A stretch of DNA of 64,000 bases from Isosphaeraceae bacterium EP7 (GCA_038400315.1 CP151667.1:5715174-5779173); one strand, 5' to 3'. Counted from the stretch's first letter, positions 1-64,000 are shown. Notes: generated by a model not told the origin, from the letters alone. Made by a program: numbers and translations.

Positions 1-371
1 ACCGCGGCGGGGTGCTTGATGTTGCGGAGCGAGGCCACCGCGCCGGCCGAATGAGTCGGCCCGTGCATCACCGCGGCGTCCAGCTCGACGACGCCGTCTT
101 CGTTGGGAATGCCGCCGTAGCCGACGGTGTGGTCCTCGGGGTCGGCCTCGACGATGGCGACCCCGGCGATCGCGGCGTCGAGCGGGTCGGCCCCGGCGCG
201 GATCTGCTCCATCGCCTTCTCGACGGCCCTCAGGCCATTGCCGCTGCTGACGACGATCGGCCGTCGCTGGCCCGGAGGCTTGGGCCGCGAGGCGCCAAAC
301 GAGGCGGAGGCTCCCAGGCCTGCCGCGGCGTTCAAGGTGAGGAAGGTCCTGCGATTGAGCGGCTCGGCCAT
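1..371 (-). CDS. N4-glycosylasparaginase / isoaspartyl peptidase family protein (partial, cut by window edge)
   Basis: Only the first 123 codons are present; the C-terminal part lies beyond the left edge. The protein starts MAEPLNRRTFLTLNAAAGLG, a twin-arginine-like signal, so it is probably exported. The following segment, with DPLDAAIAGVAIVEADPEDHTVGYGG and then an EDG.VELDAAVMHG stretch, matches the N-terminal (alpha-chain) part of Ntn-hydrolases of the glycosylasparaginase/isoaspartyl peptidase family. These enzymes cleave themselves before a catalytic Thr to become active. That Thr should lie in the missing part, so activity cannot be judged here. Family assignment is confident; the exact substrate is not. 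Confidence 0.8.
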   Translation of the reverse strand, partial: MAEPLNRRTFLTLNAAAGLGASASFGASRPKPPGQRRPIVVSSGNGLRAVEKAMEQIRAGADPLDAAIAGVAIVEADPEDHTVGYGGIPNEDGVVELDAAVMHGPTHSAGAVASLRNIKHPAA

Positions 372-586
372 GACATCGTCTCTCGCCAGGCAAAGGGGTG
401 AGGTCCGTCGGTGCCGGGCCTCGTTGATCGGTTCGGCACAAGCATATCGGCCCCCCCTTGCACACGCCACGACCGCACCTCGCGCATTGCAGCCGGTCCG
501 GAACCGGTTAGCCTGGAGGAGCGGGCGGGAGCGGAGAACGTCTCTCCGGCCATGCCCGATCACCCACACCGCGGGGCCTTGAACCG

Positions 587-2431
587 ATGCGGCGAGCCTC
601 ATTCGGGACGATCCTCGCGGCCGCCTCCCTCATCGCGGTCGCCCGTGCGCAGGCCCCCGTCGGGATCGCCCCGGTGCTGACCACGATCCTCCCGCCGGGC
701 GCCACACGAGGCGCCACGTTGGACTGGATCCTCTCGGGCCGTGGGCTGCCCAAGGCCGAAGACGCGAGGCTCATCATCTCCGGCGAAGGCATCGAGGTCA
801 CCTCGATCGAGCCGGCCGGCGAGGGGACGCTGAAGGCCTCGATCAGGGTGGCGGTAGGTGCGAAGCTCGGTGTGCGCGACGTCAGGATTCTCGGCCCCGA
901 GGGGCTGTCGAACCTCCTGCCCATCGTGGTCGACACTCTGCCGCAGGTGGCCGAGGTTGAGCCCAATGACTCGATCGAAGGAGCGACGCCCATCGACCCG
1001 GAGAGTGTCGCAACGGGGACGATCCGGGCCAGGGACGTCGACCATTTCCGGGTCAGGGCAACCGCCGGCACCCGGCTCACGTTCGAGGTTCAGGCGCAGC
1101 GCGTGGGCTCGCCAATCACCCCCTTGCTCACCCTGCTCGGCCCCGGCGGCGTGGCCGTCGCGCAGGCCCGTGAAGGGCGAGGCGGCGATCGCGATTGTCG
1201 ACTCTCCTTCGTGTTCCCCGACGACCGACCTTACTTCGTCCAGCTCCGCGACAACACCTATGGGGGTGGAGACGGCGTCGCCTATCGGCTCCGAATCACG
1301 AGGGCCCCGTTCTCCACCGCGGCCTTCCCGCTGGGCGGCCCAGGCGGCAAGCCACTCATCGTCGAGGTCTCGGGAGGAAGCCTGAGCGAGCCCGCAACCG
1401 CGACCGTCGACCTGCCCGACGACCCCGGCGCACTGGTCGATCCGGGGTCAATCGAGGTGCCCGGCGGGACGACCACGATCCCGCGCAGGCTGGTCGTCGG
1501 AGACGGCCCCGAGATCGTCGAGCCGACCGGCCTGGACGGCAAGAGTCCCCCCGTCCCGCTCGTGCCAGGCACCACGGCCAATGGTCGAATCGGTCGCGCC
1601 GGGGAGGTCGATCGCTATTCGCTCTCGATGCTCAAGGGAGCCCGTGCGCGGGTGAGTCTGCGGGCCGACGATCTCGGCTCTTGGCTCGACTCGGTCCTGT
1701 TCGTTCGAGGCCCCAAGGGTACGGTCGTCGCCGAGAATGACGATGCAGGGCCCGGGAGCCAGAATCGAGGCGGGGCCTTCTTCGGCATCGGCACGGGGGA
1801 CACCGACAGCCGCCTTGCCTTCGAGGCCGATGCCGACGGCGACTACATCATCGAGGTGGCCGACCGGTACGGCGACGGCGGCCCCGAGTACGCCTACCGA
1901 CTCTCCGTCGAGGACGACCGGCCCGACTTCGAGGTGACGCTGCTCATCGGCAGGACCGGCAACGGCAGGGCCGCAGACCCGGCGAAGGCGGCCAACGTCC
2001 CGCACCGCCCCGGGGCCTTCGGCGTCTTCAACCTGAGGCCCGGCTCGCAAACGCCCCTGAACTTCCTGGTCGTCGCGCGGGGCCGCCCGGGGCCCGTCGA
2101 GGTCCGCGCGGAAGGGCTGCCGCCGGGAGTGACCGCGGCGCCGTCCAGGGTCGACCTTCCCCGCCCCTTGAAGACTAGGGGGCCGATGGCGACGGCGGCC
2201 ATACCGGTCGGCGGATCGATCGTGCTCAAAGTCGCCAACGACGCAAGGCCTGGATGGTCGGACGTCCGGATCGTGGCCACGGCACATCCAGATCCCCGGA
2301 CGACCCTCCGACGCGTGGCCACGGCGACCCTGACACTTGACGCGTCGGACATCCAGGGGTCATCCAGGCCGGTGGTGCGGGTCGTGCGCGAGATCCCCTT
2401 GAATGTGCTCGGCCCGACATCGGACAAGTGA
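587..2431 (+). CDS. Secreted protein with bacterial pre-peptidase C-terminal (PPC)-like domains
   Basis: 614 residues. Residues 1-22 form a signal peptide ending ARA before QAP. Two segments, about residues 130-235 and 330-445, each carry the PPC pattern: a .GRI/TGTIRA..DVDHFRV start, a beta-rich middle (GTRLTFEVQA), then a Y-containing end (YRLRI or YRLSV). PPC domains are beta-sandwich modules found on secreted enzymes. No catalytic domain is visible, so this is a stand-alone extracellular planctomycete protein of unknown role. It reads away from the asparaginase-like gene, leaving a 215-bp divergent gap. Confidence 0.75.
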   Translation: MRRASFGTILAAASLIAVARAQAPVGIAPVLTTILPPGATRGATLDWILSGRGLPKAEDARLIISGEGIEVTSIEPAGEGTLKASIRVAVGAKLGVRDVRILGPEGLSNLLPIVVDTLPQVAEVEPNDSIEGATPIDPESVATGTIRARDVDHFRVRATAGTRLTFEVQAQRVGSPITPLLTLLGPGGVAVAQAREGRGGDRDCRLSFVFPDDRPYFVQLRDNTYGGGDGVAYRLRITRAPFSTAAFPLGGPGGKPLIVEVSGGSLSEPATATVDLPDDPGALVDPGSIEVPGGTTTIPRRLVVGDGPEIVEPTGLDGKSPPVPLVPGTTANGRIGRAGEVDRYSLSMLKGARARVSLRADDLGSWLDSVLFVRGPKGTVVAENDDAGPGSQNRGGAFFGIGTGDTDSRLAFEADADGDYIIEVADRYGDGGPEYAYRLSVEDDRPDFEVTLLIGRTGNGRAADPAKAANVPHRPGAFGVFNLRPGSQTPLNFLVVARGRPGPVEVRAEGLPPGVTAAPSRVDLPRPLKTRGPMATAAIPVGGSIVLKVANDARPGWSDVRIVATAHPDPRTTLRRVATATLTLDASDIQGSSRPVVRVVREIPLNVLGPTSDK

Positions 2432-2744
2432 CTCGACGTCGTCTTAATCGATAGGACCCGACGGCCGACGGTCATTGACGCGAGAATTCACCGATGTTGG
2501 ACGCCGGGGATTGCCGAAGAGTAGGGAAGACACGGTCGAATAGTCCGGGCGCCTCAGGCGTCCAGAGGATATGTCGCGGGCGCTGTGATGCAGCTCTCCA
2601 TATCCGGTCAGGGCGACTTCGATCCGACGATCGACGTGAGTCCGCCGCGTCGGCGGGCTTTCTTCCGCGATTTCTAAGGGCCGACGCGGCCTGTCCCGGG
2701 TCCAGACGCGACCGGGGCGGCCCTTTCCAGAGAGGTCCAGCGCG
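2432..2744. other. Intergenic stretch, nothing recognised
   Basis: 313 bases between two plus-strand secreted-protein genes. It has short GC-rich inverted repeats around 2640-2660 but no convincing gene, promoter or RNA. Short frames here lack supporting features. Confidence 0.5.
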
Positions 2745-4094
2745 ATGCATTGGCGAAGCCTGAGCCCGGTCCGGGCCTGCTCGGCCGCGGGCCTCCTTTT
2801 CCTGACCGCCAGCGGAGCCTTCGGCGACGAGCCGGCCGGGCCCGTGCCGAGCGCCGCCTCGCTGTCCGAGTCGGTTGACATCCTCAAGGCGCGTAAGTCG
2901 GGCGAGCTTCAGGTCGAAGTGCGAGGCCAGGGCGAAGGCCAGGTCAAGCTCTCGGTCAAGAATCTCGGCACGCGCCGGCTCAACGTCGTCCTCCCCCCCG
3001 GCCTGGTCGCGGCCTCCTCGACCGGTCAGGGCGGCATGCCCGGCGGCGGCGGCGGCAACCAGAGCATGGGCCTCGGCCCGGCGAACGGCGTCGCGGGCGC
3101 CTTTGGCCAGTTCCGCGGCACGGATGAGGGCGTCGGCTTCCGCAGCGTGGCCGCTGAGCCCAAGACCAGCGCGGCCGGGACGATCGTGGTGCCCTCCGGC
3201 CAGTCGGTCGACGTCTCGCTGCCGGCCGTCTGCCTGAACTTCGGCCTTGCCACCCCCAAGGCCAAGGACCGGCTCCAGCTGATGGATGTCGACGACTACT
3301 CCAACGACCCCCGCACCCGCAAGGCCCTCCGCAGCCTGGCCACCTACGGGTCGAGCTTCGGCGTCGCCCAGGCCGTCATGTGGAACGTCTGCAATGACCT
3401 CTCCTTCGACTCGATGGCCGAGAAGGGGGGCAAGCTGATCAACCGTCAGGAGGTCGCCCTGGCCTCCCGCTTCGTCGAGGCCGTCGACGCCGCCTCGGAC
3501 CGCGACCTGATCGACCCGGCCTACCTGACCGAAGGTCGCCTGTTCGTCCGGGTCCGTGGCGAAGGGGCTGTTGCTAAGGACGCCAAGCGGCTCGAAGAGC
3601 AGCTCGACGGCCAGCGCATCTTCGGGCTCCCCGCCCGGGTCCTGACCGAAGAATCGACGGTGCCCGCCTCGTCGTCGGCCATCTACCTGACCGTCCAGCT
3701 CTCAGCGACCGCCAAGGGCCAGACCCGCGGCAAGGTCGCCGTGCACGCCGTCCTTGGACAGGGCAACGCCTCGTCGCTGGGCACGGTCTCGTTCTCCGAG
3801 CTGTCGGCACCTTCGGGCCTCGACGGTGCGACGCTGGCCGGTGCGATCGACCACGCGGTGGCCGCCGGGTTCGTCTCGGCCAAGCCGACCAAGAAGATTG
3901 AGGGGGGCACGGTGCTCCGCATCGAGAACCGCCTGCCGTTCACCATCGCCAGCCTCGACGTCAAGCCGACCGGCTCGTCGGGCAGCCCGACGGTGCACTT
4001 CGGCGGCGTCGGCGTCGGTGCTGGCCGCACCGGGACCGCCACGATCCAGGCCTCCGGCGGCACGGTCGAGCATGTCGAGCTGAACGGGCTCTGA
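2745..4094 (+). CDS. Secreted hypothetical protein with Gly-rich linker
   Basis: 449 residues with an N-terminal signal sequence (hydrophobic residues about 10-25, cleavage near AFGDEPAG). Residues ~40-75 look like a beta-strand module. A flexible Gly/Gln-rich linker follows (residues ~96-130), then a mixed alpha/beta region and a second beta-rich C-terminal part. I recognise no family and can assign no function. The start codon is preceded by an AGAGAGG-type ribosome site. A strong hairpin follows the stop codon, so this gene probably ends a transcript. Confidence 0.65.
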
Positions 4095-4123
4095 GTTCCG
4101 TTGGGCCGATCTTTCGAGCCTCT

Positions 4124-4162
4124 CCGCGACCACATCCTCCCGCCCGGTGGATGTGGTCGCGG
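4124..4162 (+). terminator. Hairpin terminator after the 2745-4094 gene
   Basis: A perfect 14-bp stem (arms 4124-4137 and 4149-4162) with an 11-nt loop lies 30 bases after the stop codon. There is no clear U-tract, so a Rho-independent role is inferred from stem strength and position. Confidence 0.6.
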
Positions 4163-4227
4163 CCGTTGACGGGCCGAGATTTTATGGAATCGTTCGAACT
4201 TTTTTCCCCAGGAGACGTAGTGGCGTC

Positions 4228-4506
4228 ATGGCCATTGAGCGTCGGCATCTTTATTATCAAGGGCGAGTTCAAGGGGTTGGCTTCCGGGCCCGGACCGAGC
4301 GGATTGCGGCCGGCTATGCTTTGAGCGGCTTCGTACGCAACCTGGATGACGGCCGGGTCGAGCTTGTGGTCGAGGGAGAACTCGGGGAGATCCAGCCGTT
4401 CCTCGCGGCCCTGGACCGCGAACTCGGGCGCCACATCCGCGACATCAGCCAGACGACCGAGCACCCCGAGAAACCGATTTACGACGGCTTCACGATCGAA
4501 TACTGA
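4228..4506 (+). CDS. acyP: Acylphosphatase
   Basis: 92 residues, the normal size for the family. It hydrolyses acyl phosphates such as acetyl phosphate and carbamoyl phosphate in the cytoplasm. Both family signatures are present: GRVQGVGFR near the N-terminus, whose Arg binds phosphate, and [17 protein letters not shown], with the catalytic Asn. The ATG at 4228 is chosen because AGGAGA lies 12 bases upstream and the protein then begins directly with the beta-strand [17 protein letters not shown] longer upstream frame exists but would add residues foreign to the family. Confidence 0.93.
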
Positions 4507-4578
4507 GCCAACTTGCCGGGGCGGCAGTGCGTCGGGCCCCGGCGGCGGACTCTCCTTCATCCTCAGAGCGATTCGTCC

Positions 4579-5400
4579 ATGAAAGCCCTCACCATCGCGC
4601 TTGCCACGGCCAAGGAAGCGATCCGCCAGCCGGCCTTCTTCGTCCTGGCGGCCTTCGCCGGGTTCATGCTGGTGATCACCATCTTCGTGTCGTACTTCAC
4701 GTTCGGCGAAGACATCAAGATGTACAAGGACACGGGGCTGACGACGATCTCGTTCGCTGCCCTGCTCCTGGCCTTGCTGACGTCGAGCTCGACGGTGGCC
4801 GAGGAGATCGACGGCAAGACGGCCATCACGCTGCTGTCCAAGCCGATCACCCGCCGCCAGTTCATCCTCGGCAAGTTCTTCGGCATTGAGCTGGGCGTGC
4901 TGGCCCTGTACGTGCTGCTAGGTAGCCTGTTCATGGTCGGGGTCTACTACAAGTATCCGTACGACCTCCGCGAGTCGGCCGGTGGCGCGGCCGACGTGGC
5001 GAAGCAGCTTGCCCAGGTCAAGCAGGTCCTCCCCGGGCTGGTGCTCGGCTTCTTCGAGGTCACCGTCCTGACGGCCGTGAGCGTGGCCATCTCCACCCGG
5101 CTGCCGATGCTGGTGAACCTGGTCGTCTGCATCGCCCTGTTCTTCCTGGGCCACCTCACGCCGGTCCTGGTCGAGGCCACCGGCGGCGGCAACACCAACG
5201 AGCTGATCAAGTTCATGGCCCGTCTGTTCGACTGGGCTCTGCCGTCGCTCGAGTTCTTCAATGCAGGTCCGGCGATCTCGACCGGGGCGCAGATCCCCTG
5301 GGTCGGATATGTTTTGCCTGCATTGGGATATTGCGTCATGTACAGTGGAGCAGCCTTACTGTTCGCGTTCCTGCTCTTCGAGGATCGCGACCTGGCCTGA
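4579..5400 (+). CDS. ABC-2 type transporter permease
   Basis: 273 residues with about six hydrophobic segments, starting AKEAIRQPAFFVLAAFAGFML. The pattern is that of ABC-2 permeases: N-terminal membrane segment, a soluble stretch (AEEIDGKTAITLLSKPITRRQFILGKF), then further membrane segments. The sentence-like motif T..LLSKPI.R..F..GK is typical of the NosY/CcmB-like permease group. Export substrate is unknown. The gene ends 72 bases before the ABC exporter at 5473, so the two may be co-transcribed. An upstream in-frame extension to 4513 looks non-coding. Confidence 0.85.
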   Translation: MKALTIALATAKEAIRQPAFFVLAAFAGFMLVITIFVSYFTFGEDIKMYKDTGLTTISFAALLLALLTSSSTVAEEIDGKTAITLLSKPITRRQFILGKFFGIELGVLALYVLLGSLFMVGVYYKYPYDLRESAGGAADVAKQLAQVKQVLPGLVLGFFEVTVLTAVSVAISTRLPMLVNLVVCIALFFLGHLTPVLVEATGGGNTNELIKFMARLFDWALPSLEFFNAGPAISTGAQIPWVGYVLPALGYCVMYSGAALLFAFLLFEDRDLA

Positions 5401-5472
5401 TGACGCTGCCCTCGCCGGTGGGGCGGGCCGTCCGTCGTCGGGCACCGTCCACCGGCCCGCGGGGTCCTTTGC

Positions 5473-7446
5473 ATGTCCACGGCGGCGTATCATCGCGCTC
5501 GCGATCAGAAGTCCGACTCCTCCAGGTTTGCGACGACGGCCAGAATCCTGTCCGTCGTCCAACCGCTGCTCGTCCTGGCGCTGGCCGTGGTGGCGGCCCT
5601 GCTGGTCTCGCTGCTCATCGGCCGGGGCGAGGCCCGAGTCGCTCCCGCCGACGTCCCGAGGCTCCCTGGCTGGGTGTCGGGACGGTCCACCGGGCAGGAT
5701 GGCGGGCTCGTCCTGATGGACGACACCGGACTGCTGCCCCTGGCCACCGACAACATGAACAGCGGCAACCCCCTGCACCGTCTGGGGTCGAGGATCGTCT
5801 TCGCCCTGACCGGACGGATCCGCCCCCTTCGCAACGACGCGGGGGCCCTCTCGACGCTTCTGGCGGTCGGGCTATCGCTGGGTCTCCTGATCTCGGCACT
5901 GGCCTCCTGGCGCAGGACCGCGGCGGCGGAGGCCAGCAGCCGTGTGGCGGCCAACCTCAGGCGGCAGATCCACCGCCAGATGTACCGGCTCGGCCAGTCG
6001 TCGCTGCCGGCCGAGGGGATCGGCACGGTCGTGAACCTGTTCACTCGCGAGGTCAACGACGTCCGCGACGGCGTGTTCGCCGAGCTGAACCATGGGATCA
6101 GGTCCCCGCTCGTCGCAACAGGGCTGCTCGTCCTGGCCCTCGTCATCTCGCCGGTCACCACCGTGTTCCTGGCCTCGCTCTGGGCCCTGATCTGGCTGGC
6201 CTACGGCGCCCTGGCGAGGTCGGCCAGGCTGGCGTCTCAGGCCGCCTTCCGCGACTCGGCCGTGCAGATGACCTTGCTGCATGACGACCTCGGCCGGCTG
6301 CGGACCGTGAGGGTCTACGGCATCGAGGGGATCGACAAGGAACGGTTCGACGAGCACCTGGAGCACCAGCGCCGGGCCGACGTCGTCCGGCTCCGAGGCG
6401 AAGGGGCCGTCACCCCGTCCTCGGGCCTGCTGGCGGGAATCGGCATCGCCCTGGCCGTCGGGCTTCTGGGCTCCAACGTCATCAATAACCGGGAAACCCC
6501 GGCGGCCGAGCTGACCCTGGCCGGTGCCCTGCTGGGCCTGGGCGTGCCGACCTGGAACTGGATCCAGGCCCGTAAGGCCATCCGCAGGGCCGAGCGATCG
6601 GCCGGCGCGATCCAGGAGTTCATGACCCGCAAGCCCGAGCTTCAGCAGGCCGTCGGAGCCCACTTCCTGCCTCCCTTGAAGGGGAAGATCACCTTCGAGA
6701 ACGTGACCCTGAAGGGGGCCAGCGGCCGGACCTTGCTGGAGGGGTTCTCCGCCGACATCCCCGCCGGGGCCCGCACCGTGATCATGGGCCTGGACGAGGA
6801 TGCCAAGCAGGCCCTGCTCTGCCTGATCCCCCGGCTGATCGACCCCGTCGTGGGCCGTGTCAGGCTGGACGGGCTGGACCTCCGCGACCTGACCCTGGAG
6901 TCGGTCCGGGCCCAGGTGGCCACGGTGCTCCAGGCCGACCTCAGCTTCAGCGACACCGTCGCGGCCAACATCGGCCTGGGCGACTCCAGCTACGGGATGC
7001 CGAAGATCATCGATGCCGCCAAGATGGCCCATGCCCATCAGTTTATCCAGGACCTTCCGCAGGGGTATGACACGGTCATCGGGCCGCTAGGGCACCCGCT
7101 CTCGACCGACGAGCGATACCGGATCGCGCTGGCGAGGGCTTATCTGCACGACCCCTCGATCGTCCTGATCGAGGAGCCTGCCGAGACCCTGGAAGACGAC
7201 GTCAAGGCGATGATCGACGACACCATGAACCGGATCGCGCCCGGGCGGACTCTGGTCATCCTGCCGCACCGGCTGTCGACGATCCGGTCGGCCGACAATG
7301 TGATCATCATGCACAATGGCCGGGTCGAGGCCTCCGGCAACCCTCGGGACATGCACGAGGCCAGCCAGCTCTACAGGCATCTGCAATACGTCGAGTTCAA
7401 CCAGTTCGCCACCGGCGAAGTCGAGGCCGGCCAGATGAACGGTTGA
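5473..7446 (+). CDS. ABC exporter-like protein with degenerate ATPase domain
   Basis: 657 residues. The membrane domain has hydrophobic segments near 27-49, 127-145, 213-250 and 316-360. A nucleotide-binding-like domain follows from about 403. Its overall order is type I exporter, but key motifs are altered: Walker A reads GLDEDAKQA (439-447) instead of GxxGxGKS/T, the signature motif LSGGQ reads LSTDE (543-547), and Walker B ends IVLIEE, keeping the second Glu (568). The Q-loop Gln (487) and switch His (PHRLSTI, His 599) remain. It probably binds nucleotide poorly, or pairs with an active ATPase. Function is unknown; it lies just downstream of an ABC-2 permease. Confidence 0.8.
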   Translation: MSTAAYHRARDQKSDSSRFATTARILSVVQPLLVLALAVVAALLVSLLIGRGEARVAPADVPRLPGWVSGRSTGQDGGLVLMDDTGLLPLATDNMNSGNPLHRLGSRIVFALTGRIRPLRNDAGALSTLLAVGLSLGLLISALASWRRTAAAEASSRVAANLRRQIHRQMYRLGQSSLPAEGIGTVVNLFTREVNDVRDGVFAELNHGIRSPLVATGLLVLALVISPVTTVFLASLWALIWLAYGALARSARLASQAAFRDSAVQMTLLHDDLGRLRTVRVYGIEGIDKERFDEHLEHQRRADVVRLRGEGAVTPSSGLLAGIGIALAVGLLGSNVINNRETPAAELTLAGALLGLGVPTWNWIQARKAIRRAERSAGAIQEFMTRKPELQQAVGAHFLPPLKGKITFENVTLKGASGRTLLEGFSADIPAGARTVIMGLDEDAKQALLCLIPRLIDPVVGRVRLDGLDLRDLTLESVRAQVATVLQADLSFSDTVAANIGLGDSSYGMPKIIDAAKMAHAHQFIQDLPQGYDTVIGPLGHPLSTDERYRIALARAYLHDPSIVLIEEPAETLEDDVKAMIDDTMNRIAPGRTLVILPHRLSTIRSADNVIIMHNGRVEASGNPRDMHEASQLYRHLQYVEFNQFATGEVEAGQMNG

Positions 7447-7476
7447 GCACTCGTCTCTGATCTCAATCTGACTCCT

Positions 7477-7508
7477 GGGGCGGGGCCATCATCGGGTGGC
7501 CCCGCCCC
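7477..7508. terminator. Bidirectional hairpin between convergent genes
   Basis: A perfect 12-bp GC-rich stem (7477-7488 with 7497-7508) lies exactly between the converging stop codons of the ABC gene and the SDR gene. It could terminate both transcripts. No U-tract is visible. Confidence 0.65.
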
Positions 7509-7516
7509 TCGTCCGT

Positions 7517-8251
7517 TCAGGCCCAGTCGTCGACGGTCGGCTTGATGACCAGCTCGGGGATGTGGGCCCGAGGGTGCAGCTCGACGAGGAACTTGACGGC
7601 GGCGGCGACGTCCTCGCCCTGGAGGATCTCGGCCTTGCGGGCGTCTTCGACCTTCACGGGGCGAGCGTCGAGGATCGGGGTGTTGACCTCGCCGGGGTAG
7701 ATGACCGAGGAGCGAATGCCGTTGGGGCCTTCCTCGCGGGCCAGGCAGAGGCCGAGCGCCGCCTGGCCAAACTTCGAAGCCGAGTAGGCCGAGCCGCCGA
7801 GCACGCTGGCCCGCTTGCCGGCGATGGAGGCGACCTGGACGATCAGGCCGGCGCCGGCCGCGCGCATGGTCGGCAGCGCCGCGTGGACGAGGTTGAAGGC
7901 GCCGGTCAGGTTGGTGGCGATGAGCCGGTCCCACTCGGCCGGATCGAGCACGTCCAGCCGACGGTCGCGGGTGTTGGTGCCCGCATTACAGACGAGGACG
8001 TCGAGCGAGCCGAACTCGTCGATCGTCCGGGCCACGGCGGCATTCACCCCGGCGCGGTCGGCGACGTCGCAGGGAAGGACCAGGGTCGTCGCGGCCGCGG
8101 CCCCGAGGCCGGCGCGGGTGGCTTCGAGCTTGGCGGCGTCGCGGCCGATCAGGGCGACGCGCAGGCCCATGGCCGACAGGGTCGTGGCGACCGCGCGGCC
8201 GATGCCGCTGCCCGCTCCGGTGATGAGGGCGGTTCGTGCTGGAGAGGCCAA
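7517..8251 (-). CDS. Short-chain dehydrogenase/reductase (SDR)
   Basis: 244 residues, a classical SDR. Residues 10-17 give the dinucleotide-binding TGAGSGIG motif, CNAG is at the end of strand 4, a Ser (VASIAG) precedes YSASK, which holds the catalytic Tyr and Lys. It should catalyse NAD(P)-dependent oxidation or reduction of an alcohol or ketone; the substrate cannot be inferred. The start is a TTG at 8251 preceded at 8 bases by GGAG, and no ATG fits before the glycine motif. It lies downstream of the subtilase on the same strand, separated by a hairpin. Confidence 0.9.
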   Translation of the reverse strand: MASPARTALITGAGSGIGRAVATTLSAMGLRVALIGRDAAKLEATRAGLGAAAATTLVLPCDVADRAGVNAAVARTIDEFGSLDVLVCNAGTNTRDRRLDVLDPAEWDRLIATNLTGAFNLVHAALPTMRAAGAGLIVQVASIAGKRASVLGGSAYSASKFGQAALGLCLAREEGPNGIRSSVIYPGEVNTPILDARPVKVEDARKAEILQGEDVAAAVKFLVELHPRAHIPELVIKPTVDDWA

Positions 8252-8349
8252 GCGAGTTGCTCCGCGCGAGGTGAAACCCCGTCGGGTCGGCTTGCGGGCC
8301 GCCCCGGCGGGATCGTGAGTTCAAAGGGTGTTGCGGTCAGGCTCTTCCC

Positions 8350-8375
8350 GGCCCGCCCCGGTGAAGGGGCGGGCC
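8350..8375 (-). terminator. Hairpin after the subtilase gene
   Basis: A 10-bp GC stem (8350-8359 with 8366-8375) and a 6-nt loop lie 10 bases beyond the subtilase stop codon. It likely separates that transcript from the downstream SDR. Confidence 0.55.
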
Positions 8376-8385
8376 GAGGCTCATC

Positions 8386-10122
8386 TTATCGGCGGCGGGC
8401 GCCCTTCACAAACCCGGCGCTCCAGGCCCGGTTCATCGCGACCCGCTGGGACTTCGCTACGCCCAGGGCAACCGCCCCGGCCTGGCCTTTCTGGGCGATC
8501 GTCACCTTCTGGATGACTCCCTCGGGCTCGGCGTCGCCGGTCTCCGACGAAGCGGGGACGGCTTGCTTGCCTTCGGTCGTGCTTGCCGATGACTTCCAGA
8601 CCTTCACGTCGGACCACTTGCCCGAGAGCTGGCCGAAGAGGCCCGACCAGATCGAGTCGGTCGAGCCCTTCTTGATGTCTCCCTGGCTTGCATTGCCCAG
8701 GACGCTGCCCTTGGCCGCGTTGTCGGTCCCGGTCGAGACCTGGGTCGTCGGCTTCGTCGCCTGGACCGGGGTCGTCTGGACGGGGGCCTTGGCGGGGGGC
8801 GTCGTCACCTGGACCGGGGCGGTCGCGGTGTCGGCGGGCTTGGTCACGGCGGGCTTGGACTGGGCCGGGGGGGCGACGTCGACCGGCTTGGTCTGGGCCG
8901 GGGGGGTGGTGGCCTGGACCGGCGTGGTCGGCTTCGCGGGTGCGGCCGGCGCCGTCGGCTTCGCCGGGGTGGCCGGCGCGGCGGGGGTTGTCGGGGCGAC
9001 GGGCGCGGGGGCGACCGTCACGGGGGCCGGGGCGGGGGTCGCCTTGGGTGCCCCGGGGATCAGGGCGGCGGCCTTGGGAATATCCAGGCGGCCGATCGTG
9101 GCCCCGGTGATGGGGTCGTTGATCGGGTCGGAGCCCTGCTTCAGCCAGCTCTCCACGTCGGCCAGCTTGGGCAGGACGCCGAAGCGAGACTTGTAGATCT
9201 GCTGGAGAAGGACGACGGCGCCGGAGACCAGCGGGGCCGCGAAGCTGGTGCCGTCCACCGTGGTGAACTGGTTCCCCTGGATCGTCGAGGTCAGGCCCTG
9301 GCCGGGGGCGGCCAGGTCGGTGGCGTTGGCGCCGCCCATGCGCTGGGCGTTGGCGACGAAGTGGTCGGTGCTGTCGGTGGCGGTGACGCTGATGGTCTCG
9401 CCCAGGATGGCCGTGAAGCCCTCCCCGGCGGTCCCGCTGAAGCTGTTGCCGGTGGCCGTGACGACCGGGATATTCAGGGCGGCAAGGCTGTGGATCAGCT
9501 CGGTCATGCGCTGGCCGATGCCGCCGTCTTTGGCGAACCAGTTGTTGGTATAATTATTATTATCGGAAATAGACAGGTTGACTACGGTGATTCCGTATGT
9601 GTCGTGATTGTCGATGACCCACTGCATGGCGTCGGCGACGCGATCGAAGCTCCCCTGATTGTCGTTGCCGAAGACGCGGAGGGCGACCAGGTCGGCGCCG
9701 GGGGCGACCCCCAGGTGGGCGGGATCGCTGGAGGCGATCAAGCCGGCGACGGCGGTCCCGTGCTGCCAGGTGGTGGCGTCGGGGTCGGAGTCCTTGTCGG
9801 CGAAGTCGTAGCCCGCGACGACCTTGTGGCCGGCGCCGAAGCCCGAGCCGAGGGCCTCGTGGTTGTAGTTGATGCCGGTGTCGATCACGGCCACCGAGGA
9901 GCCGGAGCCGTCGACCTGGTAGGCCGAGCGGGTCGCCGAGGCACCGGTGATCGAGTCGAAGTCGGCGAGGGCGCCGGACGCAGCCGTGGTGCTGGATGCA
10001 GCGGGCTCCGCGATCGGCCCGGCGACGAGGTCCGAGGCCATCAGGCGTCGGTCTTCGAGCGCCTCAAGGTTCGGACGTCGGTCGAGCCTGTTGGAGCGAG
10101 CTCTGTCATGCATTCGCCTCAT
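8386..10122 (-). CDS. Subtilisin-like serine protease (S8) with Pro/Thr/Ala-rich tail
   Basis: 578 residues. The catalytic triad is complete: Asp81 (VIDTGIN), His121 (HGTAVAG) and Ser293 (GTSFAAP), with the oxyanion Asn226. The N-terminus has no classic signal peptide but carries LEALEDR (19-25), a motif common at the start of large exported planctomycete proteins. From about residue 365 the chain is low-complexity Pro/Thr/Ala/Val, ending in a short basic domain. Such a tail suggests a cell-surface linker. The ATG at 10122 is chosen over 10152 because GGGGAGGT stands 9 bases upstream. Role: probably extracellular proteolysis. Confidence 0.88.
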   Translation of the reverse strand: MRRMHDRARSNRLDRRPNLEALEDRRLMASDLVAGPIAEPAASSTTAASGALADFDSITGASATRSAYQVDGSGSSVAVIDTGINYNHEALGSGFGAGHKVVAGYDFADKDSDPDATTWQHGTAVAGLIASSDPAHLGVAPGADLVALRVFGNDNQGSFDRVADAMQWVIDNHDTYGITVVNLSISDNNNYTNNWFAKDGGIGQRMTELIHSLAALNIPVVTATGNSFSGTAGEGFTAILGETISVTATDSTDHFVANAQRMGGANATDLAAPGQGLTSTIQGNQFTTVDGTSFAAPLVSGAVVLLQQIYKSRFGVLPKLADVESWLKQGSDPINDPITGATIGRLDIPKAAALIPGAPKATPAPAPVTVAPAPVAPTTPAAPATPAKPTAPAAPAKPTTPVQATTPPAQTKPVDVAPPAQSKPAVTKPADTATAPVQVTTPPAKAPVQTTPVQATKPTTQVSTGTDNAAKGSVLGNASQGDIKKGSTDSIWSGLFGQLSGKWSDVKVWKSSASTTEGKQAVPASSETGDAEPEGVIQKVTIAQKGQAGAVALGVAKSQRVAMNRAWSAGFVKGARRR

Positions 10123-10712
10123 CGTACGTAGACCTCCCCAGGCGACCGCCACACCATCGGCTTGGCCGCCCCGCGAGTCGGATGTGAACGCCCCCCTTCC
10201 ATGGCGCGGCCCCAGGGGGAGGTCCCCGTCGGGGTCGCGGCAGCCGGGTCCCCGCCATGGAGCCCCGGACCGATCAGAGCGCTAGCAGGTGGTGAGATGA
10301 ATCCAGGCCCGATGGCGCCAGTCCCGCCGCACCACTCGCCCGGGCCAACTTCGGCCTGGGGTGACGGCGCGGGGTCTCGGCGCCGACGGGCTCGACCCAT
10401 CGGCGACCGGCCGGGTCGTCGGTGCGCCGTCGATTCCCGGGGAGATCCTTCCCCCCTCGTCGGCGACCCATCGTCCCGGTCGGTTTCGGCATCCTGCCAG
10501 CGGAGACGGGCCTCAATGCCCATCCCCATTCGACAGGCTCAGGTCATCCTGACCCGAGCCCGACCGGGCCGCGCCTTGGCTTGCATCTGGTGCAATCCGA
10601 CGCGGCCCGGCTACATTGGGCAACCCCGACGACCCGCGACGAACTCGCCGCGAGCCGATCCGGCTGATGACCCATGTATCGGATCAGGGAGGCGGGCACT
10701 CTCGCTCCAACC
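10123..10712. other. Divergent intergenic region, no gene seen
   Basis: 590 bases between the subtilase (minus) and kdsB (plus). It should carry both promoters, but I cannot point to a sound -35/-10 pair. Overlapping short frames in all directions show no motifs and look like GC-driven noise. Confidence 0.5.
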
Positions 10713-11459
10713 ATGCAGATTGTGGCCGTGGTCCCAGCCCGTTTCGCTTCAACCCGACTCCCCGGCAAACCCCTGCTGAGCGACACAGGCCGGCCCTTGA
10801 TCCAGCACGTCATCGACGCTGCAAGGCGTGCGACCCGCCTGGATCGGATCATCGTCGCCACCGACGATCAGCGCATCTTCGACGCCGTCCTGGCCTTCGG
10901 CGGCGAGGTCGTCATGACCCGCTCCGACCACGCCACCGGCACCGACCGCGTGGCCGAAGTCATCGCGGCGATCCCCGATGCCGGCATCGTCGTCAACCTC
11001 CAGGGCGACGAGCCCGACATCACGGGTGAAGCCCTCGACCTGGTCGTCAACCTCCTGGAGAACGACCCGGACGCGCCCATGGCGACTCTGGCCACGCCCA
11101 TCCACAGCGAGACGATCTACCGCGACCCCTCGTGCGTGAAGGTGGTCTGCGCCGCCAACGGCCGGGCCCTCTACTTCTCACGCAGCCCGATCCCGCACCA
11201 CCGCGACGGCCTGCCCGATAAGCCTCCCTACGGCCACCTGCACCTGGGCCTTTACGCCTACCGGCGCGACTTCCTACTCGGTCTGGCCAAACTGCCACAA
11301 TCCCCCCTGGAGTCGGCCGAGAAGCTGGAGCAGCTCCGAGTCCTGGAAGCCGGCCACCCCATCGCCGTCGGCATCGTCGACGAGCCGAGCGTCGGCATCG
11401 ACACCCCCGACGACTACCGCCGGTTCGTCGCCCTCTGGAAGGCCCGAGGCGGAACCTGA
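10713..11459 (+). CDS. kdsB: 3-deoxy-manno-octulosonate cytidylyltransferase
   Basis: 248 residues, normal length. The enzyme activates Kdo with CTP to form CMP-Kdo for lipopolysaccharide inner-core synthesis. Diagnostic parts are VVPARFASTRLPGKPL at the N-terminus (CTP binding), the MTRSDHATGTDRVAEV segment, VVNLQGDEP (metal-binding Asp), and a C-terminal VDEPSVGIDTPDD. The ATG at 10713 matches the family N-terminus; a 13-residue longer form from 10674 is possible but lacks a ribosome site. Its presence implies a Gram-negative type outer membrane with Kdo. Confidence 0.95.
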   Translation: MQIVAVVPARFASTRLPGKPLLSDTGRPLIQHVIDAARRATRLDRIIVATDDQRIFDAVLAFGGEVVMTRSDHATGTDRVAEVIAAIPDAGIVVNLQGDEPDITGEALDLVVNLLENDPDAPMATLATPIHSETIYRDPSCVKVVCAANGRALYFSRSPIPHHRDGLPDKPPYGHLHLGLYAYRRDFLLGLAKLPQSPLESAEKLEQLRVLEAGHPIAVGIVDEPSVGIDTPDDYRRFVALWKARGGT

Positions 11460-11697
11460 GCCCGAGCGGCACGCACCATCCCCGAATTGTCAAAGATCGT
11501 GAACGAATACGGACGACCGTAACGCATCAACAGATTGGCTAACGGCAGAAGCAACCTCGATCGGACGACCTGGAGGTCCGCCCGCCGACCGTCAAGGGAA
11601 CCGGAGCGGTCCCCGACCGGCTGACATGACATGAAGAGGCCGGCTCCACGCGCAATGCGCGCGGGCTTGCGGCCGGTGGCTTACCGATCAGGCCGGA

Positions 11698-12852
11698 TCA
11701 TACGGCGACAGCTTGCGACGGACGATTCCGACGCGTCTGGCTTAGCTCGCGGAGCAATCGGGCGTTGCGATTGGCAATCTGCCGGGCCTCGACCCGCGAC
11801 CTGGGCGTCGAGGGTACAGCCCTGGCGACCTTCGCGTTGGGTTCGTTCTGCAAAAGGTCGGCGAGTCGCGGGTGGGTCGGGATGACCTTCACCCGGGCCG
11901 ATGCGTGGGCGGGCTGGCTTCGTTCTGCCTCGGCCTGTTCCTTGCGGAGCTGGTATTTCTCGATCTCCTCGCGGGTCGGGTATGGGCTCCGCGAGGCGGG
12001 GGCGTTGTCGTCCCACTTGGGGTCGGGGACGGGATTGTTGGGCCGGGATCGCCCCTTGTGCATCAGGTCGAGCGCCCACTTCATGCGGCGGAAGCTGGCG
12101 GTCTCGTAGCGACGCAGCAGGACGAGAACGCGGTCGTCGCCCGTCGAGAATCCCAGGATCGTCGCCTGGCGCTCGTCCTCCTCGATGTCGTCGAGGCTCG
12201 AATCCTTGCGGTCGAGCAGCCGTTCGAGCTGGTCGTCGATCAACTCCTGGCGATGGTCGAGCGTGCTGGAATCATCGGCGGGATCGAGCGGCGTGTGCAA
12301 TTCACGCAGCGTGTGATCGACGCCGAGCAGGTCCAGCGCGAGCGTCACTTGTTCATCGGTCCACGTCCCATTCTTATCCAGGGCATGGCCCAGAGCCCGC
12401 CAGCGGTCGATCATCCAGTCACAGCCTGGTGCGTTGATGCTGAGCCTGGCCGCAACCTCCGCCGGCCGGCGTTCCAGACCACGAGCAATCCTGGCCGTCT
12501 CGGCCTTCCGCTCATCGCCCCAGCAACTGACGGCGCGGCGGCCTCGATTGTCGCGAGCGAGCCGCTCTTCAACACGGCAACGCTCGATGCGCAGCGATTC
12601 GACGGCGATCGTCTCGACCAGGCTCATCTCGAACGCGTTCATCGGCCGCAGCGACGAATTCCACTGCTCGGCCCGCTCCCGAACTGCCTGCTCCTGGTCC
12701 TGAGGCAGCACAACCCCCGCCCCCGCCAGCCCATGAACCAGGCTATTCCGCCGAGACTTCTCCTTCCCCTCGACCGTCCGGGGCCCGGTGCTGCGCATCG
12801 CATTGCGGCGGTTGGCGTCAATCCGCTTCTGGCTCGTGGTCGGAGTATCCAT
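11698..12852 (-). CDS. Conserved planctomycete protein with STGPRT..GK.RS.RN..HGL motif
   Basis: 384 residues, rich in Arg and Glu, no membrane segment. The N-terminus carries ANRRNAMRSTGPRTVEGKEK followed by SRRNSLVHGLAG. That motif starts a widespread bacterial family of unknown function that is strongly expanded in planctomycetes. The rest is largely helical with possible coiled coils. The C-terminal third (EEIEKYQLRKEQAEAER, then a basic tail ending QTRRNRPSQ) may bind nucleic acid, but that is only suggested by charge. No function can be assigned. Confidence 0.75.
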   Translation of the reverse strand: MDTPTTSQKRIDANRRNAMRSTGPRTVEGKEKSRRNSLVHGLAGAGVVLPQDQEQAVRERAEQWNSSLRPMNAFEMSLVETIAVESLRIERCRVEERLARDNRGRRAVSCWGDERKAETARIARGLERRPAEVAARLSINAPGCDWMIDRWRALGHALDKNGTWTDEQVTLALDLLGVDHTLRELHTPLDPADDSSTLDHRQELIDDQLERLLDRKDSSLDDIEEDERQATILGFSTGDDRVLVLLRRYETASFRRMKWALDLMHKGRSRPNNPVPDPKWDDNAPASRSPYPTREEIEKYQLRKEQAEAERSQPAHASARVKVIPTHPRLADLLQNEPNAKVARAVPSTPRSRVEARQIANRNARLLRELSQTRRNRPSQAVAV

Positions 12853-13270
12853 GGTGCGTCGTCGCGCCTCTCAAAGTCGGTCGGTTCAAGATGTCGCCGG
12901 CATGGCGATGGCCCCTCCTGCGCGACGTCGCGCAATCGAGGCCCCTATCAAGAACAATCTGAAAAAACGGCCGTGCCCTCCCTACTTTCTTGGAAATTTT
13001 CCAAATGATCGCGAAACATGCCCGATAGACCACGTCCGCCAGATCCAACAATCTCCATGATGACCAGTTCACTGGTCGCTATGGTGTCGCAGTTGACGCG
13101 GCTCGTCGCGTAAAGTTCTCGTGACGGATATCGAACTGGGCACCGAGGAAGAAGTTGACAAACTGAACCGGTGTCAAAGCCTGTCAGCTCCATGAGCTGT
13201 ACGCCGATGTTTAACGGCTCGGGTCCAAATTGGGGCACGACCTCGTGCGGCCGTCAGCCGGAGCCGTCAG
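12853..13270. other. Intergenic stretch, no gene seen
   Basis: 418 bases between divergent genes. Part of it (12950-13090) is less GC-rich than the flanks, as expected for promoter DNA. I see no gene, repeat or RNA that I can support. Confidence 0.45.
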
Positions 13271-13831
13271 ATGAGCTTCCCAGAGGAATTGCTAGCCCGT
13301 TTACGGCGTGTCCCGTTTGGTCAGGCCCCGGCGCCATGGCGGCAAGTGACCGCCCATGCCGTCGGCGGTCTGACCGAGGTGGGCTTCGCCAGTCGGTCGG
13401 ATCTGCTGTTGGTGGTGTCGTCACAAGGCAGGGGCCTGTTCGAGGGCAGAACCGGAGAACGCATCGCACACGATCCGACCCCGCCGGACGACGGCTGGTA
13501 CGACGAGGTCAGGCTCACCGCCTCGGGGATCGGTCCCCTCAACGATCAATTAATCCGCTTGGCGGGGCTGCATGGGGGAGGCTTGTCGGGCTGCACCGAC
13601 GACGGTTGGGGGGTCACCCGGATCGCGCCGGATTGGCCCTTGGAGTCAATTGTTCTCGATCCCCCCGGATCGGCGGTCATGTATGAGGGACACACCAAGG
13701 GATGCATGAGGATTGCTGAGGACCTCGGGCTACGTGCCTTCGGCTTCTCGGAGACGGGCCTGAGCCTCGTCGTGGCTACGAGCGATCGAATCGAGCTCTG
13801 GTCTCGCCATGAACTCCCTAAGCTCCGGTAA
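13271..13831 (+). CDS. Hypothetical protein
   Basis: 186 residues with no signal peptide or membrane segment. Alternating hydrophobic strands (DLLLVVSSQGRGLFEG, LSLVVATSDRIELWSRH) suggest a beta-rich, possibly propeller-like fold. No family recognised. A weak CGGAG site lies 9 bases before the ATG. Confidence 0.6.
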   Translation: MSFPEELLARLRRVPFGQAPAPWRQVTAHAVGGLTEVGFASRSDLLLVVSSQGRGLFEGRTGERIAHDPTPPDDGWYDEVRLTASGIGPLNDQLIRLAGLHGGGLSGCTDDGWGVTRIAPDWPLESIVLDPPGSAVMYEGHTKGCMRIAEDLGLRAFGFSETGLSLVVATSDRIELWSRHELPKLR

Positions 13832-13858
13832 CCAGACACTCGACGATGGTCTCGACTA

Positions 13859-14323
13859 TCAAGATCGCTTCTCTTTGCCAATAAAGTCACTCGAATCGTC
13901 GGCGACTGAGAGTGTCTTCGACAGGAAGAATCGAGACTCCCCGATCGGGTAGTCCGGCAAGGTCCCAAACACCTTGTATCCGAGCCCCTCATAGAACGGC
14001 CGAGCCTGGAAACTGAACGTATCAACCCAGGCGTGATGACAGCCCCGCGACACGGCCCGTCGCTCCATCTCGAGCATCAGTTGGCTTCCCCACCCCTGCC
14101 CTCGCAACTCTTCCGCGACGGCCAGAATTCGCACATGAAGCCAACCCCAGTTCGTCTCCCCCATCGCCCCGCCGACGATTTGCCCCGCGTCGTCGCGAAG
14201 CACCAAAATCAAACCCTCAGGCTTCCAGACGAAGCCCGACGCCCTGCTGAATGAGTCGAGCGGCGCGAGGATGGCCTCGAATTCGGCCTGGGTCGGGTTG
14301 TCGAGTGGTTCCATGTGCGGCAT
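13859..14323 (-). CDS. GNAT family N-acetyltransferase
   Basis: 154 residues. The acetyl-CoA motif A is VRILAVAEELRGQGWGSQLML (Q/RxxGxG loop = RGQGWG), and the C-terminal part FYEGLGYKVFGTLPDYPIG fits motif B. GNAT enzymes transfer acetyl groups from acetyl-CoA to amines; the substrate is unknown. The ATG at 14323 is preceded by a very good ribosome site, GGGAGGAG, so the longer frame starting at 14497 is rejected. Neighbours give no clue to the substrate. Confidence 0.88.
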   Translation of the reverse strand: MPHMEPLDNPTQAEFEAILAPLDSFSRASGFVWKPEGLILVLRDDAGQIVGGAMGETNWGWLHVRILAVAEELRGQGWGSQLMLEMERRAVSRGCHHAWVDTFSFQARPFYEGLGYKVFGTLPDYPIGESRFFLSKTLSVADDSSDFIGKEKRS

Positions 14324-14599
14324 GGTGGTTCTCCTCCCGGATCGAGAGATCCTGCTTCGTGACCCTTCTGGCCGTCGCCCGACAACATCCTCGCAGCCCC
14401 CCTCCCCGTCGGGCCAGGTGGTTTGCCGGTATTGCCAGCGGCCCGAGGCGCAGGGCTCCGAGGTCGGCTTTGCGACGTGGGGTCGATCAACGATCACGTT
14501 CCAATGTCGGAGATTCGTTGACGAATGCCCTGGCGGAGATTCCCTTGGCCGCGAAATTCAGGCGAAATCCCCCGATCAATCGGATGCGGAGTGCAGACC

Positions 14600-14815
14600 A
14601 TGACGTCGGACGAGAAGTCTGATTCCCCTTGCCCGACGTGCGGCGGGTCGCGCTTCACCTGGGGGATGCTCGGCGCGCAGGGCCTCAATTTCACCCCCCA
14701 GGACGCCTCGGTCATCCGCAAATTTTTTACGATCGGCTGGGAGCTACCGGCTCGACGGTGCGATGATTGCGGGAATCTTCAGCTCTTCGCGAAGCCGCCC
14801 GGCAGTCAGGGCTGA
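14600..14815 (+). CDS. Small zinc-ribbon protein
   Basis: 71 residues. Two CxxC knuckles, CPTCGG near residue 12 and CDDCGN near residue 56, should bind one zinc ion. The spacing fits a zinc ribbon of the kind seen in small proteins of unknown function. It is too short for an enzyme and may mediate protein or nucleic-acid contacts. Starting at the ATG at 14600 gives a protein that is nearly all ribbon; the frame extends upstream without a sensible sequence. Confidence 0.7.
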   Translation: MTSDEKSDSPCPTCGGSRFTWGMLGAQGLNFTPQDASVIRKFFTIGWELPARRCDDCGNLQLFAKPPGSQG

Positions 14816-15007
14816 ATCGCCGCCCCGAGTGATCGAGACGACTTGCCATCGAACCGCCACGGCGACGTTGCGACAAAATCGGGCGATTCTGCCGCGACTT
14901 CTCTTTCCCCTGATGTCCTCGGTGAGTCGTCGCTCCGTTCGCCTTGGATCGAACGAATCGACGTGAGGCGGGCCGATTGAGGGTCTTTTTCACGATTGGG
15001 GAGAACC

Positions 15008-15943
15008 ATGGATCGAAGACGGTTTGTGCAATCGCTGCTGGCCGCGGGCGTCGTCGTCCCGAGCCTGCACGCCGAGGCCGCGCCCGATTGGGGAGGCCCT
15101 GTCCTCGATACCCACCTGCACCTCCGGAGCGACGCGGACGCGTGCTTCACGCACATGCAAGGCTGCGGCGTCACCCACGCGGTCCTCCTGACGCGCGCCG
15201 GGGATCAGGGCAGGGCCAAGCAGGAGATGGAACGCCGCAAGGGCCGCTTCGCGCGGTCCGTGAGCACCGATCCCGCCGCGCCTGATGCGGAGAAGGTCCT
15301 CCGCGACGCGCTCAAGGGAGGGGCCGTCAGCATCGGAGAGTTGAAGTATCACCTGGCCCTGGACTCGCCCGAGATGAGGCGCGTCTACGACATCGCCGCC
15401 GAGATGAAGGCGCCGGTGATGATGCACATCCAGACGTTCCCCCACTTCCCCGGAGAGATCCCTTACAACACCGGCTACCCCGAGTTCGACAAGATTCTCC
15501 GCGCCTACCCGAAAACAATGTTCATCGGCCACGGCGACCTCTTCTGGGCCCACATCAGCGCCGATGTCCCGACCGATCGAGGCTATCCGGCCGGGCCGAT
15601 CAAGCGAGGCGGACTGACCGATCGCTGGCTGTCCGACTTCCCCAACCTCTACGCCGACGTGTCGGCCAATTCCGGCAACAACGCACTCTCGCGCGATCCT
15701 GATTTCACGCCCGACTTCCTCGTGCGGCATCGCTCCAAGCTGCTCTTCGGCAGCGATTGCAGTTGCGCAGACGGCATGGGATCGGGCGTCTCGCAGAACA
15801 ACAACCCCGAGGCAGCGAGGCTGGCCGGCAAGTGCGTCGCACGCGAGACCCTTGGCCTGCTGAAAAAACTCGCGACCCCCGAGATCTTCCGGAGTGCGGT
15901 CTGGGAGAATGCAAACCGGCTGTTCCGGCTTCACTTCTCCTGA
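15008..15943 (+). CDS. Amidohydrolase-family (metal-dependent TIM-barrel) protein, Tat-type signal
   Basis: 311 residues. It begins MDRRRFVQSLLAAGVVVPS, a short twin-arginine-like signal, so it probably acts outside the cytoplasm. The metal-site pattern of the amidohydrolase_2 group is visible: DTHLHL after strand 1, a Glu in IGELKYH, MMHIQTFPHF, FIGHGD, and FGSDCS late in the barrel. Related enzymes hydrolyse or decarboxylate small ring compounds; the substrate here is unknown. GGGGAG at 14998 supports the ATG at 15008. Confidence 0.85.
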   Translation: MDRRRFVQSLLAAGVVVPSLHAEAAPDWGGPVLDTHLHLRSDADACFTHMQGCGVTHAVLLTRAGDQGRAKQEMERRKGRFARSVSTDPAAPDAEKVLRDALKGGAVSIGELKYHLALDSPEMRRVYDIAAEMKAPVMMHIQTFPHFPGEIPYNTGYPEFDKILRAYPKTMFIGHGDLFWAHISADVPTDRGYPAGPIKRGGLTDRWLSDFPNLYADVSANSGNNALSRDPDFTPDFLVRHRSKLLFGSDCSCADGMGSGVSQNNNPEAARLAGKCVARETLGLLKKLATPEIFRSAVWENANRLFRLHFS

Positions 15944-16168
15944 CTCTGCCGTAGGTCATCGGCGATGTTGCGCCGCCGGAGAATCCATCCGAAGGCGGCC
16001 GACAAGCCGGACGCGCTGCTGGCATGGGACACCCGCATCTGCGACTGAAGTCAGGTTGATCGACGATCCTCGGGCGTCGGTTGATGCGTCATACAGGCCG
16101 CCCCGCTGGGGGCGCCATCCATCGTCTCGTCGCGAGGATGGGTCGCACGGACAGTTCGGCATGATCGA

Positions 16169-17107
16169 TCAATAGTCGCCGGAATTCAAAATTTCGCCGC
16201 CGTTCCTGGTCGAGAGCGCCCTCCAGACGTTCAACGCGATGCCCTGCCTGGCACCTGCCGTGTGCCCGTCGACGAATAGGGCATTCACACGGCCGGAATG
16301 GTAGCTGCTCGCCGTCCAGGCGCCTTCCTGGATATAGCCGTCATTCGTGCAGGTTTGCTCATTGATCCCGAGATTGTGATTGTAGAGCGTATTGGCCAGC
16401 TGTCCTTCGATCCAGGATTGACCCTTCAACGTATTGGTCGCCCTAACCGTCTCGGTACGACATCGGGCCGTGAACTCGTCGAACTCATCCAGACCGGTGA
16501 GTTTTTGGGTGGAGAAGACGATTCGCTTGAGATCCGATCCACCCTCGCCGCGAGGGGCCGAGACCAGGCACTCGGACATCGCGACTGTGTTCGAGAGACC
16601 ATCGCGAACGCTCGAGAAGGAAATCGGGCCCTCGACCATATAGGCAAACGGCCCGTTGTTCCGATGGTTGTCATCGTCCCTGGTTTGTGCGCCGTAACCG
16701 ACGCACGCGACATAGTTCGTCAGGCCGCCGGCGGAGGCGGAGGACATCCCATCGGAGGGGCAGACATAGAGCTCGACCTTGGTGTTCTCGGAGGTCGAAT
16801 TCGAGCGATCGTAGGTGGTCCTGGCGAAATTCAAGGAATTGAAGGTATTCGCCTGCTCGATGTAGTTCAACAACGACGAGTGCATCGAGAAGCCGTTCAC
16901 CAGGCTGGCGGGAGGGAGGGTGCGGAAGGACGCCTCGTAGGAGGCGAGCGCGATTCCGATCTGCTTCAAGTTGCTCGTACAAGTCATGTTCCTGGCCGAC
17001 TCCCTGGCCGACTGCACGGCTGGGATGAGGAGTGCAATGAGAAGGGCCACAATCGAGATGACGACAAGCAATTCGATCATGGTGAAGCCGCGACGACGAT
17101 CGCTCAT
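16169..17107 (-). CDS. DUF1559 protein with type II pseudopilin-like N-terminus
   Basis: 312 residues. The N-terminus [20 protein letters not shown] is a prepilin-type cleavage/methylation motif (cut after Gly, then FTMIELL). The rest matches DUF1559: [16 protein letters not shown], a YVCPSD segment, and a C-terminal [10 protein letters not shown]. This family is present in dozens of copies in planctomycetes and its members are thought to be exported by type II secretion or pilus machinery, but no role is established. The ATG at 17107 follows GGAGGT. A second copy lies at 45656-46606. Confidence 0.92.
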
Positions 17108-17168
17108 CAGGAACCTCCGTGTCTCGAGAGTATGCAAGACCTGAGGCGAGGAGGACCGAGGCACGCGG

Positions 17169-20100
17169 TCAGTGGGCTGCGGCGGGCGGGGCTTTGAGGC
17201 TCAGGAGGTATTCGACGAGGTCGGCGAATTCGACGGCGGTGAGGGTGTCGGCGAGGCCGGCGGGCATGATGGAGACGTCTCCGACTCGACGCTCCTCGAT
17301 GGTGGATTTGGGGAGGGTGTGGATGCGGGCTTCGGCGTCGGAGATTTCAAGGTTGGTGTCGGTCTCGGCGCGGACGAGGCCGGAGAGGACCTGGCCGTCG
17401 GCGAGGGCGAGGACGACGGGCTGGTAGCCGGTGGCGATTCGGGCGGAGGGCTCGAGGACGGAGCGGATGATCTCGGCCTTGTCGTACTTGGCGGCGAGGC
17501 CGGTGAGGTCGGGGCCGAAGTTGGCTGTGCCTTTGCCAGCGGCGGCGTGGCACTTCAGGCAGCCGATCCCTTTGGGCTCGAAGAAGATGGCCTCGCCCTT
17601 CTTCGCGTCGCCGGGGTTGGAGAGGGCGAAGGAGCGGAGACGCTCGGCCGGGGTGGTTCCGGCTCCCGCCGAGGCGAGCAGGCGGTCGGAGGGGTCGGAG
17701 AGCTGGACGCTGAAGGCCCAGGGGCCGATCCCTTGGCGGGTCCGCATGAGGAGGCGGTTCTTGCCTCGCTTGAGGTCGACGCGGACGGAGTCGGAGCCCG
17801 GGGAATAGGGGCGGCCGGCGAAGTTGTTGTAGTTGAAGGCGGGACGCTCGTTGAGCGTGACGATCAACGAGCCGCTGGACCCAATGCGGAGGATGGCCGG
17901 GCGTTCGGAGGTTGACTCGATCTCGGCATAGGCGAAGGAGGCGAGGTCGGGCGAGCCGTTGGTGTCGTAGCCGAAGCCACCTTTATCGCCGGCTCCCGCC
18001 TTGAAGTCGTCGATGAGGACGCGGCCCGTGGCGGGGTCGCCGGCGCGGGCCTGCCAGGCGATGTCGCGGCCTTCCACGCCGCTGTGATGGTGGGCGAAGT
18101 CGATGGAGGGCTCGCCGATGAAGACCTGCGCGGTGGTGCGGGCGAAGGGGCCGATGACGCGCCAGTCGACAATGGGTCGGAACCGAAGGAGCAGGCGGTC
18201 GACGGCCTGCGAGGCGGTCGGGGGGAGCGTCCCACCCCGCGCGGCGGCCTCGATCTGGTCGAGGGACGTCTCTCGCACCGCGGCGAGTGCTCCCTCGGCG
18301 GCGAGTCTGAGGCGCGGGTCGCGATCGGCCAGGGCATCGAGGAAGAGGGGGATGGCGCGGGGGTCGGGCATGATGGAGAGGGCGAGCAGGGCCTCGGAAC
18401 GCTCGGGCCCCTTGCTCAGCTTGAGCAGGCCCGGGATGGCGTCGCGGATGCGGGCCTGGGCGGACGCCTCGATGGCGGCCCGGCGGACGAGAGGGTCGGG
18501 ATCGGCGAGCCGCTCGACGATGACCTCGGAGGTTCCCGGCGGCTTCTTGCGGACGGCGGCCAGCACGACGAGTGCCGAGGCGCGGAGCGGGACCTCGTCG
18601 CTGGTGATGAAGCTGAGGACGTCATTTCCAGGCAGAAGACCCTGTCGGCCCAGGCCGTCGAGGGCCTTGGCACGCAGGACCGCGGGTGCGGCCTCATCAA
18701 ACAGCAGGGTCATCCGGGCGTTGGACGCGGCGCGATCGGGGAGTGAGGCCAGGGCGTCGAGCGCCGAGGCCCGGACGGGCAGGGACCGGCGGGGGTCGTT
18801 GAGGAGCTTCGCCAGCACGGGGAGCGAACTCCGATCGGCCAGGGCGCCCAGCGCACCGACCAGGGCCGCGAGGTTGGCGTCGTCGGTCTCGCGGGCCAGT
18901 CGGCCTCGAAGCGGGAGGAGGCCGTCGGAGCCGGTCAGGGCGAGCCCGGCGATGGCCGAGCGACGGACGGCGGGGTCGGGGTCCTCGATGCCCAGGGCGA
19001 GCCCCTTGATGACGGCGGTCATCGCGCGGGTGTCCCAGTTGACCGTCTTGGCGGGAAACTCGCCGGCCAGCGGGTTTGTGCCGAACCAGGCGCCGGTCCA
19101 GGCCGGATAAGTCCGGTAGAGGCCGGCCAGGGTGCGGACGATCTTGTCGCGGAACGGGGCGTCCTTGGAGAGGACGAGCGCCGCGGCGAGGCCCTCGACG
19201 GCGGGCAAGGTCCAGAGCTCATCGGCGAGGAGGATGGCCTGGTCGCGGCGTTTGGGGTCGAGAAGCGCGTCCTTCAAGGGGGCCGAATCCCAGGTCTTCA
19301 GGGATCGCAAGGCACCCCGGATGGACCAGCCGGCCGTGGTGTCGGGCTCGGACAGTGCGGCGAAGAGGGCGGGGATTGCGGCCGGATCGCCGGTGCGGCC
19401 GAGGGCGATGGCGGCCTCGCCGCGAATGGCGGGGTCGGGGTCTTTCAGGAGCTTGATGAGCGAGGGGACGGCCCCGCGATCGCGGCGGTTGCCGGCACTG
19501 CGAGCGGCCTGGAGGCGGACCTCGGGTGAGGTGTCGACCAGGGCGGCGCGGGCAGCGGAGCGGGCGTCGGGGGTGCCAATCGCATCCAGGGACCAGAGGG
19601 CGTGGATGCGATCGGTCGCGGGCTTATCCGAGAAGAGGAGCTTGATCAGCGGGGCGACGGATTTCGATCCGGCAAGCTTGCCCTGGGCCTTCAGGCGTAC
19701 GGAAAGCGCCGGGTGGCCGAGGGCGGCGAGGTCATCGGCGGGGGTCGCGACGGCGGAGGGCGCGTCGGATCCGGTGTAGGTCAGCTTGTAGAGGCGGCCC
19801 GACTTGACGTCGGCGGAGAGCCAGCCGGCGTAGGCCCAGTCGACGAGGTAGAAGCCCCGGCCGTCCTCGGCGACGGCCATGGAGAAGGGTCGGAAATCGG
19901 CCAGCTCCCCCTTGGTGACGAGGGGGGTCTTCGACTTCACCGTAAAGGTGCCGCCCGTCTTCTCGATCTCGTAGCGGAAGACGGTCTGCACGCCCCAGTC
20001 GGCGAAGAAGAGGTTCCCCCGATAGGCAGCAGGGAGCCCGGCCTCGTTGTAGCAGACGCCTTGCGCCCCCGATCCGCCGAGCTGGCCGGCGACAATGGGG

Positions 20101-20882
20101 AGGTTGCGCCAGGGGGTGCTGAGGAACTCATACGGATAGCCGTAGTGGCCGCCGACGACGTGGTGGGTCAGGCTGTTGGGCCACTTCTTGCTGTCGTCGT
20201 CGTTGCCGTACGTGAAGATGTCGTTGGTCGCGGTAAGCGCCACGGAGAGCGGGTTGCGCTCGCCGGTGGAAACGACCTCCAGACCGGTGCCATCGGGCCT
20301 GACGCGGACGACGCCCCCCCCTTTGAGCTGGATGGTCGCGCCGTCGGTTCCCGTGGCCTTCGGAATCCCCTTGTCGCCAACGGCGATGTAGAGGTAGCCG
20401 TCGATGCCCAGGCGGATCCCCGAGGCGACGTGGTCGTTGATCCCGCTGAAGCCCGGGAGCCGGGGCCCGAGGCCCTTGACGAGGTCGATCCGCTGGTCGG
20501 CCTTGCCGTCGCCGTCGGTGTCCTTGAACGCAGAGAGGAACGGGGCGTGGACGACATAAAGGGTGTTGTCCAGCCATTCCAGGCCCATCACGCTCCAGAG
20601 CCCGTCGGCGAAGAGGCGGACCTTACCGCCTTTGATGGCGACGACCGAGTCGATCGGCTGTGTGGGGGGGCCGGGCATGTCCATCGGGTCTTGCCCGAGG
20701 TAGACCGTGCCGTCGGGCGCCGCGACGACGGCGGTGGGGTAGAGGATCTGCGGGGCCTGCTCGATCAATTCGATCTTCCAGCCCTCGGCGACGGCTGGCA
20801 GGGGCTGGACGTCGGCAGAGCGGGCTTGGGCGCTGAGGAAGAGGCCGAGGACGACGAGGCCGGCGGCGCGGCTTGCGAGCAT
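17169..20882 (-). CDS. PVC-type membrane-bound dehydrogenase with HEAT repeats and C-terminal cytochrome c domain
   Basis: 1237 residues. A signal peptide ([22 protein letters not shown]) is followed by a beta-propeller of the PVC dehydrogenase type (residues ~25-385; [35 protein letters not shown]). HEAT repeats fill ~400-850. A beta-rich ligand-binding-like domain comes next, and a cytochrome c domain with heme motif CLKCH near residue 1120 and a later Met-containing SIMPAGLAD. Such proteins are abundant in planctomycetes and are thought to oxidise sugars or alcohols in the periplasm and pass electrons to c-type hemes. Start set at 20882 by GGGAGGAG. Confidence 0.9.
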
Positions 20883-21115
20883 GGAGGCTCCTCCCTGAAT
20901 GTCGAAGTCCTGGATGCGTGCGGCCTCGTGCCGGGCGTGGGCGTTGGGCGCCGTCGGATCGGATTGGGCGGATGTCGTGTCTTGGCCTGGCGATCGGGGG
21001 GGCGTTGCGGCAAAATTGTAGCGAACCGAGGTGGGCCCCACAACGCGATGCGCGAGCCTCGACCGGGCGCGTGGCATCGAGCCGTCCCGAGCCGATCCGA
21101 TCGAGGAGCCGACCC

Positions 21116-21499
21116 TTGTCCCAGCAGAACTTGCCCGCGAGCCTGTCGAACGCCGGGCCGACCGAGATCGCGCCCGTCCAGCCCGCCGACCCGAGGCGCA
21201 ACCCCAGCTATCCCCGGAGGTTGCACACCAACGAGCGCCCGCACTGGGAAGGCGTGCTGCGAGCCTGGGACGAGCGGATCGCCGAGGCCGCGGCGAAGCT
21301 CCCCGGCGCCGCCAATCGCGAGGCGCTGGACTACCTGCACGCGCAGATGCTCGGCGGCCGCGACCAGATCGCCATGACGGCCAGACGGCTGCCGCAGGAA
21401 GTTGGCGCGGGCTATGCGGAAGACCTGCACCTGATGGAGCGGGCCATCGCCGCGCTCGAGCGCGTCTTCCAGAAGTGGGACGCTGCCTCAAAAGCCTGA
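21116..21499 (+). CDS. Conserved hypothetical protein (helical)
   Basis: 127 residues, mostly helical and Ala/Glu-rich after a Pro/Asn-rich N-terminus. No signal or membrane segment, no recognised family. The segment HWEGVLRAWDERIAEAAAKL then two further helices suggests a small helical bundle. I choose the TTG start at 21116 because GAGGAG lies 7 bases upstream; no ATG fits at the start of the plausible protein sequence. It is divergent from the PVC dehydrogenase gene. Confidence 0.55.
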   Translation: MSQQNLPASLSNAGPTEIAPVQPADPRRNPSYPRRLHTNERPHWEGVLRAWDERIAEAAAKLPGAANREALDYLHAQMLGGRDQIAMTARRLPQEVGAGYAEDLHLMERAIAALERVFQKWDAASKA

Positions 21500-21555
21500 T
21501 GGCCCGCGCCATGTATTGACGTGATGCGGCCTCCTCGAAAATAGGGAGGCCGTTC

Positions 21556-22149
21556 GTGGTAGCAGCTCCGCCGCTCTCCCGCGTCGGGCGGGCTCAGCAA
21601 TTGGACGCTCGATCGGGGCTTTCCGTGCAGTATCTCATCTCCGCGACGACGCCCGACTGGGTTCGGGAGCGCTGTCGGACCTTCTGGGATCCCGGCCGTC
21701 AGCTGATGAAGGCCATCCGCCGCCACGATCATTGGATCGTGAAGGGCAAACCGCTCCGCTGGATTGCGGTCTACTGGCTCTGGAATTATCGATTCTGGAG
21801 TTTCGTCACGGGCGCCGAGATCCCTCTGAACGGGCGGATTTCGGGGGGTCTGCTGATCCCTCACCCAAACGGCATCGTGATCCATCCGGCGGCGGTGATC
21901 GGGCCGAACTGCCTGATCTTCCAGCAGGTGACGCTGGGCGGAGGGGGCCGTAGGACGGGCTTCCCGACGCTGGGAGGGCATGTCGACGTCGGCGCAGGGG
22001 CGAAGATCCTGGGCGGTGTGACGATCGGCGATCATGCCCGGATCGGCGCCAATGCCGTCGTCCTGATCGACGTCCCCGAGGGGGCGACCGCAGCCGGAAT
22101 ACCCGCCAAAATTGTCAAGTTCGCCGACGCCGCAGACCCGCCGCGCTGA
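21556..22149 (+). CDS. Serine-acetyltransferase-like hexapeptide-repeat acyltransferase
   Basis: 197 residues. The C-terminal half is a left-handed beta helix: IPHPNGIVIHPAAVIGPNC, then QQVTLGGG and GAKILGGVTIGDHARIGANAVVLIDVPEG. The order IPHP..IVIH....IG.N....QVTLG and the terminal AAGIPAKIV match the CysE/serine acetyltransferase subgroup, though the N-terminal CysE helical domain is short. It may make O-acetylserine or acetylate a sugar. The start is a GTG preceded by GGGAGG at 6 bases. A hairpin follows the stop. Confidence 0.8.
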   Translation: MVAAPPLSRVGRAQQLDARSGLSVQYLISATTPDWVRERCRTFWDPGRQLMKAIRRHDHWIVKGKPLRWIAVYWLWNYRFWSFVTGAEIPLNGRISGGLLIPHPNGIVIHPAAVIGPNCLIFQQVTLGGGGRRTGFPTLGGHVDVGAGAKILGGVTIGDHARIGANAVVLIDVPEGATAAGIPAKIVKFADAADPPR

Positions 22150-22159
22150 CGACGCGACC

Positions 22160-22181
22160 TGGTCCGATAGAATTCGGACCA
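22160..22181 (+). terminator. Hairpin after the acyltransferase gene
   Basis: Perfect 8-bp stem (22160-22167 with 22174-22181) and 6-nt loop, 10 bases after the stop codon. No U-tract. Confidence 0.55.
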
Positions 22182-22520
22182 CGACATGATTAGGCCTGAG
22201 TTTGAGCCATCGCGTCCGGATGGGTGCGTTGACGGGGTCGCGCGCCTTGCAAGAGGCCCCGCCACTCCTTCAAGACCCGACCCGAGTTTTCCGGGGTTTA
22301 TGGTGATCTTTCGGGACGCCCGTGTGCACCGAGGCCGGCGTATGGTCCACTAGAGTGAGTGATTGCGTGACGGCGATCACGGGGGGAGCAGAGCCGCCTA
22401 AAAACTAAAGGCGATCCGGGCGATGTTTTTTTTGGACATAACGTCCGAAGACAAGAATTCGACCGTAGAAAGTTCGTCAGGCCGCCTCAACCTCCTAAAG
22501 TCCCCTTTGGTCACTCATCC
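22182..22520. other. Leader region upstream of the PEP-CTERM gene
   Basis: 339 bases without a gene. It includes a small hairpin with a 5-bp CGCCT/AGGCG stem around 22391-22409, then a T8 run near 22423. That pairing followed by a U-tract would fit a terminator or attenuator just upstream of the gene at 22521. I see no known riboswitch. Confidence 0.4.
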
Positions 22521-23060
22521 ATGGCCCACCATCAGCCGCAGCAACAAGCCGCCCGCCTGAGCTTCACCGTCCGGGAGGTCCACCTCCGGCGGGGCGACCG
22601 GGAACTCATCGCCTTCGACCACAAGTCGCTGGTCGGACAGCTCGTGCAGGCCAAGTCGTTCGCGTCGTCGAACGGCGGCGACCTGCCGCACACGGCGCTG
22701 CTGGACGCGGCCGCCCGCGTGTACAAGGCAGATCCGCAGCTCTTCACGGCCCTGCACCAGTGTCGGGCCCTGATCCGCCTCCTCCGAGGCGACCTGGCCC
22801 ACGACTCCGAGACGCTCGAAGTCCCGATCGCCCAGGTCCCGCCGACCGTCGCCCCGCAACTCTCAGGCCTGACGGACAAGCCCCCGACCCGCCCCATCAC
22901 GATCCAGGGGCAGCCCGACGAACCCGTGAACCCGATCTCGACCCAGGCCGTGCCGGAGCCCGCGGCGTTGGTCATGCTCACCCTGGGACTGGCGATGGCC
23001 TTTCTGTTCGTCAAGGGCGCGAGGAAGCGCCCCGTTCAGCCGCAGTCGGCCCTCTCCTGA
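22521..23060 (+). CDS. PEP-CTERM sorting-signal protein
   Basis: 179 residues. The C-terminus has the complete tripartite PEP-CTERM signal: VPEP at residues 144-147, a hydrophobic segment (AALVMLTLGLAMAFLFV), then a basic tail (KGARKRP). Proteins with this signal are normally cut and anchored by exosortase after Sec export. Odd here: residues 1-40 are polar and charged (MAHHQPQQQAARLSFTVREV), with no signal peptide, and no exosortase gene is in the window. The central part is Asp/Leu-rich and not recognised. Either the annotated start is wrong or export is unconventional. Confidence 0.7.
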   Translation: MAHHQPQQQAARLSFTVREVHLRRGDRELIAFDHKSLVGQLVQAKSFASSNGGDLPHTALLDAAARVYKADPQLFTALHQCRALIRLLRGDLAHDSETLEVPIAQVPPTVAPQLSGLTDKPPTRPITIQGQPDEPVNPISTQAVPEPAALVMLTLGLAMAFLFVKGARKRPVQPQSALS

Positions 23061-23199
23061 CGTTCCGACACAGCCCGGCCTCGCCGATTGATCTCTGAAT
23101 CTCGCACGACCGCGACTTGGATTCTTGCAAGACGAATGAACCTGGCGTAGCTCGGTGATAATCCGCACCTTCGATCGATGAACTCGCGATGTCGGGGGT

Positions 23200-23290
23200 G
23201 CGGATCTGCCGAGTTGGATACGATCCGCCTTTGTCCTTTCCCCGTGGCTCCTTTGTGAGCGTAAGCGCTACGTATTCTTTGTAGGTATAC
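23200..23290 (+). repeat. Copy 1 of a ~90-bp structured intergenic element
   Basis: Related to 24566-24655 at roughly three identities in four over the full length. Shared parts are an outer pair GCGG...CCGC (23200-23203 with 23225-23228), the string CCGCCTTTGTCCTTTCCCCG, and a small hairpin AGCG-loop-CGCT followed by ACGTA. It lies 55 bases upstream of a small membrane-protein gene. It could be a regulatory RNA or leader, or a non-autonomous repeat. Confidence 0.6.
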
Positions 23291-23344
23291 TCTCTAAGCT
23301 ATTGTTGATGTAAAAATTTCTTGACACGGGGATCAGGTTTAGTC

Positions 23345-23773
23345 ATGCGATCTTCCGTGCGTCGATCTCTCTGGCAGAGTGTGATCCTAGGTAGCATGCT
23401 CCTGCTCTGGATCGGCCTCTCCTGGCTATTCGTCGTTTCTCGAGGCGACCCCGAGACCTTCCTCCGAACGACCTTCGCGGGAGACAGCCGGCCCGACGCC
23501 TTCAAAGCCCTGAACAAGGCCTCGGTATCCTTCTGGGTGGCCCACTCGTGCTTGTCCCTGGTCGCTCTGTCGGCAGCATGGTTCCGACGCCCCGATGTCC
23601 TTGTGGTCCTGCTGATCGGCCCGGCCATGGCCCTGGGGCTCGGCGTGCTGAGTCAACAGTGGAGTGACCCCAACTGGGTCGTTTTCGTCGGCGTATGCCT
23701 GATGTGTTGGCTCGCGAGCACGTTGGTCGGCCTCGCGTACTGGGGTGTAAGGCCCCCAGGGAAGCCGGCTTGA
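23345..23773 (+). CDS. Small membrane protein, hypothetical
   Basis: 142 residues with three likely membrane segments: about residues 13-32 (VILGSMLLLWIGLSWLFVVS), 64-105 (two hydrophobic stretches around LVALSAAWF and VVLLIGPAMALGLGVL), and 112-132 (VVFVGVCLMCWLASTLVGLAY). The first is followed by a polar loop with RGDPETFLRTTF. No family recognised. ATG at 23345 chosen because the membrane segment then sits near the N-terminus. The REP hairpin starts 20 bases after its stop. Confidence 0.6.
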   Translation: MRSSVRRSLWQSVILGSMLLLWIGLSWLFVVSRGDPETFLRTTFAGDSRPDAFKALNKASVSFWVAHSCLSLVALSAAWFRRPDVLVVLLIGPAMALGLGVLSQQWSDPNWVVFVGVCLMCWLASTLVGLAYWGVRPPGKPA

Positions 23774-23792
23774 ACTCGCGCTGCAGTAGAAG

Positions 23793-23814
23793 TAGGGTCC
23801 GCTGTGCGGACCGT
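23793..23814. repeat. REP palindrome left of the RAYT gene
   Basis: Stem GGTCCGC (23796-23802), loop TGT, stem GCGGACC (23806-23812). The whole 22-base unit is the exact reverse complement of 24424-24445 on the other side of the transposase gene. Confidence 0.9.
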
Positions 23815-23853
23815 ATGTCTCGTGTGGGCTGTCTCGAAAGGTTCACGGGTGCG

Positions 23854-24417
23854 ATGCCGAACTACCGCCGGGCTTACGTACCGGGAGGGATGTTCTTCTT
23901 CACTCTGATCACCGAGCGACGCGCGCCGTTCCTCGCGGAACTTGCGGCGCGAGACCATTTGCGGCGCGCGTTTCTCAACTGCCGATCCCGGTGGCCGTTC
24001 CGCGTCGAGGCCATCGTACTGCTGCCTGACCACCTTCACACGGTCTGGTCCCTGCCGCGGGGTGATACCGCGTACTCCGTGCGCTGGGCGTGGATCAAGA
24101 AGGAGTTCACGAAGGCTTGGGTGGCTGGCGGTGGGGCCGAGGAGGTGGTTAGCGAATCGCGGCGCAAGAACCGGCGACGGGGGGTGTGGCAACGGCGCTT
24201 CTGGGAGCATTCCATCGGGGACGAAGGCGACCTGGAACGCCACTACAACTATGTCCACGATAACCCCGTGAAACACGGACTCGTCTCCGCCCCGAAAGAC
24301 TGGCCCTATAGCTCCTTTCACCGATTCGTGAGACTCGGCGCCTACCCGGCCGACTGGGGACGCACCGAGGAGCCCCTGTCCTTCGGTAGCCGACCGATCG
24401 AGGGCACCGGCGAGTGA
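23854..24417 (+). CDS. REP-associated tyrosine transposase (RAYT)
   Basis: 187 residues of the Y1/HUH family. The HUH pair is HLH in LLPDHLHTVWSLP, and the catalytic Tyr is in the conserved RHYNYVHDNPVKHGLV block. The N-terminus YRRAYVPGGMFFFTLITERR is typical of the group. RAYTs are single-copy, domesticated relatives of IS200/IS605 transposases that recognise and cut REP hairpins. Here the gene is framed by two REP palindromes in inverted orientation, as expected of a functional unit. ATG at 23854 removes a basic, non-homologous extension. Confidence 0.93.
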   Translation: MPNYRRAYVPGGMFFFTLITERRAPFLAELAARDHLRRAFLNCRSRWPFRVEAIVLLPDHLHTVWSLPRGDTAYSVRWAWIKKEFTKAWVAGGGAEEVVSESRRKNRRRGVWQRRFWEHSIGDEGDLERHYNYVHDNPVKHGLVSAPKDWPYSSFHRFVRLGAYPADWGRTEEPLSFGSRPIEGTGE

Positions 24418-24423
24418 AACCTG

Positions 24424-24445
24424 ACGGTCCGCACAGCGGACCCTA
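24424..24445. repeat. REP palindrome right of the RAYT gene
   Basis: Stem GGTCCGC (24426-24432), loop ACA, stem GCGGACC (24436-24442). Exact inverted copy of 23793-23814, starting 6 bases after the RAYT stop codon. Confidence 0.9.
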
Positions 24446-24565
24446 CCTTACTGATGTGTTAGTTGCCGGGGGACGCAGGGTCATGCCAGACTGGCAACAA
24501 GACGACGTCACGCCCCATCATCCCCAGAATCGATCGGCGTCCCCATCCAAGTTGCGGCGAAGCAA

Positions 24566-24655
24566 GCGGTCTACCGAGTCGGACACGCTCCGCCTTTGTC
24601 CTTTCCCCGAGGACCCTATGTGAGCGGAAGTGCTACGTACCCTTTGTCGGGATAA
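24566..24655 (+). repeat. Copy 2 of the ~90-bp structured intergenic element
   Basis: Counterpart of 23200-23290. The inner hairpin reads AGCG-GAAG-TGCT, where copy 1 has AGCG-TAAG-CGCT: the C-to-T change keeps a G-U pair. Copy 2 lies 174 bases upstream of another small membrane-protein gene. The stretch 24446-24829 contains nothing else I can name. Confidence 0.6.
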
Positions 24656-24829
24656 CTTGGGATTCTTTTCCCGTTTCACACCGCTTCGATCATGGGCCAC
24701 TTCCAGCCAAGTCGATGGGTCTTGAGGATGGGAGTTTGACGCTTCATTTGGAGAGTGAGGGAAACCTTGCCTCGTCCTCCGTAGAGTAACTCATCATGCG
24801 GTGAAGGCCGCCCTCGGAGAGTCGCAATC

Positions 24830-25051
24830 GTGAGATTCATCAGCTTCCATTTCTCGATGCCAATCAAGCTCGCCGTGGTATTCGTTAGCGTTTTTATCGC
24901 ATTGGCCGTGAAAACGTGGGGAGGGTTCTTCTTCGTTCATGGCCTCGTGATCGCGGGCATCTTTCTGGTCTTGGGCTATTTGCTGCTGTTGTGCATCATG
25001 CGTCAGTATCGTGAGCAGCAAGAAGGCACTGGAGGGCCTCCCCACTCCTGA
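24830..25051 (+). CDS. Small two-helix membrane protein, hypothetical
   Basis: 73 residues. Two hydrophobic segments (LAVVFVSVFIALAV and LVIAGIFLVLGYLLLLCIM) are separated by KTWGGFFFVHG. The tail RQYREQQEGTGG is polar. The frame opens with GTG, preceded by a CGGAGAG site; an internal ATG at 24857 is the alternative start. Small size and no recognised family keep confidence modest. Confidence 0.5.
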   Translation: MRFISFHFSMPIKLAVVFVSVFIALAVKTWGGFFFVHGLVIAGIFLVLGYLLLLCIMRQYREQQEGTGGPPHS

Positions 25052-25197
25052 CATCTCTCGGCACCTGCCGCCTTGGCGATGTTATCCCTATCCCTCGACG
25101 ATCGCCCCACCGTTGATCGATCCGAGGGGCGACGACACACAGGGACGAGTGGAGTGCGGGAGGAGCCCGGTCAGGCGGCGGCGAGGTCGTGGCTCGA

Positions 25198-27501
25198 TCA
25201 GGGCATCCCGCGCGGCCAGTTGAGGTGGCGGGCGAGGAAGGCGAAGGTGGCCTTTCCGTCGATCTGGTGGCCGGCGTTGAAGTAGCCGACCTCGGTGCGA
25301 TCGGAGAGGCCGAGGGTGTCGTAGAGACGCTTGACCTTGGCGTATTCGTAGCCGATCCACTCGTCGGGGGCGACTCCGTCCTGGTGGCCCCGCTCGACCA
25401 TGAAGGGGCGGGGGGCGATGAGGGCGGCCATCTCGGCGTAGTTGAAGCGCTCGGCCAGGGCGAACTCGTACATGTCGTACTCGAGGGTGTACATGTAGGA
25501 GTAGGCGCGGTCGATGTTGGTGGTCTTGACGGCCCACTCGTTGAAGTCGGCCGAGCAGATGGAGAGGCAGTAATCTTCGAGCATCGCGGGGACTCGCATG
25601 GCGGTCTTGCCACCATAGGAGAGTCCGTAGAAGGCGATGCGGCCGGGGTCGACGTTGGGCTGGGTTTTCAGCCAGTTCAGGGTCTGCTGGTGCTGGGCGG
25701 CGATGATCGAGAAGAGGGTCTTCTTGAGGGGCTGGGCCTTGCGCTGGAGGGTGCGGAAGGTGTCGTGGCCGGTGTATGGGTTCTGCGGGGCGTAGACGAT
25801 GTAGCCGCGGTCGGCCAGCTGCGCTCCGTAGGAGTTGTAGACCGACTTGATCGACGGGTCGACAATCGGGTCGGGAGTCCCTTCCAGGCCGTGCTGGCAG
25901 ACGACGACAGGGCGCCGCTCGCCCGGCTTCAGGTCCTTGGGCAGGAGCAGGACTCCCGAGGCGCTCACGCCGGGCCAGACGGGGATCTCGACGGCATGGG
26001 CCGTCCAGTTGGGGCGGTCGGCGAGTTGCTTGGTGCGGGCGGAGATGGGCTCGGAGGGGGGCGGGAACCGGCCAATGAGTTCTTCGTGGAAGGTCGCGCG
26101 GAAGGGCTTCGTCGAGGCGGACCAAGCTTCGGGTGAGCTGCGATTGGCCTGATTCCAGTAGGCGTCGCGACGAAGCTCCGAGGTGCGAATGAGCCCCTGA
26201 GTATAGCTGACCATCTGGTTGACGATGCGTTGCATCCGGGCGTCGGGATCGGTCAGCTGGCGCGGCGGGTACTGGAAGGAATTCGAAGATTCGAGTGTCT
26301 GACCGGTCAGTGCGAGGAGGAACGCGGAGAAGCCCTGGGAGCTCCAGGTCGAGGTTTCGTCGCCGAGAACGACGGGAAATTCGGTGGTATGGGCGGGGAT
26401 GAGTCCGGCGATGCGGGCGGCCTCGCGGTCGACGGCCGACCGGGCCGGGGAGGTCAGGCGGCCCGAGGCCGCGTCATTGAGGCCATTCACCGGGGGATTG
26501 GGGCCGGTCGTCTCGGGCCCTCGGCTGGCCTCGATGACGAGCTTGCGGGGATAGATGAGCGAGGCGATCTCGGCATCGCCGAACTCGTCGAGCAGGCCCC
26601 AGACGTTGCGGTCGATGGGCTCGGCCCAGCTCCCTTCGCGGGGGCCGAACGAGCCGGCGACCCAGGTGGCGGCGATCCGAGGGTCGAGCGCGGAGGCCCC
26701 GAGCGCGACGAGCCCCCCTTCCCCGTGACCGGCGACGCCGATGGGAAGGCCCGGATGCTTCGCGGAAAGCCAGTCGACGGCGGCCCGCACCTCGTCGATC
26801 TCGTAGCCGAGGATGTGTCGGCCGGCCTCGAAGGCCATCCGGTAGACCCACTCGCGATGCGAGAGGTTGGTCATCCGCACGGCGGGATTGCCGGAGAAGG
26901 TGGAGGCCCGGCTGACGAGGGTGGGGATCAGGACTCTGCAGCCGGCATCGCACAGGCTGCGGGCGGAAATTGGAGCCCCGGATGCATGCGTCCCGGGCGC
27001 GAGGCCGGCGGGGACTTCCGGGCGAGCGTCGGCATCCCCGAGCAGGACGACGCAGGCCTTGGGCTCGCCTGCGGGATTGAGGAGCAGACCCTCGGCCTCG
27101 AAGCCGGGATAGACCGACCAGCGCACGACGATCACGGGCACGCGGAAGGGGTCGTCGGAGGGTACGGTTGCGATGGCGGCGTCGGGGACGATCGCGTCGA
27201 GCGTGACCGGCGAGACTCGCTTGCCGGTGGCCCCCAGGATGTGTTCGAGGCGGGCCCGGTTGGGGGCGACCGAGGCGAGGTAGGCGGCGTCGGAAGAGAG
27301 GTCGCGGTTCCAGTGGCGGGGGCGTCGGGCGACGCTGGCCAGGGTCTCGGCATCGAGGAAGAGGTGGAGATCGGCGACCATCGATGCGGCGGGGTCGGCC
27401 GGGCGATCCCAGGGGAGGGTCCCGGGCAGGGATTGGCCTCGGGCGGCCCCGCCTGAAAGCAGGACCGCCGCGAGGAGGACGCCCGCGTGCACGTGTCGCA
27501 T
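25198..27501 (-). CDS. Secreted tandem alpha/beta hydrolase (acetyl-xylan-esterase/dienelactone-hydrolase-like)
   Basis: 767 residues with a signal peptide (VLLAAVLLSGGAARG). Two alpha/beta-hydrolase domains follow each other. In the C-terminal one, the nucleophile elbow is GLSYGG (Ser628), a likely Asp is in GHQDG (708) and the His in GHQIDG (745): a full triad. In the N-terminal one, the elbow reads GHGEG (258-262), so the Ser is replaced by Gly and this domain is probably inactive or only binds substrate. Related planctomycete proteins are annotated as acetyl xylan esterases; the true substrate is unknown. It is followed upstream by a ROK kinase gene in the same direction, 20 bases apart. 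Confidence 0.82.
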   Translation of the reverse strand: MRHVHAGVLLAAVLLSGGAARGQSLPGTLPWDRPADPAASMVADLHLFLDAETLASVARRPRHWNRDLSSDAAYLASVAPNRARLEHILGATGKRVSPVTLDAIVPDAAIATVPSDDPFRVPVIVVRWSVYPGFEAEGLLLNPAGEPKACVVLLGDADARPEVPAGLAPGTHASGAPISARSLCDAGCRVLIPTLVSRASTFSGNPAVRMTNLSHREWVYRMAFEAGRHILGYEIDEVRAAVDWLSAKHPGLPIGVAGHGEGGLVALGASALDPRIAATWVAGSFGPREGSWAEPIDRNVWGLLDEFGDAEIASLIYPRKLVIEASRGPETTGPNPPVNGLNDAASGRLTSPARSAVDREAARIAGLIPAHTTEFPVVLGDETSTWSSQGFSAFLLALTGQTLESSNSFQYPPRQLTDPDARMQRIVNQMVSYTQGLIRTSELRRDAYWNQANRSSPEAWSASTKPFRATFHEELIGRFPPPSEPISARTKQLADRPNWTAHAVEIPVWPGVSASGVLLLPKDLKPGERRPVVVCQHGLEGTPDPIVDPSIKSVYNSYGAQLADRGYIVYAPQNPYTGHDTFRTLQRKAQPLKKTLFSIIAAQHQQTLNWLKTQPNVDPGRIAFYGLSYGGKTAMRVPAMLEDYCLSICSADFNEWAVKTTNIDRAYSYMYTLEYDMYEFALAERFNYAEMAALIAPRPFMVERGHQDGVAPDEWIGYEYAKVKRLYDTLGLSDRTEVGYFNAGHQIDGKATFAFLARHLNWPRGMP

Positions 27502-27521
27502 CGATGATCTCCGATTGATTT

Positions 27522-28517
27522 TCAGGCCGAGAGGAAGGCCTCGCGGGCCATGAGGGAGGCGCCCAGGATGCCGGCGTTGTCGCCGAGGGCGGCGGCCACG
27601 AACTTGATCTTCATCTCGGGGTCGACCAGGATCTGACGGCGGGCGGACTGGCGGATGAGGTCGACGTAGGGGTCGCCCAGGGCCTCGACGACCCCGCCGC
27701 CGATGATGACCAGCTCGGGACCGAAGACGTTGACCAGGCTGCCCAGGCCGAGCCCGAGGTAGTGCGCCGACCGCTGGACGGCCCGGACGGCGACGAGGTC
27801 ATTGGCCTGGACGGCGGCGGCCAGCTCCCCGCTCTTGATCTTGCCCGACTTGCGGTCGATCTTGCTGCCGAAGACGCTGGGCTGGCCGTTGCGGACCGAC
27901 TTGGCGATGCGGCGGGCGATGGCCGTTCGGCTGGCCAGGGCCTCCATGCAGCCGCGCTGGCCGCAGCCGCAGCGGGGCCCGCCGGCCTTGACGGTCATGT
28001 GGCCGAGCTCGCCGGCGTTGCCGGTGGAGCCCTCGACGATCTTGCCGTCCATGATCAGGCAGCCGCCGATGCCCGTGCCGACGAAGGCGCCGATGAGGCT
28101 GTTGTAGCCGCGGCCGGCGCCGAGCTTGAACTCGCCATAGCCGCCCACGCGCACGTCGTTCTGGAGCAGGACGGGGAGGCCGCCGAGCGCCGCGGAGAGT
28201 CCCGGCCCGAGGTGGAACTCGCGGACGTTCATGTTGGCGCTGAAGTGGATCACGCCGGTTTTGGGGTCGAGCGGGCCGGGCGAGCCGATGCCCACGGCGG
28301 CGATGTCGTCGAGGGTCAGCCCGGACGCGGCGACGGCCTCGCGGACGCACGACTCGATGGCGGCGAGGATCGCATCTGCCCCGTCCTTGGCCGGGGTCGA
28401 CTTTTTGGATCGGCCTGAGATCGCCTGATCCGGGCCCACAACCCCGGCAAGGACCTTGGTCCCCCCCAGGTCCACGCCCACAACAGGCCGACCGCCATCC
28501 AGCTCTGACATAGTCAT
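27522..28517 (-). CDS. ROK family sugar kinase (glucokinase-like)
   Basis: 331 residues. The ATP phosphate-binding loop is DLGGTK near residue 16. The ROK zinc signature GH...KAGGPRCGCGQRGCME follows near residue 175, with all four ligands present. QNDVRVGGYGE stands where the catalytic Asp-containing NDANA segment occurs. It should phosphorylate glucose or a related sugar with ATP. The stop is 20 bases before the esterase gene start, so the two may be co-transcribed, which would link sugar release outside with phosphorylation inside (inference). ATG at 28517 or 28511 are both possible. Confidence 0.9.
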   Translation of the reverse strand: MTMSELDGGRPVVGVDLGGTKVLAGVVGPDQAISGRSKKSTPAKDGADAILAAIESCVREAVAASGLTLDDIAAVGIGSPGPLDPKTGVIHFSANMNVREFHLGPGLSAALGGLPVLLQNDVRVGGYGEFKLGAGRGYNSLIGAFVGTGIGGCLIMDGKIVEGSTGNAGELGHMTVKAGGPRCGCGQRGCMEALASRTAIARRIAKSVRNGQPSVFGSKIDRKSGKIKSGELAAAVQANDLVAVRAVQRSAHYLGLGLGSLVNVFGPELVIIGGGVVEALGDPYVDLIRQSARRQILVDPEMKIKFVAAALGDNAGILGASLMAREAFLSA

Positions 28518-28638
28518 CCCGGCCTCGGACCCTGGAGATCGATCATCAACGCCCGATGGCGAGCGGAGATCCTAACCGATTGGAGGGACTCTTAGGAATG
28601 GGGCCCGCGACGGTGCCCGCCATCGGGTTGCGGTGCGG

Positions 28639-31600
28639 TCAACGAGGGCGGAGGTCGCCGATGCGCCGGGTCAGCTCGGCGGCGAAGTCAAGGACCAGGG
28701 GGCGCCGATCACGCCGGCGGTCGTCGGTCACCTCCGGAGCCCCCTGGAGCAGCCCCGGCCAGTCGGCGACCCAGGCCGATTCGCGCTCACCGGCGTGGAC
28801 CAGCCAGGACGCGAGCCGGGCGAGCAGGACCTCGCCCCAGGCGTCGGCACCGTAAACGAGGCGCGCCACCAGGGCCCGGCGATCGAACTCGGACAGCCCG
28901 GCCGCTGGGAGTGTTTTCGTCCAGCGTCCGAGGGTCTCGCGCCGCGAACCCGGGTCGGAGCCTTCGCGCTCCAGATCGGTGAGCGCCTCGATGAACCGCC
29001 AGCGCACCAGGCCGCCGGCCGAGAGCCGAGACTCGTCGCGCTGAGTGGACCTGGGGGCGATGGCGTCGTCTTCGGGGCTGAGGCTGAGGTTGGCGAGCGG
29101 GTCGGCGGAGAAAATCCTGGGGACGAGCCATTCGCGCAGGGGTGCCAGCAATTCGAGGGCGACCGGAGCCATCGGGGCGCGTCGCGAGAAGGCATCGCGG
29201 AGGTCATCCTTCGCATCGGGGTACGAGCGGTGGTCCCACCAGGCCAGATCATACGGCTTGATCTCGGCGGCCCTCGACGCCAGCAGCGCGGCCAGCACGG
29301 CGCCGGGGCAGGCCCGGTCGCAGGCGTTGAAGAAGACCTCGCAGAACCGGGGGAGATTGGTCCCCTGGTTCAAGGCGTGGTCCCATTCGAGGAAGAGGGC
29401 CAACACCTCGGCGGCCGACTTGCCTCGCAGGTGGCGCTGGATATCGCGATAGAGCAGAGGCCAGTGCCCCTGGGCGTGGAGGAGCATCTCGCGCCAGGGG
29501 AAAAGGCCCCTGGCCCGCGACGCCCCCTTCGAGGCCAGCGCGACGATCTCGGAGGCGAGCCCGTCGTATTCGAGCCCTTCGTTCCGCGCATGCAGACCGA
29601 TCCGTCCGAGCAGCCACGAGAGCCTGGAAAGCCAGGCCTCCCACCCCAGGGTCGGGTCGCCGAGTGCCTCGGCAAGCGGCCTCGCCAGGCCTTCGAGGCC
29701 CGGTGCGCCGGCCTCGAAGGCCCCCGGCCAGGCGACGACGCAGCGATCGAGGAGGGGCGTGAAGGCGTCGTTCGAATCGCCGGCGAGGTAACGCTTCAGC
29801 AGCGCGAGCAAAGCCCCACGCTCCTCGGGCTGGACGTCGGCCAGGTCGACGCCGGCCAGGTCGTCGGGGCGTCGTTTCGCCAGGGCGGTAAGCAGCGACT
29901 GGGCGTTGCGGAACCGTTCGCGTGAGCGGGGTTCGAGGTCGTCGCGGTCGGCATCGATCCAGGCGCGGAGGCCGCGGTCCTTGAACTGGCTCAGGGAGGC
30001 GACGAGGGAATAGAGACTCGATCGGCTGAGGTAGGCATCGGCCCAACCTTCGCCGACAGGGCGGTCGGACGCGGGAAGGGTGAGGAGGACTTCCTCGACG
30101 GCCCACCGGAAGGGCTCGCGGGCCGCGAGTTCCGCCGCAACCCCGAGGACAACCCGGGCGAAGGCGGGACGCAAGAGTGCGGGGACGCGGTCGCGTCGAA
30201 GTCTCCAGTCGTCGCGGCCCTCGCCGGCCTGGAAGACGCGGGTCCAATAGGGGCGGAGCCAGGTCGCGGCGTCGTCGCGGCCCAGGGGCCAGTTCTCGAC
30301 GTCGGGCAGGTTGCGGCCGTGGGCCTTGTCGAACGTCCCGGCCAGATGCGAGGCGAGCGGACCGAGCTCCGAAGGCTTCGAGCAGGCGGCGAGAGCGTCG
30401 AGCACGGCGACGAGGGCTCCTTCGCTCTCGATCGCTTCGGTGAGTAGCGTGCGGAGCGGGCCGAGGTCGCCCGCCTCCAGCGAAGCCAGGGCATCGGGGG
30501 CGGCGAACGGCAGGAGCAAGCCCCGGCCGCAGAGCCCCGAGTTCGACAGCCAGAGGCGATCGAGTGTTGCGGCCTCGGGCGGGAGGGACGAGACCAAAGC
30601 GCCAACAAACGCCGGCCTGCATGCCTCGGGGGCTTTCTCCAGGGCAACACGAATGGCCGACCGACGCTCCTCGGTCGACGACTGCACGAAGCCGAGGCCG
30701 AGGGCCCGGCCCCAGGTGGACGCGGCGGCGGGGTCTGGCCATGCCCCACGGAACTTGAGATGGACGGAGAAGGCCTCGAACGCGGAGGCTGGCAGTGGTG
30801 CACGCCCGACGACCGCGAGCCACCAAGGGGCCCCGCGCCGGGCGGACCAGTCATTGCCGAGGCCGTTGCGGGCGGACCAGCCGGCGAGCTCGGCAATCCG
30901 ACGCCAGCCCCACTCATCTGTCGGCGGCTCGTTGGACTGCAACGCCAACTCGACGCCGACCAGCCCATCCAGCCAGGCGTCGGTCCAGCGGTCTTCGGTG
31001 GTCTCTGGCAGGCGGCAGGAACGGGCCCGGCGGTCGAGGCCGGACCTGGCTTCTCCGCCGGGCTGGACTGACCAGGCGGCCAGCGTCTCGGCCCAGCGCG
31101 GGACCTCGACGGGCGGGTCGATTGTCCCGGCGGTCAGGTCGGCGATGGCCCCCAGCGAGAGCAAGGCCGGGCGATTGGGCCGGGCCGCGAGGGCGGTCCC
31201 CTGAAGGCGGAGGCCGGGTAGTTCCTCGGGGCGTTCATGGAAGGTGGAGAAGGTCAGGTCGGGCCGTAAAGGGGACGGAAACGCCCAGGTGAGCAGGGCA
31301 ATCCGGTCGGCCAGGTGGTCGGGCTCATCGATCAGGAAGAGAGTCCGCCCCTCGCGGACGGCCCTTGCCGTTGCGGCCAGGAGGGCCGGCAAGGAGGGGT
31401 TCGTCGGCGAGAGCTCAACCGGGGGGAGCAGGTCGCCGCGGCCAGGCTCGATCGGTTCCGGCGCCCGACCGAGGCTCGGCTCGGGGTCTCCCCGTCGCCA
31501 GATCCGGGCCTCGCGGAGGCCGGCGGGCCAGTTGTCCAGGCGGGCAAGCTCCTCGGGTTCCAGGCGAAGGCCGTGGGCGAAGTGGCCACCGGGTCGTCCC

Positions 31601-31875
31601 CAGAGGCCGCGCTCGGTCTCGTACTCGTAGGGGCGAGGAGTGAGGTAGGCGACCTCGGCGGTGCCGGACTCCTCGTCGCGGCGGTAGCGCAGGACGGCGG
31701 GGGCGAGGGTGCGGGTGCCCGGCAGAAAGGCGCGATAGGCCAGGTGGCGGAAGTCGCCCGCGACGGGGTATCCCGGGGTCTTCCGCTTGATCTGGAACCC
31801 GCCGCTGGCACCCAGGCCGTAACCGGTGGGGCACTGGGTGTAGTAGATCTGCTCCAAAGGGGCCGTCCTCGGCAT
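28639..31875 (-). CDS. GAP1-like (GTPase-associated protein 1) large cytoplasmic protein
   Basis: 1078 residues, no signal or membrane segments. The N-terminus LEQIYYTQCPTGYGLGASGG followed by FQIKRKTPGY resembles the GAP1-N2 type domain described in predicted NTP-dependent conflict systems. A middle region LLPPVELSPTNPSLPALLAATARAV then LFLIDEPDHLADRIALLTWAFPSPLR fits GAP1-M. The rest is a long helical, Trp-rich C-terminal part. Family naming is from memory of these motifs; a profile search would settle it. The gene begins 10 bases after the vWA stop, so they form an operon. No GTPase gene is adjacent. Confidence 0.65.
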   Translation of the reverse strand: MPRTAPLEQIYYTQCPTGYGLGASGGFQIKRKTPGYPVAGDFRHLAYRAFLPGTRTLAPAVLRYRRDEESGTAEVAYLTPRPYEYETERGLWGRPGGHFAHGLRLEPEELARLDNWPAGLREARIWRRGDPEPSLGRAPEPIEPGRGDLLPPVELSPTNPSLPALLAATARAVREGRTLFLIDEPDHLADRIALLTWAFPSPLRPDLTFSTFHERPEELPGLRLQGTALAARPNRPALLSLGAIADLTAGTIDPPVEVPRWAETLAAWSVQPGGEARSGLDRRARSCRLPETTEDRWTDAWLDGLVGVELALQSNEPPTDEWGWRRIAELAGWSARNGLGNDWSARRGAPWWLAVVGRAPLPASAFEAFSVHLKFRGAWPDPAAASTWGRALGLGFVQSSTEERRSAIRVALEKAPEACRPAFVGALVSSLPPEAATLDRLWLSNSGLCGRGLLLPFAAPDALASLEAGDLGPLRTLLTEAIESEGALVAVLDALAACSKPSELGPLASHLAGTFDKAHGRNLPDVENWPLGRDDAATWLRPYWTRVFQAGEGRDDWRLRRDRVPALLRPAFARVVLGVAAELAAREPFRWAVEEVLLTLPASDRPVGEGWADAYLSRSSLYSLVASLSQFKDRGLRAWIDADRDDLEPRSRERFRNAQSLLTALAKRRPDDLAGVDLADVQPEERGALLALLKRYLAGDSNDAFTPLLDRCVVAWPGAFEAGAPGLEGLARPLAEALGDPTLGWEAWLSRLSWLLGRIGLHARNEGLEYDGLASEIVALASKGASRARGLFPWREMLLHAQGHWPLLYRDIQRHLRGKSAAEVLALFLEWDHALNQGTNLPRFCEVFFNACDRACPGAVLAALLASRAAEIKPYDLAWWDHRSYPDAKDDLRDAFSRRAPMAPVALELLAPLREWLVPRIFSADPLANLSLSPEDDAIAPRSTQRDESRLSAGGLVRWRFIEALTDLEREGSDPGSRRETLGRWTKTLPAAGLSEFDRRALVARLVYGADAWGEVLLARLASWLVHAGERESAWVADWPGLLQGAPEVTDDRRRDRRPLVLDFAAELTRRIGDLRPR

Positions 31876-31885
31876 CGGGTCGGAA

Positions 31886-33958
31886 TCAGAAGTCGATCAG
31901 GTCGAAGGCGACGGGGGCCAGGCCGTCGACGGTGCGGGCAGGGTCGGACCAATCGGCGTCATTGCGACGGCGGAGGAGCGCGGCGATGCTCGATCGGAGC
32001 CTGCGATCGAGGGCCCCGAGGTAGGCGTCGTCGGCGCGGAGCAGCTCCGACTGCGTGCGTCCGAGCAGGCCATCGGGCCGGGCGGGGGGAAGGCCTCCGC
32101 GCATCTGGATGGCATCGGCGAATGTCTGATCGCCCCGATCGGCGGCCAGAAACGACGTCTCGCCAGCGGCCGCCGCGGCGCCGATGCGGGCCAGGTCGAC
32201 GAGGTCGGCCGGGGCCGAGGCGGCGGCCTTCTGCCAGGCGACCAGTTCGCGAATCAAGTCGTCCAGCTCGTCTCGACTCATCAGGACATCCAGGGTCACG
32301 AGCCTGGCCTCTCCCATCGTCTGAGCAACCCAGCCTCTGCGGACCGAAGGGGCCTTGCGACCTCCCTGGCGAGGGTCGGGCCTGGGCACGGCGTCGGGTT
32401 CGCCCCGATGGAGGTCAACCAGCACAGGAGCGACCTTATCGAGCGTCAAGCCGCGGGCGTTGACGTATTCGGCAAGCTTCCCTTCGGCCTCGGCCGCGGC
32501 GAGCGCCGCCAGGGTCCGGGCATGCTCGACGCGGTCGGCGATGAGCGCCTGGAGGGTCGATTCCAGGCGGCCGGAATCGGTCAGGTCGATAACGACGGGC
32601 TCGATTGGCCGGGCGAACCCGTTGGCCTTGTCGCCGGGCAGGAATGAGCCGGCGGCCAGTGCGTTCCACTGGGCCTCGCGGCGATTTTTCTCGTCGCGCG
32701 AGAGCTGGCCCGGCCGGTCGAGGCCGACCGCCGCGATCGTGATCCCGGCGGTCTTCGCCAGGGCCGCCAGGGCATCGGCGCGATCGGTTCCACGCTCGTG
32801 GTCGGGGGCGTCGCCCAGCAGGACGAGCATCTTGGTGGCCAACTCGCCGGCGCGTCCCGTGGGCCAGTCGAGGTGCCTGAGCGTGCCCACCGTCTCGCCG
32901 GGGGCCGCGGGAAGGGCGACCGCCAGGCCGTCCATCACCGCCTCGTCGACCGAACCATCGCCGCGACTTGCAGCCTCAATCTGTTCGAGGGCCTTCAAGA
33001 AACCCTGCGGATCGGTGAACTCGGTGACGACACGGGCCCTGAAGCCGAAGGCGGGGGCGGCGTCGCGGTACTCGACTAGACCGAGGCGCAGCGTCACGTC
33101 TCGGGCGTGCCCCTGCGTCTCGTCGGCCAGGCCCGAGGCAAGTCGTCGCGCGGCGTCGATGGTCGCCTGCATCGAGGCGGTCGTGTCGACGGCGAACGCG
33201 ACGTAGGTCCGCTTCAGGGCCGGCAAGAAGTCGGCGGGAACCTCTCGCGGGCGAGGCTGCGGCGGAGCCCGGTCGCTCACCAGGCTGGCAACCTGATAGA
33301 TGGTCCTCGGCGGGCCTTCTTGCTGGGGAACGACCTTCGTGGCGAGCACCGGAATTCCGAGCGTCGCGGCGGCCTGGCTAGCGGCGTCTTCTTCGCCCTC
33401 GGTTGGGCAGGGATTGGGGGCGTGGCGCGGGCAGTCTCGGCCGGCCAGGGCATCGAGCAGGCAGGGCTCCTCGCGGTAGATGACCAGTGGAGCCCGGCCA
33501 GAACGCGGGGTGGGCCGGGCCATCACGCGGGTATCCCACTCGAAGACGGAATCCGCCGGTACCCAGCCGCGCGGGGGCCCTTCCCTGGGCCCGATCTGGA
33601 TGACCGGCCGGCCGTTGGCGCTGGCCTCGCCGTAGACGAAATGGATCGAGAAATAATCGAGCGGGCGCCCCGCCTTGTAGCCGGCCACCGGGTCGCTGGA
33701 ACAGACGACATCGAGGTCCTTGATGACCACCTTGCGCCTCAGGCCGTCGGCCGTGCGGAGAATGCCGTCGGCGGGCGGTATCGCAACCGCGAAGGGCTTC
33801 GGCTTCGAGCTCGCGTCGGTTTTCTCGGCGGAAACGGCGGGCGTCGATGCCGCCGGCCTCGTCGCGACCCGGCGCGCGAGCAAGCCCGGCAGGCCCCAGG
33901 CCAGTACGGCCAGCAGCGTGACGAGGTAGACAACGGGCATCCGGTAGAGCGCGGGCAT
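31886..33958 (-). CDS. Membrane-anchored von Willebrand factor A (vWA) domain protein
   Basis: 690 residues. Residues ~8-28 (PVVYLVTLLAVLAWGLPGLL) form one membrane anchor, so the bulk is extracytoplasmic or faces the cytoplasm depending on orientation. Residues ~75-165 form an SH3-like segment (YFSIHFVYGEA, GWVPADSVFEWDTRVMAR) resembling the region before vWA in PpkA-type proteins. The vWA domain starts near 250; its metal site is DTTAS (258-262) with a later Thr and a DAPDHE segment. It heads the operon with the GAP1-like gene. ATG at 33958 is chosen so that the anchor is N-terminal. Confidence 0.8.
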   Translation of the reverse strand: MPALYRMPVVYLVTLLAVLAWGLPGLLARRVATRPAASTPAVSAEKTDASSKPKPFAVAIPPADGILRTADGLRRKVVIKDLDVVCSSDPVAGYKAGRPLDYFSIHFVYGEASANGRPVIQIGPREGPPRGWVPADSVFEWDTRVMARPTPRSGRAPLVIYREEPCLLDALAGRDCPRHAPNPCPTEGEEDAASQAAATLGIPVLATKVVPQQEGPPRTIYQVASLVSDRAPPQPRPREVPADFLPALKRTYVAFAVDTTASMQATIDAARRLASGLADETQGHARDVTLRLGLVEYRDAAPAFGFRARVVTEFTDPQGFLKALEQIEAASRGDGSVDEAVMDGLAVALPAAPGETVGTLRHLDWPTGRAGELATKMLVLLGDAPDHERGTDRADALAALAKTAGITIAAVGLDRPGQLSRDEKNRREAQWNALAAGSFLPGDKANGFARPIEPVVIDLTDSGRLESTLQALIADRVEHARTLAALAAAEAEGKLAEYVNARGLTLDKVAPVLVDLHRGEPDAVPRPDPRQGGRKAPSVRRGWVAQTMGEARLVTLDVLMSRDELDDLIRELVAWQKAAASAPADLVDLARIGAAAAAGETSFLAADRGDQTFADAIQMRGGLPPARPDGLLGRTQSELLRADDAYLGALDRRLRSSIAALLRRRNDADWSDPARTVDGLAPVAFDLIDF

Positions 33959-34086
33959 GGGCTTCGATGATTCCAGGCGCGAGGGTCGGACGCTGGGCAG
34001 CGGCCGACTCTCGCGGTACGTTCGATCGTATGACGGCGGTGCCCTCGCGGGCAACCCGCCGGGCTCGGACCCCTGGAGGCCTTGGC

Positions 34087-35787
34087 ATGCCGCGTCGGTT
34101 CTGGATCGTCTGGTTTTCTGGCCTGATGCTGCTGGCCAAGTCGGGGGAATCGCTCGCCGAGTCGGTCTCGCTCCGTGGCTGGGAAGCCACTGCCAGGCTG
34201 GGGACCGGCCCGGCCGGTCGCGGGACATTCCGACTCATCGCTCGGTCCGACTGGCGTCCCGACGCCCCGCGCGAAGTGGGCCGATACTCCGTCCGCCTCA
34301 CCCGGGGCGACGGCCGGACGACCGTCTCCGACCTCGCGCACGAGGATGCCCCTCCCTCGCGGCGGCTTCACCTGGAACTTCCCGCCGCCGAGATCCGCAA
34401 CGTCCGTCCTGTCGACTTCTCGCTGCGCCTGGAGGTCCTCGACAAGTCGACCGGGGCGGTGGTCGGCGGCCCGCTGGTGGCGACGATCGCCCAGTTCCCG
34501 CACGGCCGGCCAGAGCCCGGCACCGTGCTCAACACCCGCCCATTCGGCTGGGGTGAGCCGCTCGCCGTCGATGGCAAAGCCCACCCCCTGCCCCGGCCCG
34601 GCCCCGACGGACTGTCGTTCGTCCGCGTGCCGGGCCTGGGCGATATGCCTGGGTTCTTCATCGCCGCTAGTGAGGCCAGCAATCGTCAGGTCGCCTCCCG
34701 CCTGCCGGGCTACGATCCGCGGGCGGGCCGATCCGACGAGTTCAACCTGGAAGACACCGACCAGCCTGCGGTCGGACTGACCGTCGAGCGGGCCGGTGCA
34801 TATCTAGACGCCCTCGGTAAGGCCGATGCATCGGGGATGTCTTATCGACTTCCTACTCGGGACGAATGGATTCGAGCCGCTCGTGCGGGCCGTAAGACGG
34901 CTTTCTGGTGGGGCGACGAGCCCGCGTATTCCTCCGGCGCGAATCTGCTCGGGCCCGAGCCCGCGCTGGCCATCGACTCCACCGCCCCGGTCGCGGGGAC
35001 CAGGGCCCGACACTCGTTCGCACCGAATCCCTGGGGCCTCTTCCACACGTTCGGGAATGTCGAGGAGTGGGCCGCCTACCCCGAGGGGAAATTCGCGCGG
35101 ATGGGGGGGCACTTCCGCACCGAGCCAGTCGCCAAGCCCGACGAGCCCGTCTTTGATCGGAAGGACGAGGTGGGGGACGACGCCTACGTCGGAGTCCGGC
35201 CGGCACTGGACGCGACCGCGGCCCGCGTCGAAGGCCTGGCGAAAACGCTCCTCTCGGGGCGCCCGGGGCTTGAGCGGGTCACCGCCCGCTTCGATCCGGA
35301 CCGGGCCATGCTCACCCTGAATGGCACGGTGGCCGATGCCTCGATGCGACGGGCCGCCGATGCTCTGATGGGCCGGCTCTGGTTCGTGGCCGCCCTGGAC
35401 GACCGGATCGAAGCCCCCGCCGTTGGCCCCCGGCACCTCGCGGCACTGACTCCGATCGTCGGCCCCATGACGAGGCGCACGGGCGGAGGGCGCCCCTACT
35501 TCCAGGTTGCCGTGCCAGCCCGCTGGGTCGATCCGCTTCCGGCCGAGGGCTCCGACTGGTACGTGAATCTCGACGTGGGAGGCGTGGCCTCGTCGCACAG
35601 GCTGGTGGAAACCCGCCCCGGCACCCGAGGAGTGACGCTGCTCCTCGATCGCCAGGCCCTCGCCTCGATCCCGTCGGGCGGTGCCTTCGACGTGTCCGCC
35701 TGGCTCAGCCTGGGGGCGCCGGCGGTGAAGCCGGACGAAGCCTCGGTGGTCAGCAACCGGGTCGTTGTCCGGCCGAGGAAACCCTAG
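34087..35787 (+). CDS. Secreted protein with FGE-sulfatase (SUMF1-like) domain
   Basis: 566 residues with signal peptide (FWIVWFSGLMLLAKSGESLA). An N-terminal beta-rich part is followed by an FGE/SUMF1-type fold (~200-390): YRLPTRDEWIRAARAG, AFWWGD, NPWGLFHTFGNVEEWAAYP and VGVRPAL. The copper-binding Cys pair of true formylglycine-generating enzymes is not evident, so it is more likely a binding or C-type-lectin-like relative. Residues ~410-460 (LTLNGTVADASMRRAADAL) look BON-like. It is divergent from the vWA gene with a 128-bp shared promoter region and converges with the kinase gene. TGGAGG supports the ATG. Confidence 0.8.
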   Translation: MPRRFWIVWFSGLMLLAKSGESLAESVSLRGWEATARLGTGPAGRGTFRLIARSDWRPDAPREVGRYSVRLTRGDGRTTVSDLAHEDAPPSRRLHLELPAAEIRNVRPVDFSLRLEVLDKSTGAVVGGPLVATIAQFPHGRPEPGTVLNTRPFGWGEPLAVDGKAHPLPRPGPDGLSFVRVPGLGDMPGFFIAASEASNRQVASRLPGYDPRAGRSDEFNLEDTDQPAVGLTVERAGAYLDALGKADASGMSYRLPTRDEWIRAARAGRKTAFWWGDEPAYSSGANLLGPEPALAIDSTAPVAGTRARHSFAPNPWGLFHTFGNVEEWAAYPEGKFARMGGHFRTEPVAKPDEPVFDRKDEVGDDAYVGVRPALDATAARVEGLAKTLLSGRPGLERVTARFDPDRAMLTLNGTVADASMRRAADALMGRLWFVAALDDRIEAPAVGPRHLAALTPIVGPMTRRTGGGRPYFQVAVPARWVDPLPAEGSDWYVNLDVGGVASSHRLVETRPGTRGVTLLLDRQALASIPSGGAFDVSAWLSLGAPAVKPDEASVVSNRVVVRPRKP

Positions 35788-35916
35788 GACCAGACGCTCG
35801 CGGAGGAGGCTTCACGTCGGAAGCGAGGGGACCGCCCTGGCGGTTCCGAAGTCCGTCGAGAGCGCGTCCGGAACGTCCGACGGTTCGAGACCCCGAGCCA
35901 CCTCGGCGCGAATCTC

Positions 35917-38900
35917 TTACTTCGTCTCGGCTCGGTGATGGCTCGCCGTATTCTTTGGTGGAGCGGAAGCGGCGGCGGAAGAGCTTCCGAGGATCAACTC
36001 TTCGGCCTCGCGGCGCAGGATGCGAATCTCCACGTCGTCCCAGGAGAAATCGGAGCCCGCCTTGGGCTGATAGGCCGCCAGCTTTTCCAGCCAGTGTTTG
36101 GCCTCATCGCGCCGGCGCAGGCGGTGGTTGACCATCGCCTGGAAGGCGAACCCCTTCGGATCGCCTCCATCCTCACGGGCTCGATTGCTTTCGTCGAAAC
36201 GGCGGGCGGCGTCCTCGAATCGGCCAACGCGGTAGAGAGCCGCCCCGAGGGTCATGAGATACCCGCTTAGCTCTCGACCTCGCACCGGTTTCGCGGCCAG
36301 AGCGTACTCTGCCAGACGCACCGGGGCCTCGTAGTCCTCGACCGAGCCCGGAGCCAGCACGCAATACCAGGCTAAGCTGTTGGCATGGACGAAATCGTTC
36401 ACTTTGCCAAACCTGCTGAGCAGGTCTTCGCAGGCGCGCCGGAGCCCGGCGCTGTCCCGAGCCCCCGCGAGGGACCGGATGTATGAATACCGAAGGGTCG
36501 GGCTGTCGGGCTCCTGCTCGACGAACTTGCTGAAGGCCGCGGCCGCCAGGTCCCACCGCCCGCTCCGAGCCAGGCTCTCGGCCCGTTGGGCCGCCTCGGT
36601 CACCCTGGCAAGTTCCTCGAACGCCTGGACCCGCTGCTGATTCCGAGAGTCGTGCGCCCGGAGGACGTCGTCGGTGAGCGGGGTCGCGTCCCAGACGCGG
36701 GCGGTGAAGTCGATGCCGCCGGAAACGATCCGGCGGCCGTCGGGGCTGAAGGCCACCACGAGCAAGCCGGCGGTATGGCCGCGGAGGGTGAAGACCTCGC
36801 GGCCGGTCGCCGTGTCCCAGAGCTTGATCGTTCGATCATAGCTGGCGGTGGCGATCCGACGGCCGTCGGGGCTGAAGGCGATAGCGACGATGTCCGCGGT
36901 ATGGCCGACAAGAGTGTGGAGGACCCGGCCGGTCGCCACGTCGAGGACCACGACCGTGATTTTCGCGTACTTCTTGCTGCGATCGAACGTCAGGAACCCA
37001 TCACCCCCAACCCACACACGGGCGAGCCGCGTGCCGTCAGGGCTGGTCACGGGCTGAGGCATGCCCTCAAATGGGAATAAGGATGGCGGGAGGTATGCGT
37101 CCCCGTGTGACGCGGGGACGACACCGGTCATCGCGGGGTCGGGGTCGCCCGTAACCGGGTCCCAGCCCATGGTCGTATCCCCCTCGAGCCGGTAAGGGCC
37201 CGCTTCGGAGACGACCCGCCTGCCGTCACGGCGGAAGCCCAGGCTCACCACCCAGCCCGTATGCCGGTCGAAAACGACCGGGAGACTCGTCCGCCGGTCC
37301 CAGACCTTCATCGTCCCGTCCAGGCCGCCCGAGGCCAGCTCGCGGCCGTCGGGAGCGAAGGCGACGGCTTGCACGAAGTCGGCATGGCCGTGGAACACAC
37401 CGATCGGGCGGCCGGTGGGAATCTCCCAGAGCCGGACACTCCTGTCCTCGCCCGTCGAGACAAGCGATCGGCTGTCGGGGCTGAAGGCCAGGTCGCGGAT
37501 GAACCCCTGATGCCCGTAGAGTGTCAGTTGCTCCTCGCCGGTGGCCGCGTCCCGGAGCTTGATCACCCGGTCCCAGCCGCCGATGGCCAGCCACTTCCCG
37601 TCGGGGCTGAAGGCGACGGTATACACATACCTTGAATCGCCCGGGATTTCATGGACTCTCATGCGGGCCACGACGTCCCAGACCTCGACGAGCTTCGAGC
37701 CGGCGACGGCAAGATGTCTACCGTCGCGGTGGAACGCCAGGTCGTTGACCCCTCCCTTCGGGCCGGGGAACGTGAACGTCTTCCGGCCGTTTGCAACCTC
37801 GTAAAGCGTGACCTTGTGGACATTGTCCTGGCTGAATCGGCCAAAACCCACGGCCAGCGATTTGCCATCGGGGTTGAAGGCGACGCTCATGGCATGAGGT
37901 AACTTGGGCTCATGTTCGGCCCAGAGGATTTCCCCGGTCTTGACATCTCGGATCTCGATTTGGGGGTTCGACCCGCCAATGGCCAGCTTGGTTCCGTCGG
38001 GACTGAATCTCACGCTCCAAATGAGGTTCTCGACGCAGTGAATGAGCTGCTGCCGCTGGCCAGTCTCCCGATTCCACAGCTCGACGATTGAACTGCCCTT
38101 GCCAATGGAGGAAGGCCCGCGCGAGCCAATGGCAATGAGGCGTCCATCGGGGCTGTAGGCGATTGAGACGACGATGCCGCCGAGCGCCTCAACAGACAGG
38201 CGCTCGGGGTGGCAGAGCCGATTGACGTAGTGCCACTCCCAGCCGCGGCGCTCGATCGGACAGCCGTGGAGCAGGTCCTCGGCCAGTGCGATGTTATCGG
38301 CTTGCACCTCGCCATAGGCCCGGTTGACCCGGTTGATGTAATCTTCCCAGGCCAGGTCCTCCGCTCGCTGGTTGGCGATCTTCGTCTGATCCTGGGCGAT
38401 CGCATTGGCCACGGCTTCGGTCCTGGCCAGTCTTTCGGCCGTCGCGAGCGACCGGTGGATCTCGGCGTAGGACCAGATCCAGAGCCCCAGCAATAACCCG
38501 AGGAGCAGGAAGACGGACACGGCCAGTGACACGATCGATGGCCGGCGCCGCGCCCACTTGATGGCCCGCTCCCAGGGCGGGACCGGTCGCGCCACGATCG
38601 GCTCGTTGTCGAGGAACCGTCGGAGGTCGGCGGCCAACGCTTCGGCCGAGTCGTAGCGCTTCCCTGGCTCCTTCTCCAGGCATTTCAGCGCAATCGTCTC
38701 GATGTCGCGCGGCAGGCCGTGGACAAGCCGCGACGGCGGCACGGGCTCGACCGTCTTGACCTGCTCCAACGTCTCCTGGACCGCCGCACCCCGAAACGGC
38801 GGGCGGCCGGCCAGCAGCTTGTAGAGGATCGCCCCCAGGGCGTAGACGTCGGCGAGTGGCCCGAGCCCCTTGGTCTTGCCCTCGGCCTGCTCGGGGGCCA

Positions 38901-39804
38901 TGTAGCTGGGCGAGCCCATGACCGATTGGGTGGCCGTCAGGTCGCTCTCGGTGTTCATGGCCCTGGCCAGGCCGAAGTCGGTGATCTTGGGGGTGCCGTC
39001 GGCGGCAATCAAGATGTTGGCAGGTTTCAGGTCGCGGTGGACGATGCCCAGGCGATGCGCCTGGGCAACGCCGCGCGCCAGTGACTCGACCAGCTCGGCC
39101 GCCCGCCGAGGCGGCCAGGGGTTGCCGTCGAGCCGTTTGTCGAGGCTGCCCCCCTCGACGTACTCCAGCTCGAAGAACGGCAGGCCGTCGGCCTCGCCAA
39201 CGTGGTGGATCTGGACGATGTTCGGGTGTTGCAAACGGGCGACAGCCTCCGCCTCGGCCAGGAAGCGGGATTTGGCCTCGTCGTCCGCATGGGCGCCGGC
39301 AAGGATCATCTTCAAGGCGCAGGGGCGATTCAGACCGACCTCTCTCGCAAGGTAGACGACCCCCATGCCGCCGCGGCCCAGTTCTCCCAGGATCTGGTAG
39401 CCGCGGATCGCGGGGATGGGCCGCTCCCGGGGAGCCGGAGGAGTCTCGACTTCCGGCTTTTCGACGATGGAGCTGGCCGACGAACTGCTCGACGATAGAA
39501 CTGTCAGATCAAGCTTGGCCACGCATCGGTCGTATTCCCCGAAGGGAGATAACGTTGCGATGGTGGGCACATTGATCCGATGGAGTAGGGCGGCAGGGCC
39601 CGACGTATCGAGCGCGGCTTCATCTAGCGAGGAGGACGGCAAGGTTGGGAGTTTGCGGCCCTCGTTCTCTCCCATTGTGTCGGCTGGTCCGAACACGGGC
39701 GGACCAGGGCCAACGAAACGCGACGAGCCGACCTCATCGTCCGGTAAGGGTCTCGGACCGTCCTCGAGGGACTTACGGTCAAAGGAGTTCGCACCTCCCA
39801 TCAT
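35917..39804 (-). CDS. Ser/Thr protein kinase with transmembrane segment, WD40 repeats and TPRs
   Basis: 1295 residues. Residues ~135-400 are a Hanks-type kinase: glycine loop GRGGMGVVY, Lys165 in CALK, HRDLKPANIL (Asp258), DFG 276-278, and APEQ. One membrane helix at ~423-445 separates it from the C-terminal half. That half holds seven to ten WD40 repeats (VAFSPDG...GWDRVIKLRD type) and ends in TPR-like helices. The N-terminal 130 residues are low-complexity with a Ser run. Such receptors sense signals outside the membrane through the propeller and phosphorylate inside. Pro/Ser-rich juxtamembrane parts are probable autophosphorylation sites. Confidence 0.92.
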   Translation of the reverse strand: MMGGANSFDRKSLEDGPRPLPDDEVGSSRFVGPGPPVFGPADTMGENEGRKLPTLPSSSLDEAALDTSGPAALLHRINVPTIATLSPFGEYDRCVAKLDLTVLSSSSSSASSIVEKPEVETPPAPRERPIPAIRGYQILGELGRGGMGVVYLAREVGLNRPCALKMILAGAHADDEAKSRFLAEAEAVARLQHPNIVQIHHVGEADGLPFFELEYVEGGSLDKRLDGNPWPPRRAAELVESLARGVAQAHRLGIVHRDLKPANILIAADGTPKITDFGLARAMNTESDLTATQSVMGSPSYMAPEQAEGKTKGLGPLADVYALGAILYKLLAGRPPFRGAAVQETLEQVKTVEPVPPSRLVHGLPRDIETIALKCLEKEPGKRYDSAEALAADLRRFLDNEPIVARPVPPWERAIKWARRRPSIVSLAVSVFLLLGLLLGLWIWSYAEIHRSLATAERLARTEAVANAIAQDQTKIANQRAEDLAWEDYINRVNRAYGEVQADNIALAEDLLHGCPIERRGWEWHYVNRLCHPERLSVEALGGIVVSIAYSPDGRLIAIGSRGPSSIGKGSSIVELWNRETGQRQQLIHCVENLIWSVRFSPDGTKLAIGGSNPQIEIRDVKTGEILWAEHEPKLPHAMSVAFNPDGKSLAVGFGRFSQDNVHKVTLYEVANGRKTFTFPGPKGGVNDLAFHRDGRHLAVAGSKLVEVWDVVARMRVHEIPGDSRYVYTVAFSPDGKWLAIGGWDRVIKLRDAATGEEQLTLYGHQGFIRDLAFSPDSRSLVSTGEDRSVRLWEIPTGRPIGVFHGHADFVQAVAFAPDGRELASGGLDGTMKVWDRRTSLPVVFDRHTGWVVSLGFRRDGRRVVSEAGPYRLEGDTTMGWDPVTGDPDPAMTGVVPASHGDAYLPPSLFPFEGMPQPVTSPDGTRLARVWVGGDGFLTFDRSKKYAKITVVVLDVATGRVLHTLVGHTADIVAIAFSPDGRRIATASYDRTIKLWDTATGREVFTLRGHTAGLLVVAFSPDGRRIVSGGIDFTARVWDATPLTDDVLRAHDSRNQQRVQAFEELARVTEAAQRAESLARSGRWDLAAAAFSKFVEQEPDSPTLRYSYIRSLAGARDSAGLRRACEDLLSRFGKVNDFVHANSLAWYCVLAPGSVEDYEAPVRLAEYALAAKPVRGRELSGYLMTLGAALYRVGRFEDAARRFDESNRAREDGGDPKGFAFQAMVNHRLRRRDEAKHWLEKLAAYQPKAGSDFSWDDVEIRILRREAEELILGSSSAAASAPPKNTASHHRAETK

Positions 39805-40514
39805 GCATCCTCTTGGCTCGGCGGCCGGCAGGCTTTCGGTAGAATCCCAAGATCGATCTCGCCTGCACCGGCTCAGGCGAAGGGGACCACGTTCATCGTG
39901 GATGGTTGCAATGAGCGAGTCGCTGGCAGTCAGTTCCGTCGGATCGATTATCCCATCCGATCATCAATCCGAACGATCACGTTCTTGTAACATGAGTTGG
40001 GACTGAGGTGCTGAAGATGGGCCAGCTATCGGACGAAGATGCCGCCCAGATCGATGCAAAAGACCCCTCAGGATAAGTAAGTCTCCTCAATCCAGCGTCT
40101 TTTAATCCCCCCTACGAAGTCTCCGAGGTGAGCTTTCGAGTCCGATTGAAGGATGGAGGTTGATCGACGATACGCCCAAGATCGCGGTGCGATCCCGCAT
40201 CCGGCGAAGGTTAAGGAAGGTCGAGCAACGGCACGCCATGGCCTGCAACATGTTCTACGTGCGGCCGCCGAGAGCGGTTCAACCCACGAGAGCTTCGAGG
40301 GCAATCGAACTCGTATCGCTGCCCGACGCTGGTCCTCACCTGCGTGATCGGCCGGCAGGCGAAGGGGATCTCAAGGCTCGTATGTTGGCGAGAGCCGTCG
40401 CATCAAGCGATTGACATCGCCCTGACGGATCGCATTGGCCCCATCGAATGGGAAAATGTCACGCTGGACCGCCACGACTAGCTGGGGCGTGTCCAGGTCT
40501 ACCGACCCGCATCC
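39805..40514. other. 710-bp stretch without a supported gene
   Basis: Lies between the kinase start (minus) and the tag stop (minus). It is less GC-rich near 39930-40090, suggestive of kinase promoter DNA. A start-less open frame on the plus strand from about 40213 to 40481 ends ...GPIEWENVTLDRHD and carries CSTCGR, so it may be a gene remnant, but I cannot assign it. No repeats or RNA seen. Confidence 0.4.
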
Positions 40515-41084
40515 TTAGAGCCGATTTTGGCGACGATCTGGGTGGTTGCCAATGCATCCGGGGGCGTGGTCGTTGACGATCCCCGTCGCCTGCATCCAGG
40601 CGTAGACGATGACGGGCCCGACGAACTTGAATCCGCGTGCTTTCAGTGCCGATGAGATCTCCGCAGAGAGCGCGGTTTTCGTCGGGATTGCGGATCCGTC
40701 GTTCTTGATCGGCGAGCCCCCCGCCATGCCCCAGACGAAGGCCGAGAAGTCCTCGCCGGCCTCGGCCATCGCCAAGTAGACGCGCGCGTTGCCGATGGTC
40801 GCCTCGATCTTGGCCCTTGAGCGGACGATGCCCGCGTCCTCGAGCATCCGGGCGACGTCCGACTCACCAAATCGCGCCACGATTTCCGGGGCGAAGCCCC
40901 GGAAGGCCGTGCGAAAGGCGTCTCGCTTGCGGAGGATCGTGAGCCATGAGAGCCCGGCCTGGAACCCGTCCAGCATCAGCTTCTCCCAGAGAGCACGGCT
41001 GTCGCGTTCCGGCACGCCCCACTCCTCGTCGTGGTAGGCCCGGAGCAACGGATCGGACTCCGCCCAGGTGCAGCGATCGGGCAT
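40515..41084 (-). CDS. tag: DNA-3-methyladenine glycosylase I
   Basis: 189 residues. The enzyme removes 3-methyladenine from alkylated DNA, the first step of base excision repair. The N-terminus RCTWAESDPLLRAYHDEEWG and FQAGLSWLTILRKRDAFR match the family, including the base-stacking Trp/Tyr and the Glu of the active site. The zinc-snap ligands are present: Cys5, His18, and a C-terminal His and Cys in VNDHAPGC. GAGGAA is properly placed before the ATG. Downstream of the GH-like gene on the same strand, 34 bases apart. Confidence 0.95.
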   Translation of the reverse strand: MPDRCTWAESDPLLRAYHDEEWGVPERDSRALWEKLMLDGFQAGLSWLTILRKRDAFRTAFRGFAPEIVARFGESDVARMLEDAGIVRSRAKIEATIGNARVYLAMAEAGEDFSAFVWGMAGGSPIKNDGSAIPTKTALSAEISSALKARGFKFVGPVIVYAWMQATGIVNDHAPGCIGNHPDRRQNRL

Positions 41085-41118
41085 CGAAGGTTCCTCGACT
41101 TGACTGGCGTTGGATGAG

Positions 41119-42573
41119 TCAAGGATTCGATTCGCGGGCTTCGTCTAGCAGCCGCCGGTTTTCCGGGGTCCATCGATCGAGGACCCAGCGGACGATCCGA
41201 TGGAGCTCTCGCCCACCGCCCGACTCCGCCGCCCCGGTTCGCCGCCCGATCACGTCGAGTCGATCGAGCGCCTTGCGGTATACGGCCTTCGACGACGGAG
41301 TCAGGGTGCCCTGGGCCTTCATCGCCCGAAGTCGATCGGGTGAAGTCAGCGGCGACGGCTGACACCAGGTCCGCTCGTTGAAGAAGACTGCCTGGATCTC
41401 CAGCAGATCGGCGCTGGCCTGCGAGGTCGTCGAAGCCCCTAACACCTCCCGGCCCAGGATTTCCTCGAAACGCTCGAGCTGCAAGTCAGGATCCCGACTG
41501 AACTCGCGGTAGGCAATTCGGTTGACTCGCATGGGTAATTCGTCGTAGGGCGGTTCGCCCGGCTCGAGCCATCCGAAGCCCAAGGGGACCTGGCGTCGCC
41601 CCTTGAGCCAGGGCTGCCCCTCTTCGGCCTCGGTCGCGACGAACGTGAATGCCTCCATCGATGGAATGTAGCCGTTCATCCCCGCCTGCCGAGCACGCCT
41701 CGCGTTCTCGCGGATCTCGCGAGGGCCGTGTCGGGCCGGCGAGTCGTCCCACCAGATGCTCCCGACGGACTGCTTGATGAGGGCGGGTTCTGGCGGCGCG
41801 CTGTGAGGCGTAAACATCAGGGTCCAGCGCGGGTCGAAGGGGAGCTTGGCCGCCTTCATCCCCAAGCCAGGGACGTCAGCCCCGCTGAAGTAGTGGGGAT
41901 AGACCACGACCGTGTCACCTGGCTTCTTCGCCCAGACCTCCTCGGAGATCGCCCTGACGAAGGCGAACTCCTTCTCGAAGTAGCGTTCGCCGCAGTCGAT
42001 GCAGTGGCAGATGGCGTAGTCGGACGACTCGATCATCAGGCCGTCGGCGTTCGGGTAGCGGGCGACGATCTCACGGGCGTAGTCCAGCATGAACCGCTGC
42101 GACTCGGGGCGCGACGGGCAGAGGTTATAGCCCCAGCAGCCGATGCCGAATGGGGCAACCGCCTTGCCGTCCTTGCCGATCGCCTTGAGTTCTGGGCGTT
42201 CCAGCGCGTATCGGTTGACTCCGTCGTACCCGAACGGGGTGAAGCCGAGCAGCACCTTGATGCCTCGGGCATGGGCGTGGTCGATCAGCGCTCGCACGAA
42301 ATCGCTGCGGACGTTCTCGTGCTCCGCGTTGTAGGCCCAGGTGATCGGGGCGACCTCGGATCGGAAGCCACCGGCGACCCAGAGAATCAGAGTATTGCCC
42401 CCGTCGTCGCGGATACCGTCGACGATCCGCTTCCAGTCGGCCAGGTCGTAGGTCGGCATCCGCATGAAGGTGAGATACGCGCCCCTCATCGCGAACGGGC
42501 CGTCGGCACGCCTCGTCTCGCCTGCGGGAGGGGCCATCGTCAGCAGTGTCAGCGTGGTCAGCATCGCGAGCAT
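41119..42573 (-). CDS. Secreted TIM-barrel protein, glycoside-hydrolase-like
   Basis: 484 residues with a short hydrophobic N-terminus that can serve as signal. The sequence GAYLTFMRMPTYDLADWKRI, GGNTLILWVAGGF, GIKVLLGFTPFGYDG, LMIESSDYAICHC and YIPSMEAFTF follow the strand pattern of a (beta/alpha)8 barrel, with acid residues at strand ends 4 (ESSD) and 7 (ME) that could be catalytic. I cannot tie it to a named glycosidase family. The CHCIDC cluster may be structural. Position next to tag and a methyltransferase suggests no functional link. Confidence 0.65.
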   Translation of the reverse strand: MLAMLTTLTLLTMAPPAGETRRADGPFAMRGAYLTFMRMPTYDLADWKRIVDGIRDDGGNTLILWVAGGFRSEVAPITWAYNAEHENVRSDFVRALIDHAHARGIKVLLGFTPFGYDGVNRYALERPELKAIGKDGKAVAPFGIGCWGYNLCPSRPESQRFMLDYAREIVARYPNADGLMIESSDYAICHCIDCGERYFEKEFAFVRAISEEVWAKKPGDTVVVYPHYFSGADVPGLGMKAAKLPFDPRWTLMFTPHSAPPEPALIKQSVGSIWWDDSPARHGPREIRENARRARQAGMNGYIPSMEAFTFVATEAEEGQPWLKGRRQVPLGFGWLEPGEPPYDELPMRVNRIAYREFSRDPDLQLERFEEILGREVLGASTTSQASADLLEIQAVFFNERTWCQPSPLTSPDRLRAMKAQGTLTPSSKAVYRKALDRLDVIGRRTGAAESGGGRELHRIVRWVLDRWTPENRRLLDEARESNP

Positions 42574-42671
42574 CGGCGTCCATTCCTCGGCAGTTCATCC
42601 GGTTCGGACGCAAGCGGAAAGTCCCGATCGAGAGGGAGGTCGGGGGAAACATCCCGTCCAGGATGCGGACA

Positions 42672-43415
42672 TCAGGCCCGCTTGCAGACGAAGATGCCAT
42701 GAGGGCAGCCGATGTCGAACGGCTCGCCCTCCCAATCTCCGAAGATCCGGCGATCGACGAAGCCCGCGGCGGCGAGCAGGGCGTCGACCTCCCTGCAGGT
42801 GTAAACCCGGTGTGTGTTGCACTCGACCTGGTGCGCGTCTCCCCTGGTCAGCTCGTAGCGGGTCTCGACGCGGGTCGTCAGCGGCAAGTACATGTGGGTG
42901 CTGTCGACCCGGATGCCGTCGAAGTCCATGGCCATCCCCCCCTCGTAGACGGGGAAGAGGGTCTCGGCCAGCATCTGAGTGGCGAGGACGAGCGTGCCTC
43001 CAGGTCTCAAGGTCCCGGCCAGGGCAGACAGGAACGCGGCGTTCCCGTCGTCGGTCAGGTAGCCGAAGCTGTTGCCCACGCAGTAAGCGGCGTCGAACCC
43101 GGCTGACGGCGGCAGGTCGCGCATTTCGCCGACGCGGAACGAGTCGGCGAGGTCTCTGGCAGACTCGCGGGCGATGGCGATGAACTCGGGCGAGATGTCG
43201 ATGCCCGTCACGACCATGCCGCGCGAGGCCAGCTCAATCGCGATCCGGCCGTCGCCGCAGGGGACGTCCAGCACCCGCATCCCGGGCTCGAGCCCGGCCA
43301 GGCGGACCAGGCCGTCGGCCTCCTCGGCGGTCATCTCGGGGGTCGTCACGGCACGCCAGAAGTCGACGATCAGGCCGCCGAAGAAGCTGCGATACCAGTC
43401 GTCGGGCACGGTCAT
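42672..43415 (-). CDS. Class I SAM-dependent methyltransferase
   Basis: 247 residues. Motif I is VLDVPCGDGR, motif II VTGIDISPEFI, and motif IV FDAAYCVGNSFGYL; the C-terminal part adds beta strands (STHMYLPLTTRVETRYELT). These bind S-adenosylmethionine; the methyl acceptor is not predictable. Small-molecule methylation is likely, since no nucleic-acid binding extension is present. AGGAA lies before the ATG. Confidence 0.85.
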   Translation of the reverse strand: MTVPDDWYRSFFGGLIVDFWRAVTTPEMTAEEADGLVRLAGLEPGMRVLDVPCGDGRIAIELASRGMVVTGIDISPEFIAIARESARDLADSFRVGEMRDLPPSAGFDAAYCVGNSFGYLTDDGNAAFLSALAGTLRPGGTLVLATQMLAETLFPVYEGGMAMDFDGIRVDSTHMYLPLTTRVETRYELTRGDAHQVECNTHRVYTCREVDALLAAAGFVDRRIFGDWEGEPFDIGCPHGIFVCKRA

Positions 43416-43481
43416 GGGGTTCGGTTCCTGCGGGGCGACGAGGGCGGCGGAGGTCGCCCCTCGACGTCGAACCCGTTGAGA

Positions 43482-43865
43482 TCACTCTAGGCCATCTCGA
43501 AGCGGGAGGAGGAGCTTGCCCTGTCGCAGCGAGAACGCCCTGAGGGTCTCGGGATCGAATCCGCGCGACTTCGCCCAGGCCGTCGAGCAGAGGAAGACCC
43601 GCATCCGCCGCCGAAAGGGGGCGATGCAGGCCAGATGGACGACGACCAGGCCCCCGGCGAGCAGCGGCAGCCAGGGCATCCACCATCCACGAACGAACGA
43701 CATCACGCCGACCATCAGGGGGACCTGCAACGTCGCCGCCACCCAGACCCCGTAGAATCCGCCCATCCGCATCGACGTGTTTCGCTCGTCGGGAGTCATG
43801 TTCTCGCAGATCGCCCGGACCTCGGGCGACTGAAAGGGGCTCCAATTCTTCCAATCTCGCGCCAT
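43482..43865 (-). CDS. Small membrane protein, hypothetical
   Basis: 127 residues with two membrane helices (FYGVWVAATLQVPLMVGVMSF and MPWLPLLAGGLVVVHLACIA). The N-terminus (residues 1-30, FQSPEVRAICENMTPDERN) and the C-terminal basic helix are cytoplasmic by the positive-inside rule. No family recognised. GGGAG before the ATG supports the start. Confidence 0.65.
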   Translation of the reverse strand: MARDWKNWSPFQSPEVRAICENMTPDERNTSMRMGGFYGVWVAATLQVPLMVGVMSFVRGWWMPWLPLLAGGLVVVHLACIAPFRRRMRVFLCSTAWAKSRGFDPETLRAFSLRQGKLLLPLRDGLE

Positions 43866-43974
43866 TGATCGGTCTCCCTAGGACATCGCTCGACGCGGAG
43901 TCAACTCATACCGATCATGCCTCTTGGACGCTCACGATGCCAAATGAGTTCAACCGATCGGGCCGAACCCGATT

Positions 43975-45024
43975 TCAGGTCGTCCTGGCCGCCTCTTTGA
44001 ACGCGACGGCGGCGCGTGTCGTCTGATCGGCCGAGACGTTCAGGTGCGTGCAGGCTCGGACCACCTGAGGGCCGAGCGGACTGACCAGAACGCCATGCTC
44101 ACGCAGCCGAGCGGCAAAGTTGGCCGCGGTGCCGAGCCTGGGGGCGACGGCGATCCAGATGAGGTTGGTCTCGACCGGCCCGCACTCCAGCGAAAGCCCG
44201 TCGACAGCTTCGACCGCGGCGGCAATGACGCGGGCGTTGGCGTGGTCTTCGGCCAGCCGATCGACGTGGTGGTCGAGCGCGTGTAGCGCCCCGGCGGCGA
44301 TGATCCCGGCCTGGCGCATCCCGCCGCCGAAGACCTTGCGCAGACGGAGCGCCGCCTTGTGGATGATTTCAGCGGGCCCCACCAGGGCTGAGCCGACCGG
44401 AGCGCCGAGCCCCTTCGAGAAGCAGACCGAGACCGTGTCGAAGGGCGCCGCCCACGCCGAGGCGGGGATGCCCGAGGCCACGACGGCATTCCAAAGTCTT
44501 GCGCCGTCGAGGTGCATCTTCAGGCCGTGTTCATGGGCCCATTTTGAGATGGCTTCGATCTGCTCAAGAGGCTGCACCCGGCCTCCGCTGCGGTTGTGAG
44601 TGTTCTCGAGGCTGACGAGCCTGGTCTGGGCATAGTGGATGTCATCCGGCTGAATCAGGCCGCGCAGGAGGTCGACGGTTAGCCTGCCTCGGTCGCCGAC
44701 GATCGTCCTGGGGCTGACCCCATGCAGCCGAGCGATGCCCCCCCCTTCCCAGACGTAGACGTGGGCGGTGGAGTCGCAGATCAGCTCGTCGCCGGGGCGG
44801 CAGTGGGCGCCGATGGCGATCTGGTTGGACATGGTGCCCGACGGCACGAAGAGGGCGGCCTCCTTGCCCAGCAGCTCGGCCGTGCGCCGCTCGAGCTCGC
44901 GCACGGTCGGATCTTCGCCGTAGACATCATCGCCCACCGGGGCCTCGGCCATGGCCCGGCGCATGGCGGCGGTCGGCATCGTCAGGGTATCGGACCTAAG
45001 GTCGATCGGGCTCGACTGACTCAT
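43975..45024 (-). CDS. ltaE: Low-specificity L-threonine aldolase
   Basis: 349 residues of a PLP enzyme that splits threonine or allo-threonine to glycine and acetaldehyde. It starts [21 protein letters not shown], the family hallmark, followed by [21 protein letters not shown] and [10 protein letters not shown] (cofactor Asp) are present, and the PLP Lys lies in [12 protein letters not shown]. The ATG at 45024 gives the family N-terminus; a 30-residue extension to 45114 is rejected. Cytoplasmic; supports glycine supply. Confidence 0.94.
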
Positions 45025-45123
45025 CGGGGACGTCTCGTTCGATGGGCCGGCCCGGGGATCACCCCCGACCGCTCCGGCGTCCCCATTCGTATCACAGCCG
45101 GCGGCGCGACGCACCGCCCCGGA

Positions 45124-45588
45124 TCAACGCCCACGCTTCCGGACCTCGGCCGAATCGGGCTTCGACTCCAAGGTAAAGTCAAACTGATTGGACTCGCCGG
45201 GCTTGATCACGGCCGTCAGCTTGCTCCGGTTGTTGTATCGCGTGGGGATGTCATTCACGAATTCCTCGACGGTCGCTCCGGGCTCACCATCCACGTCGGC
45301 GACGCGTCGGCCCGTCTTCTTCGAGGAGCGGATCTCGACCCGGTACGAACCGGCGACGGGCCCTTCGGCCTGGGCGATCGAGTACTCACCCGCCTTGATC
45401 AGTCCACCGACGGCTGACTCGGCCCCGCTGGGGAGGAACGTGATCGTGCCATTTTCGACGGGAGCGCCATCGAGGGTCAGTCGCCCCGAGACGGCCACCC
45501 TCGCGAGAACGTCGGCCGGCACGTCGCAGCCAGACAGGCAATGAAGAGCGAAAATACCGACGCAAACGCGGAGAGCGGGCGAGGTCAT
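45124..45588 (-). CDS. Lipoprotein, transthyretin-like/carboxypeptidase-regulatory-like
   Basis: 154 residues. Residues 1-20 are a lipoprotein signal ending LSGC (lipobox), so the protein is lipid-anchored. The rest is a single beta-sandwich-like domain: [21 protein letters not shown], then [17 protein letters not shown] and FDFTLE. This small family commonly sits directly after a DUF1559 gene in planctomycetes, as here: the DUF1559 stop is 68 bases upstream. A shared role is likely but undefined. Confidence 0.82.
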
Positions 45589-45655
45589 GGGACAATCTTC
45601 CTGGCTTCGTGACGCGAGCACGTCGAAGGACAGAGGTGAAGAACGACGTCCGGCA

Positions 45656-46606
45656 TCAATCGATCGAGAGGCCCTCGCCGCCCTGCGTGGTACTCATCGC
45701 TTTCCAGGTCGCCAGGGCGACCGAGTCCTTGAAGAAGCGCGCCGAGCCGTCGCAAAGAAGGGCGTTCAGGCCACCCGGATGCTGGCTCCGAGCCGTCAGG
45801 AAATGATTGGCGGGGTCGGTGGAATAGAGGCAGGGAAGATTGTCGCTGGGGTCGTTGCCGCAGATACCCCTGTCGGGAGCCTGATTGTTCGGCGTCAGCT
45901 TCGCCGTGAGCTGATAGCACGACGAGTTGTCGTTCCAGATCCGGCCGCGGCGGTCGAGCAAGCCACCAGTCTGCGAGGGGGATTGACGCATCTCCATCAT
46001 TGCCAGCGTGTTGCTCGCTCCATCGATGAAGTCAGCGAAACCCGCTCCGTAATTGATGTAGAACGGCGCCCCACCGGGCTCCTGATTAAAATACGTATTC
46101 GGACCCCAATTTACGCCATAATTCCCCTTGTGATCGATGGCCACCGATTGCGAATTGACATACACCACGGGGTCGTCCGACGGACATTGAAACGTCTCGA
46201 TCCTGGTCAGCCGCGAGGTGGAGTTCTCAGAACGTTGGAACGAGAGGTTGATATTGTAGTTCGAGAACGACGCGCCCTGCTCGATGTAAGGTAACAGCGA
46301 GACGCAGAATGGGATCCGGTGGTTTCCGCCCAGCGTCGTGACCGGGTCGCGGCTGACAGACCCGAGCGGGAACTGGCCGTGGATATCGTGGTATTGATGG
46401 AGCGCGAGACCGAGCTGCTTCAGATGATCGATGCACTGGATGCGCCTGGCCGCCTCGCGGGCCGACTGCACCGCCGGCAGCAGCAGCGCGATCGCCAGCG
46501 ATATCACCGAGATGACAATTAGCAGCTCGATCAGCGTGAAACCGTTTCGCGCCCCGTGCCGAACGCACGCCCCACGCTTGGCCGACCATCCCATTTCACG
46601 GATCAT
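45656..46606 (-). CDS. DUF1559 protein with type II pseudopilin-like N-terminus
   Basis: 316 residues. [25 protein letters not shown] is the prepilin-type motif. [28 protein letters not shown] and [13 protein letters not shown] complete the DUF1559 pattern. Cys residues ([11 protein letters not shown] and others) suggest disulfide bonds outside the cell. GAGG lies 8 bases before ATG 46606. It is first in a two-gene unit with the lipoprotein at 45124-45588. Confidence 0.92.
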
Positions 46607-46905
46607 TCGGGAGCCTCGTCGTTCCGAGGTGCCTGGACGCAGGATCTTGAATTGGGCCCGGGTCGGCCCTCGGTTCGGGGGGGAACCGTCCCGATCATCG
46701 ATTGAGTCGATCGAGACGGTCAATGAGAATTTCTCAAATGTTGCCTGGAACGGACAGGGAGCTTTCCACGTCAGGGCAGGCGCCGCCGAGTCACGACGTG
46801 GGCCATCATCCTGTGCATGCTCGTCCGGGCTTGCCTCGCCGGGTAGAATGCCCTTCTTCTCCTTCGGATCGAAGCAAGGGTCGGGGACCCGGAGTTGCAC
46901 GTTTG

Positions 46906-48288
46906 ATGGCCACCACGCTGCCGATCGCCCGCATCGACACCAGCACCGAGGACGCAGGCGAGGCCATCCGCGAGCTGCGGCGTCGGCTCAGTCCTCGCGG
47001 CGACGTCGTCAGCCCGCAGGGGCGGGCTCGCACCATCGCCGCCTTCGGCGAGCCGCTCACGCCCCAGCAGGTCGTTGAACGGATCTGTGCCGACGTCCAG
47101 GCGCGAGGCATGGAGGCGGTGCTGGATTATACCTCGCGCATCGACGGCGTCCTCCTCGATCCGGCGTCCGTCCGCGTCAGTCTCGACGAATTGGCGGACG
47201 CCCACTCCAAGGCCGATCCCGAGTATCTGAAGACGATCCGCCGCGTTCGCAACAATATTCTCGGGTTTCAGTCGGGCATCCTCCATCGCGACGCCACGAT
47301 GCGCCAGGGGCCCGGCTGCGAGCTGAAGCTGCGATATCGCCCGCTCCGGCGCGTGGGCGTATGCATCCCGGGTGGGGCAGCCGCCTATCCATCGTCGCTC
47401 CTGATGACGGTCGTCCCCGCGCAGGCGGCCGGGGTTCCCGAGATTGCCGTCGTCGTCCCTCCGACCCCCTTCGGCGGCTACAACGTTGATCTTCTCGCCG
47501 CCTGCCACGCCCTGAACGTAAAGGAAGTCTACCGAGTCGGCGGTGCCCAGGCGGTTGCGGCCCTGGCCTACGGAGTTGACGGGATCGAGGGGGTCGACAA
47601 GATCGTCGGGCCCGGGAACCTGTTCGTGGCGCTAGCCAAGCGGCAGGTCTACGGCGAGGTCGACATCGATAGCATCGCCGGCCCCAGCGAGGTCGTCTTG
47701 ATCGCAGACTGGACCGCCGAGCCCCGCTACATCGCCGCCGATCTCATCAGCCAGGCCGAGCATTCCCCCGGCGCCAGCGTCCTCATCACCTGGGAGCCGG
47801 ACCTCATCGACCGGGTCTCAGACGCCCTCGTCGACCAGCTCTCTCGCCTGAGCCGGGGCGATCTGGCCCGCGACAGCCTGGAGCGATTTGGCGCACTGAT
47901 CCTGGTGCGCGACGAGGCCGAGGCCGTCGCCCTGACCAACAAGATCGCGCCCGAACACCTTCACATCTCAACCTCCGACCCCGACCGCCTCGCCGAGGTC
48001 CTCTACGACGCGGGGGCCATCTTCCTGGGCCACGACACACCGGTCGCCGTGGGCGACTATGCCGCCGGCCCGTCGCACGTCCTTCCCACAGGAGGGACCG
48101 CCCGCTGGGCATCGGGCCTGACGGCGAACGACTTCCTCAAGCGAACGAGCCTCATCCGCGTCGACCGCGAGGGCCTCGCCTCGCTCGCCCCCGACATCCG
48201 CATGCTCGCCGACAAGGAAGGCCTCTCGGCCCACCGTTCCAGCGTCGACATCCGCCTTGATGACACCCAAGGGACCACGGCCGATTGA
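46906..48288 (+). CDS. hisD: Histidinol dehydrogenase
   Basis: 460 residues, the usual size. It performs the last two steps of histidine synthesis, oxidising L-histidinol to histidine with NAD and zinc. Motifs present: [63 protein letters not shown], and the general base region EHLHI. The ATG at 46906 fits the family N-terminus; about 70 upstream codons in frame are rejected. HisC is encoded 1.5 kb downstream, with two unrelated genes between; other his genes are absent. Confidence 0.95.
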
Positions 48289-48359
48289 ACCTTGCGAACG
48301 AACCAATTGGCGTGTTATGACAATTGTCAGGCAAGCCGAGCTGGTCAAGGATCCGGTCG

Positions 48360-49214
48360 ATGGTTTCAGGAAGACCCGAGCAACTGCGCAGGAATTGGAT
48401 CACGTCGAGGGGTCTCCTCAGGGTCGGGCTCTGGGTGGGTCTCCTGGGGGCACTGGTCATGACCGTCGGGCTCCCCTGGTTTATCTTCAACACCGTCCTC
48501 CCCCACCAACGTGCCTCGCTCGTCCTGACTGTCTCCGGCACGCAGCCCATCTGGACGATCGACTCGACGAATTGGACGCTCGGTGGCGAGACCGAGGTCC
48601 GGGTCTCTCCGATCGATCCATTTCTCGGCGATCCCGAGGGACCGCCGTTTAGTCAGCTCACCTCGCTGCACCGTGTCACCTCGTTGAACCTCAACTCTGT
48701 CCATACCCTCCGAGACTCTGACTTGAGGTTTCTGAACAGCTTGAACGTGTTGCGCTCGATCAGGATCGATCGGGCGATCAATGCAAATGAGATCTGGGGC
48801 CCGAAGCTCACCGACCTCGGCCTTGCCGACATCTGCCGGAGGAAATCCCTGATCGAGATCTCGCTCGTCAATCAGCGGGCGATGACCGATTCCGGCCTCG
48901 TGGCCTTTCCTGGGTTGAAGCAGCTGGAGTCTCTCGACCTCTCGGGCACCAAGATTGGCGACGCCGGGCTCCCCCACCTCGGCCGCTGCGTCTCGATTCG
49001 CCGACTGGCGTTGAAGAACACCGAGATCACCGACGCGGGGCTCGCCCACCTTCGCGGACTCAGGTCGCTGGAGAGTCTCGACGTCGAGGGAACGAGGGTC
49101 ACCAAGGCGGGCGTCGACTCGTTCGTCTCGGCCTTGCCCAACTCCATTTTCGTGGGCTACGGTAAAGGCCCCTCCCCCAGGCCACGAACCGAGTTCCAGG
49201 AAGCGTATCGATGA
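48360..49214 (+). CDS. Membrane-anchored leucine-rich-repeat protein
   Basis: 284 residues. A membrane helix at about 21-45 (LWVGLLGALVMTVGLPWFIF) is followed by a linker and LRR units of about 24 residues: LESLDLSGTKIGDAGLPHLGR, IRRLALKNTEITDAGLAHLRG, LESLDVEGTRVTKAGV. The repeat type (L..LDL..T.ITD.GL..L) is common in planctomycetes. Probably a protein-binding module at the membrane. The last codons overlap the next gene by 4 bases, so the two are translationally coupled. Confidence 0.78.
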   Translation: MVSGRPEQLRRNWITSRGLLRVGLWVGLLGALVMTVGLPWFIFNTVLPHQRASLVLTVSGTQPIWTIDSTNWTLGGETEVRVSPIDPFLGDPEGPPFSQLTSLHRVTSLNLNSVHTLRDSDLRFLNSLNVLRSIRIDRAINANEIWGPKLTDLGLADICRRKSLIEISLVNQRAMTDSGLVAFPGLKQLESLDLSGTKIGDAGLPHLGRCVSIRRLALKNTEITDAGLAHLRGLRSLESLDVEGTRVTKAGVDSFVSALPNSIFVGYGKGPSPRPRTEFQEAYR

Positions 49215-49708
49215 CCGTGCCCGCCGCCGTGATCCGCCCCGCTCGCCCCGAAGACATCGAGACGCTTATAACCATGATCCGCGAGTTGGCCAAATACGAG
49301 GCGCTGGAGCACGAGGTCAGGGCCACCCCCGAACTGCTCAACTTGCACCTTTTCGGCGAGCGACCTTTTGCCGAGGCCTGGATCGCCGAGGCCGAGGGAG
49401 AGGTCGCCGGCTTCGTGCTCTTCTTCCACACGTTCTCGACCTGGCGCGGCCTGCCCGGGATCTATCTGGAAGACCTCTACGTCAGGCCCGCCCACCGTGG
49501 CCTGGGCCTGGGCAAGGCCCTGCTGGCTCGCCTGGCCACCCTCGCCCTGGAACGCGGCTGCGGAAGGCTGGAGTGGGCGGTACTCGACTGGAACGCGCCT
49601 GCGATCGGCTTCTACCAGGCGATGGGCGCCACGCCGATGGACGAGTGGACCGTCTTCCGAGTCGAAGACTCCGCCCTTGAAACACTTGCCGGTCAGGCCT
49701 CGATCTGA
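49211..49708 (+). CDS. GNAT acetyltransferase, SSAT/thialysine-acetyltransferase-like
   Basis: 165 residues. Motif A is VRPAHRGLGLGKALLARLA. The segments FHTFSTWRGLPGIYLEDLYV and LEWAVLDWNAPAIGFYQAMGA closely follow the spermidine/spermine and thialysine N-acetyltransferase subgroup, so a polyamine or related diamine is a likely acceptor, by inference. Its ATG overlaps the LRR gene stop (ATGA). It is followed by hisC 40 bases on. Confidence 0.88.
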   Translation: MTVPAAVIRPARPEDIETLITMIRELAKYEALEHEVRATPELLNLHLFGERPFAEAWIAEAEGEVAGFVLFFHTFSTWRGLPGIYLEDLYVRPAHRGLGLGKALLARLATLALERGCGRLEWAVLDWNAPAIGFYQAMGATPMDEWTVFRVEDSALETLAGQASI

Positions 49709-49748
49709 CGTTCAACCGACCTTTCAACGCGTTCAACGAGGCCCAGGG

Positions 49749-50798
49749 ATGAGCAGCTACTTCCGCCCCGAAATCGACCGGATGCAAGGCTACGTTCCCG
49801 GCGAGCAGCCGAGGGGCGGGAGCGTGACCAAACTCAACACAAATGAGAATCCATACCCCCCCTCGCCTCGCGTGGCCGAAGCCATCGCCGCGTCCCTGGG
49901 CGAGCCCCTCCGACGGTACCCCGACCCCGTCGGCACCGACTTCCGCAAAGCCGCCGCGCGGCTGCACGGCGTTTCCCCTGAGATGATCCTGGCCGGAAAT
50001 GGCTCCGACGACCTCCTGACGATCCTCACCCGTGCCTTCGTCGGCCAGGGCCAACTGGCCGTCGCACCCACCCCCAGCTACATCCTCTATCGCACTCTGA
50101 TCGAGATCCAGGGCGGACGTTTCCTGGAAGTCCCCTTCGATTCCACCTGGCGTCTCGATCACTCCAGGTTCGCTCATCCCGAGGCCAGGCTTGCCTACCT
50201 AGCAAATCCAAACAGCCCGTCGGGCACGATGCTCACCCCCGACGAGGTGTCCGACCTGGCGAACAAGCTTCCCTGCCCGTTGATCGTGGATGAAGCCTAC
50301 GGAGACTTCGCCGACCTCCACTGCATCGCCCTGATCGCCGATCACCCAAACGTCATCGTCACCCGAACCCTGAGCAAGGGCTACGGCCTGGCCGGCCTGC
50401 GCCTTGGCTACCTCATCGCGCGTCCCGAGATCGTCGATGGACTCTCGAAGGTCAAAGACTCTTACAACTGCGACCTCCTGAGCCTGGTCGGAGCCACTGC
50501 GGCCCTCGACGACCAGCCCTACCTCGGAACAACCCGCGCCCTGATCCTCGCCACCCGCGCCCGGCTCGTCGAGACCATGCGTCGTCGCGGTTACACTGTC
50601 CCCGATACCCAAGCCAACTTCGCCTGGTGCACCGGTGGCCCCCCGGCTGCCCCACTCTACGAGGCTCTGAAATCCCGAGGGATCCTCGTCCGCCTTATGC
50701 GTTACCCCGGCTACGACGACGGCCTGCGCATCACCGTGGGTACTGACGAGCAGGTCGACCACTTCCTCGAAGTCCACGCCGATTTGACCCGCCCATGA
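49749..50798 (+). CDS. hisC: Histidinol-phosphate aminotransferase
   Basis: 349 residues, a class I/II PLP aminotransferase that makes L-histidinol phosphate from imidazole-acetol phosphate and glutamate. KLNTNENPYPPSPRV begins the fold; LAGNGSDDLL, NPNSPSGTM, VDEAYGDF and the PLP Lys in TRTLSKGYGLAGLRLGY are all present, as is a C-terminal RLMRYPGYDDGLRITVG. The ATG at 49749 is supported by CAGGG and the family N-terminus. Probably co-transcribed with hisD. Confidence 0.94.
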   Translation: MSSYFRPEIDRMQGYVPGEQPRGGSVTKLNTNENPYPPSPRVAEAIAASLGEPLRRYPDPVGTDFRKAAARLHGVSPEMILAGNGSDDLLTILTRAFVGQGQLAVAPTPSYILYRTLIEIQGGRFLEVPFDSTWRLDHSRFAHPEARLAYLANPNSPSGTMLTPDEVSDLANKLPCPLIVDEAYGDFADLHCIALIADHPNVIVTRTLSKGYGLAGLRLGYLIARPEIVDGLSKVKDSYNCDLLSLVGATAALDDQPYLGTTRALILATRARLVETMRRRGYTVPDTQANFAWCTGGPPAAPLYEALKSRGILVRLMRYPGYDDGLRITVGTDEQVDHFLEVHADLTRP

Positions 50799-50886
50799 GG
50801 TCATCTTATCAATCCCCAACTCACTCAATCCGAATTCGCCGCCGTCCGAACCTAGCCAGACCGTCGAGGTTCCTGCGCGAGACGCA

Positions 50887-50914
50887 TTGATTACGGCGGC
50901 AGGCCCCGTATAAT
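50887..50914 (+). promoter_or_regulatory. sigma70-type promoter for ssrA
   Basis: TTGATT (50887-50892) and a consensus TATAAT (50909-50914) are spaced by 16 bases. The predicted start is a few bases before the mature tmRNA 5' end at about 50928. Confidence 0.75.
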
Positions 50915-50927
50915 CCATCGTGCAATC

Positions 50928-51290
50928 GGGGGCGAACTAGGATCGACCGGATTGTGGATGACGTAAGCTGCGTGTCGAGGTTGGTCAGCAGGCCTCGTAA
51001 AAAGCGGACCAAATTTTATCTGCCGAGAGGACTCCCTCTCTCCGTCTCGCTGCCTAAAGCAGCCAGATAGACTTCGCGACAAGCCTTCTCCCGCTAGGTT
51101 TGTCCGGAGACGCTAATGCGGGATCGCTTGAGCCACGCCGTCTGTCTGGGCTCGGGTTAGACTTGACAGACTAAGCCGAAGTGAACCCGGTCGTCAGGGG
51201 TCAACAGGACGAAAATCAAAGAGACGGCTACACACGTAGACGCTGCGTTTGAATCATCTCGGGACGCGGGTGCAATTCCCGCCGCCTCCA
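50928..51290 (+). ncRNA. ssrA: Transfer-messenger RNA (tmRNA)
   Basis: 363 nt. The 5' end GGGGGCGAACUAGGAUCGACCGG pattern pairs with the 3' acceptor strand CGCCTCC (51283-51289): seven pairs including one G-U. The T-arm is GCGGG-TGCAATT-CCCGC near 51266-51282. The tag reading frame likely starts at GCG 51004 after a run of A and encodes ADQILSAERTPSLRLAA, then TAA at 51055. The hydrophobic LAA end is the usual degradation signal; 17 residues is longer than the common tag. After the discriminator A (51290) the DNA reads CTA, so CCA is not encoded. tmRNA rescues stalled ribosomes together with SmpB. Confidence 0.93.
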
Positions 51291-52587
51291 CTACTTACGC
51301 CAAATGCCAGCTCCTGACTGGCGGCGTCAGAAGACGACATAAACCCCGGCAATCCCGGGGTTTGTTCGTTTTCGAAGCCCTCGCCCTCGTCGTCCTCGCT
51401 GCCAGCCGCTGACACCTCCTGACCCGCGACGCCGCCCGAAACCCGACACATTCCCGACAATTCAACGGAATCGGATGTGTCCGGCGTGACCAGGTTGCCC
51501 AGCGCCCTGGCCCGGTCCATCATCCCGATATGGGTGTACTTCGCCGTCTGGCGGATGTCGGCGTGGCGGGCGAGTTCCTTCGCCTCCATGATCGACGCCC
51601 CGAGGACATCAGGCCAGTGATGTGGGAATGCCGACCGGCGGCGTGGAAGTCGGCCAGGCCCTCGTGGGTCTCGTAGGGGATGCCCGCCCGGACCAGGTTC
51701 TTTTGGACCATCGTGTAGGTCTTCTTCCGGGCCAGCCTCGGGGAGATTTTCCTCCGGCCGAGGTCGAGCGTCCACTCACGCACCAGTGCAACCAGTTCCG
51801 GGTGCATCGGCAGGGTGTCCTTCCGGCGATGCTTCGAGCAGGAGGCCTCGACCACCAGCGTGGGCTGTTCGTCGTCGAGCCGGAACGATCGGGGCGTGAG
51901 GCTGCCGAGTTCCAGACGCCGGAGCCCCGTGAAGAACGACATAAGGCACACGCGTGCACGCAGCTCGCCGGAGTACCCCTGGACCTCGACGCCCGACTCT
52001 CGGGCGGCCCGGACCAGGCGGCCCATCTCCTCGGCCGAGAGGGACCGCCGCTTGTGACGGACATCAGTCTCGGCGTTCAGTCGGTCGATCCCGGCTACAG
52101 GATTCGTCGGCAGACGCTTCGTCGAGACCAGCCACTTGCCGAACTCGTCGATGGCTTGGAGATAGTGGTTGTAGGTCCACTTCCCCAGATCCTTGGCCAG
52201 CCGGATTTTCTTCAGGGCGTCCTCGACTTGCTCCGCATCCAGTTCCCCGATGGTCTTCGCCCCCGAGGCCTCGACCAGAGTGCGCACCCGCGTCATGGTC
52301 AACTTGATGTGCTTGGGGGTGGTGTTGTCGAGCGACCGCTCGAAGGCGGTGAGTGCCTCGGCGATCGGTGACTTCTTTATCGCGAGCGTCCGCTCCTGGA
52401 CGGGATCGATCATCCCCCGTTTGCGGAGCACGACCTCGTTCTCGAGCTTGGCCGCCAGCTGCTCGGTCAGCCCTTTATCAGTGAAGCCCTTGGCGTAAGC
52501 CCGCTTCCCGTCGGCGTCGACGTATTCGATGAGCCAGGGCTTGTTCTTCTTACACTTGTCCGCGGGCCGCTTATAAATCGATGCCAT
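51254..52587 (-). pseudogene. Tyrosine recombinase (phage/island integrase), frameshifted
   Basis: The N-terminal part (MASIYKRPADKCKKNKPWLI, Arg-binding core-binding domain) runs in one frame to about 51600; the end of the catalytic domain continues in another: GASIMEAKELARHADIRQTAKYTHIG, with the catalytic Tyr. The Arg box is TGLRRLELGSL. The change of frame falls at a run of four C (51598-51601), consistent with loss of one base. HAAGRH also has one residue more than the usual HxxRH. The C-terminus runs into the tmRNA 3' end, which marks ssrA as the probable integration site. ATG 52587 follows AGGAG. Confidence 0.82.
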
Positions 52588-52628
52588 GAGGAAGACTCCT
52601 GGGGCGAAGAGGACGGCAGGGTGACTAG

Positions 52629-53547
52629 AGGCTGTTTCATAACCGTCTTCACGCAACTTCCGTCACATCAACCCTTTGTGTGCGATGTCTCCACCCCGCG
52701 AGGCGTCGCATGGCCCGCAAACGCATCATCTGCATCCGCCAGCCCGAGCTGGCCGACGAGGAATGGGCCCTGCTCGCACCCCACCTCCCCGAGCCCCGGG
52801 CCTCGGCCAGGGGCGGTCCCAGGCCGGTCCCCAACCGCCCGGTCGTCGAGGGCATCCTCTGGATCCTCCGCAACGGCGCCCGATGGAGGGCGATGCCCGA
52901 GGGCTTCCCGGCGCCGGCGACCTGCTGGCGGCGGATCTCCGCGTGCGAGGCCGACGGCACCTGGGTCGCCGCCCGGCGGGCCTTCCTCGGCGCGCTCGAC
53001 GACCGGATGCGGCTGCGATGGGACGAGTGCTGCGCCGATGGGTCCTTCGCCCCGGCGAAGAAGGGGGCGACGGCGTCGGTCCCACCAAGAAGGGCAAGGG
53101 GACCAAATGGATGCTCGTCGTCGACGGCGACGGCGACGGCGTCCCGCTGGCCTGCCACCTCGACTCGGCCCGCCCATCGGAGGTGACGCTCCTGGAGCGG
53201 ACGCTCGACAACGTGAGCATCAAGCGCCGGCGGGATGGGACGACGCCACGCCCGAGGCTGCTGATCCTGGACCGGGCCTACGACAGCGACCCGCTGCGGG
53301 ACCGGCTGGCCGCGCGGGGGATCGAGATGGTCTGCCCGCACCGCAGGAACCGCAGGAGGCCGGCGACGCAGCGGGCGGGCCGGCTGCGTCGTTACTACAG
53401 GTGGCGGTGGCGGGTCGAGCGGACGTTCGCCTGGCTGGGCAACTTCCGCCGGCTCCTGGTCCGGCACGAGCGGACGCCGCGAATCTACCGGGCGTTCTTT
53501 CACCTGGCCTGCATGCTGATCACGATGCGGAAGTTATGAAACTACTT
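52629..53547 (+). mobile_element. IS5-family (IS427-type) insertion sequence
   Basis: 919 bp. Ends are imperfect inverted repeats AGGCTGTTTCATAAC (52629-52643) and, reversed, AAGTAGTTTCATAAC (53533-53547). CTAG stands directly outside both ends (52625-52628 and 53548-53551), the likely target duplication. It lies just upstream of the integrase start codon. Confidence 0.88.
52710..53539 (+). CDS. IS5-family transposase, two frames joined by a -1 shift
   Basis: The first frame (MARKRIICIRQPELADEEWA ... DECCADGSFAPAKKG) and the second (GDGVGPTKKGKGTKWMLVVDGDGDG ... LILDRAYDSD ... WRVERTFAWLGNFRRLL) together give a full DDE transposase: D in CADGSF, D in LDRAYDSD, E in RVERTFAWLG. The join falls at AAG AAG GGG GGC (five G at 53063-53067), where a -1 slip continues the protein. 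IS427-group elements commonly use such a programmed shift, so the element may still be active. The stop codon lies in the right inverted repeat. Confidence 0.88.
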
Positions 53548-53635
53548 CTAGCCTATCATCGCCGGAGTACGCCCCGGCCGGTCTGGTGATCGCAAATTTC
53601 CTTCCTGCGCTTTGGGGCGGACCTCTCCCGCCCCC

Positions 53636-54397
53636 TCACGCCGCTCCCCACGTACCGCCAATGATCTGACCGTGGTTGGCCAGCCTCGAACTATCGGTCG
53701 CCTGATCTCCCATCCCCTCGTTCAGCAGGAACTCGGCTACCAGGTCGTCACCCGGCGGCAGCTCGCCCGACGCGTACAGCGCCGTAATCTCGTCGTCGCT
53801 CAGGAGTCGCTGCCAGATCCGCACCCGGGCGATGGCGCCGAGGAAATGGCTTCTCCCGTCCCGCGTGCCGATCCTGAGCATCGCGTCTTTGGCTTCGGGC
53901 TCCACGGGATCGCCGCTGGCGTCGCATTCCTCGACGTTCGGGTGCCCGACGCACTCGCCCTTTCTCGCTTCCCGGTAGACGTCGCAATCCCGGAACCGAC
54001 CGTTCTTGTGAAAATGCGTGCAGCCGGCATCGGCCACTCCGACCAGGTGCATCCACTCCCCGGGCCGGTCGGTCTCTTGCTCGTAGCTGCCCGTGCCTCG
54101 GTTGCCTGCCGGGTTGAAGACGTAGAAGCTGGTCCGGTTCGGCCTCGGCGGGCGATCCGTCGTGGTGAGACAATACATTCGGAAGGCCCATTCCTGCCTG
54201 CCCGATTCGCCCTTGCCCATCCAGTGAACGTAGCCCGTGCTCTCCGCATGCGGGAACTCGAGCGTGTCGGGCCGGATCCACGCCGAGACGGTGAGCGTGT
54301 GGCGGGGAGCCAGGCTGTACTCCGGGCGGCTCGGGATCTCGATCTTTGTTGTATGGCCATTGAAGAGCAGGATGGGGCCGGTGGGAGTCGCGGGCAT
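53636..54397 (-). CDS. LamG/concanavalin-like domain protein
   Basis: 253 residues, no signal peptide. Nearly the whole chain is one LamG-type jelly roll: LTVSAWIRPDTLEFP, WAFRMYCLTTTDRPPRPNRT, GEWMHLVGVADAG, and ARVRIWQRLLSDDEITALYASGEL. Such domains bind carbohydrate or protein ligands. Several Cys may pair. It is not a known enzyme. Ribosome site GGAG before the ATG. Confidence 0.82.
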   Translation of the reverse strand: MPATPTGPILLFNGHTTKIEIPSRPEYSLAPRHTLTVSAWIRPDTLEFPHAESTGYVHWMGKGESGRQEWAFRMYCLTTTDRPPRPNRTSFYVFNPAGNRGTGSYEQETDRPGEWMHLVGVADAGCTHFHKNGRFRDCDVYREARKGECVGHPNVEECDASGDPVEPEAKDAMLRIGTRDGRSHFLGAIARVRIWQRLLSDDEITALYASGELPPGDDLVAEFLLNEGMGDQATDSSRLANHGQIIGGTWGAA

Positions 54398-54486
54398 GGC
54401 TGGTCTCCGGGTAGTTGGTTCCCGGAAGCCGATTATCCGTCACCGCGGCACCAGGAACAGCCCATGGTTCACCAAGTGGGCTGGGC

Positions 54487-55968
54487 TCAGGACGGAGCCG
54501 GGGAGTTGGCAGGGGCGATGTTAGCGTTCCTTCGAAAGAAGTTCGTGGGATCGAACTGGTTCTTGAGGGCCAGGAGCCGGCGGTGATTCGGGCCGAACAC
54601 CGATGGCGAGCCCGCCTTGGTCTCGTAGGTCTGGTAGTTGGCGTAGATGCGTTCGTCCGAGGCGGGACGGAGCAGGCGCAGCCACTCGTCCCCCCAGGCC
54701 AACCGCTTTTCGTTTGCTTGAGGATCGTTCCAGTTGTAGGCGACGCGGAGATGGACGGAGTGGGCCTGGCGATGCGGGAAGGCGGTCGCGTCGGGCTTCA
54801 CCCGGCAGACCTCGCCGTGCATGTAGTGGCTGAGGCCCATGATCGTATCGGGCGAAGCGTGGGCGAGCTGGTCGACGTAGATGTCGATGATCTCGTCGGT
54901 GAGGCGGTCCCGGTAGACGGTCTGGATGGAGCGGAACGCCGGCGGCGGGCTGTTGCCCGGATTCGTTGCAGGTGCTTTCTCGGCGAGGGTGGCGAAGGGC
55001 TGGCGTTGCACCGCTTCCTTGGTCGGAGACGCAAACGAGCGGAGCGTCCGAAGAATCTGTTCCGTTTCTTCCTCGGCGCCGGCGTGACAAAGGCTGAGGA
55101 AGATGCCGCGTTCGCCCGGGGTCAGGTTGAGCGTCGCCTGGAACCCATCGGGCGCCCCGTGCATGAGTTCGCGGAAGCCGCGCAGGACGGCGCGTGCGTC
55201 GTGAACGGCGTAATGGACGTCGCCGGCAACGACCGAGCCGACGGGATAAAGCCTGGCCTCGAATGACGTCGTGACGCCGAAGTTCGCACCGGCGCCGCGG
55301 AGGGCCCAGAACAGTTCGGGATCAGTCTCTTGGTTCACATCCAGCGTACGGGCGTCGGCGGTGACGAGGCGAGCGGAAAGGAGGTTGTCGCAGGAGGCGC
55401 CGAAGAGCCCCGAGAGCCAGCCGAGCCCGCCGCCTAGCGTGAGGCCGGTAGCGCCAACGCCCGGGCACTGGCCCAGGACAGGGGCGAGGCCGTGCCGGCC
55501 TGCAACGCGCGCGACTTCCCCGCTCAGGACGCCCGCCTGAGCGCGCACGATGCGACGATCTGCATCGATCGTGATTTGTTTGAGCGGGGAAAGATCAATG
55601 ACCAGGCCGTTGGAACTGCCCCACGCAAGATGGCTGTGGCCACCCGCGCGGACGGCAACTTCGAGTTCGTGGCGCCGCGCAAACTCAACTGCGCGGGTTG
55701 CATCGTCCTCGTGGCCGCACTGTACGACGGCAACAGGTACCCGCTCCGTCCTCGGGTTCCAGTAGAACACCCGCCGGGCATTCTCATAGACGGAATCACC
55801 CGGCAGGATGAGACGGCCCTTCAGCTTCGAGCGGAGCCGCTCGAACACGTCCGAACCAACCTCATTCTCCCCAGCAGCAAGGAGCCTCCCACAACTCGCC
55901 GCGTATCCGAGGCTACCTGTGAGAGCGGCGGTCCGTTCGATGAAGTCGCGTCGGGTGGGCCGTTTCAC
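54487..55968 (-). CDS. Berberine-bridge-type FAD-linked oxidase with Tat signal
   Basis: 493 residues from the GTG at 55968. The N-terminus KRPTRRDFIERTAALTG is a twin-arginine motif. The FAD domain holds RAGGHSHLAWGSSNGLVIDLS (His for 8-alpha linkage) and GQCPGVGATGLTLGGGLGW (Cys for the second covalent link), so bicovalent FAD is likely. The C-terminal BBE segment DPTNFFRRNANI is present. Family members oxidise oligosaccharides or similar alcohols with O2. The frame continues upstream to a GTG at 56103 without homology, so the short start is preferred though its ribosome site is weak. Confidence 0.85.
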   Translation of the reverse strand: MKRPTRRDFIERTAALTGSLGYAASCGRLLAAGENEVGSDVFERLRSKLKGRLILPGDSVYENARRVFYWNPRTERVPVAVVQCGHEDDATRAVEFARRHELEVAVRAGGHSHLAWGSSNGLVIDLSPLKQITIDADRRIVRAQAGVLSGEVARVAGRHGLAPVLGQCPGVGATGLTLGGGLGWLSGLFGASCDNLLSARLVTADARTLDVNQETDPELFWALRGAGANFGVTTSFEARLYPVGSVVAGDVHYAVHDARAVLRGFRELMHGAPDGFQATLNLTPGERGIFLSLCHAGAEEETEQILRTLRSFASPTKEAVQRQPFATLAEKAPATNPGNSPPPAFRSIQTVYRDRLTDEIIDIYVDQLAHASPDTIMGLSHYMHGEVCRVKPDATAFPHRQAHSVHLRVAYNWNDPQANEKRLAWGDEWLRLLRPASDERIYANYQTYETKAGSPSVFGPNHRRLLALKNQFDPTNFFRRNANIAPANSPAPS

Positions 55969-56178
55969 GATGGGTGGAGGGTCCAAAAGGGACGAAGGGG
56001 AATGGCACTCAGCGACTTGTAAGCTCCGGCTGTGAAACGAGCCGGGATTTCCCAGATGAGGGTTGACCTCGTTATCTGGGTTTTTGCTCGGATCGCCGAA
56101 CACGCATTAGAGGCCTGCCGCATCCACGGGTCAAACGAAAAAGGCGAAATCCGTTGACCCGCAGCGCCCCCGCCAAGC

Positions 56179-56767
56179 TCACCGACGCTCCGATGGCTTC
56201 CACTCATCTCTCCCTGGGAAACAGCCCCAACATCGCTCAGGCGGAAAACCCCGCTCACGACCTTCCCGGGGAGTCGCCTTATCCCACTCATAGGGCACGC
56301 CAGTCTCGCCGATGATGAACTTCACCAGACCGGCGAACGCCGCCTCGGAGCGGACGTCGTTGAACAGGATGAGCACGCAGCGCCGGCCCTTCTCGATGCA
56401 GACCATGGTGTTGGCGGACTGGTTGTCGTGGCCGCCCTTGTAGAAGCCGGGGCCCTGCGGTCCGTCAAAGGCGATGACTCCCAGCCCCGCGTGCAGGTCC
56501 CTGCGTTGCTTCTCCGCAGGCAGGTCGGGTGGCAGGGTGGGGAACTGGCTGGGTGTCGTGATGTGCAGCTGCGGCCTGGCCAGCTCGGCGCGGGAGGACG
56601 TGCTCAGGCCGACGCCGGGCATCAGGGCGGCGGCGAATTTCGAGAAGTCGGAGATAGTGGTGTCCATCGAGCCCGCCGACCGCACCTTCTTCCGGTGAGC
56701 GTGTCCCCCCGGCTCTCCCCGATCGTTCCAGCCCTCGGCGAGGTCGCCAGCGAAGTCGTCCCGCCAC
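56179..56767 (-). pseudogene. Serine hydrolase (class C beta-lactamase-like), 3' fragment
   Basis: About 195 codons of the C-terminal half: WRDDFAGDLAEGWNDRGEPG, GSMDTTISDFSKFAAALM, GLGVIAFDGPQGPGFYKGGHDNQSANTM and CVLILFNDVRSE. These match the end of serine hydrolases related to beta-lactamases. The catalytic SxxK and YxN parts are missing. The homology stops abruptly at about 56767, where the IS630-like fragment begins, so the gene was broken by insertion or rearrangement. Confidence 0.78.
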
Positions 56768-56768
56768 A

Positions 56769-57283
56769 TCACTTGCGAATGCGGAGGACGGTCCCGGTGG
56801 GGCACCAGGTGCGGCTGCGTTGATGCGAGGAGTTGGCCTCGCGGAGGACCAGCCAGATCGTGTAGGTGGAGACCTTGGGCAGGCCATCGGGTGCCGAGCG
56901 GAGGGCCTTCTGCAGGGTGGTCGGGCTCCAGGTCGCCGTGCCGTCGGCCTCCGGGGTCGGCGTGCGTCGTGCCTCGCGGAGGATCCGCTCGGTCGCCTCC
57001 CGATCATAGGTACGCCGTTGCCCGCCGCCGTGGCGTGGGTCGAGGGCGGTCAGGCCCTCGGCGTTGAAGCGGGCGACCAGGTTCGAGACGGCGACGCCGG
57101 AACGCCGCCCGGCGGAGAGGGCGGCCTGCGGATCATCCTCACCTCGGGCGACGGCCGGGAGCATGATCGCTCGGGCGACGCGGGCAGCGGGCTCGGTCTG
57201 CGCTGCGATCGACTGATCCGGAGGAGGAAGGCGGCCTCTTCGTCGGCGAGTGGGCGAGGAGGGTCCTTCTTGAGACGCGACAT
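56769..57283 (-). pseudogene. IS630-like transposase, N-terminal fragment with frameshift
   Basis: The start ([21 protein letters not shown], preceded by GGAGGT) and then, in a second frame, [65 protein letters not shown] match the helix-turn-helix part of IS630-family transposases. The frame changes near 57200. The DDE domain is absent: the chain ends at TGTVLRIRK where the serine hydrolase fragment begins. Inactive remnant. Confidence 0.78.
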
Positions 57284-57450
57284 CGTTGACCTCCGTGGGG
57301 TCAGAGGTCGTTAATGCTAGCAGATCGTCGGTTCTATAGTCACGGGCAAGACAAACGACCCACTATGAGGCTCGCCAAAATAACCTGTCTAATCGAGGCG
57401 ACAACTTTTCGCGGGGTTTGTGGTTCCAACTCGCCTGAAACTCAGGGAGA

Positions 57451-58079
57451 ATGTCACGGGATGAGACAAGCGAAGCTCGGGCCGTCAGACCCGATAGCGT
57501 GCCTCTGGAAAGTTTTTCCGAAGGCGGCAACCAAGGGTGGCGGATGGACGTTCGATACGGGGTCTTATCGAACGTCTTCGGCAAGCCCGCACGACGTGAC
57601 GATTACACCTTCATGCTCGCTCATGTCGAACTCGAGGAAGCTCATTCAGCCTCGATTACCGACTGTCCGATCAACCTGGCGATCTGCTACCGCCGGACCT
57701 CCGCCTTCCGGTCAGTCAGCGGATAGATGCGGCTTGGGTTCGAGCCCGTATCCCAAACGTCTTCGGCTTCACACCTGAACCGGCCGAGATCGAGAAGTCT
57801 CTCCTTTACAGCGGGTTCGTCGCCGTGACCGAGGACCAGTCGGTTTGCTATCCCTTCCGCTGCAGCGACCACTACGGTAGAGCGGCCTTGATGTTCAGCA
57901 ACGACGGCCCCGGGGAGGCGGTCAAACGGGCCATTGCCGATGCATTCTGGGGAGCCTTGGCCCAGGACCCCGGCGACCTGATGGATTTCGAGGAGCGAGT
58001 CTACCACCCGGGTGCGATGGTGTGGCTGAACTATGGCTGCCAGTCCGGTCGGGTGTATTGCGACGAGTCGGAAGAATAG
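57451..58079 (+). pseudogene. Unrecognised reading frame inside the ISAzo13 element (probably frameshifted)
   Basis: Frame one gives MDVRYGVLSNVFGKPARRDD then YTFMLAHVELEEAHS; from about 57650 the good sequence continues in another frame: LDYRLSDQPGDLLPPDLRLP, WVRARIPNVFGFTPEPAEIE, ALAQDPGDLMDFEERVYHPG, ending CQSGRVYCDESEE. It looks like one gene with a single shift, or two overlapping genes. No family recognised. It lies between the element's left repeat and the transposase and overlaps its first codons, so it may be a passenger or accessory gene. Confidence 0.45.
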
Positions 58080-59311
58080 GGCCTCATCCCGACGTTCCGA
58101 TCATCGCCGAGAAGTTCTCCAGCCTTGAGCCGGTGCTCAATGAGCGGGCTCGTCGGCTCTGGGCGGCTGCCGAAGCCCATGCGATCGGGCGAGGTGGGAT
58201 CTCCCGTGTCGCCGAGGCCACCGGGTTGTCACGCATGACTATCCGATCAGGTTTGAGCGAACTCTACGGCTCATCGCCAACCGATGGCCAGGTGGAGGAC
58301 ATCCGGAGGGCGCGGCGGAAAGGGGCCGGGCGGAAGCCGCTGACCGAGCACGACCCGAAGCTCGAACGTGCCCTTGAGATCCTGGTCGATCCGGTGACCC
58401 GTGGCGACCCGATGTCGCCCTTGCGGTGGACGTGCAAGAGTGCGGCCAACCTGGCGGCCGAACTCCAGGCCCAGGGCCATACGGCGAGCGAACGGTCGGT
58501 CAACCGGCTGCTCCACGCCTCGCGGTACTGCCTCCAGTCGAACCGCAAGACGATCGAGGGAGGCGATCACCCCGACCGTGATTCCCAGTTCCAGCACATC
58601 AACCGGCGGGTCAAGGCATACCAGAAGCAAGGGCAGCCGGTTGTCTCCGTGGATGCCAGGAAGAAGGAGCTTATCGGCCGATTCGGCAACGGCGGGCGGG
58701 AGTGGCAGCCCTCGGGAGAGCCCGAGGCCGTCAACATCTACGACTTCATCGACAAGGAGCCGGGCAAGGCGATCCCCTACGGCGTCTACGACCAGACGAC
58801 CAACACCGGCTGGGTCGGCGTTGGCATCGACCATGACACCGCCGAGTTCGCCGTGGAGACGCTGCGGCGATGGTGGTCGAACATGAGCCGCCGTGTGTAT
58901 CCGCAAGCAACGAGGTTGCTGGTCACGGCCGACGGGGGCGGGTCGAACGGCAGTCGCTGCCGCCTGTGGAAGATGGAACTGCAACGGTTCGCCAGCGAGG
59001 TCGGCTTGCGGATCTCGGTGTGCCACTTCCCGCCGGGTACGAGCAAGTGGAACAAAATCGAGCACCGGATGTTCTGCCACATCATCGAGAACTGGCGGGG
59101 CCGCCCGCTGGTGAGCCGTGAGGTGGTCGTCAACCTGATAGGCAACACGACGACCGAGACGGGGTTGTCGATCCGGTCCGAGTTGGACGAGGGAAGTTAC
59201 CCGATCGGCCGGAAGGTTACAGACGAGCAGATGAAGGGCTTGGCGATCAAGAAAGACAAATTCCACGGCGAGTGGAATTACACGATCATCCCGAAGGCCG
59301 ATATTGGATAG
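58022..59311 (+). CDS. ISAzo13-family transposase
   Basis: Up to 429 residues. EKFSSLEPVLNERARRLWAA, GRGGISRVAEATGLSRMTIRSGL and PLRWTCKSAANLAAELQAQGH give the helix-turn-helix and family start. SVDARKKELIGRFGN, TADGGGSNGSRCRLWKMEL and FPPGTSKWNKIEHRMFCHI hold the acidic residues of the DDE site. The frame opens with GTG 58022; a TTG at 58058 is an alternative, and neither has a clear ribosome site. It appears intact and overlaps the preceding unknown frame. Confidence 0.88.
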   Translation: MAELWLPVRSGVLRRVGRIGPHPDVPIIAEKFSSLEPVLNERARRLWAAAEAHAIGRGGISRVAEATGLSRMTIRSGLSELYGSSPTDGQVEDIRRARRKGAGRKPLTEHDPKLERALEILVDPVTRGDPMSPLRWTCKSAANLAAELQAQGHTASERSVNRLLHASRYCLQSNRKTIEGGDHPDRDSQFQHINRRVKAYQKQGQPVVSVDARKKELIGRFGNGGREWQPSGEPEAVNIYDFIDKEPGKAIPYGVYDQTTNTGWVGVGIDHDTAEFAVETLRRWWSNMSRRVYPQATRLLVTADGGGSNGSRCRLWKMELQRFASEVGLRISVCHFPPGTSKWNKIEHRMFCHIIENWRGRPLVSREVVVNLIGNTTTETGLSIRSELDEGSYPIGRKVTDEQMKGLAIKKDKFHGEWNYTIIPKADIG

Positions 59312-59346
59312 GTTATTTCGGCGAGCCTCCTAGTTAAATAATTAGT

Positions 59347-59629
59347 CAGGTTTTAAGAGAAGGCTTGTGAAGCAGGCCGCCTCTTAAACCTGATGGATGC
59401 CATCTGGTGGGGGGAGTCCGGTGCAAGGCTGACCGGACGGCTATTTTGTTCCGCGAGGAGCCGCTCTTGCGGCGGGTAAAATAGTCGTCCGGGCACCCGT
59501 AGGGCTTGGCCTTGTGGCGGATGGGGGACGTCCCCCACTCTCTACCGGCGGTCAGCCGGTCCTGCCGCGGTGTGGGATGCTGAGGCCCTGGCACGAATCG
59601 GCTTGGTTGCTCGAACACCGGCAACCGTG
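59347..59629 (+). ncRNA. Candidate large structured RNA, 5' part (split by IS701 element)
   Basis: A chain of hairpins with no good reading frame: 59347-59392 (12-bp stem CAGGTTT..AAGAG/CTCTTAAACCTG), 59392-59404 (GATGG/CCATC), 59417-59439 (GTCCGGT/ACCGGAC), 59440-59487 (GGCTATTTT/AAAATAGTC with an inner CCGC/GCGG stem), 59523-59536 (GGGGGAC/GTCCCCC), 59544-59560 (ACCGGC/GCCGGT), 59604-59625 (GGTTGC/GCAACC). The last ends at the IS701 target duplication. Candidates are an omega (HEARO) RNA of an IscB-type system or a group II intron part; neither can be shown here. Confidence 0.5.
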
Positions 59630-59633
59630 ATAG

Positions 59634-61040
59634 TACTACAGTTGCAACTAACCGATCAGCCCGGTAGTTTGGCCATGGAATCCCCGAGGAGGATCACCAT
59701 GGCCAGCACCGATGCCGCCTTCAGCCCCGAGGACGTCCACGATTGGGGGCGGCAGATCGACGAGGTGGCCCGCCGGATCGGGGCGAGGTTTCCTCGAAGC
59801 GAGACCCGCGATCGCGTCCGGGCCTATCTCATCGGCCTGCTCGGGCCGGTCCAGCGGAAGAACGCCTGGCAGGTCGCCGAGCAGATCGGTGACGAGACGC
59901 CCTACGGCGTCCAGTACCTCATGGGCCGGGCCGACTGGGACCCCGACTCCGTCCGCGACGACCTGCGGGCCTACGTCGTCGAGACGCTCGGCGACCCCGA
60001 CGCCGTGCTGATCCTCGACGAGACCGGGTTCCTCAAGAAGGGGACCAAGTCGGTGGGCGTGGCGAGGCAATACACCGGCACCGCGGGCCGGATCGAGAAC
60101 GCCCAGGTCGGGGTCTTCCTCGCGTACGCCAGCCGGCATGGCGTCGCGTTCCTCGACCGCACGCTGTACCTGCCCGAGGAGTGGGCCGGCGACCCCGGGC
60201 GGTGCAAGGCGGCGGGTGTCCCGGAGAAGACCGCCTTCGCGACCAAGATCCGGCTGGCCAGGGCGATGCTCGAGCGGGCGTTCAAGGCCGGGGTGCCTGC
60301 GGCGTGGGTGACCGGCGACGAGGTCTACGGCGCGTGGGAGTTGCGGCGGTGGCTGGAAGAGCAGAAGCGGCCGTACGTGCTGGCGGTCCGGGCCAACCAG
60401 TATGTCTGGGCGGGGTCCGGGCAGGCCGCGGTCGCCACCCTGACCAGAGCGTTGCCGAAGCAGGCCTGGCACAAGATCACCATCGCGGCGGGCAGCAAGG
60501 GGCCGAGGCGGTACGCCTGGGCGTGGCTGGAGATCAACAGCGACCTGGGCCCGGCATGGAGGCGGTGGCTGCTGGTGCGCAAGAGTCTGGATGGCCGCGA
60601 GGAGTTGGCGTACTCCATCGCGGCCGGCCCGAGCCGCACGACGTTAACCCGGCTGGCCCAGACCGCCGGGGCTCGCTGGGCGGTGGAGGGCGGTTTCGAG
60701 GCGGCCAAGCAGGAGGCTGGACTGGCCGACTACGAGGTGCGGAGTTGGACCGGCTGGCATCGGCACATCACCCTGGCCCTGCTGGCCCATGCCGTCCTGG
60801 CCGCGATCCGGAGACTTGCCGGCGCACCGCCCAAAAAAAGTCGGCCGACGAGCCGGAGTTGATCGCCCTGACGGTGCCCGAGGCCCGTCGGCTCCTGGTC
60901 CGACTCCTGTGGGGACGCCTGCCGGAGGCCGTCGAGGTCCTGGATTGGTCGGTATGGCGGCGCGCCCACCAGGCGTTCGCGCGGCGTTGCCACTACAAGA
61001 AACGCGAGGCCGGGCCCCCGGGTTAGTTACAACTGTAGTA
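59634..61040 (+). mobile_element. IS701-family insertion sequence
   Basis: 1407 bp. Inverted repeats of 20 bp with one mismatch: TACTACAGTTGCAACTAACC (59634-59653) and its counterpart at 61021-61040. ATAG is duplicated on both sides (59630-59633 and 61041-61044), matching the family's 4-bp target duplication. The element looks recent and complete. Confidence 0.93.
59699..61026 (+). CDS. IS701-family transposase with A7 frameshift site
   Basis: The ATG at 59699 follows GAGGAGG. ILDETGFLKKGTKSVGVARQY, VTGDEVYG and ARWAVEGGFEAAKQEAGLADYEV carry the three acidic residues. In the first frame the protein ends at 60862 soon after PPKK. A run of seven A (60833-60839, CCCAAAAAAAGTC) allows a -1 slip to the frame KKSADEPELIALTVPEARRLLV ... 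ARRCHYKKREAG, which restores the family's normal C-terminus and ends in the right repeat at 61026. Either a programmed shift or a single-base loss. Confidence 0.88.
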
Positions 61041-61044
61041 ATAG

Positions 61045-61098
61045 GGATGGAAGCCCGATAGGGCCGAGACGCCTTCGTCTCGGTTCACGACAGCCCGG
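61045..61098 (+). ncRNA. Candidate structured RNA, 3' part
   Basis: Continues 59629 if the IS701 element and one ATAG copy are removed. It shows GCCC-GATA-GGGC (61053-61064) overlapping CCGAGACG-CCTT-CGTCTCGG (61064-61083), then CAGCCCGGGCC. The regular hairpins on both sides of the insertion point argue that one RNA was split. Confidence 0.45.
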
Positions 61099-61145
61099 GC
61101 CGGAACGGCATCGCCCGACCGCCCTGAATCGCGTAAAATCGGCCC

Positions 61146-61691
61146 ATGCCGAAGACCAAAACAGCTTACATCCTGCTCTTCCGTGGAGTCGGCGGCGCCA
61201 CCCAGCTCCCCACAGCCCCTCTCCGCGAAACCCTCACCGAATCGGGGTTCGAGAACGTCGCCACATACATCAACAGCGGCAATGCCGTCCTCCGAAGTGA
61301 CCTCCCGCGGGAGAAGGTGATCGCCGCCGTCGCGAAGATATGCGAGGACAAATTCGGGTTCACCAAGGCGATCTACGCCCCGACATTGGCGGAGTGGGAA
61401 GTCCTGATCGCGAACAACCCATTTCCGGGGTTCGAGACGGGGAAGAACCTTCACGCGGCGGTCCTGGCAGGCGAACCCACCAAGGAAGCTATCCAGGGCC
61501 TGCGAGGGCACGCGGTCGATGGCGAGGGGATCGAGGTCGTCGGGAGAGTCGCCTACCTGCACACCCCGAACGGGTTCGGCACGGCGAAACTCGCCGAGAA
61601 GTTCGACAAGGGCATCGGCGTGGCCAACACCGCCCGGAACTGGAACACCGTGCTCAAGCTGCTGGAAATGGCAAGGATGGCTGCCGGGTAG
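61146..61691 (+). CDS. DUF1697 family protein
   Basis: 181 residues. ILLFRGVGGATQLPTAPLRETL, GFENVATYINSGNAVLRS, and a C-terminal KGIGVANTARNWNTVLKLLEMA are hallmarks of DUF1697, a small cytoplasmic family of unknown function. No ribosome site precedes the ATG; TAAAAT at 61134-61139 sits so close that a leaderless transcript is possible. Confidence 0.88.
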   Translation: MPKTKTAYILLFRGVGGATQLPTAPLRETLTESGFENVATYINSGNAVLRSDLPREKVIAAVAKICEDKFGFTKAIYAPTLAEWEVLIANNPFPGFETGKNLHAAVLAGEPTKEAIQGLRGHAVDGEGIEVVGRVAYLHTPNGFGTAKLAEKFDKGIGVANTARNWNTVLKLLEMARMAAG

Positions 61692-61720
61692 GGATCGGTC
61701 GCACATGATCGGCGGCTGAT

Positions 61721-61824
61721 GTGGGTATGGCTGGCGCAGGCCCCTCAGAACATGCCGTTGTCGTTGGCTGCCGTGGGTATGGCTGGCGCAGGCCCCTCAG
61801 AACATGCCGTTGTCGTTGGCTGCC
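61721..61824. repeat. Tandem duplication, two exact 52-bp units
   Basis: Units 61721-61772 and 61773-61824 both begin GTGGGTATGGCTGGCGCAGG. The right copy contains the stop codon and last eight codons of the SnoaL-like gene; the left copy repeats them downstream. The duplication does not change the protein. Confidence 0.93.
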
Positions 61825-62183
61825 TGCTCGGGCACCGTCTGGAGCACATCCCAGTGTTCGACGATCTTTCCGCCCTCGTCCAAGCGGAAGATGTCGATTC
61901 CCGCCCAGTCAGGGCCGCCCGGCCAGACCTGATGGCAGTGCAGGACGACGTAGGGCCCCTCTGCGATGACCCGAACGAATCGCACGTGTTTCCCGGGGTA
62001 CTCCCGAGCCATCCGGCTGAAATACGCGATGAAGGCGTCCTTACCGTCGGCCACTACGGGGTTGTGCTGGGTGTAGGTTGCCCCGACGTACCGCCCGACG
62101 GCTTCGAATGGCTGGCACTGGTTGAACATCAGATCGTAGAACTCCAGCACGTGCCGCTTGTTCTCGTCGGGCCGGTCGCTCAT
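61797..62183 (-). CDS. SnoaL-like / NTF2-fold protein
   Basis: 128 residues. [22 protein letters not shown] then [24 protein letters not shown] and [21 protein letters not shown] match SnoaL-like polyketide cyclase/NTF2 fold proteins; the C-terminal H-W-D is typical. Members are small enzymes or binding proteins; substrate unknown. GAGGGGAC lies before the ATG. Its 3' end was duplicated (61721-61824). Confidence 0.88.
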
Positions 62184-62327
62184 CGGAACGTCCCCTCGTC
62201 CTCATGGAGTAAGCCAGCCGTCGAGGCTTAGCGACCAAGCTTAGCGGCGGCGGGGGCCCGGTGAGCTTGATGTTTCAGAACCGAATCATGCCCCGCCGTC
62301 TGCTGCAGCACCTGGTTCGGCGTGCCT

Positions 62328-62804
62328 TTACTCGCCGACCAGATCCGCCCGCAACCGCTCCAGTCGTCCTTCGATCTCGCCGGAGCCGGAATAAACCTCC
62401 AGGCACTCGCCCAGCACACGCTCGGTGAGTGCCGCATACTTGCCGAACTGCGGAAAGAACCGGGCCTGGGCTTCGCCCACGCGGGCCAGCGGCCAGACGG
62501 CCAGCCCGCCGTTCGACACGTCCGACCACAGCCACAGGCCGCCGAGACTGCACCTCGCCCATTCCAGGCCGGTCTGTCGGGCCAGCACCCGACCCCACAC
62601 CAGTGCTGCCGCAGACACCCCGCCAGGCGGGTAGCCGATCCCTTCGTAGTCCAGGTAGTCCAACGCCCGAATGTCTCCGAGGCCACCGCCGAACGGCTCG
62701 CCGAACCACGGCATCGACCGCAGAGACTCCCACAGGGCGCAGAACTCGGCGGCTGCCCGATCTACCCCGGCCAAGTCGTCTTGTGTGGCCGGCGTGAACT
62801 CCAC
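62328..62804 (-). CDS. Hypothetical protein, Trp- and Gly-rich
   Basis: 158 residues from a GTG with GGAGGG upstream. No membrane segment. The sequence FCALWESLRSMPWFGEPFGG, LDYLDYEGIGYPPGG, WARCSLGGLWLWSDVSNGG and ARFFPQFGKYAALTERVLGE suggests an alpha/beta fold of the kind seen in small immunity-like or SMI1-type proteins, but I cannot place it in a family. Confidence 0.6.
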   Translation of the reverse strand: MEFTPATQDDLAGVDRAAAEFCALWESLRSMPWFGEPFGGGLGDIRALDYLDYEGIGYPPGGVSAAALVWGRVLARQTGLEWARCSLGGLWLWSDVSNGGLAVWPLARVGEAQARFFPQFGKYAALTERVLGECLEVYSGSGEIEGRLERLRADLVGE

Positions 62805-63024
62805 CCGCGTACCCTCCGTTCGCAGAACACCCTAGTTCAGCAGACCAACCCGCCAGAGCGACTTTGAATCGTAGCAAAAACTGTCGCGGCGGGGAGGGTC
62901 CGCTGCATCAGTCGTCGATCACACCCGACCGGACTCGATCGAATCAAGCCCCTCGGGTATAAGATCACGCCACTGAAGTAGTTGCGGGACGACCTACCGA
63001 GGAAGCGAGACCCAGGAGCCCGGC

Positions 63025-63690
63025 ATGACCGTCGATGAAATCCTCGCTCAGCTCGAGTCGCTCGGCGACGACGCCCGGCGCAAGCACAACACGAAGGCCG
63101 GGGCGCCTGACAACCAGTTCGGCGTGAAGCTTGGCGACATCCGCACGATGGCCAAGAAGATCAAGACGGACCATGAGCTGGCGCTCAAGCTCTGGGAGAC
63201 CGGCAACGTCGAAGCCCAGCTCCTCGCCACGCAGGTCATCAAGCCCAAATCGCTCTCCGTCGACGAAGTCGACAAGTTGACTCGCTCCACCACCTGCGCC
63301 CAGGTGGCCGACTGGCTGAACTCTTACGTAGTCGCAGAGCATACCGAGAAGGAATCGCTTCGTCAGAAGTGGATGAAGGCCAAGGATCGCTGGGCCGCCC
63401 GTGCGGGTTGGCACTTCACCGCCAGCCGCGTGAACAAGGCTGGTGACGGCCTCGACCTCCCCGCTTTGCTCGATCGCATCGAGAAAGAGATGCAGAGGGC
63501 GATGCCCGAGGTCCAGTGGACGATGAATAACACGCTCGCCGCGATCGGCATCCACCACCCCGAACTCCGCGATCGCGCGGTTTCCATCGGCGAGAAGATC
63601 GGCCTGTACCGCGACTGGCCGGTCTCCAAAGGCTGCACTCCCCCCTATGTGCCGGTGTGGGTAGGCGAGATGGTAAAGCGGCAGGGGTGA
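63025..63690 (+). CDS. DNA alkylation repair protein (AlkD-like HEAT family)
   Basis: 221 residues. FGVKLGDIRTMAKKIKTDHELALKLWETGNVEAQLLATQV, WLNSYVVAEHT and MPEVQWTMNNTLAAIGIHHPEL are typical of the AlkD-related DNA alkylation repair family, whose HEAT repeats clamp damaged DNA. The catalytic Asp/Trp set of true AlkD cannot be verified by eye. CAGGAG precedes the ATG. It may act on alkylated bases or only bind DNA. Confidence 0.85.
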   Translation: MTVDEILAQLESLGDDARRKHNTKAGAPDNQFGVKLGDIRTMAKKIKTDHELALKLWETGNVEAQLLATQVIKPKSLSVDEVDKLTRSTTCAQVADWLNSYVVAEHTEKESLRQKWMKAKDRWAARAGWHFTASRVNKAGDGLDLPALLDRIEKEMQRAMPEVQWTMNNTLAAIGIHHPELRDRAVSIGEKIGLYRDWPVSKGCTPPYVPVWVGEMVKRQG

Positions 63691-63874
63691 GGTCGCTGCG
63701 GGCCGGGCTTGATACCGGCTTGCCATTCTCTCGTTGGGGTGGGATGCCCTACGATTAGCCGACACGATGCAACCCAGATGCACCGGGTGTCCTTCCACGC
63801 CGCAGCAGCAGACCGACACTGGCATGACTCGATCGCTCGGTCAACAACTTCAGCAATCCGCCGTCGAGGTCGTG

Positions 63875-64000
63875 ATGGACCCGAGCTACTTCGCAACGCC
63901 CGCCGACTTCAGGGCCTGGCTCGCCGCGAATCACGACCAAGCTGAGTTCCTGCTTGTGGGCTTCCACAAGAAGGGAACCGGCCAGCCGAGCTTGACCTGG
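63875..64000 (+). CDS. YdeI/OmpD-associated family protein (partial, cut by window edge)
   Basis: The last 42 codons before the window ends read MDPSYFATPADFRAWLAANH, then FLLVGFHKKGTGQPSLTW. This matches the N-terminus of YdeI/OmpD-associated (DUF1801-neighbour) proteins, whose exact role is unclear. I choose the ATG at 63875 because GAGGT precedes it by 5 bases and the family begins here; an in-frame ATG at 63824 lacks a site. The rest lies outside. Confidence 0.75.
   Translation, partial: MDPSYFATPADFRAWLAANHDQAEFLLVGFHKKGTGQPSLTW

What the first reader, a model, noticed from the sequence alone, without database searches (positions are those of the whole stretch)
28639..39804. GAP1-like, vWA, FGE-like and kinase-WD40 genes side by side
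A GAP1-like protein and a membrane vWA protein form a tight operon (10-base gap). A divergent FGE-sulfatase-like secreted protein and a transmembrane kinase with WD40 repeats follow. In published comparative work, GAP1 and vWA modules recur in NTP-dependent conflict systems, usually with a GTPase. Here no GTPase is present, while a kinase and an FGE-like protein take its place. This may be an undescribed variant that links envelope sensing to a cytoplasmic effector.
Basis: partly seen in the sequence, partly recalled or inferred. Interest (0 to 1): 0.66.

Follow-up and report, generated by a model that had tools for sequence, protein, structure and literature searches.

The report
GAP1 operon with T6SS-like envelope sensor
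In one family of planctomycete bacteria, a cytoplasmic GAP1 signalling protein is encoded beside a secreted and membrane protein pair whose membrane partner is related to the envelope-damage sensor of type VI secretion systems, which suggests that bacteria reuse one outer-surface alarm with different internal responders.

Summary
The four genes are real and lie where stated, and the 28639-31875 protein is a divergent GAP1-N2 homologue (GAP1-M above Pfam's cut-off in this protein and matched in 15/15 family members; GAP1-N2 weaker). Two parts of the reading fail. The WD40-kinase is not a conserved partner: no other GAP1 or vWA locus in the family has a kinase gene nearby. And the GTPase has not been replaced: the genome encodes a DO-GTPase of a distinct clade 0.7 Mb away, found in 15 of the 17 GAP1-L genomes and in none of the 28 others. 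A ROK sugar-kinase gene, overlooked, is the steadiest GAP1 neighbour (14 of 15). The new point is the vWA gene: it is homologous over SH3-like, vWA and C-terminal regions to the vWA protein of T6SS TagR/TagS/TagT sensor operons and of SrfABC operons, where a SUMF1/FGE-like protein is again a neighbour. The window's FGE-like protein has no cysteine and cannot be an active FGE. Best reading: a TagR/PpkA-vWA-type envelope sensor feeding a GAP1/DO-GTPase relay, an Isosphaeraceae variant of GAP1-N2 systems. FGE-like domains near planctomycete GAP1 were already noted (Kaur 2020). Function is untested.

The parts
27522..28517 (-). ROK-family sugar kinase gene directly downstream of GAP1
   Evidence: Pfam ROK 222.8 bits; next to GAP1-L on the same strand in 14 of 15 loci with that flank available. 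May be synteny rather than function.
28639..31875 (-). GAP1-like protein (GAP1-L), 1078 aa, no hydrophobic stretch: N-terminal beta domain, alpha/beta M domain, then ~800 aa all-helical solenoid
   Evidence: GAP1-M in 15/15 and GAP1-N2 in 9/15 family members; AlphaFold2 mean pLDDT 80.7; importin/HEAT-like solenoid matches only, low TM; hydropathy
31886..33958 (-). vWA protein, ~690 aa: one N-terminal TM helix, SH3-like region, vWA with DxTxS MIDAS motif, C-terminal domain; homologous to the T6SS/SrfABC-associated vWA protein
   Evidence: start inferred from homologues
33959..34086 (.). divergent intergenic region between vWA and FGE-like genes (probable shared promoter region; no sigma-70 consensus found)
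   Evidence: coordinates
34087..35787 (+). probably secreted FGE/SUMF1-like protein, 566 aa, no cysteine (cannot be a copper-dependent FGE)
   Evidence: FGE-sulfatase 61 bits; Cys count 0; divergent to vWA in 8 of 13 vWA genomes. Export inferred from the N-terminal sequence only.
35917..39804 (-). Ser/Thr kinase - TM - WD40 protein; judged NOT part of the conserved system
   Evidence: Pfam Pkinase and WD40; no kinase domain in the other GAP1-L/vWA loci of the family

Best explanation
The locus encodes an Isosphaeraceae variant of the GAP1-N2/DO-GTPase systems whose envelope input is a TagR/PpkA-vWA-type module. Shown by sequence: the vWA protein belongs to the family that in proteobacteria sits in T6SS regulatory operons (kinase, PP2C, vWA, ABC transporter, SUMF1-like protein) and in SrfABC operons; the divergent FGE-like gene encodes a cysteine-free, probably exported SUMF1-like protein; GAP1-L has no membrane segment and co-occurs with its own clade of DO-GTPase, encoded at another locus. 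Inferred: the FGE-like protein acts as an envelope co-receptor (as TagR does for PpkA), engaging the vWA protein when the envelope is damaged or a ligand arrives; the vWA protein, through an unidentified membrane partner (in relatives perhaps the linked ABC-2-type permease and a small membrane protein), changes the state of the GAP1-L/DO-GTPase pair, which assembles or releases a cytoplasmic response. The ROK kinase and the WD40-kinase are not needed by this model.
For: GAP1-N2 and GAP1-M domains. vWA homology to the T6SS/Srf vWA protein: tblastn E down to 5e-10 from residue ~88 on, profile 68-95 bits, hhalign probability 99.7%, 462 columns reaching into the C-terminal domain, reverse profile E 3e-24. 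Those homologues stand beside SUMF1-like and ABC transporter genes, and in another planctomycete family the order vWA-ABC-FtsX-FGE recurs. vWA-GAP1-ROK order in 4 genomes that do not form one clade; FGE divergent to vWA in 8 of 13. GAP1-L co-occurs with DO-GTPase clade L (15/17 vs 0/28) and with close vWA homologues (13/17 vs 0/28). DO-L keeps P-loop GPQSVGKTT, Walker B DTAGE, NKLD and zinc-ribbon cysteines. Literature: TagQRST/PpkA senses outer-membrane damage (PMC11881912); PpkA has an extracellular vWA sensor domain and TagR is its likely co-receptor (PMC3224232).
Against: No experiment. vWA and GAP1 are unlinked in the Tautonia-like genomes (G039-G042), and four GAP1-L genomes lack a close vWA homologue, so the pair is not obligatory. 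FGE resembles TagR only as an FGE-fold protein (hhalign probability 93%, E 4.5e-7; its named NCBIfam matches are GldK and PvdO). The vWA protein has almost no cytoplasmic part, so how it would signal to GAP1 is unknown. No TagS/TagT-type transporter was identified beside the window genes. Co-occurrence p-values ignore shared ancestry.
Confidence: 0.5

Rival explanations
1. A locally complete variant in which the transmembrane WD40-kinase and FGE replace the GTPase: the kinase senses or transduces and GAP1 acts without a GTPase.
For: The four genes lie side by side; a kinase+PP2C+vWA theme exists for actinobacterial GAP1-N2 systems (PMC7159879).
Against: No kinase in the other GAP1-L/vWA loci; the kinase is on the far side of the FGE gene and converges on it; no PP2C among flanking genes scanned; DO-GTPase clade L is present in the genome.
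Confidence: 0.06
2. Chance neighbours: vWA/FGE is an independent envelope module and GAP1-L belongs functionally only with the DO-GTPase; adjacency in four genomes reflects inherited synteny around a ROK housekeeping gene.
For: ROK is the steadiest neighbour even where vWA is elsewhere; vWA and GAP1-L are 3.8 Mb apart in one near-complete genome, G040; vWA-ABC-FtsX-FGE exists in G365, where no GAP1-L was found.
Against: Close vWA homologues occur only in GAP1-L genomes of this family (13/17 vs 0/28); operon-like spacing of about 10-30 bases between vWA and GAP1 in four genomes of separate branches.
Confidence: 0.29
3. A conflict (defence) system in which the FGE-like protein is a binding effector against an invader, as Kaur et al. 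propose for FGS domains, with GAP1/DO-GTPase as the switch.
For: FGS-domain effectors were reported in some planctomycete GAP1-N2 systems (PMC7159879).
Against: The FGE is probably exported and paired with a vWA homologous to an envelope-sensor protein, not fused to a cytoplasmic effector; no PADLOC model matches GAP1-L, vWA or FGE; no effector gene identified. PADLOC kinase hits are generic.
Confidence: 0.15

Closest known systems
GAP1-N2 / DO-GTPase systems (Kaur et al. 2020, PMC7159879; Pfam PF20013, PF20014, PF19993)
   Same: GAP1-N2 and GAP1-M domains; a DO-GTPase with zinc ribbon and P-loop in the same genome; envelope-facing components; some planctomycete members with an FGE domain
   Different: GTPase at another locus; GAP1 and DO-GTPase lineages distinct from those of the canonical 4-gene operon (DO-GTPase, GAP1, ~980-aa protein, GYF protein) of other family members; longer protein with a helical solenoid; FNIII component not seen; coupled to a T6SS-sensor-type vWA
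TagQRST-PpkA threonine phosphorylation pathway of T6SS (PMC11881912, PMC3224232)
   Same: homologous vWA protein; a probably exported SUMF1/FGE-like partner gene beside it
   Different: no fused kinase, no conserved kinase neighbour, no FtsX/TagT pair or T6SS genes at the locus; GAP1 in their place; presence independent of T6SS
SrfABC-linked TagRST/vWA operons (PMC3608642)
   Same: the vWA-TagR-type module used outside T6SS with a different cytoplasmic partner set
   Different: partners are SrfB/SrfC rather than GAP1/DO-GTPase

Membership tests
GAP1 (GAP1-N2 type) | GAP1-M domain | tested here: met
   28.1 bits vs cut-off 24; 15/15 family members match
GAP1 (GAP1-N2 type) | GAP1-N2 domain | tested here: inconclusive
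   17.6 bits, below cut-off 24, but colinear (residues 7-128) and matched in 9/15 family members
GAP1 (GAP1-N2 type) | GAP1-C domain | not tested
   no GAP1-C match was reported; the C-terminal part is a predicted helical solenoid, not compared with GAP1-C
GAP1-N2 / DO-GTPase system | DO-GTPase gene next to or fused with GAP1 | tested here: not met
   none among the window genes scanned; clade-L DO-GTPase 0.7 Mb away; adjacent to GAP1-L in G006 and within 20 kb in G037-G040
GAP1-N2 / DO-GTPase system | DO-GTPase in the same genome | tested here: met
   442.8 bits to profile A3; PF19993 27.7 bits vs cut-off 27
GAP1-N2 / DO-GTPase system | FNIII-repeat component | tested here: not met
   no FNIII match among the window genes scanned
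T6SS TagR/PpkA sensor module | vWA protein homologous to the operon's vWA protein (SH3-like + vWA + C-terminal domain) | tested here: met
   hhalign 99.7%, 462 columns; profile hits both ways. Compared with split vWA proteins (Tistrella, Gluconobacter, Klebsiella), not with P. aeruginosa PpkA itself
T6SS TagR/PpkA sensor module | exported SUMF1-like TagR partner | tested here: inconclusive
   FGE domain and neighbour position yes; specific TagR orthology not shown
T6SS TagR/PpkA sensor module | fused or adjacent kinase, TagS/TagT ABC transporter, T6SS linkage | tested here: not met
   kinase not conserved; only an ABC-2 permease in relatives; T6SS locus of the genome lacks the module; GAP1-L vs TssB p=0.54
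Formylglycine-generating enzyme | active-site cysteine pair | tested here: not met
   no cysteine in the 566-aa protein
MoxR-vWA ternary system | MoxR AAA+ gene beside the vWA gene | tested here: not met
   none among the flanking genes scanned

The most novel reading that the evidence does not exclude
A T6SS-type envelope-damage sensor (vWA + TagR-like protein) is an exchangeable input module that in Isosphaeraceae drives a GAP1/DO-GTPase switch instead of a kinase, with the GTPase encoded in trans: one envelope alarm wired to at least three different cytoplasmic responders (T6SS kinase, SrfBC, GAP1/GTPase).
Probability: 0.35. Interest if true: 0.68.

Novelty: new variant of a known kind. Interest (0 to 1): 0.5.

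Why it matters
If right, it gives GAP1/DO-GTPase systems, whose trigger is unknown, a concrete and testable input: outer-envelope damage sensed by a vWA/TagR-like pair already studied in Pseudomonas. It would also show that the T6SS 'tit-for-tat' sensor is a portable module, and it warns that GAP1 loci without a GTPase next door may have one elsewhere in the genome.

Tried and rejected
Kinase as a conserved partner: rejected. GTPase loss: rejected; the Pfam family search alone returned only the universal ~790-aa DO-GTPase2 protein in this genome, and a family-specific profile was needed to find clade L. T6SS dependence: rejected, TssB presence does not track GAP1-L. Solved-structure sequence searches with the GAP1-L and vWA alignments found nothing; Foldseek gave only generic HEAT/importin solenoids and generic vWA domains, and the vWA model is of low confidence (pLDDT 64). 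Direct profile-profile comparison of GAP1-L with canonical GAP1 was weak (3% probability, E 0.013) though colinear. Plasmid search with GAP1-L: nothing. PADLOC: nothing specific. A phylum-wide search found GAP1-L only in this family apart from one weak hit, but just two candidates per genome were scored; a GTDB pattern scan returned 12 loci, the named ones all Isosphaeraceae and the rest planctomycete bins. ABC-2 permease of the relatives' module: this genome holds only distant paralogues.

Full report
The observation. The window lies in a 7.2-Mb genome of the family that holds Singulisphaera and Tautonia (Isosphaeraceae; 45 genomes of the family held; relatives named through). The four genes are present as stated and score as coding by codon usage. 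The vWA gene ends 10 bases before the GAP1 gene. Homologues align from about 33958, so the vWA ORF's longer start at 34228 is probably not used; the FGE gene probably starts near 34087, leaving a short divergent intergenic region.

GAP1. Pfam gives GAP1-M at 28.1 bits (cut-off 24) and a colinear, sub-threshold GAP1-N2. Of 15 family members, all match GAP1-M and nine GAP1-N2. The AlphaFold2 model (mean pLDDT 80.7) has a beta-rich N-domain, an alpha/beta middle domain and a long helical solenoid. I call this group GAP1-L: it is 1050-1170 aa long and distinct from the canonical ~850-aa GAP1 of other genomes in the family, which sits in an operon of DO-GTPase, GAP1, a ~980-aa protein and a GYF-domain protein. 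A direct profile comparison of the two groups is weak but colinear, so the homology claim rests on the Pfam models.

Neighbourhoods. GAP1-L occurs in 17 of 45 family genomes. A close vWA homologue is present in 13 of the 17 and in none of the other 28. The order vWA-GAP1-ROK, with about 10-30 bases between vWA and GAP1, is seen in G000, G025, G007 and G008, which do not form one clade in the GAP1-L tree; vWA is 2-8 kb away in three more (G037, G038, G006) and unlinked in the Tautonia-like species. The FGE gene is divergent to vWA in 8 of 13. In relatives the FGE is often followed by a small membrane protein and an ABC-2-type permease. No kinase domain was found in the flanks of the other GAP1-L or vWA loci of the family, so the WD40-kinase is most likely a chance neighbour.

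The GTPase. A Pfam search of this genome returned only a ~790-aa DO-GTPase2 protein; a gene of this size class is found across the family. A profile built from GAP1-associated DO-GTPases (A3) found a second one at C1:6454288-6455586, about 0.7 Mb from the window. It matches PF19993 just above its cut-off (27.7 vs 27) and keeps zinc-ribbon cysteines, P-loop, DTAGE and NKLD motifs. A tree separates it, with 14 relatives, from the DO-GTPases of canonical operons by a fully supported branch. This clade L is in 15 of 17 GAP1-L genomes (a sixteenth, G024, has a contig-end fragment) and in none of the 28 others; G032 holds a long-branched outgroup. In G006 it directly follows GAP1-L, and in G037-G040 it lies within 20 kb. 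So the GTPase has moved, not vanished.

The vWA protein. Tblastn against plasmids hit, from residue ~88 through the vWA domain, proteins encoded in (a) a T6SS regulatory operon of Tistrella (tagF, PP2C, kinase, vWA, ABC ATPase, FtsX permease, SUMF1-like, small protein) and (b) SrfABC operons of Gluconobacter and Klebsiella with the same kinds of genes behind the vWA. Profiles confirm homology both ways, and hhalign aligns 462 columns at 99.7% probability, reaching into the C-terminal domain. In another planctomycete family (G365) a vWA, ABC ATPase, FtsX permease and FGE-like gene stand in a row, and GAP1-L was not found in that genome. That Tag genes accompany SrfABC outside T6SS was reported in 2013 for Deltaproteobacteria (PMC3608642). 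The window genome's own T6SS sheath locus lacks this module, and T6SS presence does not track GAP1-L.

The FGE-like protein. It has an FGE domain (61 bits), a probable export signal (by eye only) and no cysteine at all, so it is not a working formylglycine-generating enzyme. Its similarity to TagR is at the level of the FGE fold. Kaur et al. noted FGS-domain 'effectors' in some planctomycete GAP1-N2 systems (PMC7159879), so the GAP1-FGE association itself is not new.

Mechanism. In Pseudomonas, TagQRST and PpkA detect outer-membrane damage (PMC11881912), PpkA's extracellular part holds a vWA domain, and TagR is its likely co-receptor (PMC3224232). By homology of the vWA protein and the recurring SUMF1-like partner I propose the same sensing logic here, with GAP1-L and the DO-L GTPase as the cytoplasmic responder. 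Shown: homologies, neighbourhoods, co-occurrence. Inferred: export, interactions, direction of signalling, response. The weakest link is the membrane step, since the vWA protein has only a few residues on the cytoplasmic side. The alternative that vWA/FGE and GAP1-L are separate modules that share an old neighbourhood stays open (about 0.3).

Novelty. A search of the paper library found GAP1-N2/DO-GTPase in essentially one work, which does not mention TagR or T6SS, and no paper joining planctomycetes, TagR, vWA and GAP1. Its supplementary gene tables could not be read here, so the locus may be listed there without comment. I rate it a new variant of a known kind.

Noticed in passing
G000:C1:3176696-3193693 (L179-L180): The window's genome has a T6SS sheath gene (T6SS_VipA, 207 bits) at C1:3181432, in what looks like a secretion locus; 22 of 45 family genomes have a TssB match.
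   Followed up: partly
L164:7799-14526 (G365, another planctomycete family): vWA, ABC ATPase, FtsX permease and FGE-like genes in a row, a TagTSR-like sensor operon; GAP1-L was not found in this genome.
   Followed up: partly
L159:5627-9189 (G006:C579): A second, contig-end GAP1-L copy preceded with a 4-base overlap by a 733-aa WD40 protein.
   Followed up: no
L048, L087, L089, L145, L146, L148: The clade-L DO-GTPase gene has a GrpE-like gene close by in many genomes including the window's own, reminiscent of the HSP70/GrpE theme of GAP1-N2 systems.
   Followed up: partly
L033:17963-19662 (G038): The FGE-like gene is split into two overlapping ORFs (frameshift or sequencing error).
   Followed up: no
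window 17169-21512 (-): 1447-aa protein with DUF7133, HEAT repeats and a cytochrome c domain.
   Followed up: no
window 31886-33958 (-), residues 166-184 of the vWA protein (alignment A2): Invariant C166, C176, H179 and C184 lie between the SH3-like and vWA regions and are not seen in the Tistrella homologue there; possible disulfide or metal site.
   Followed up: no
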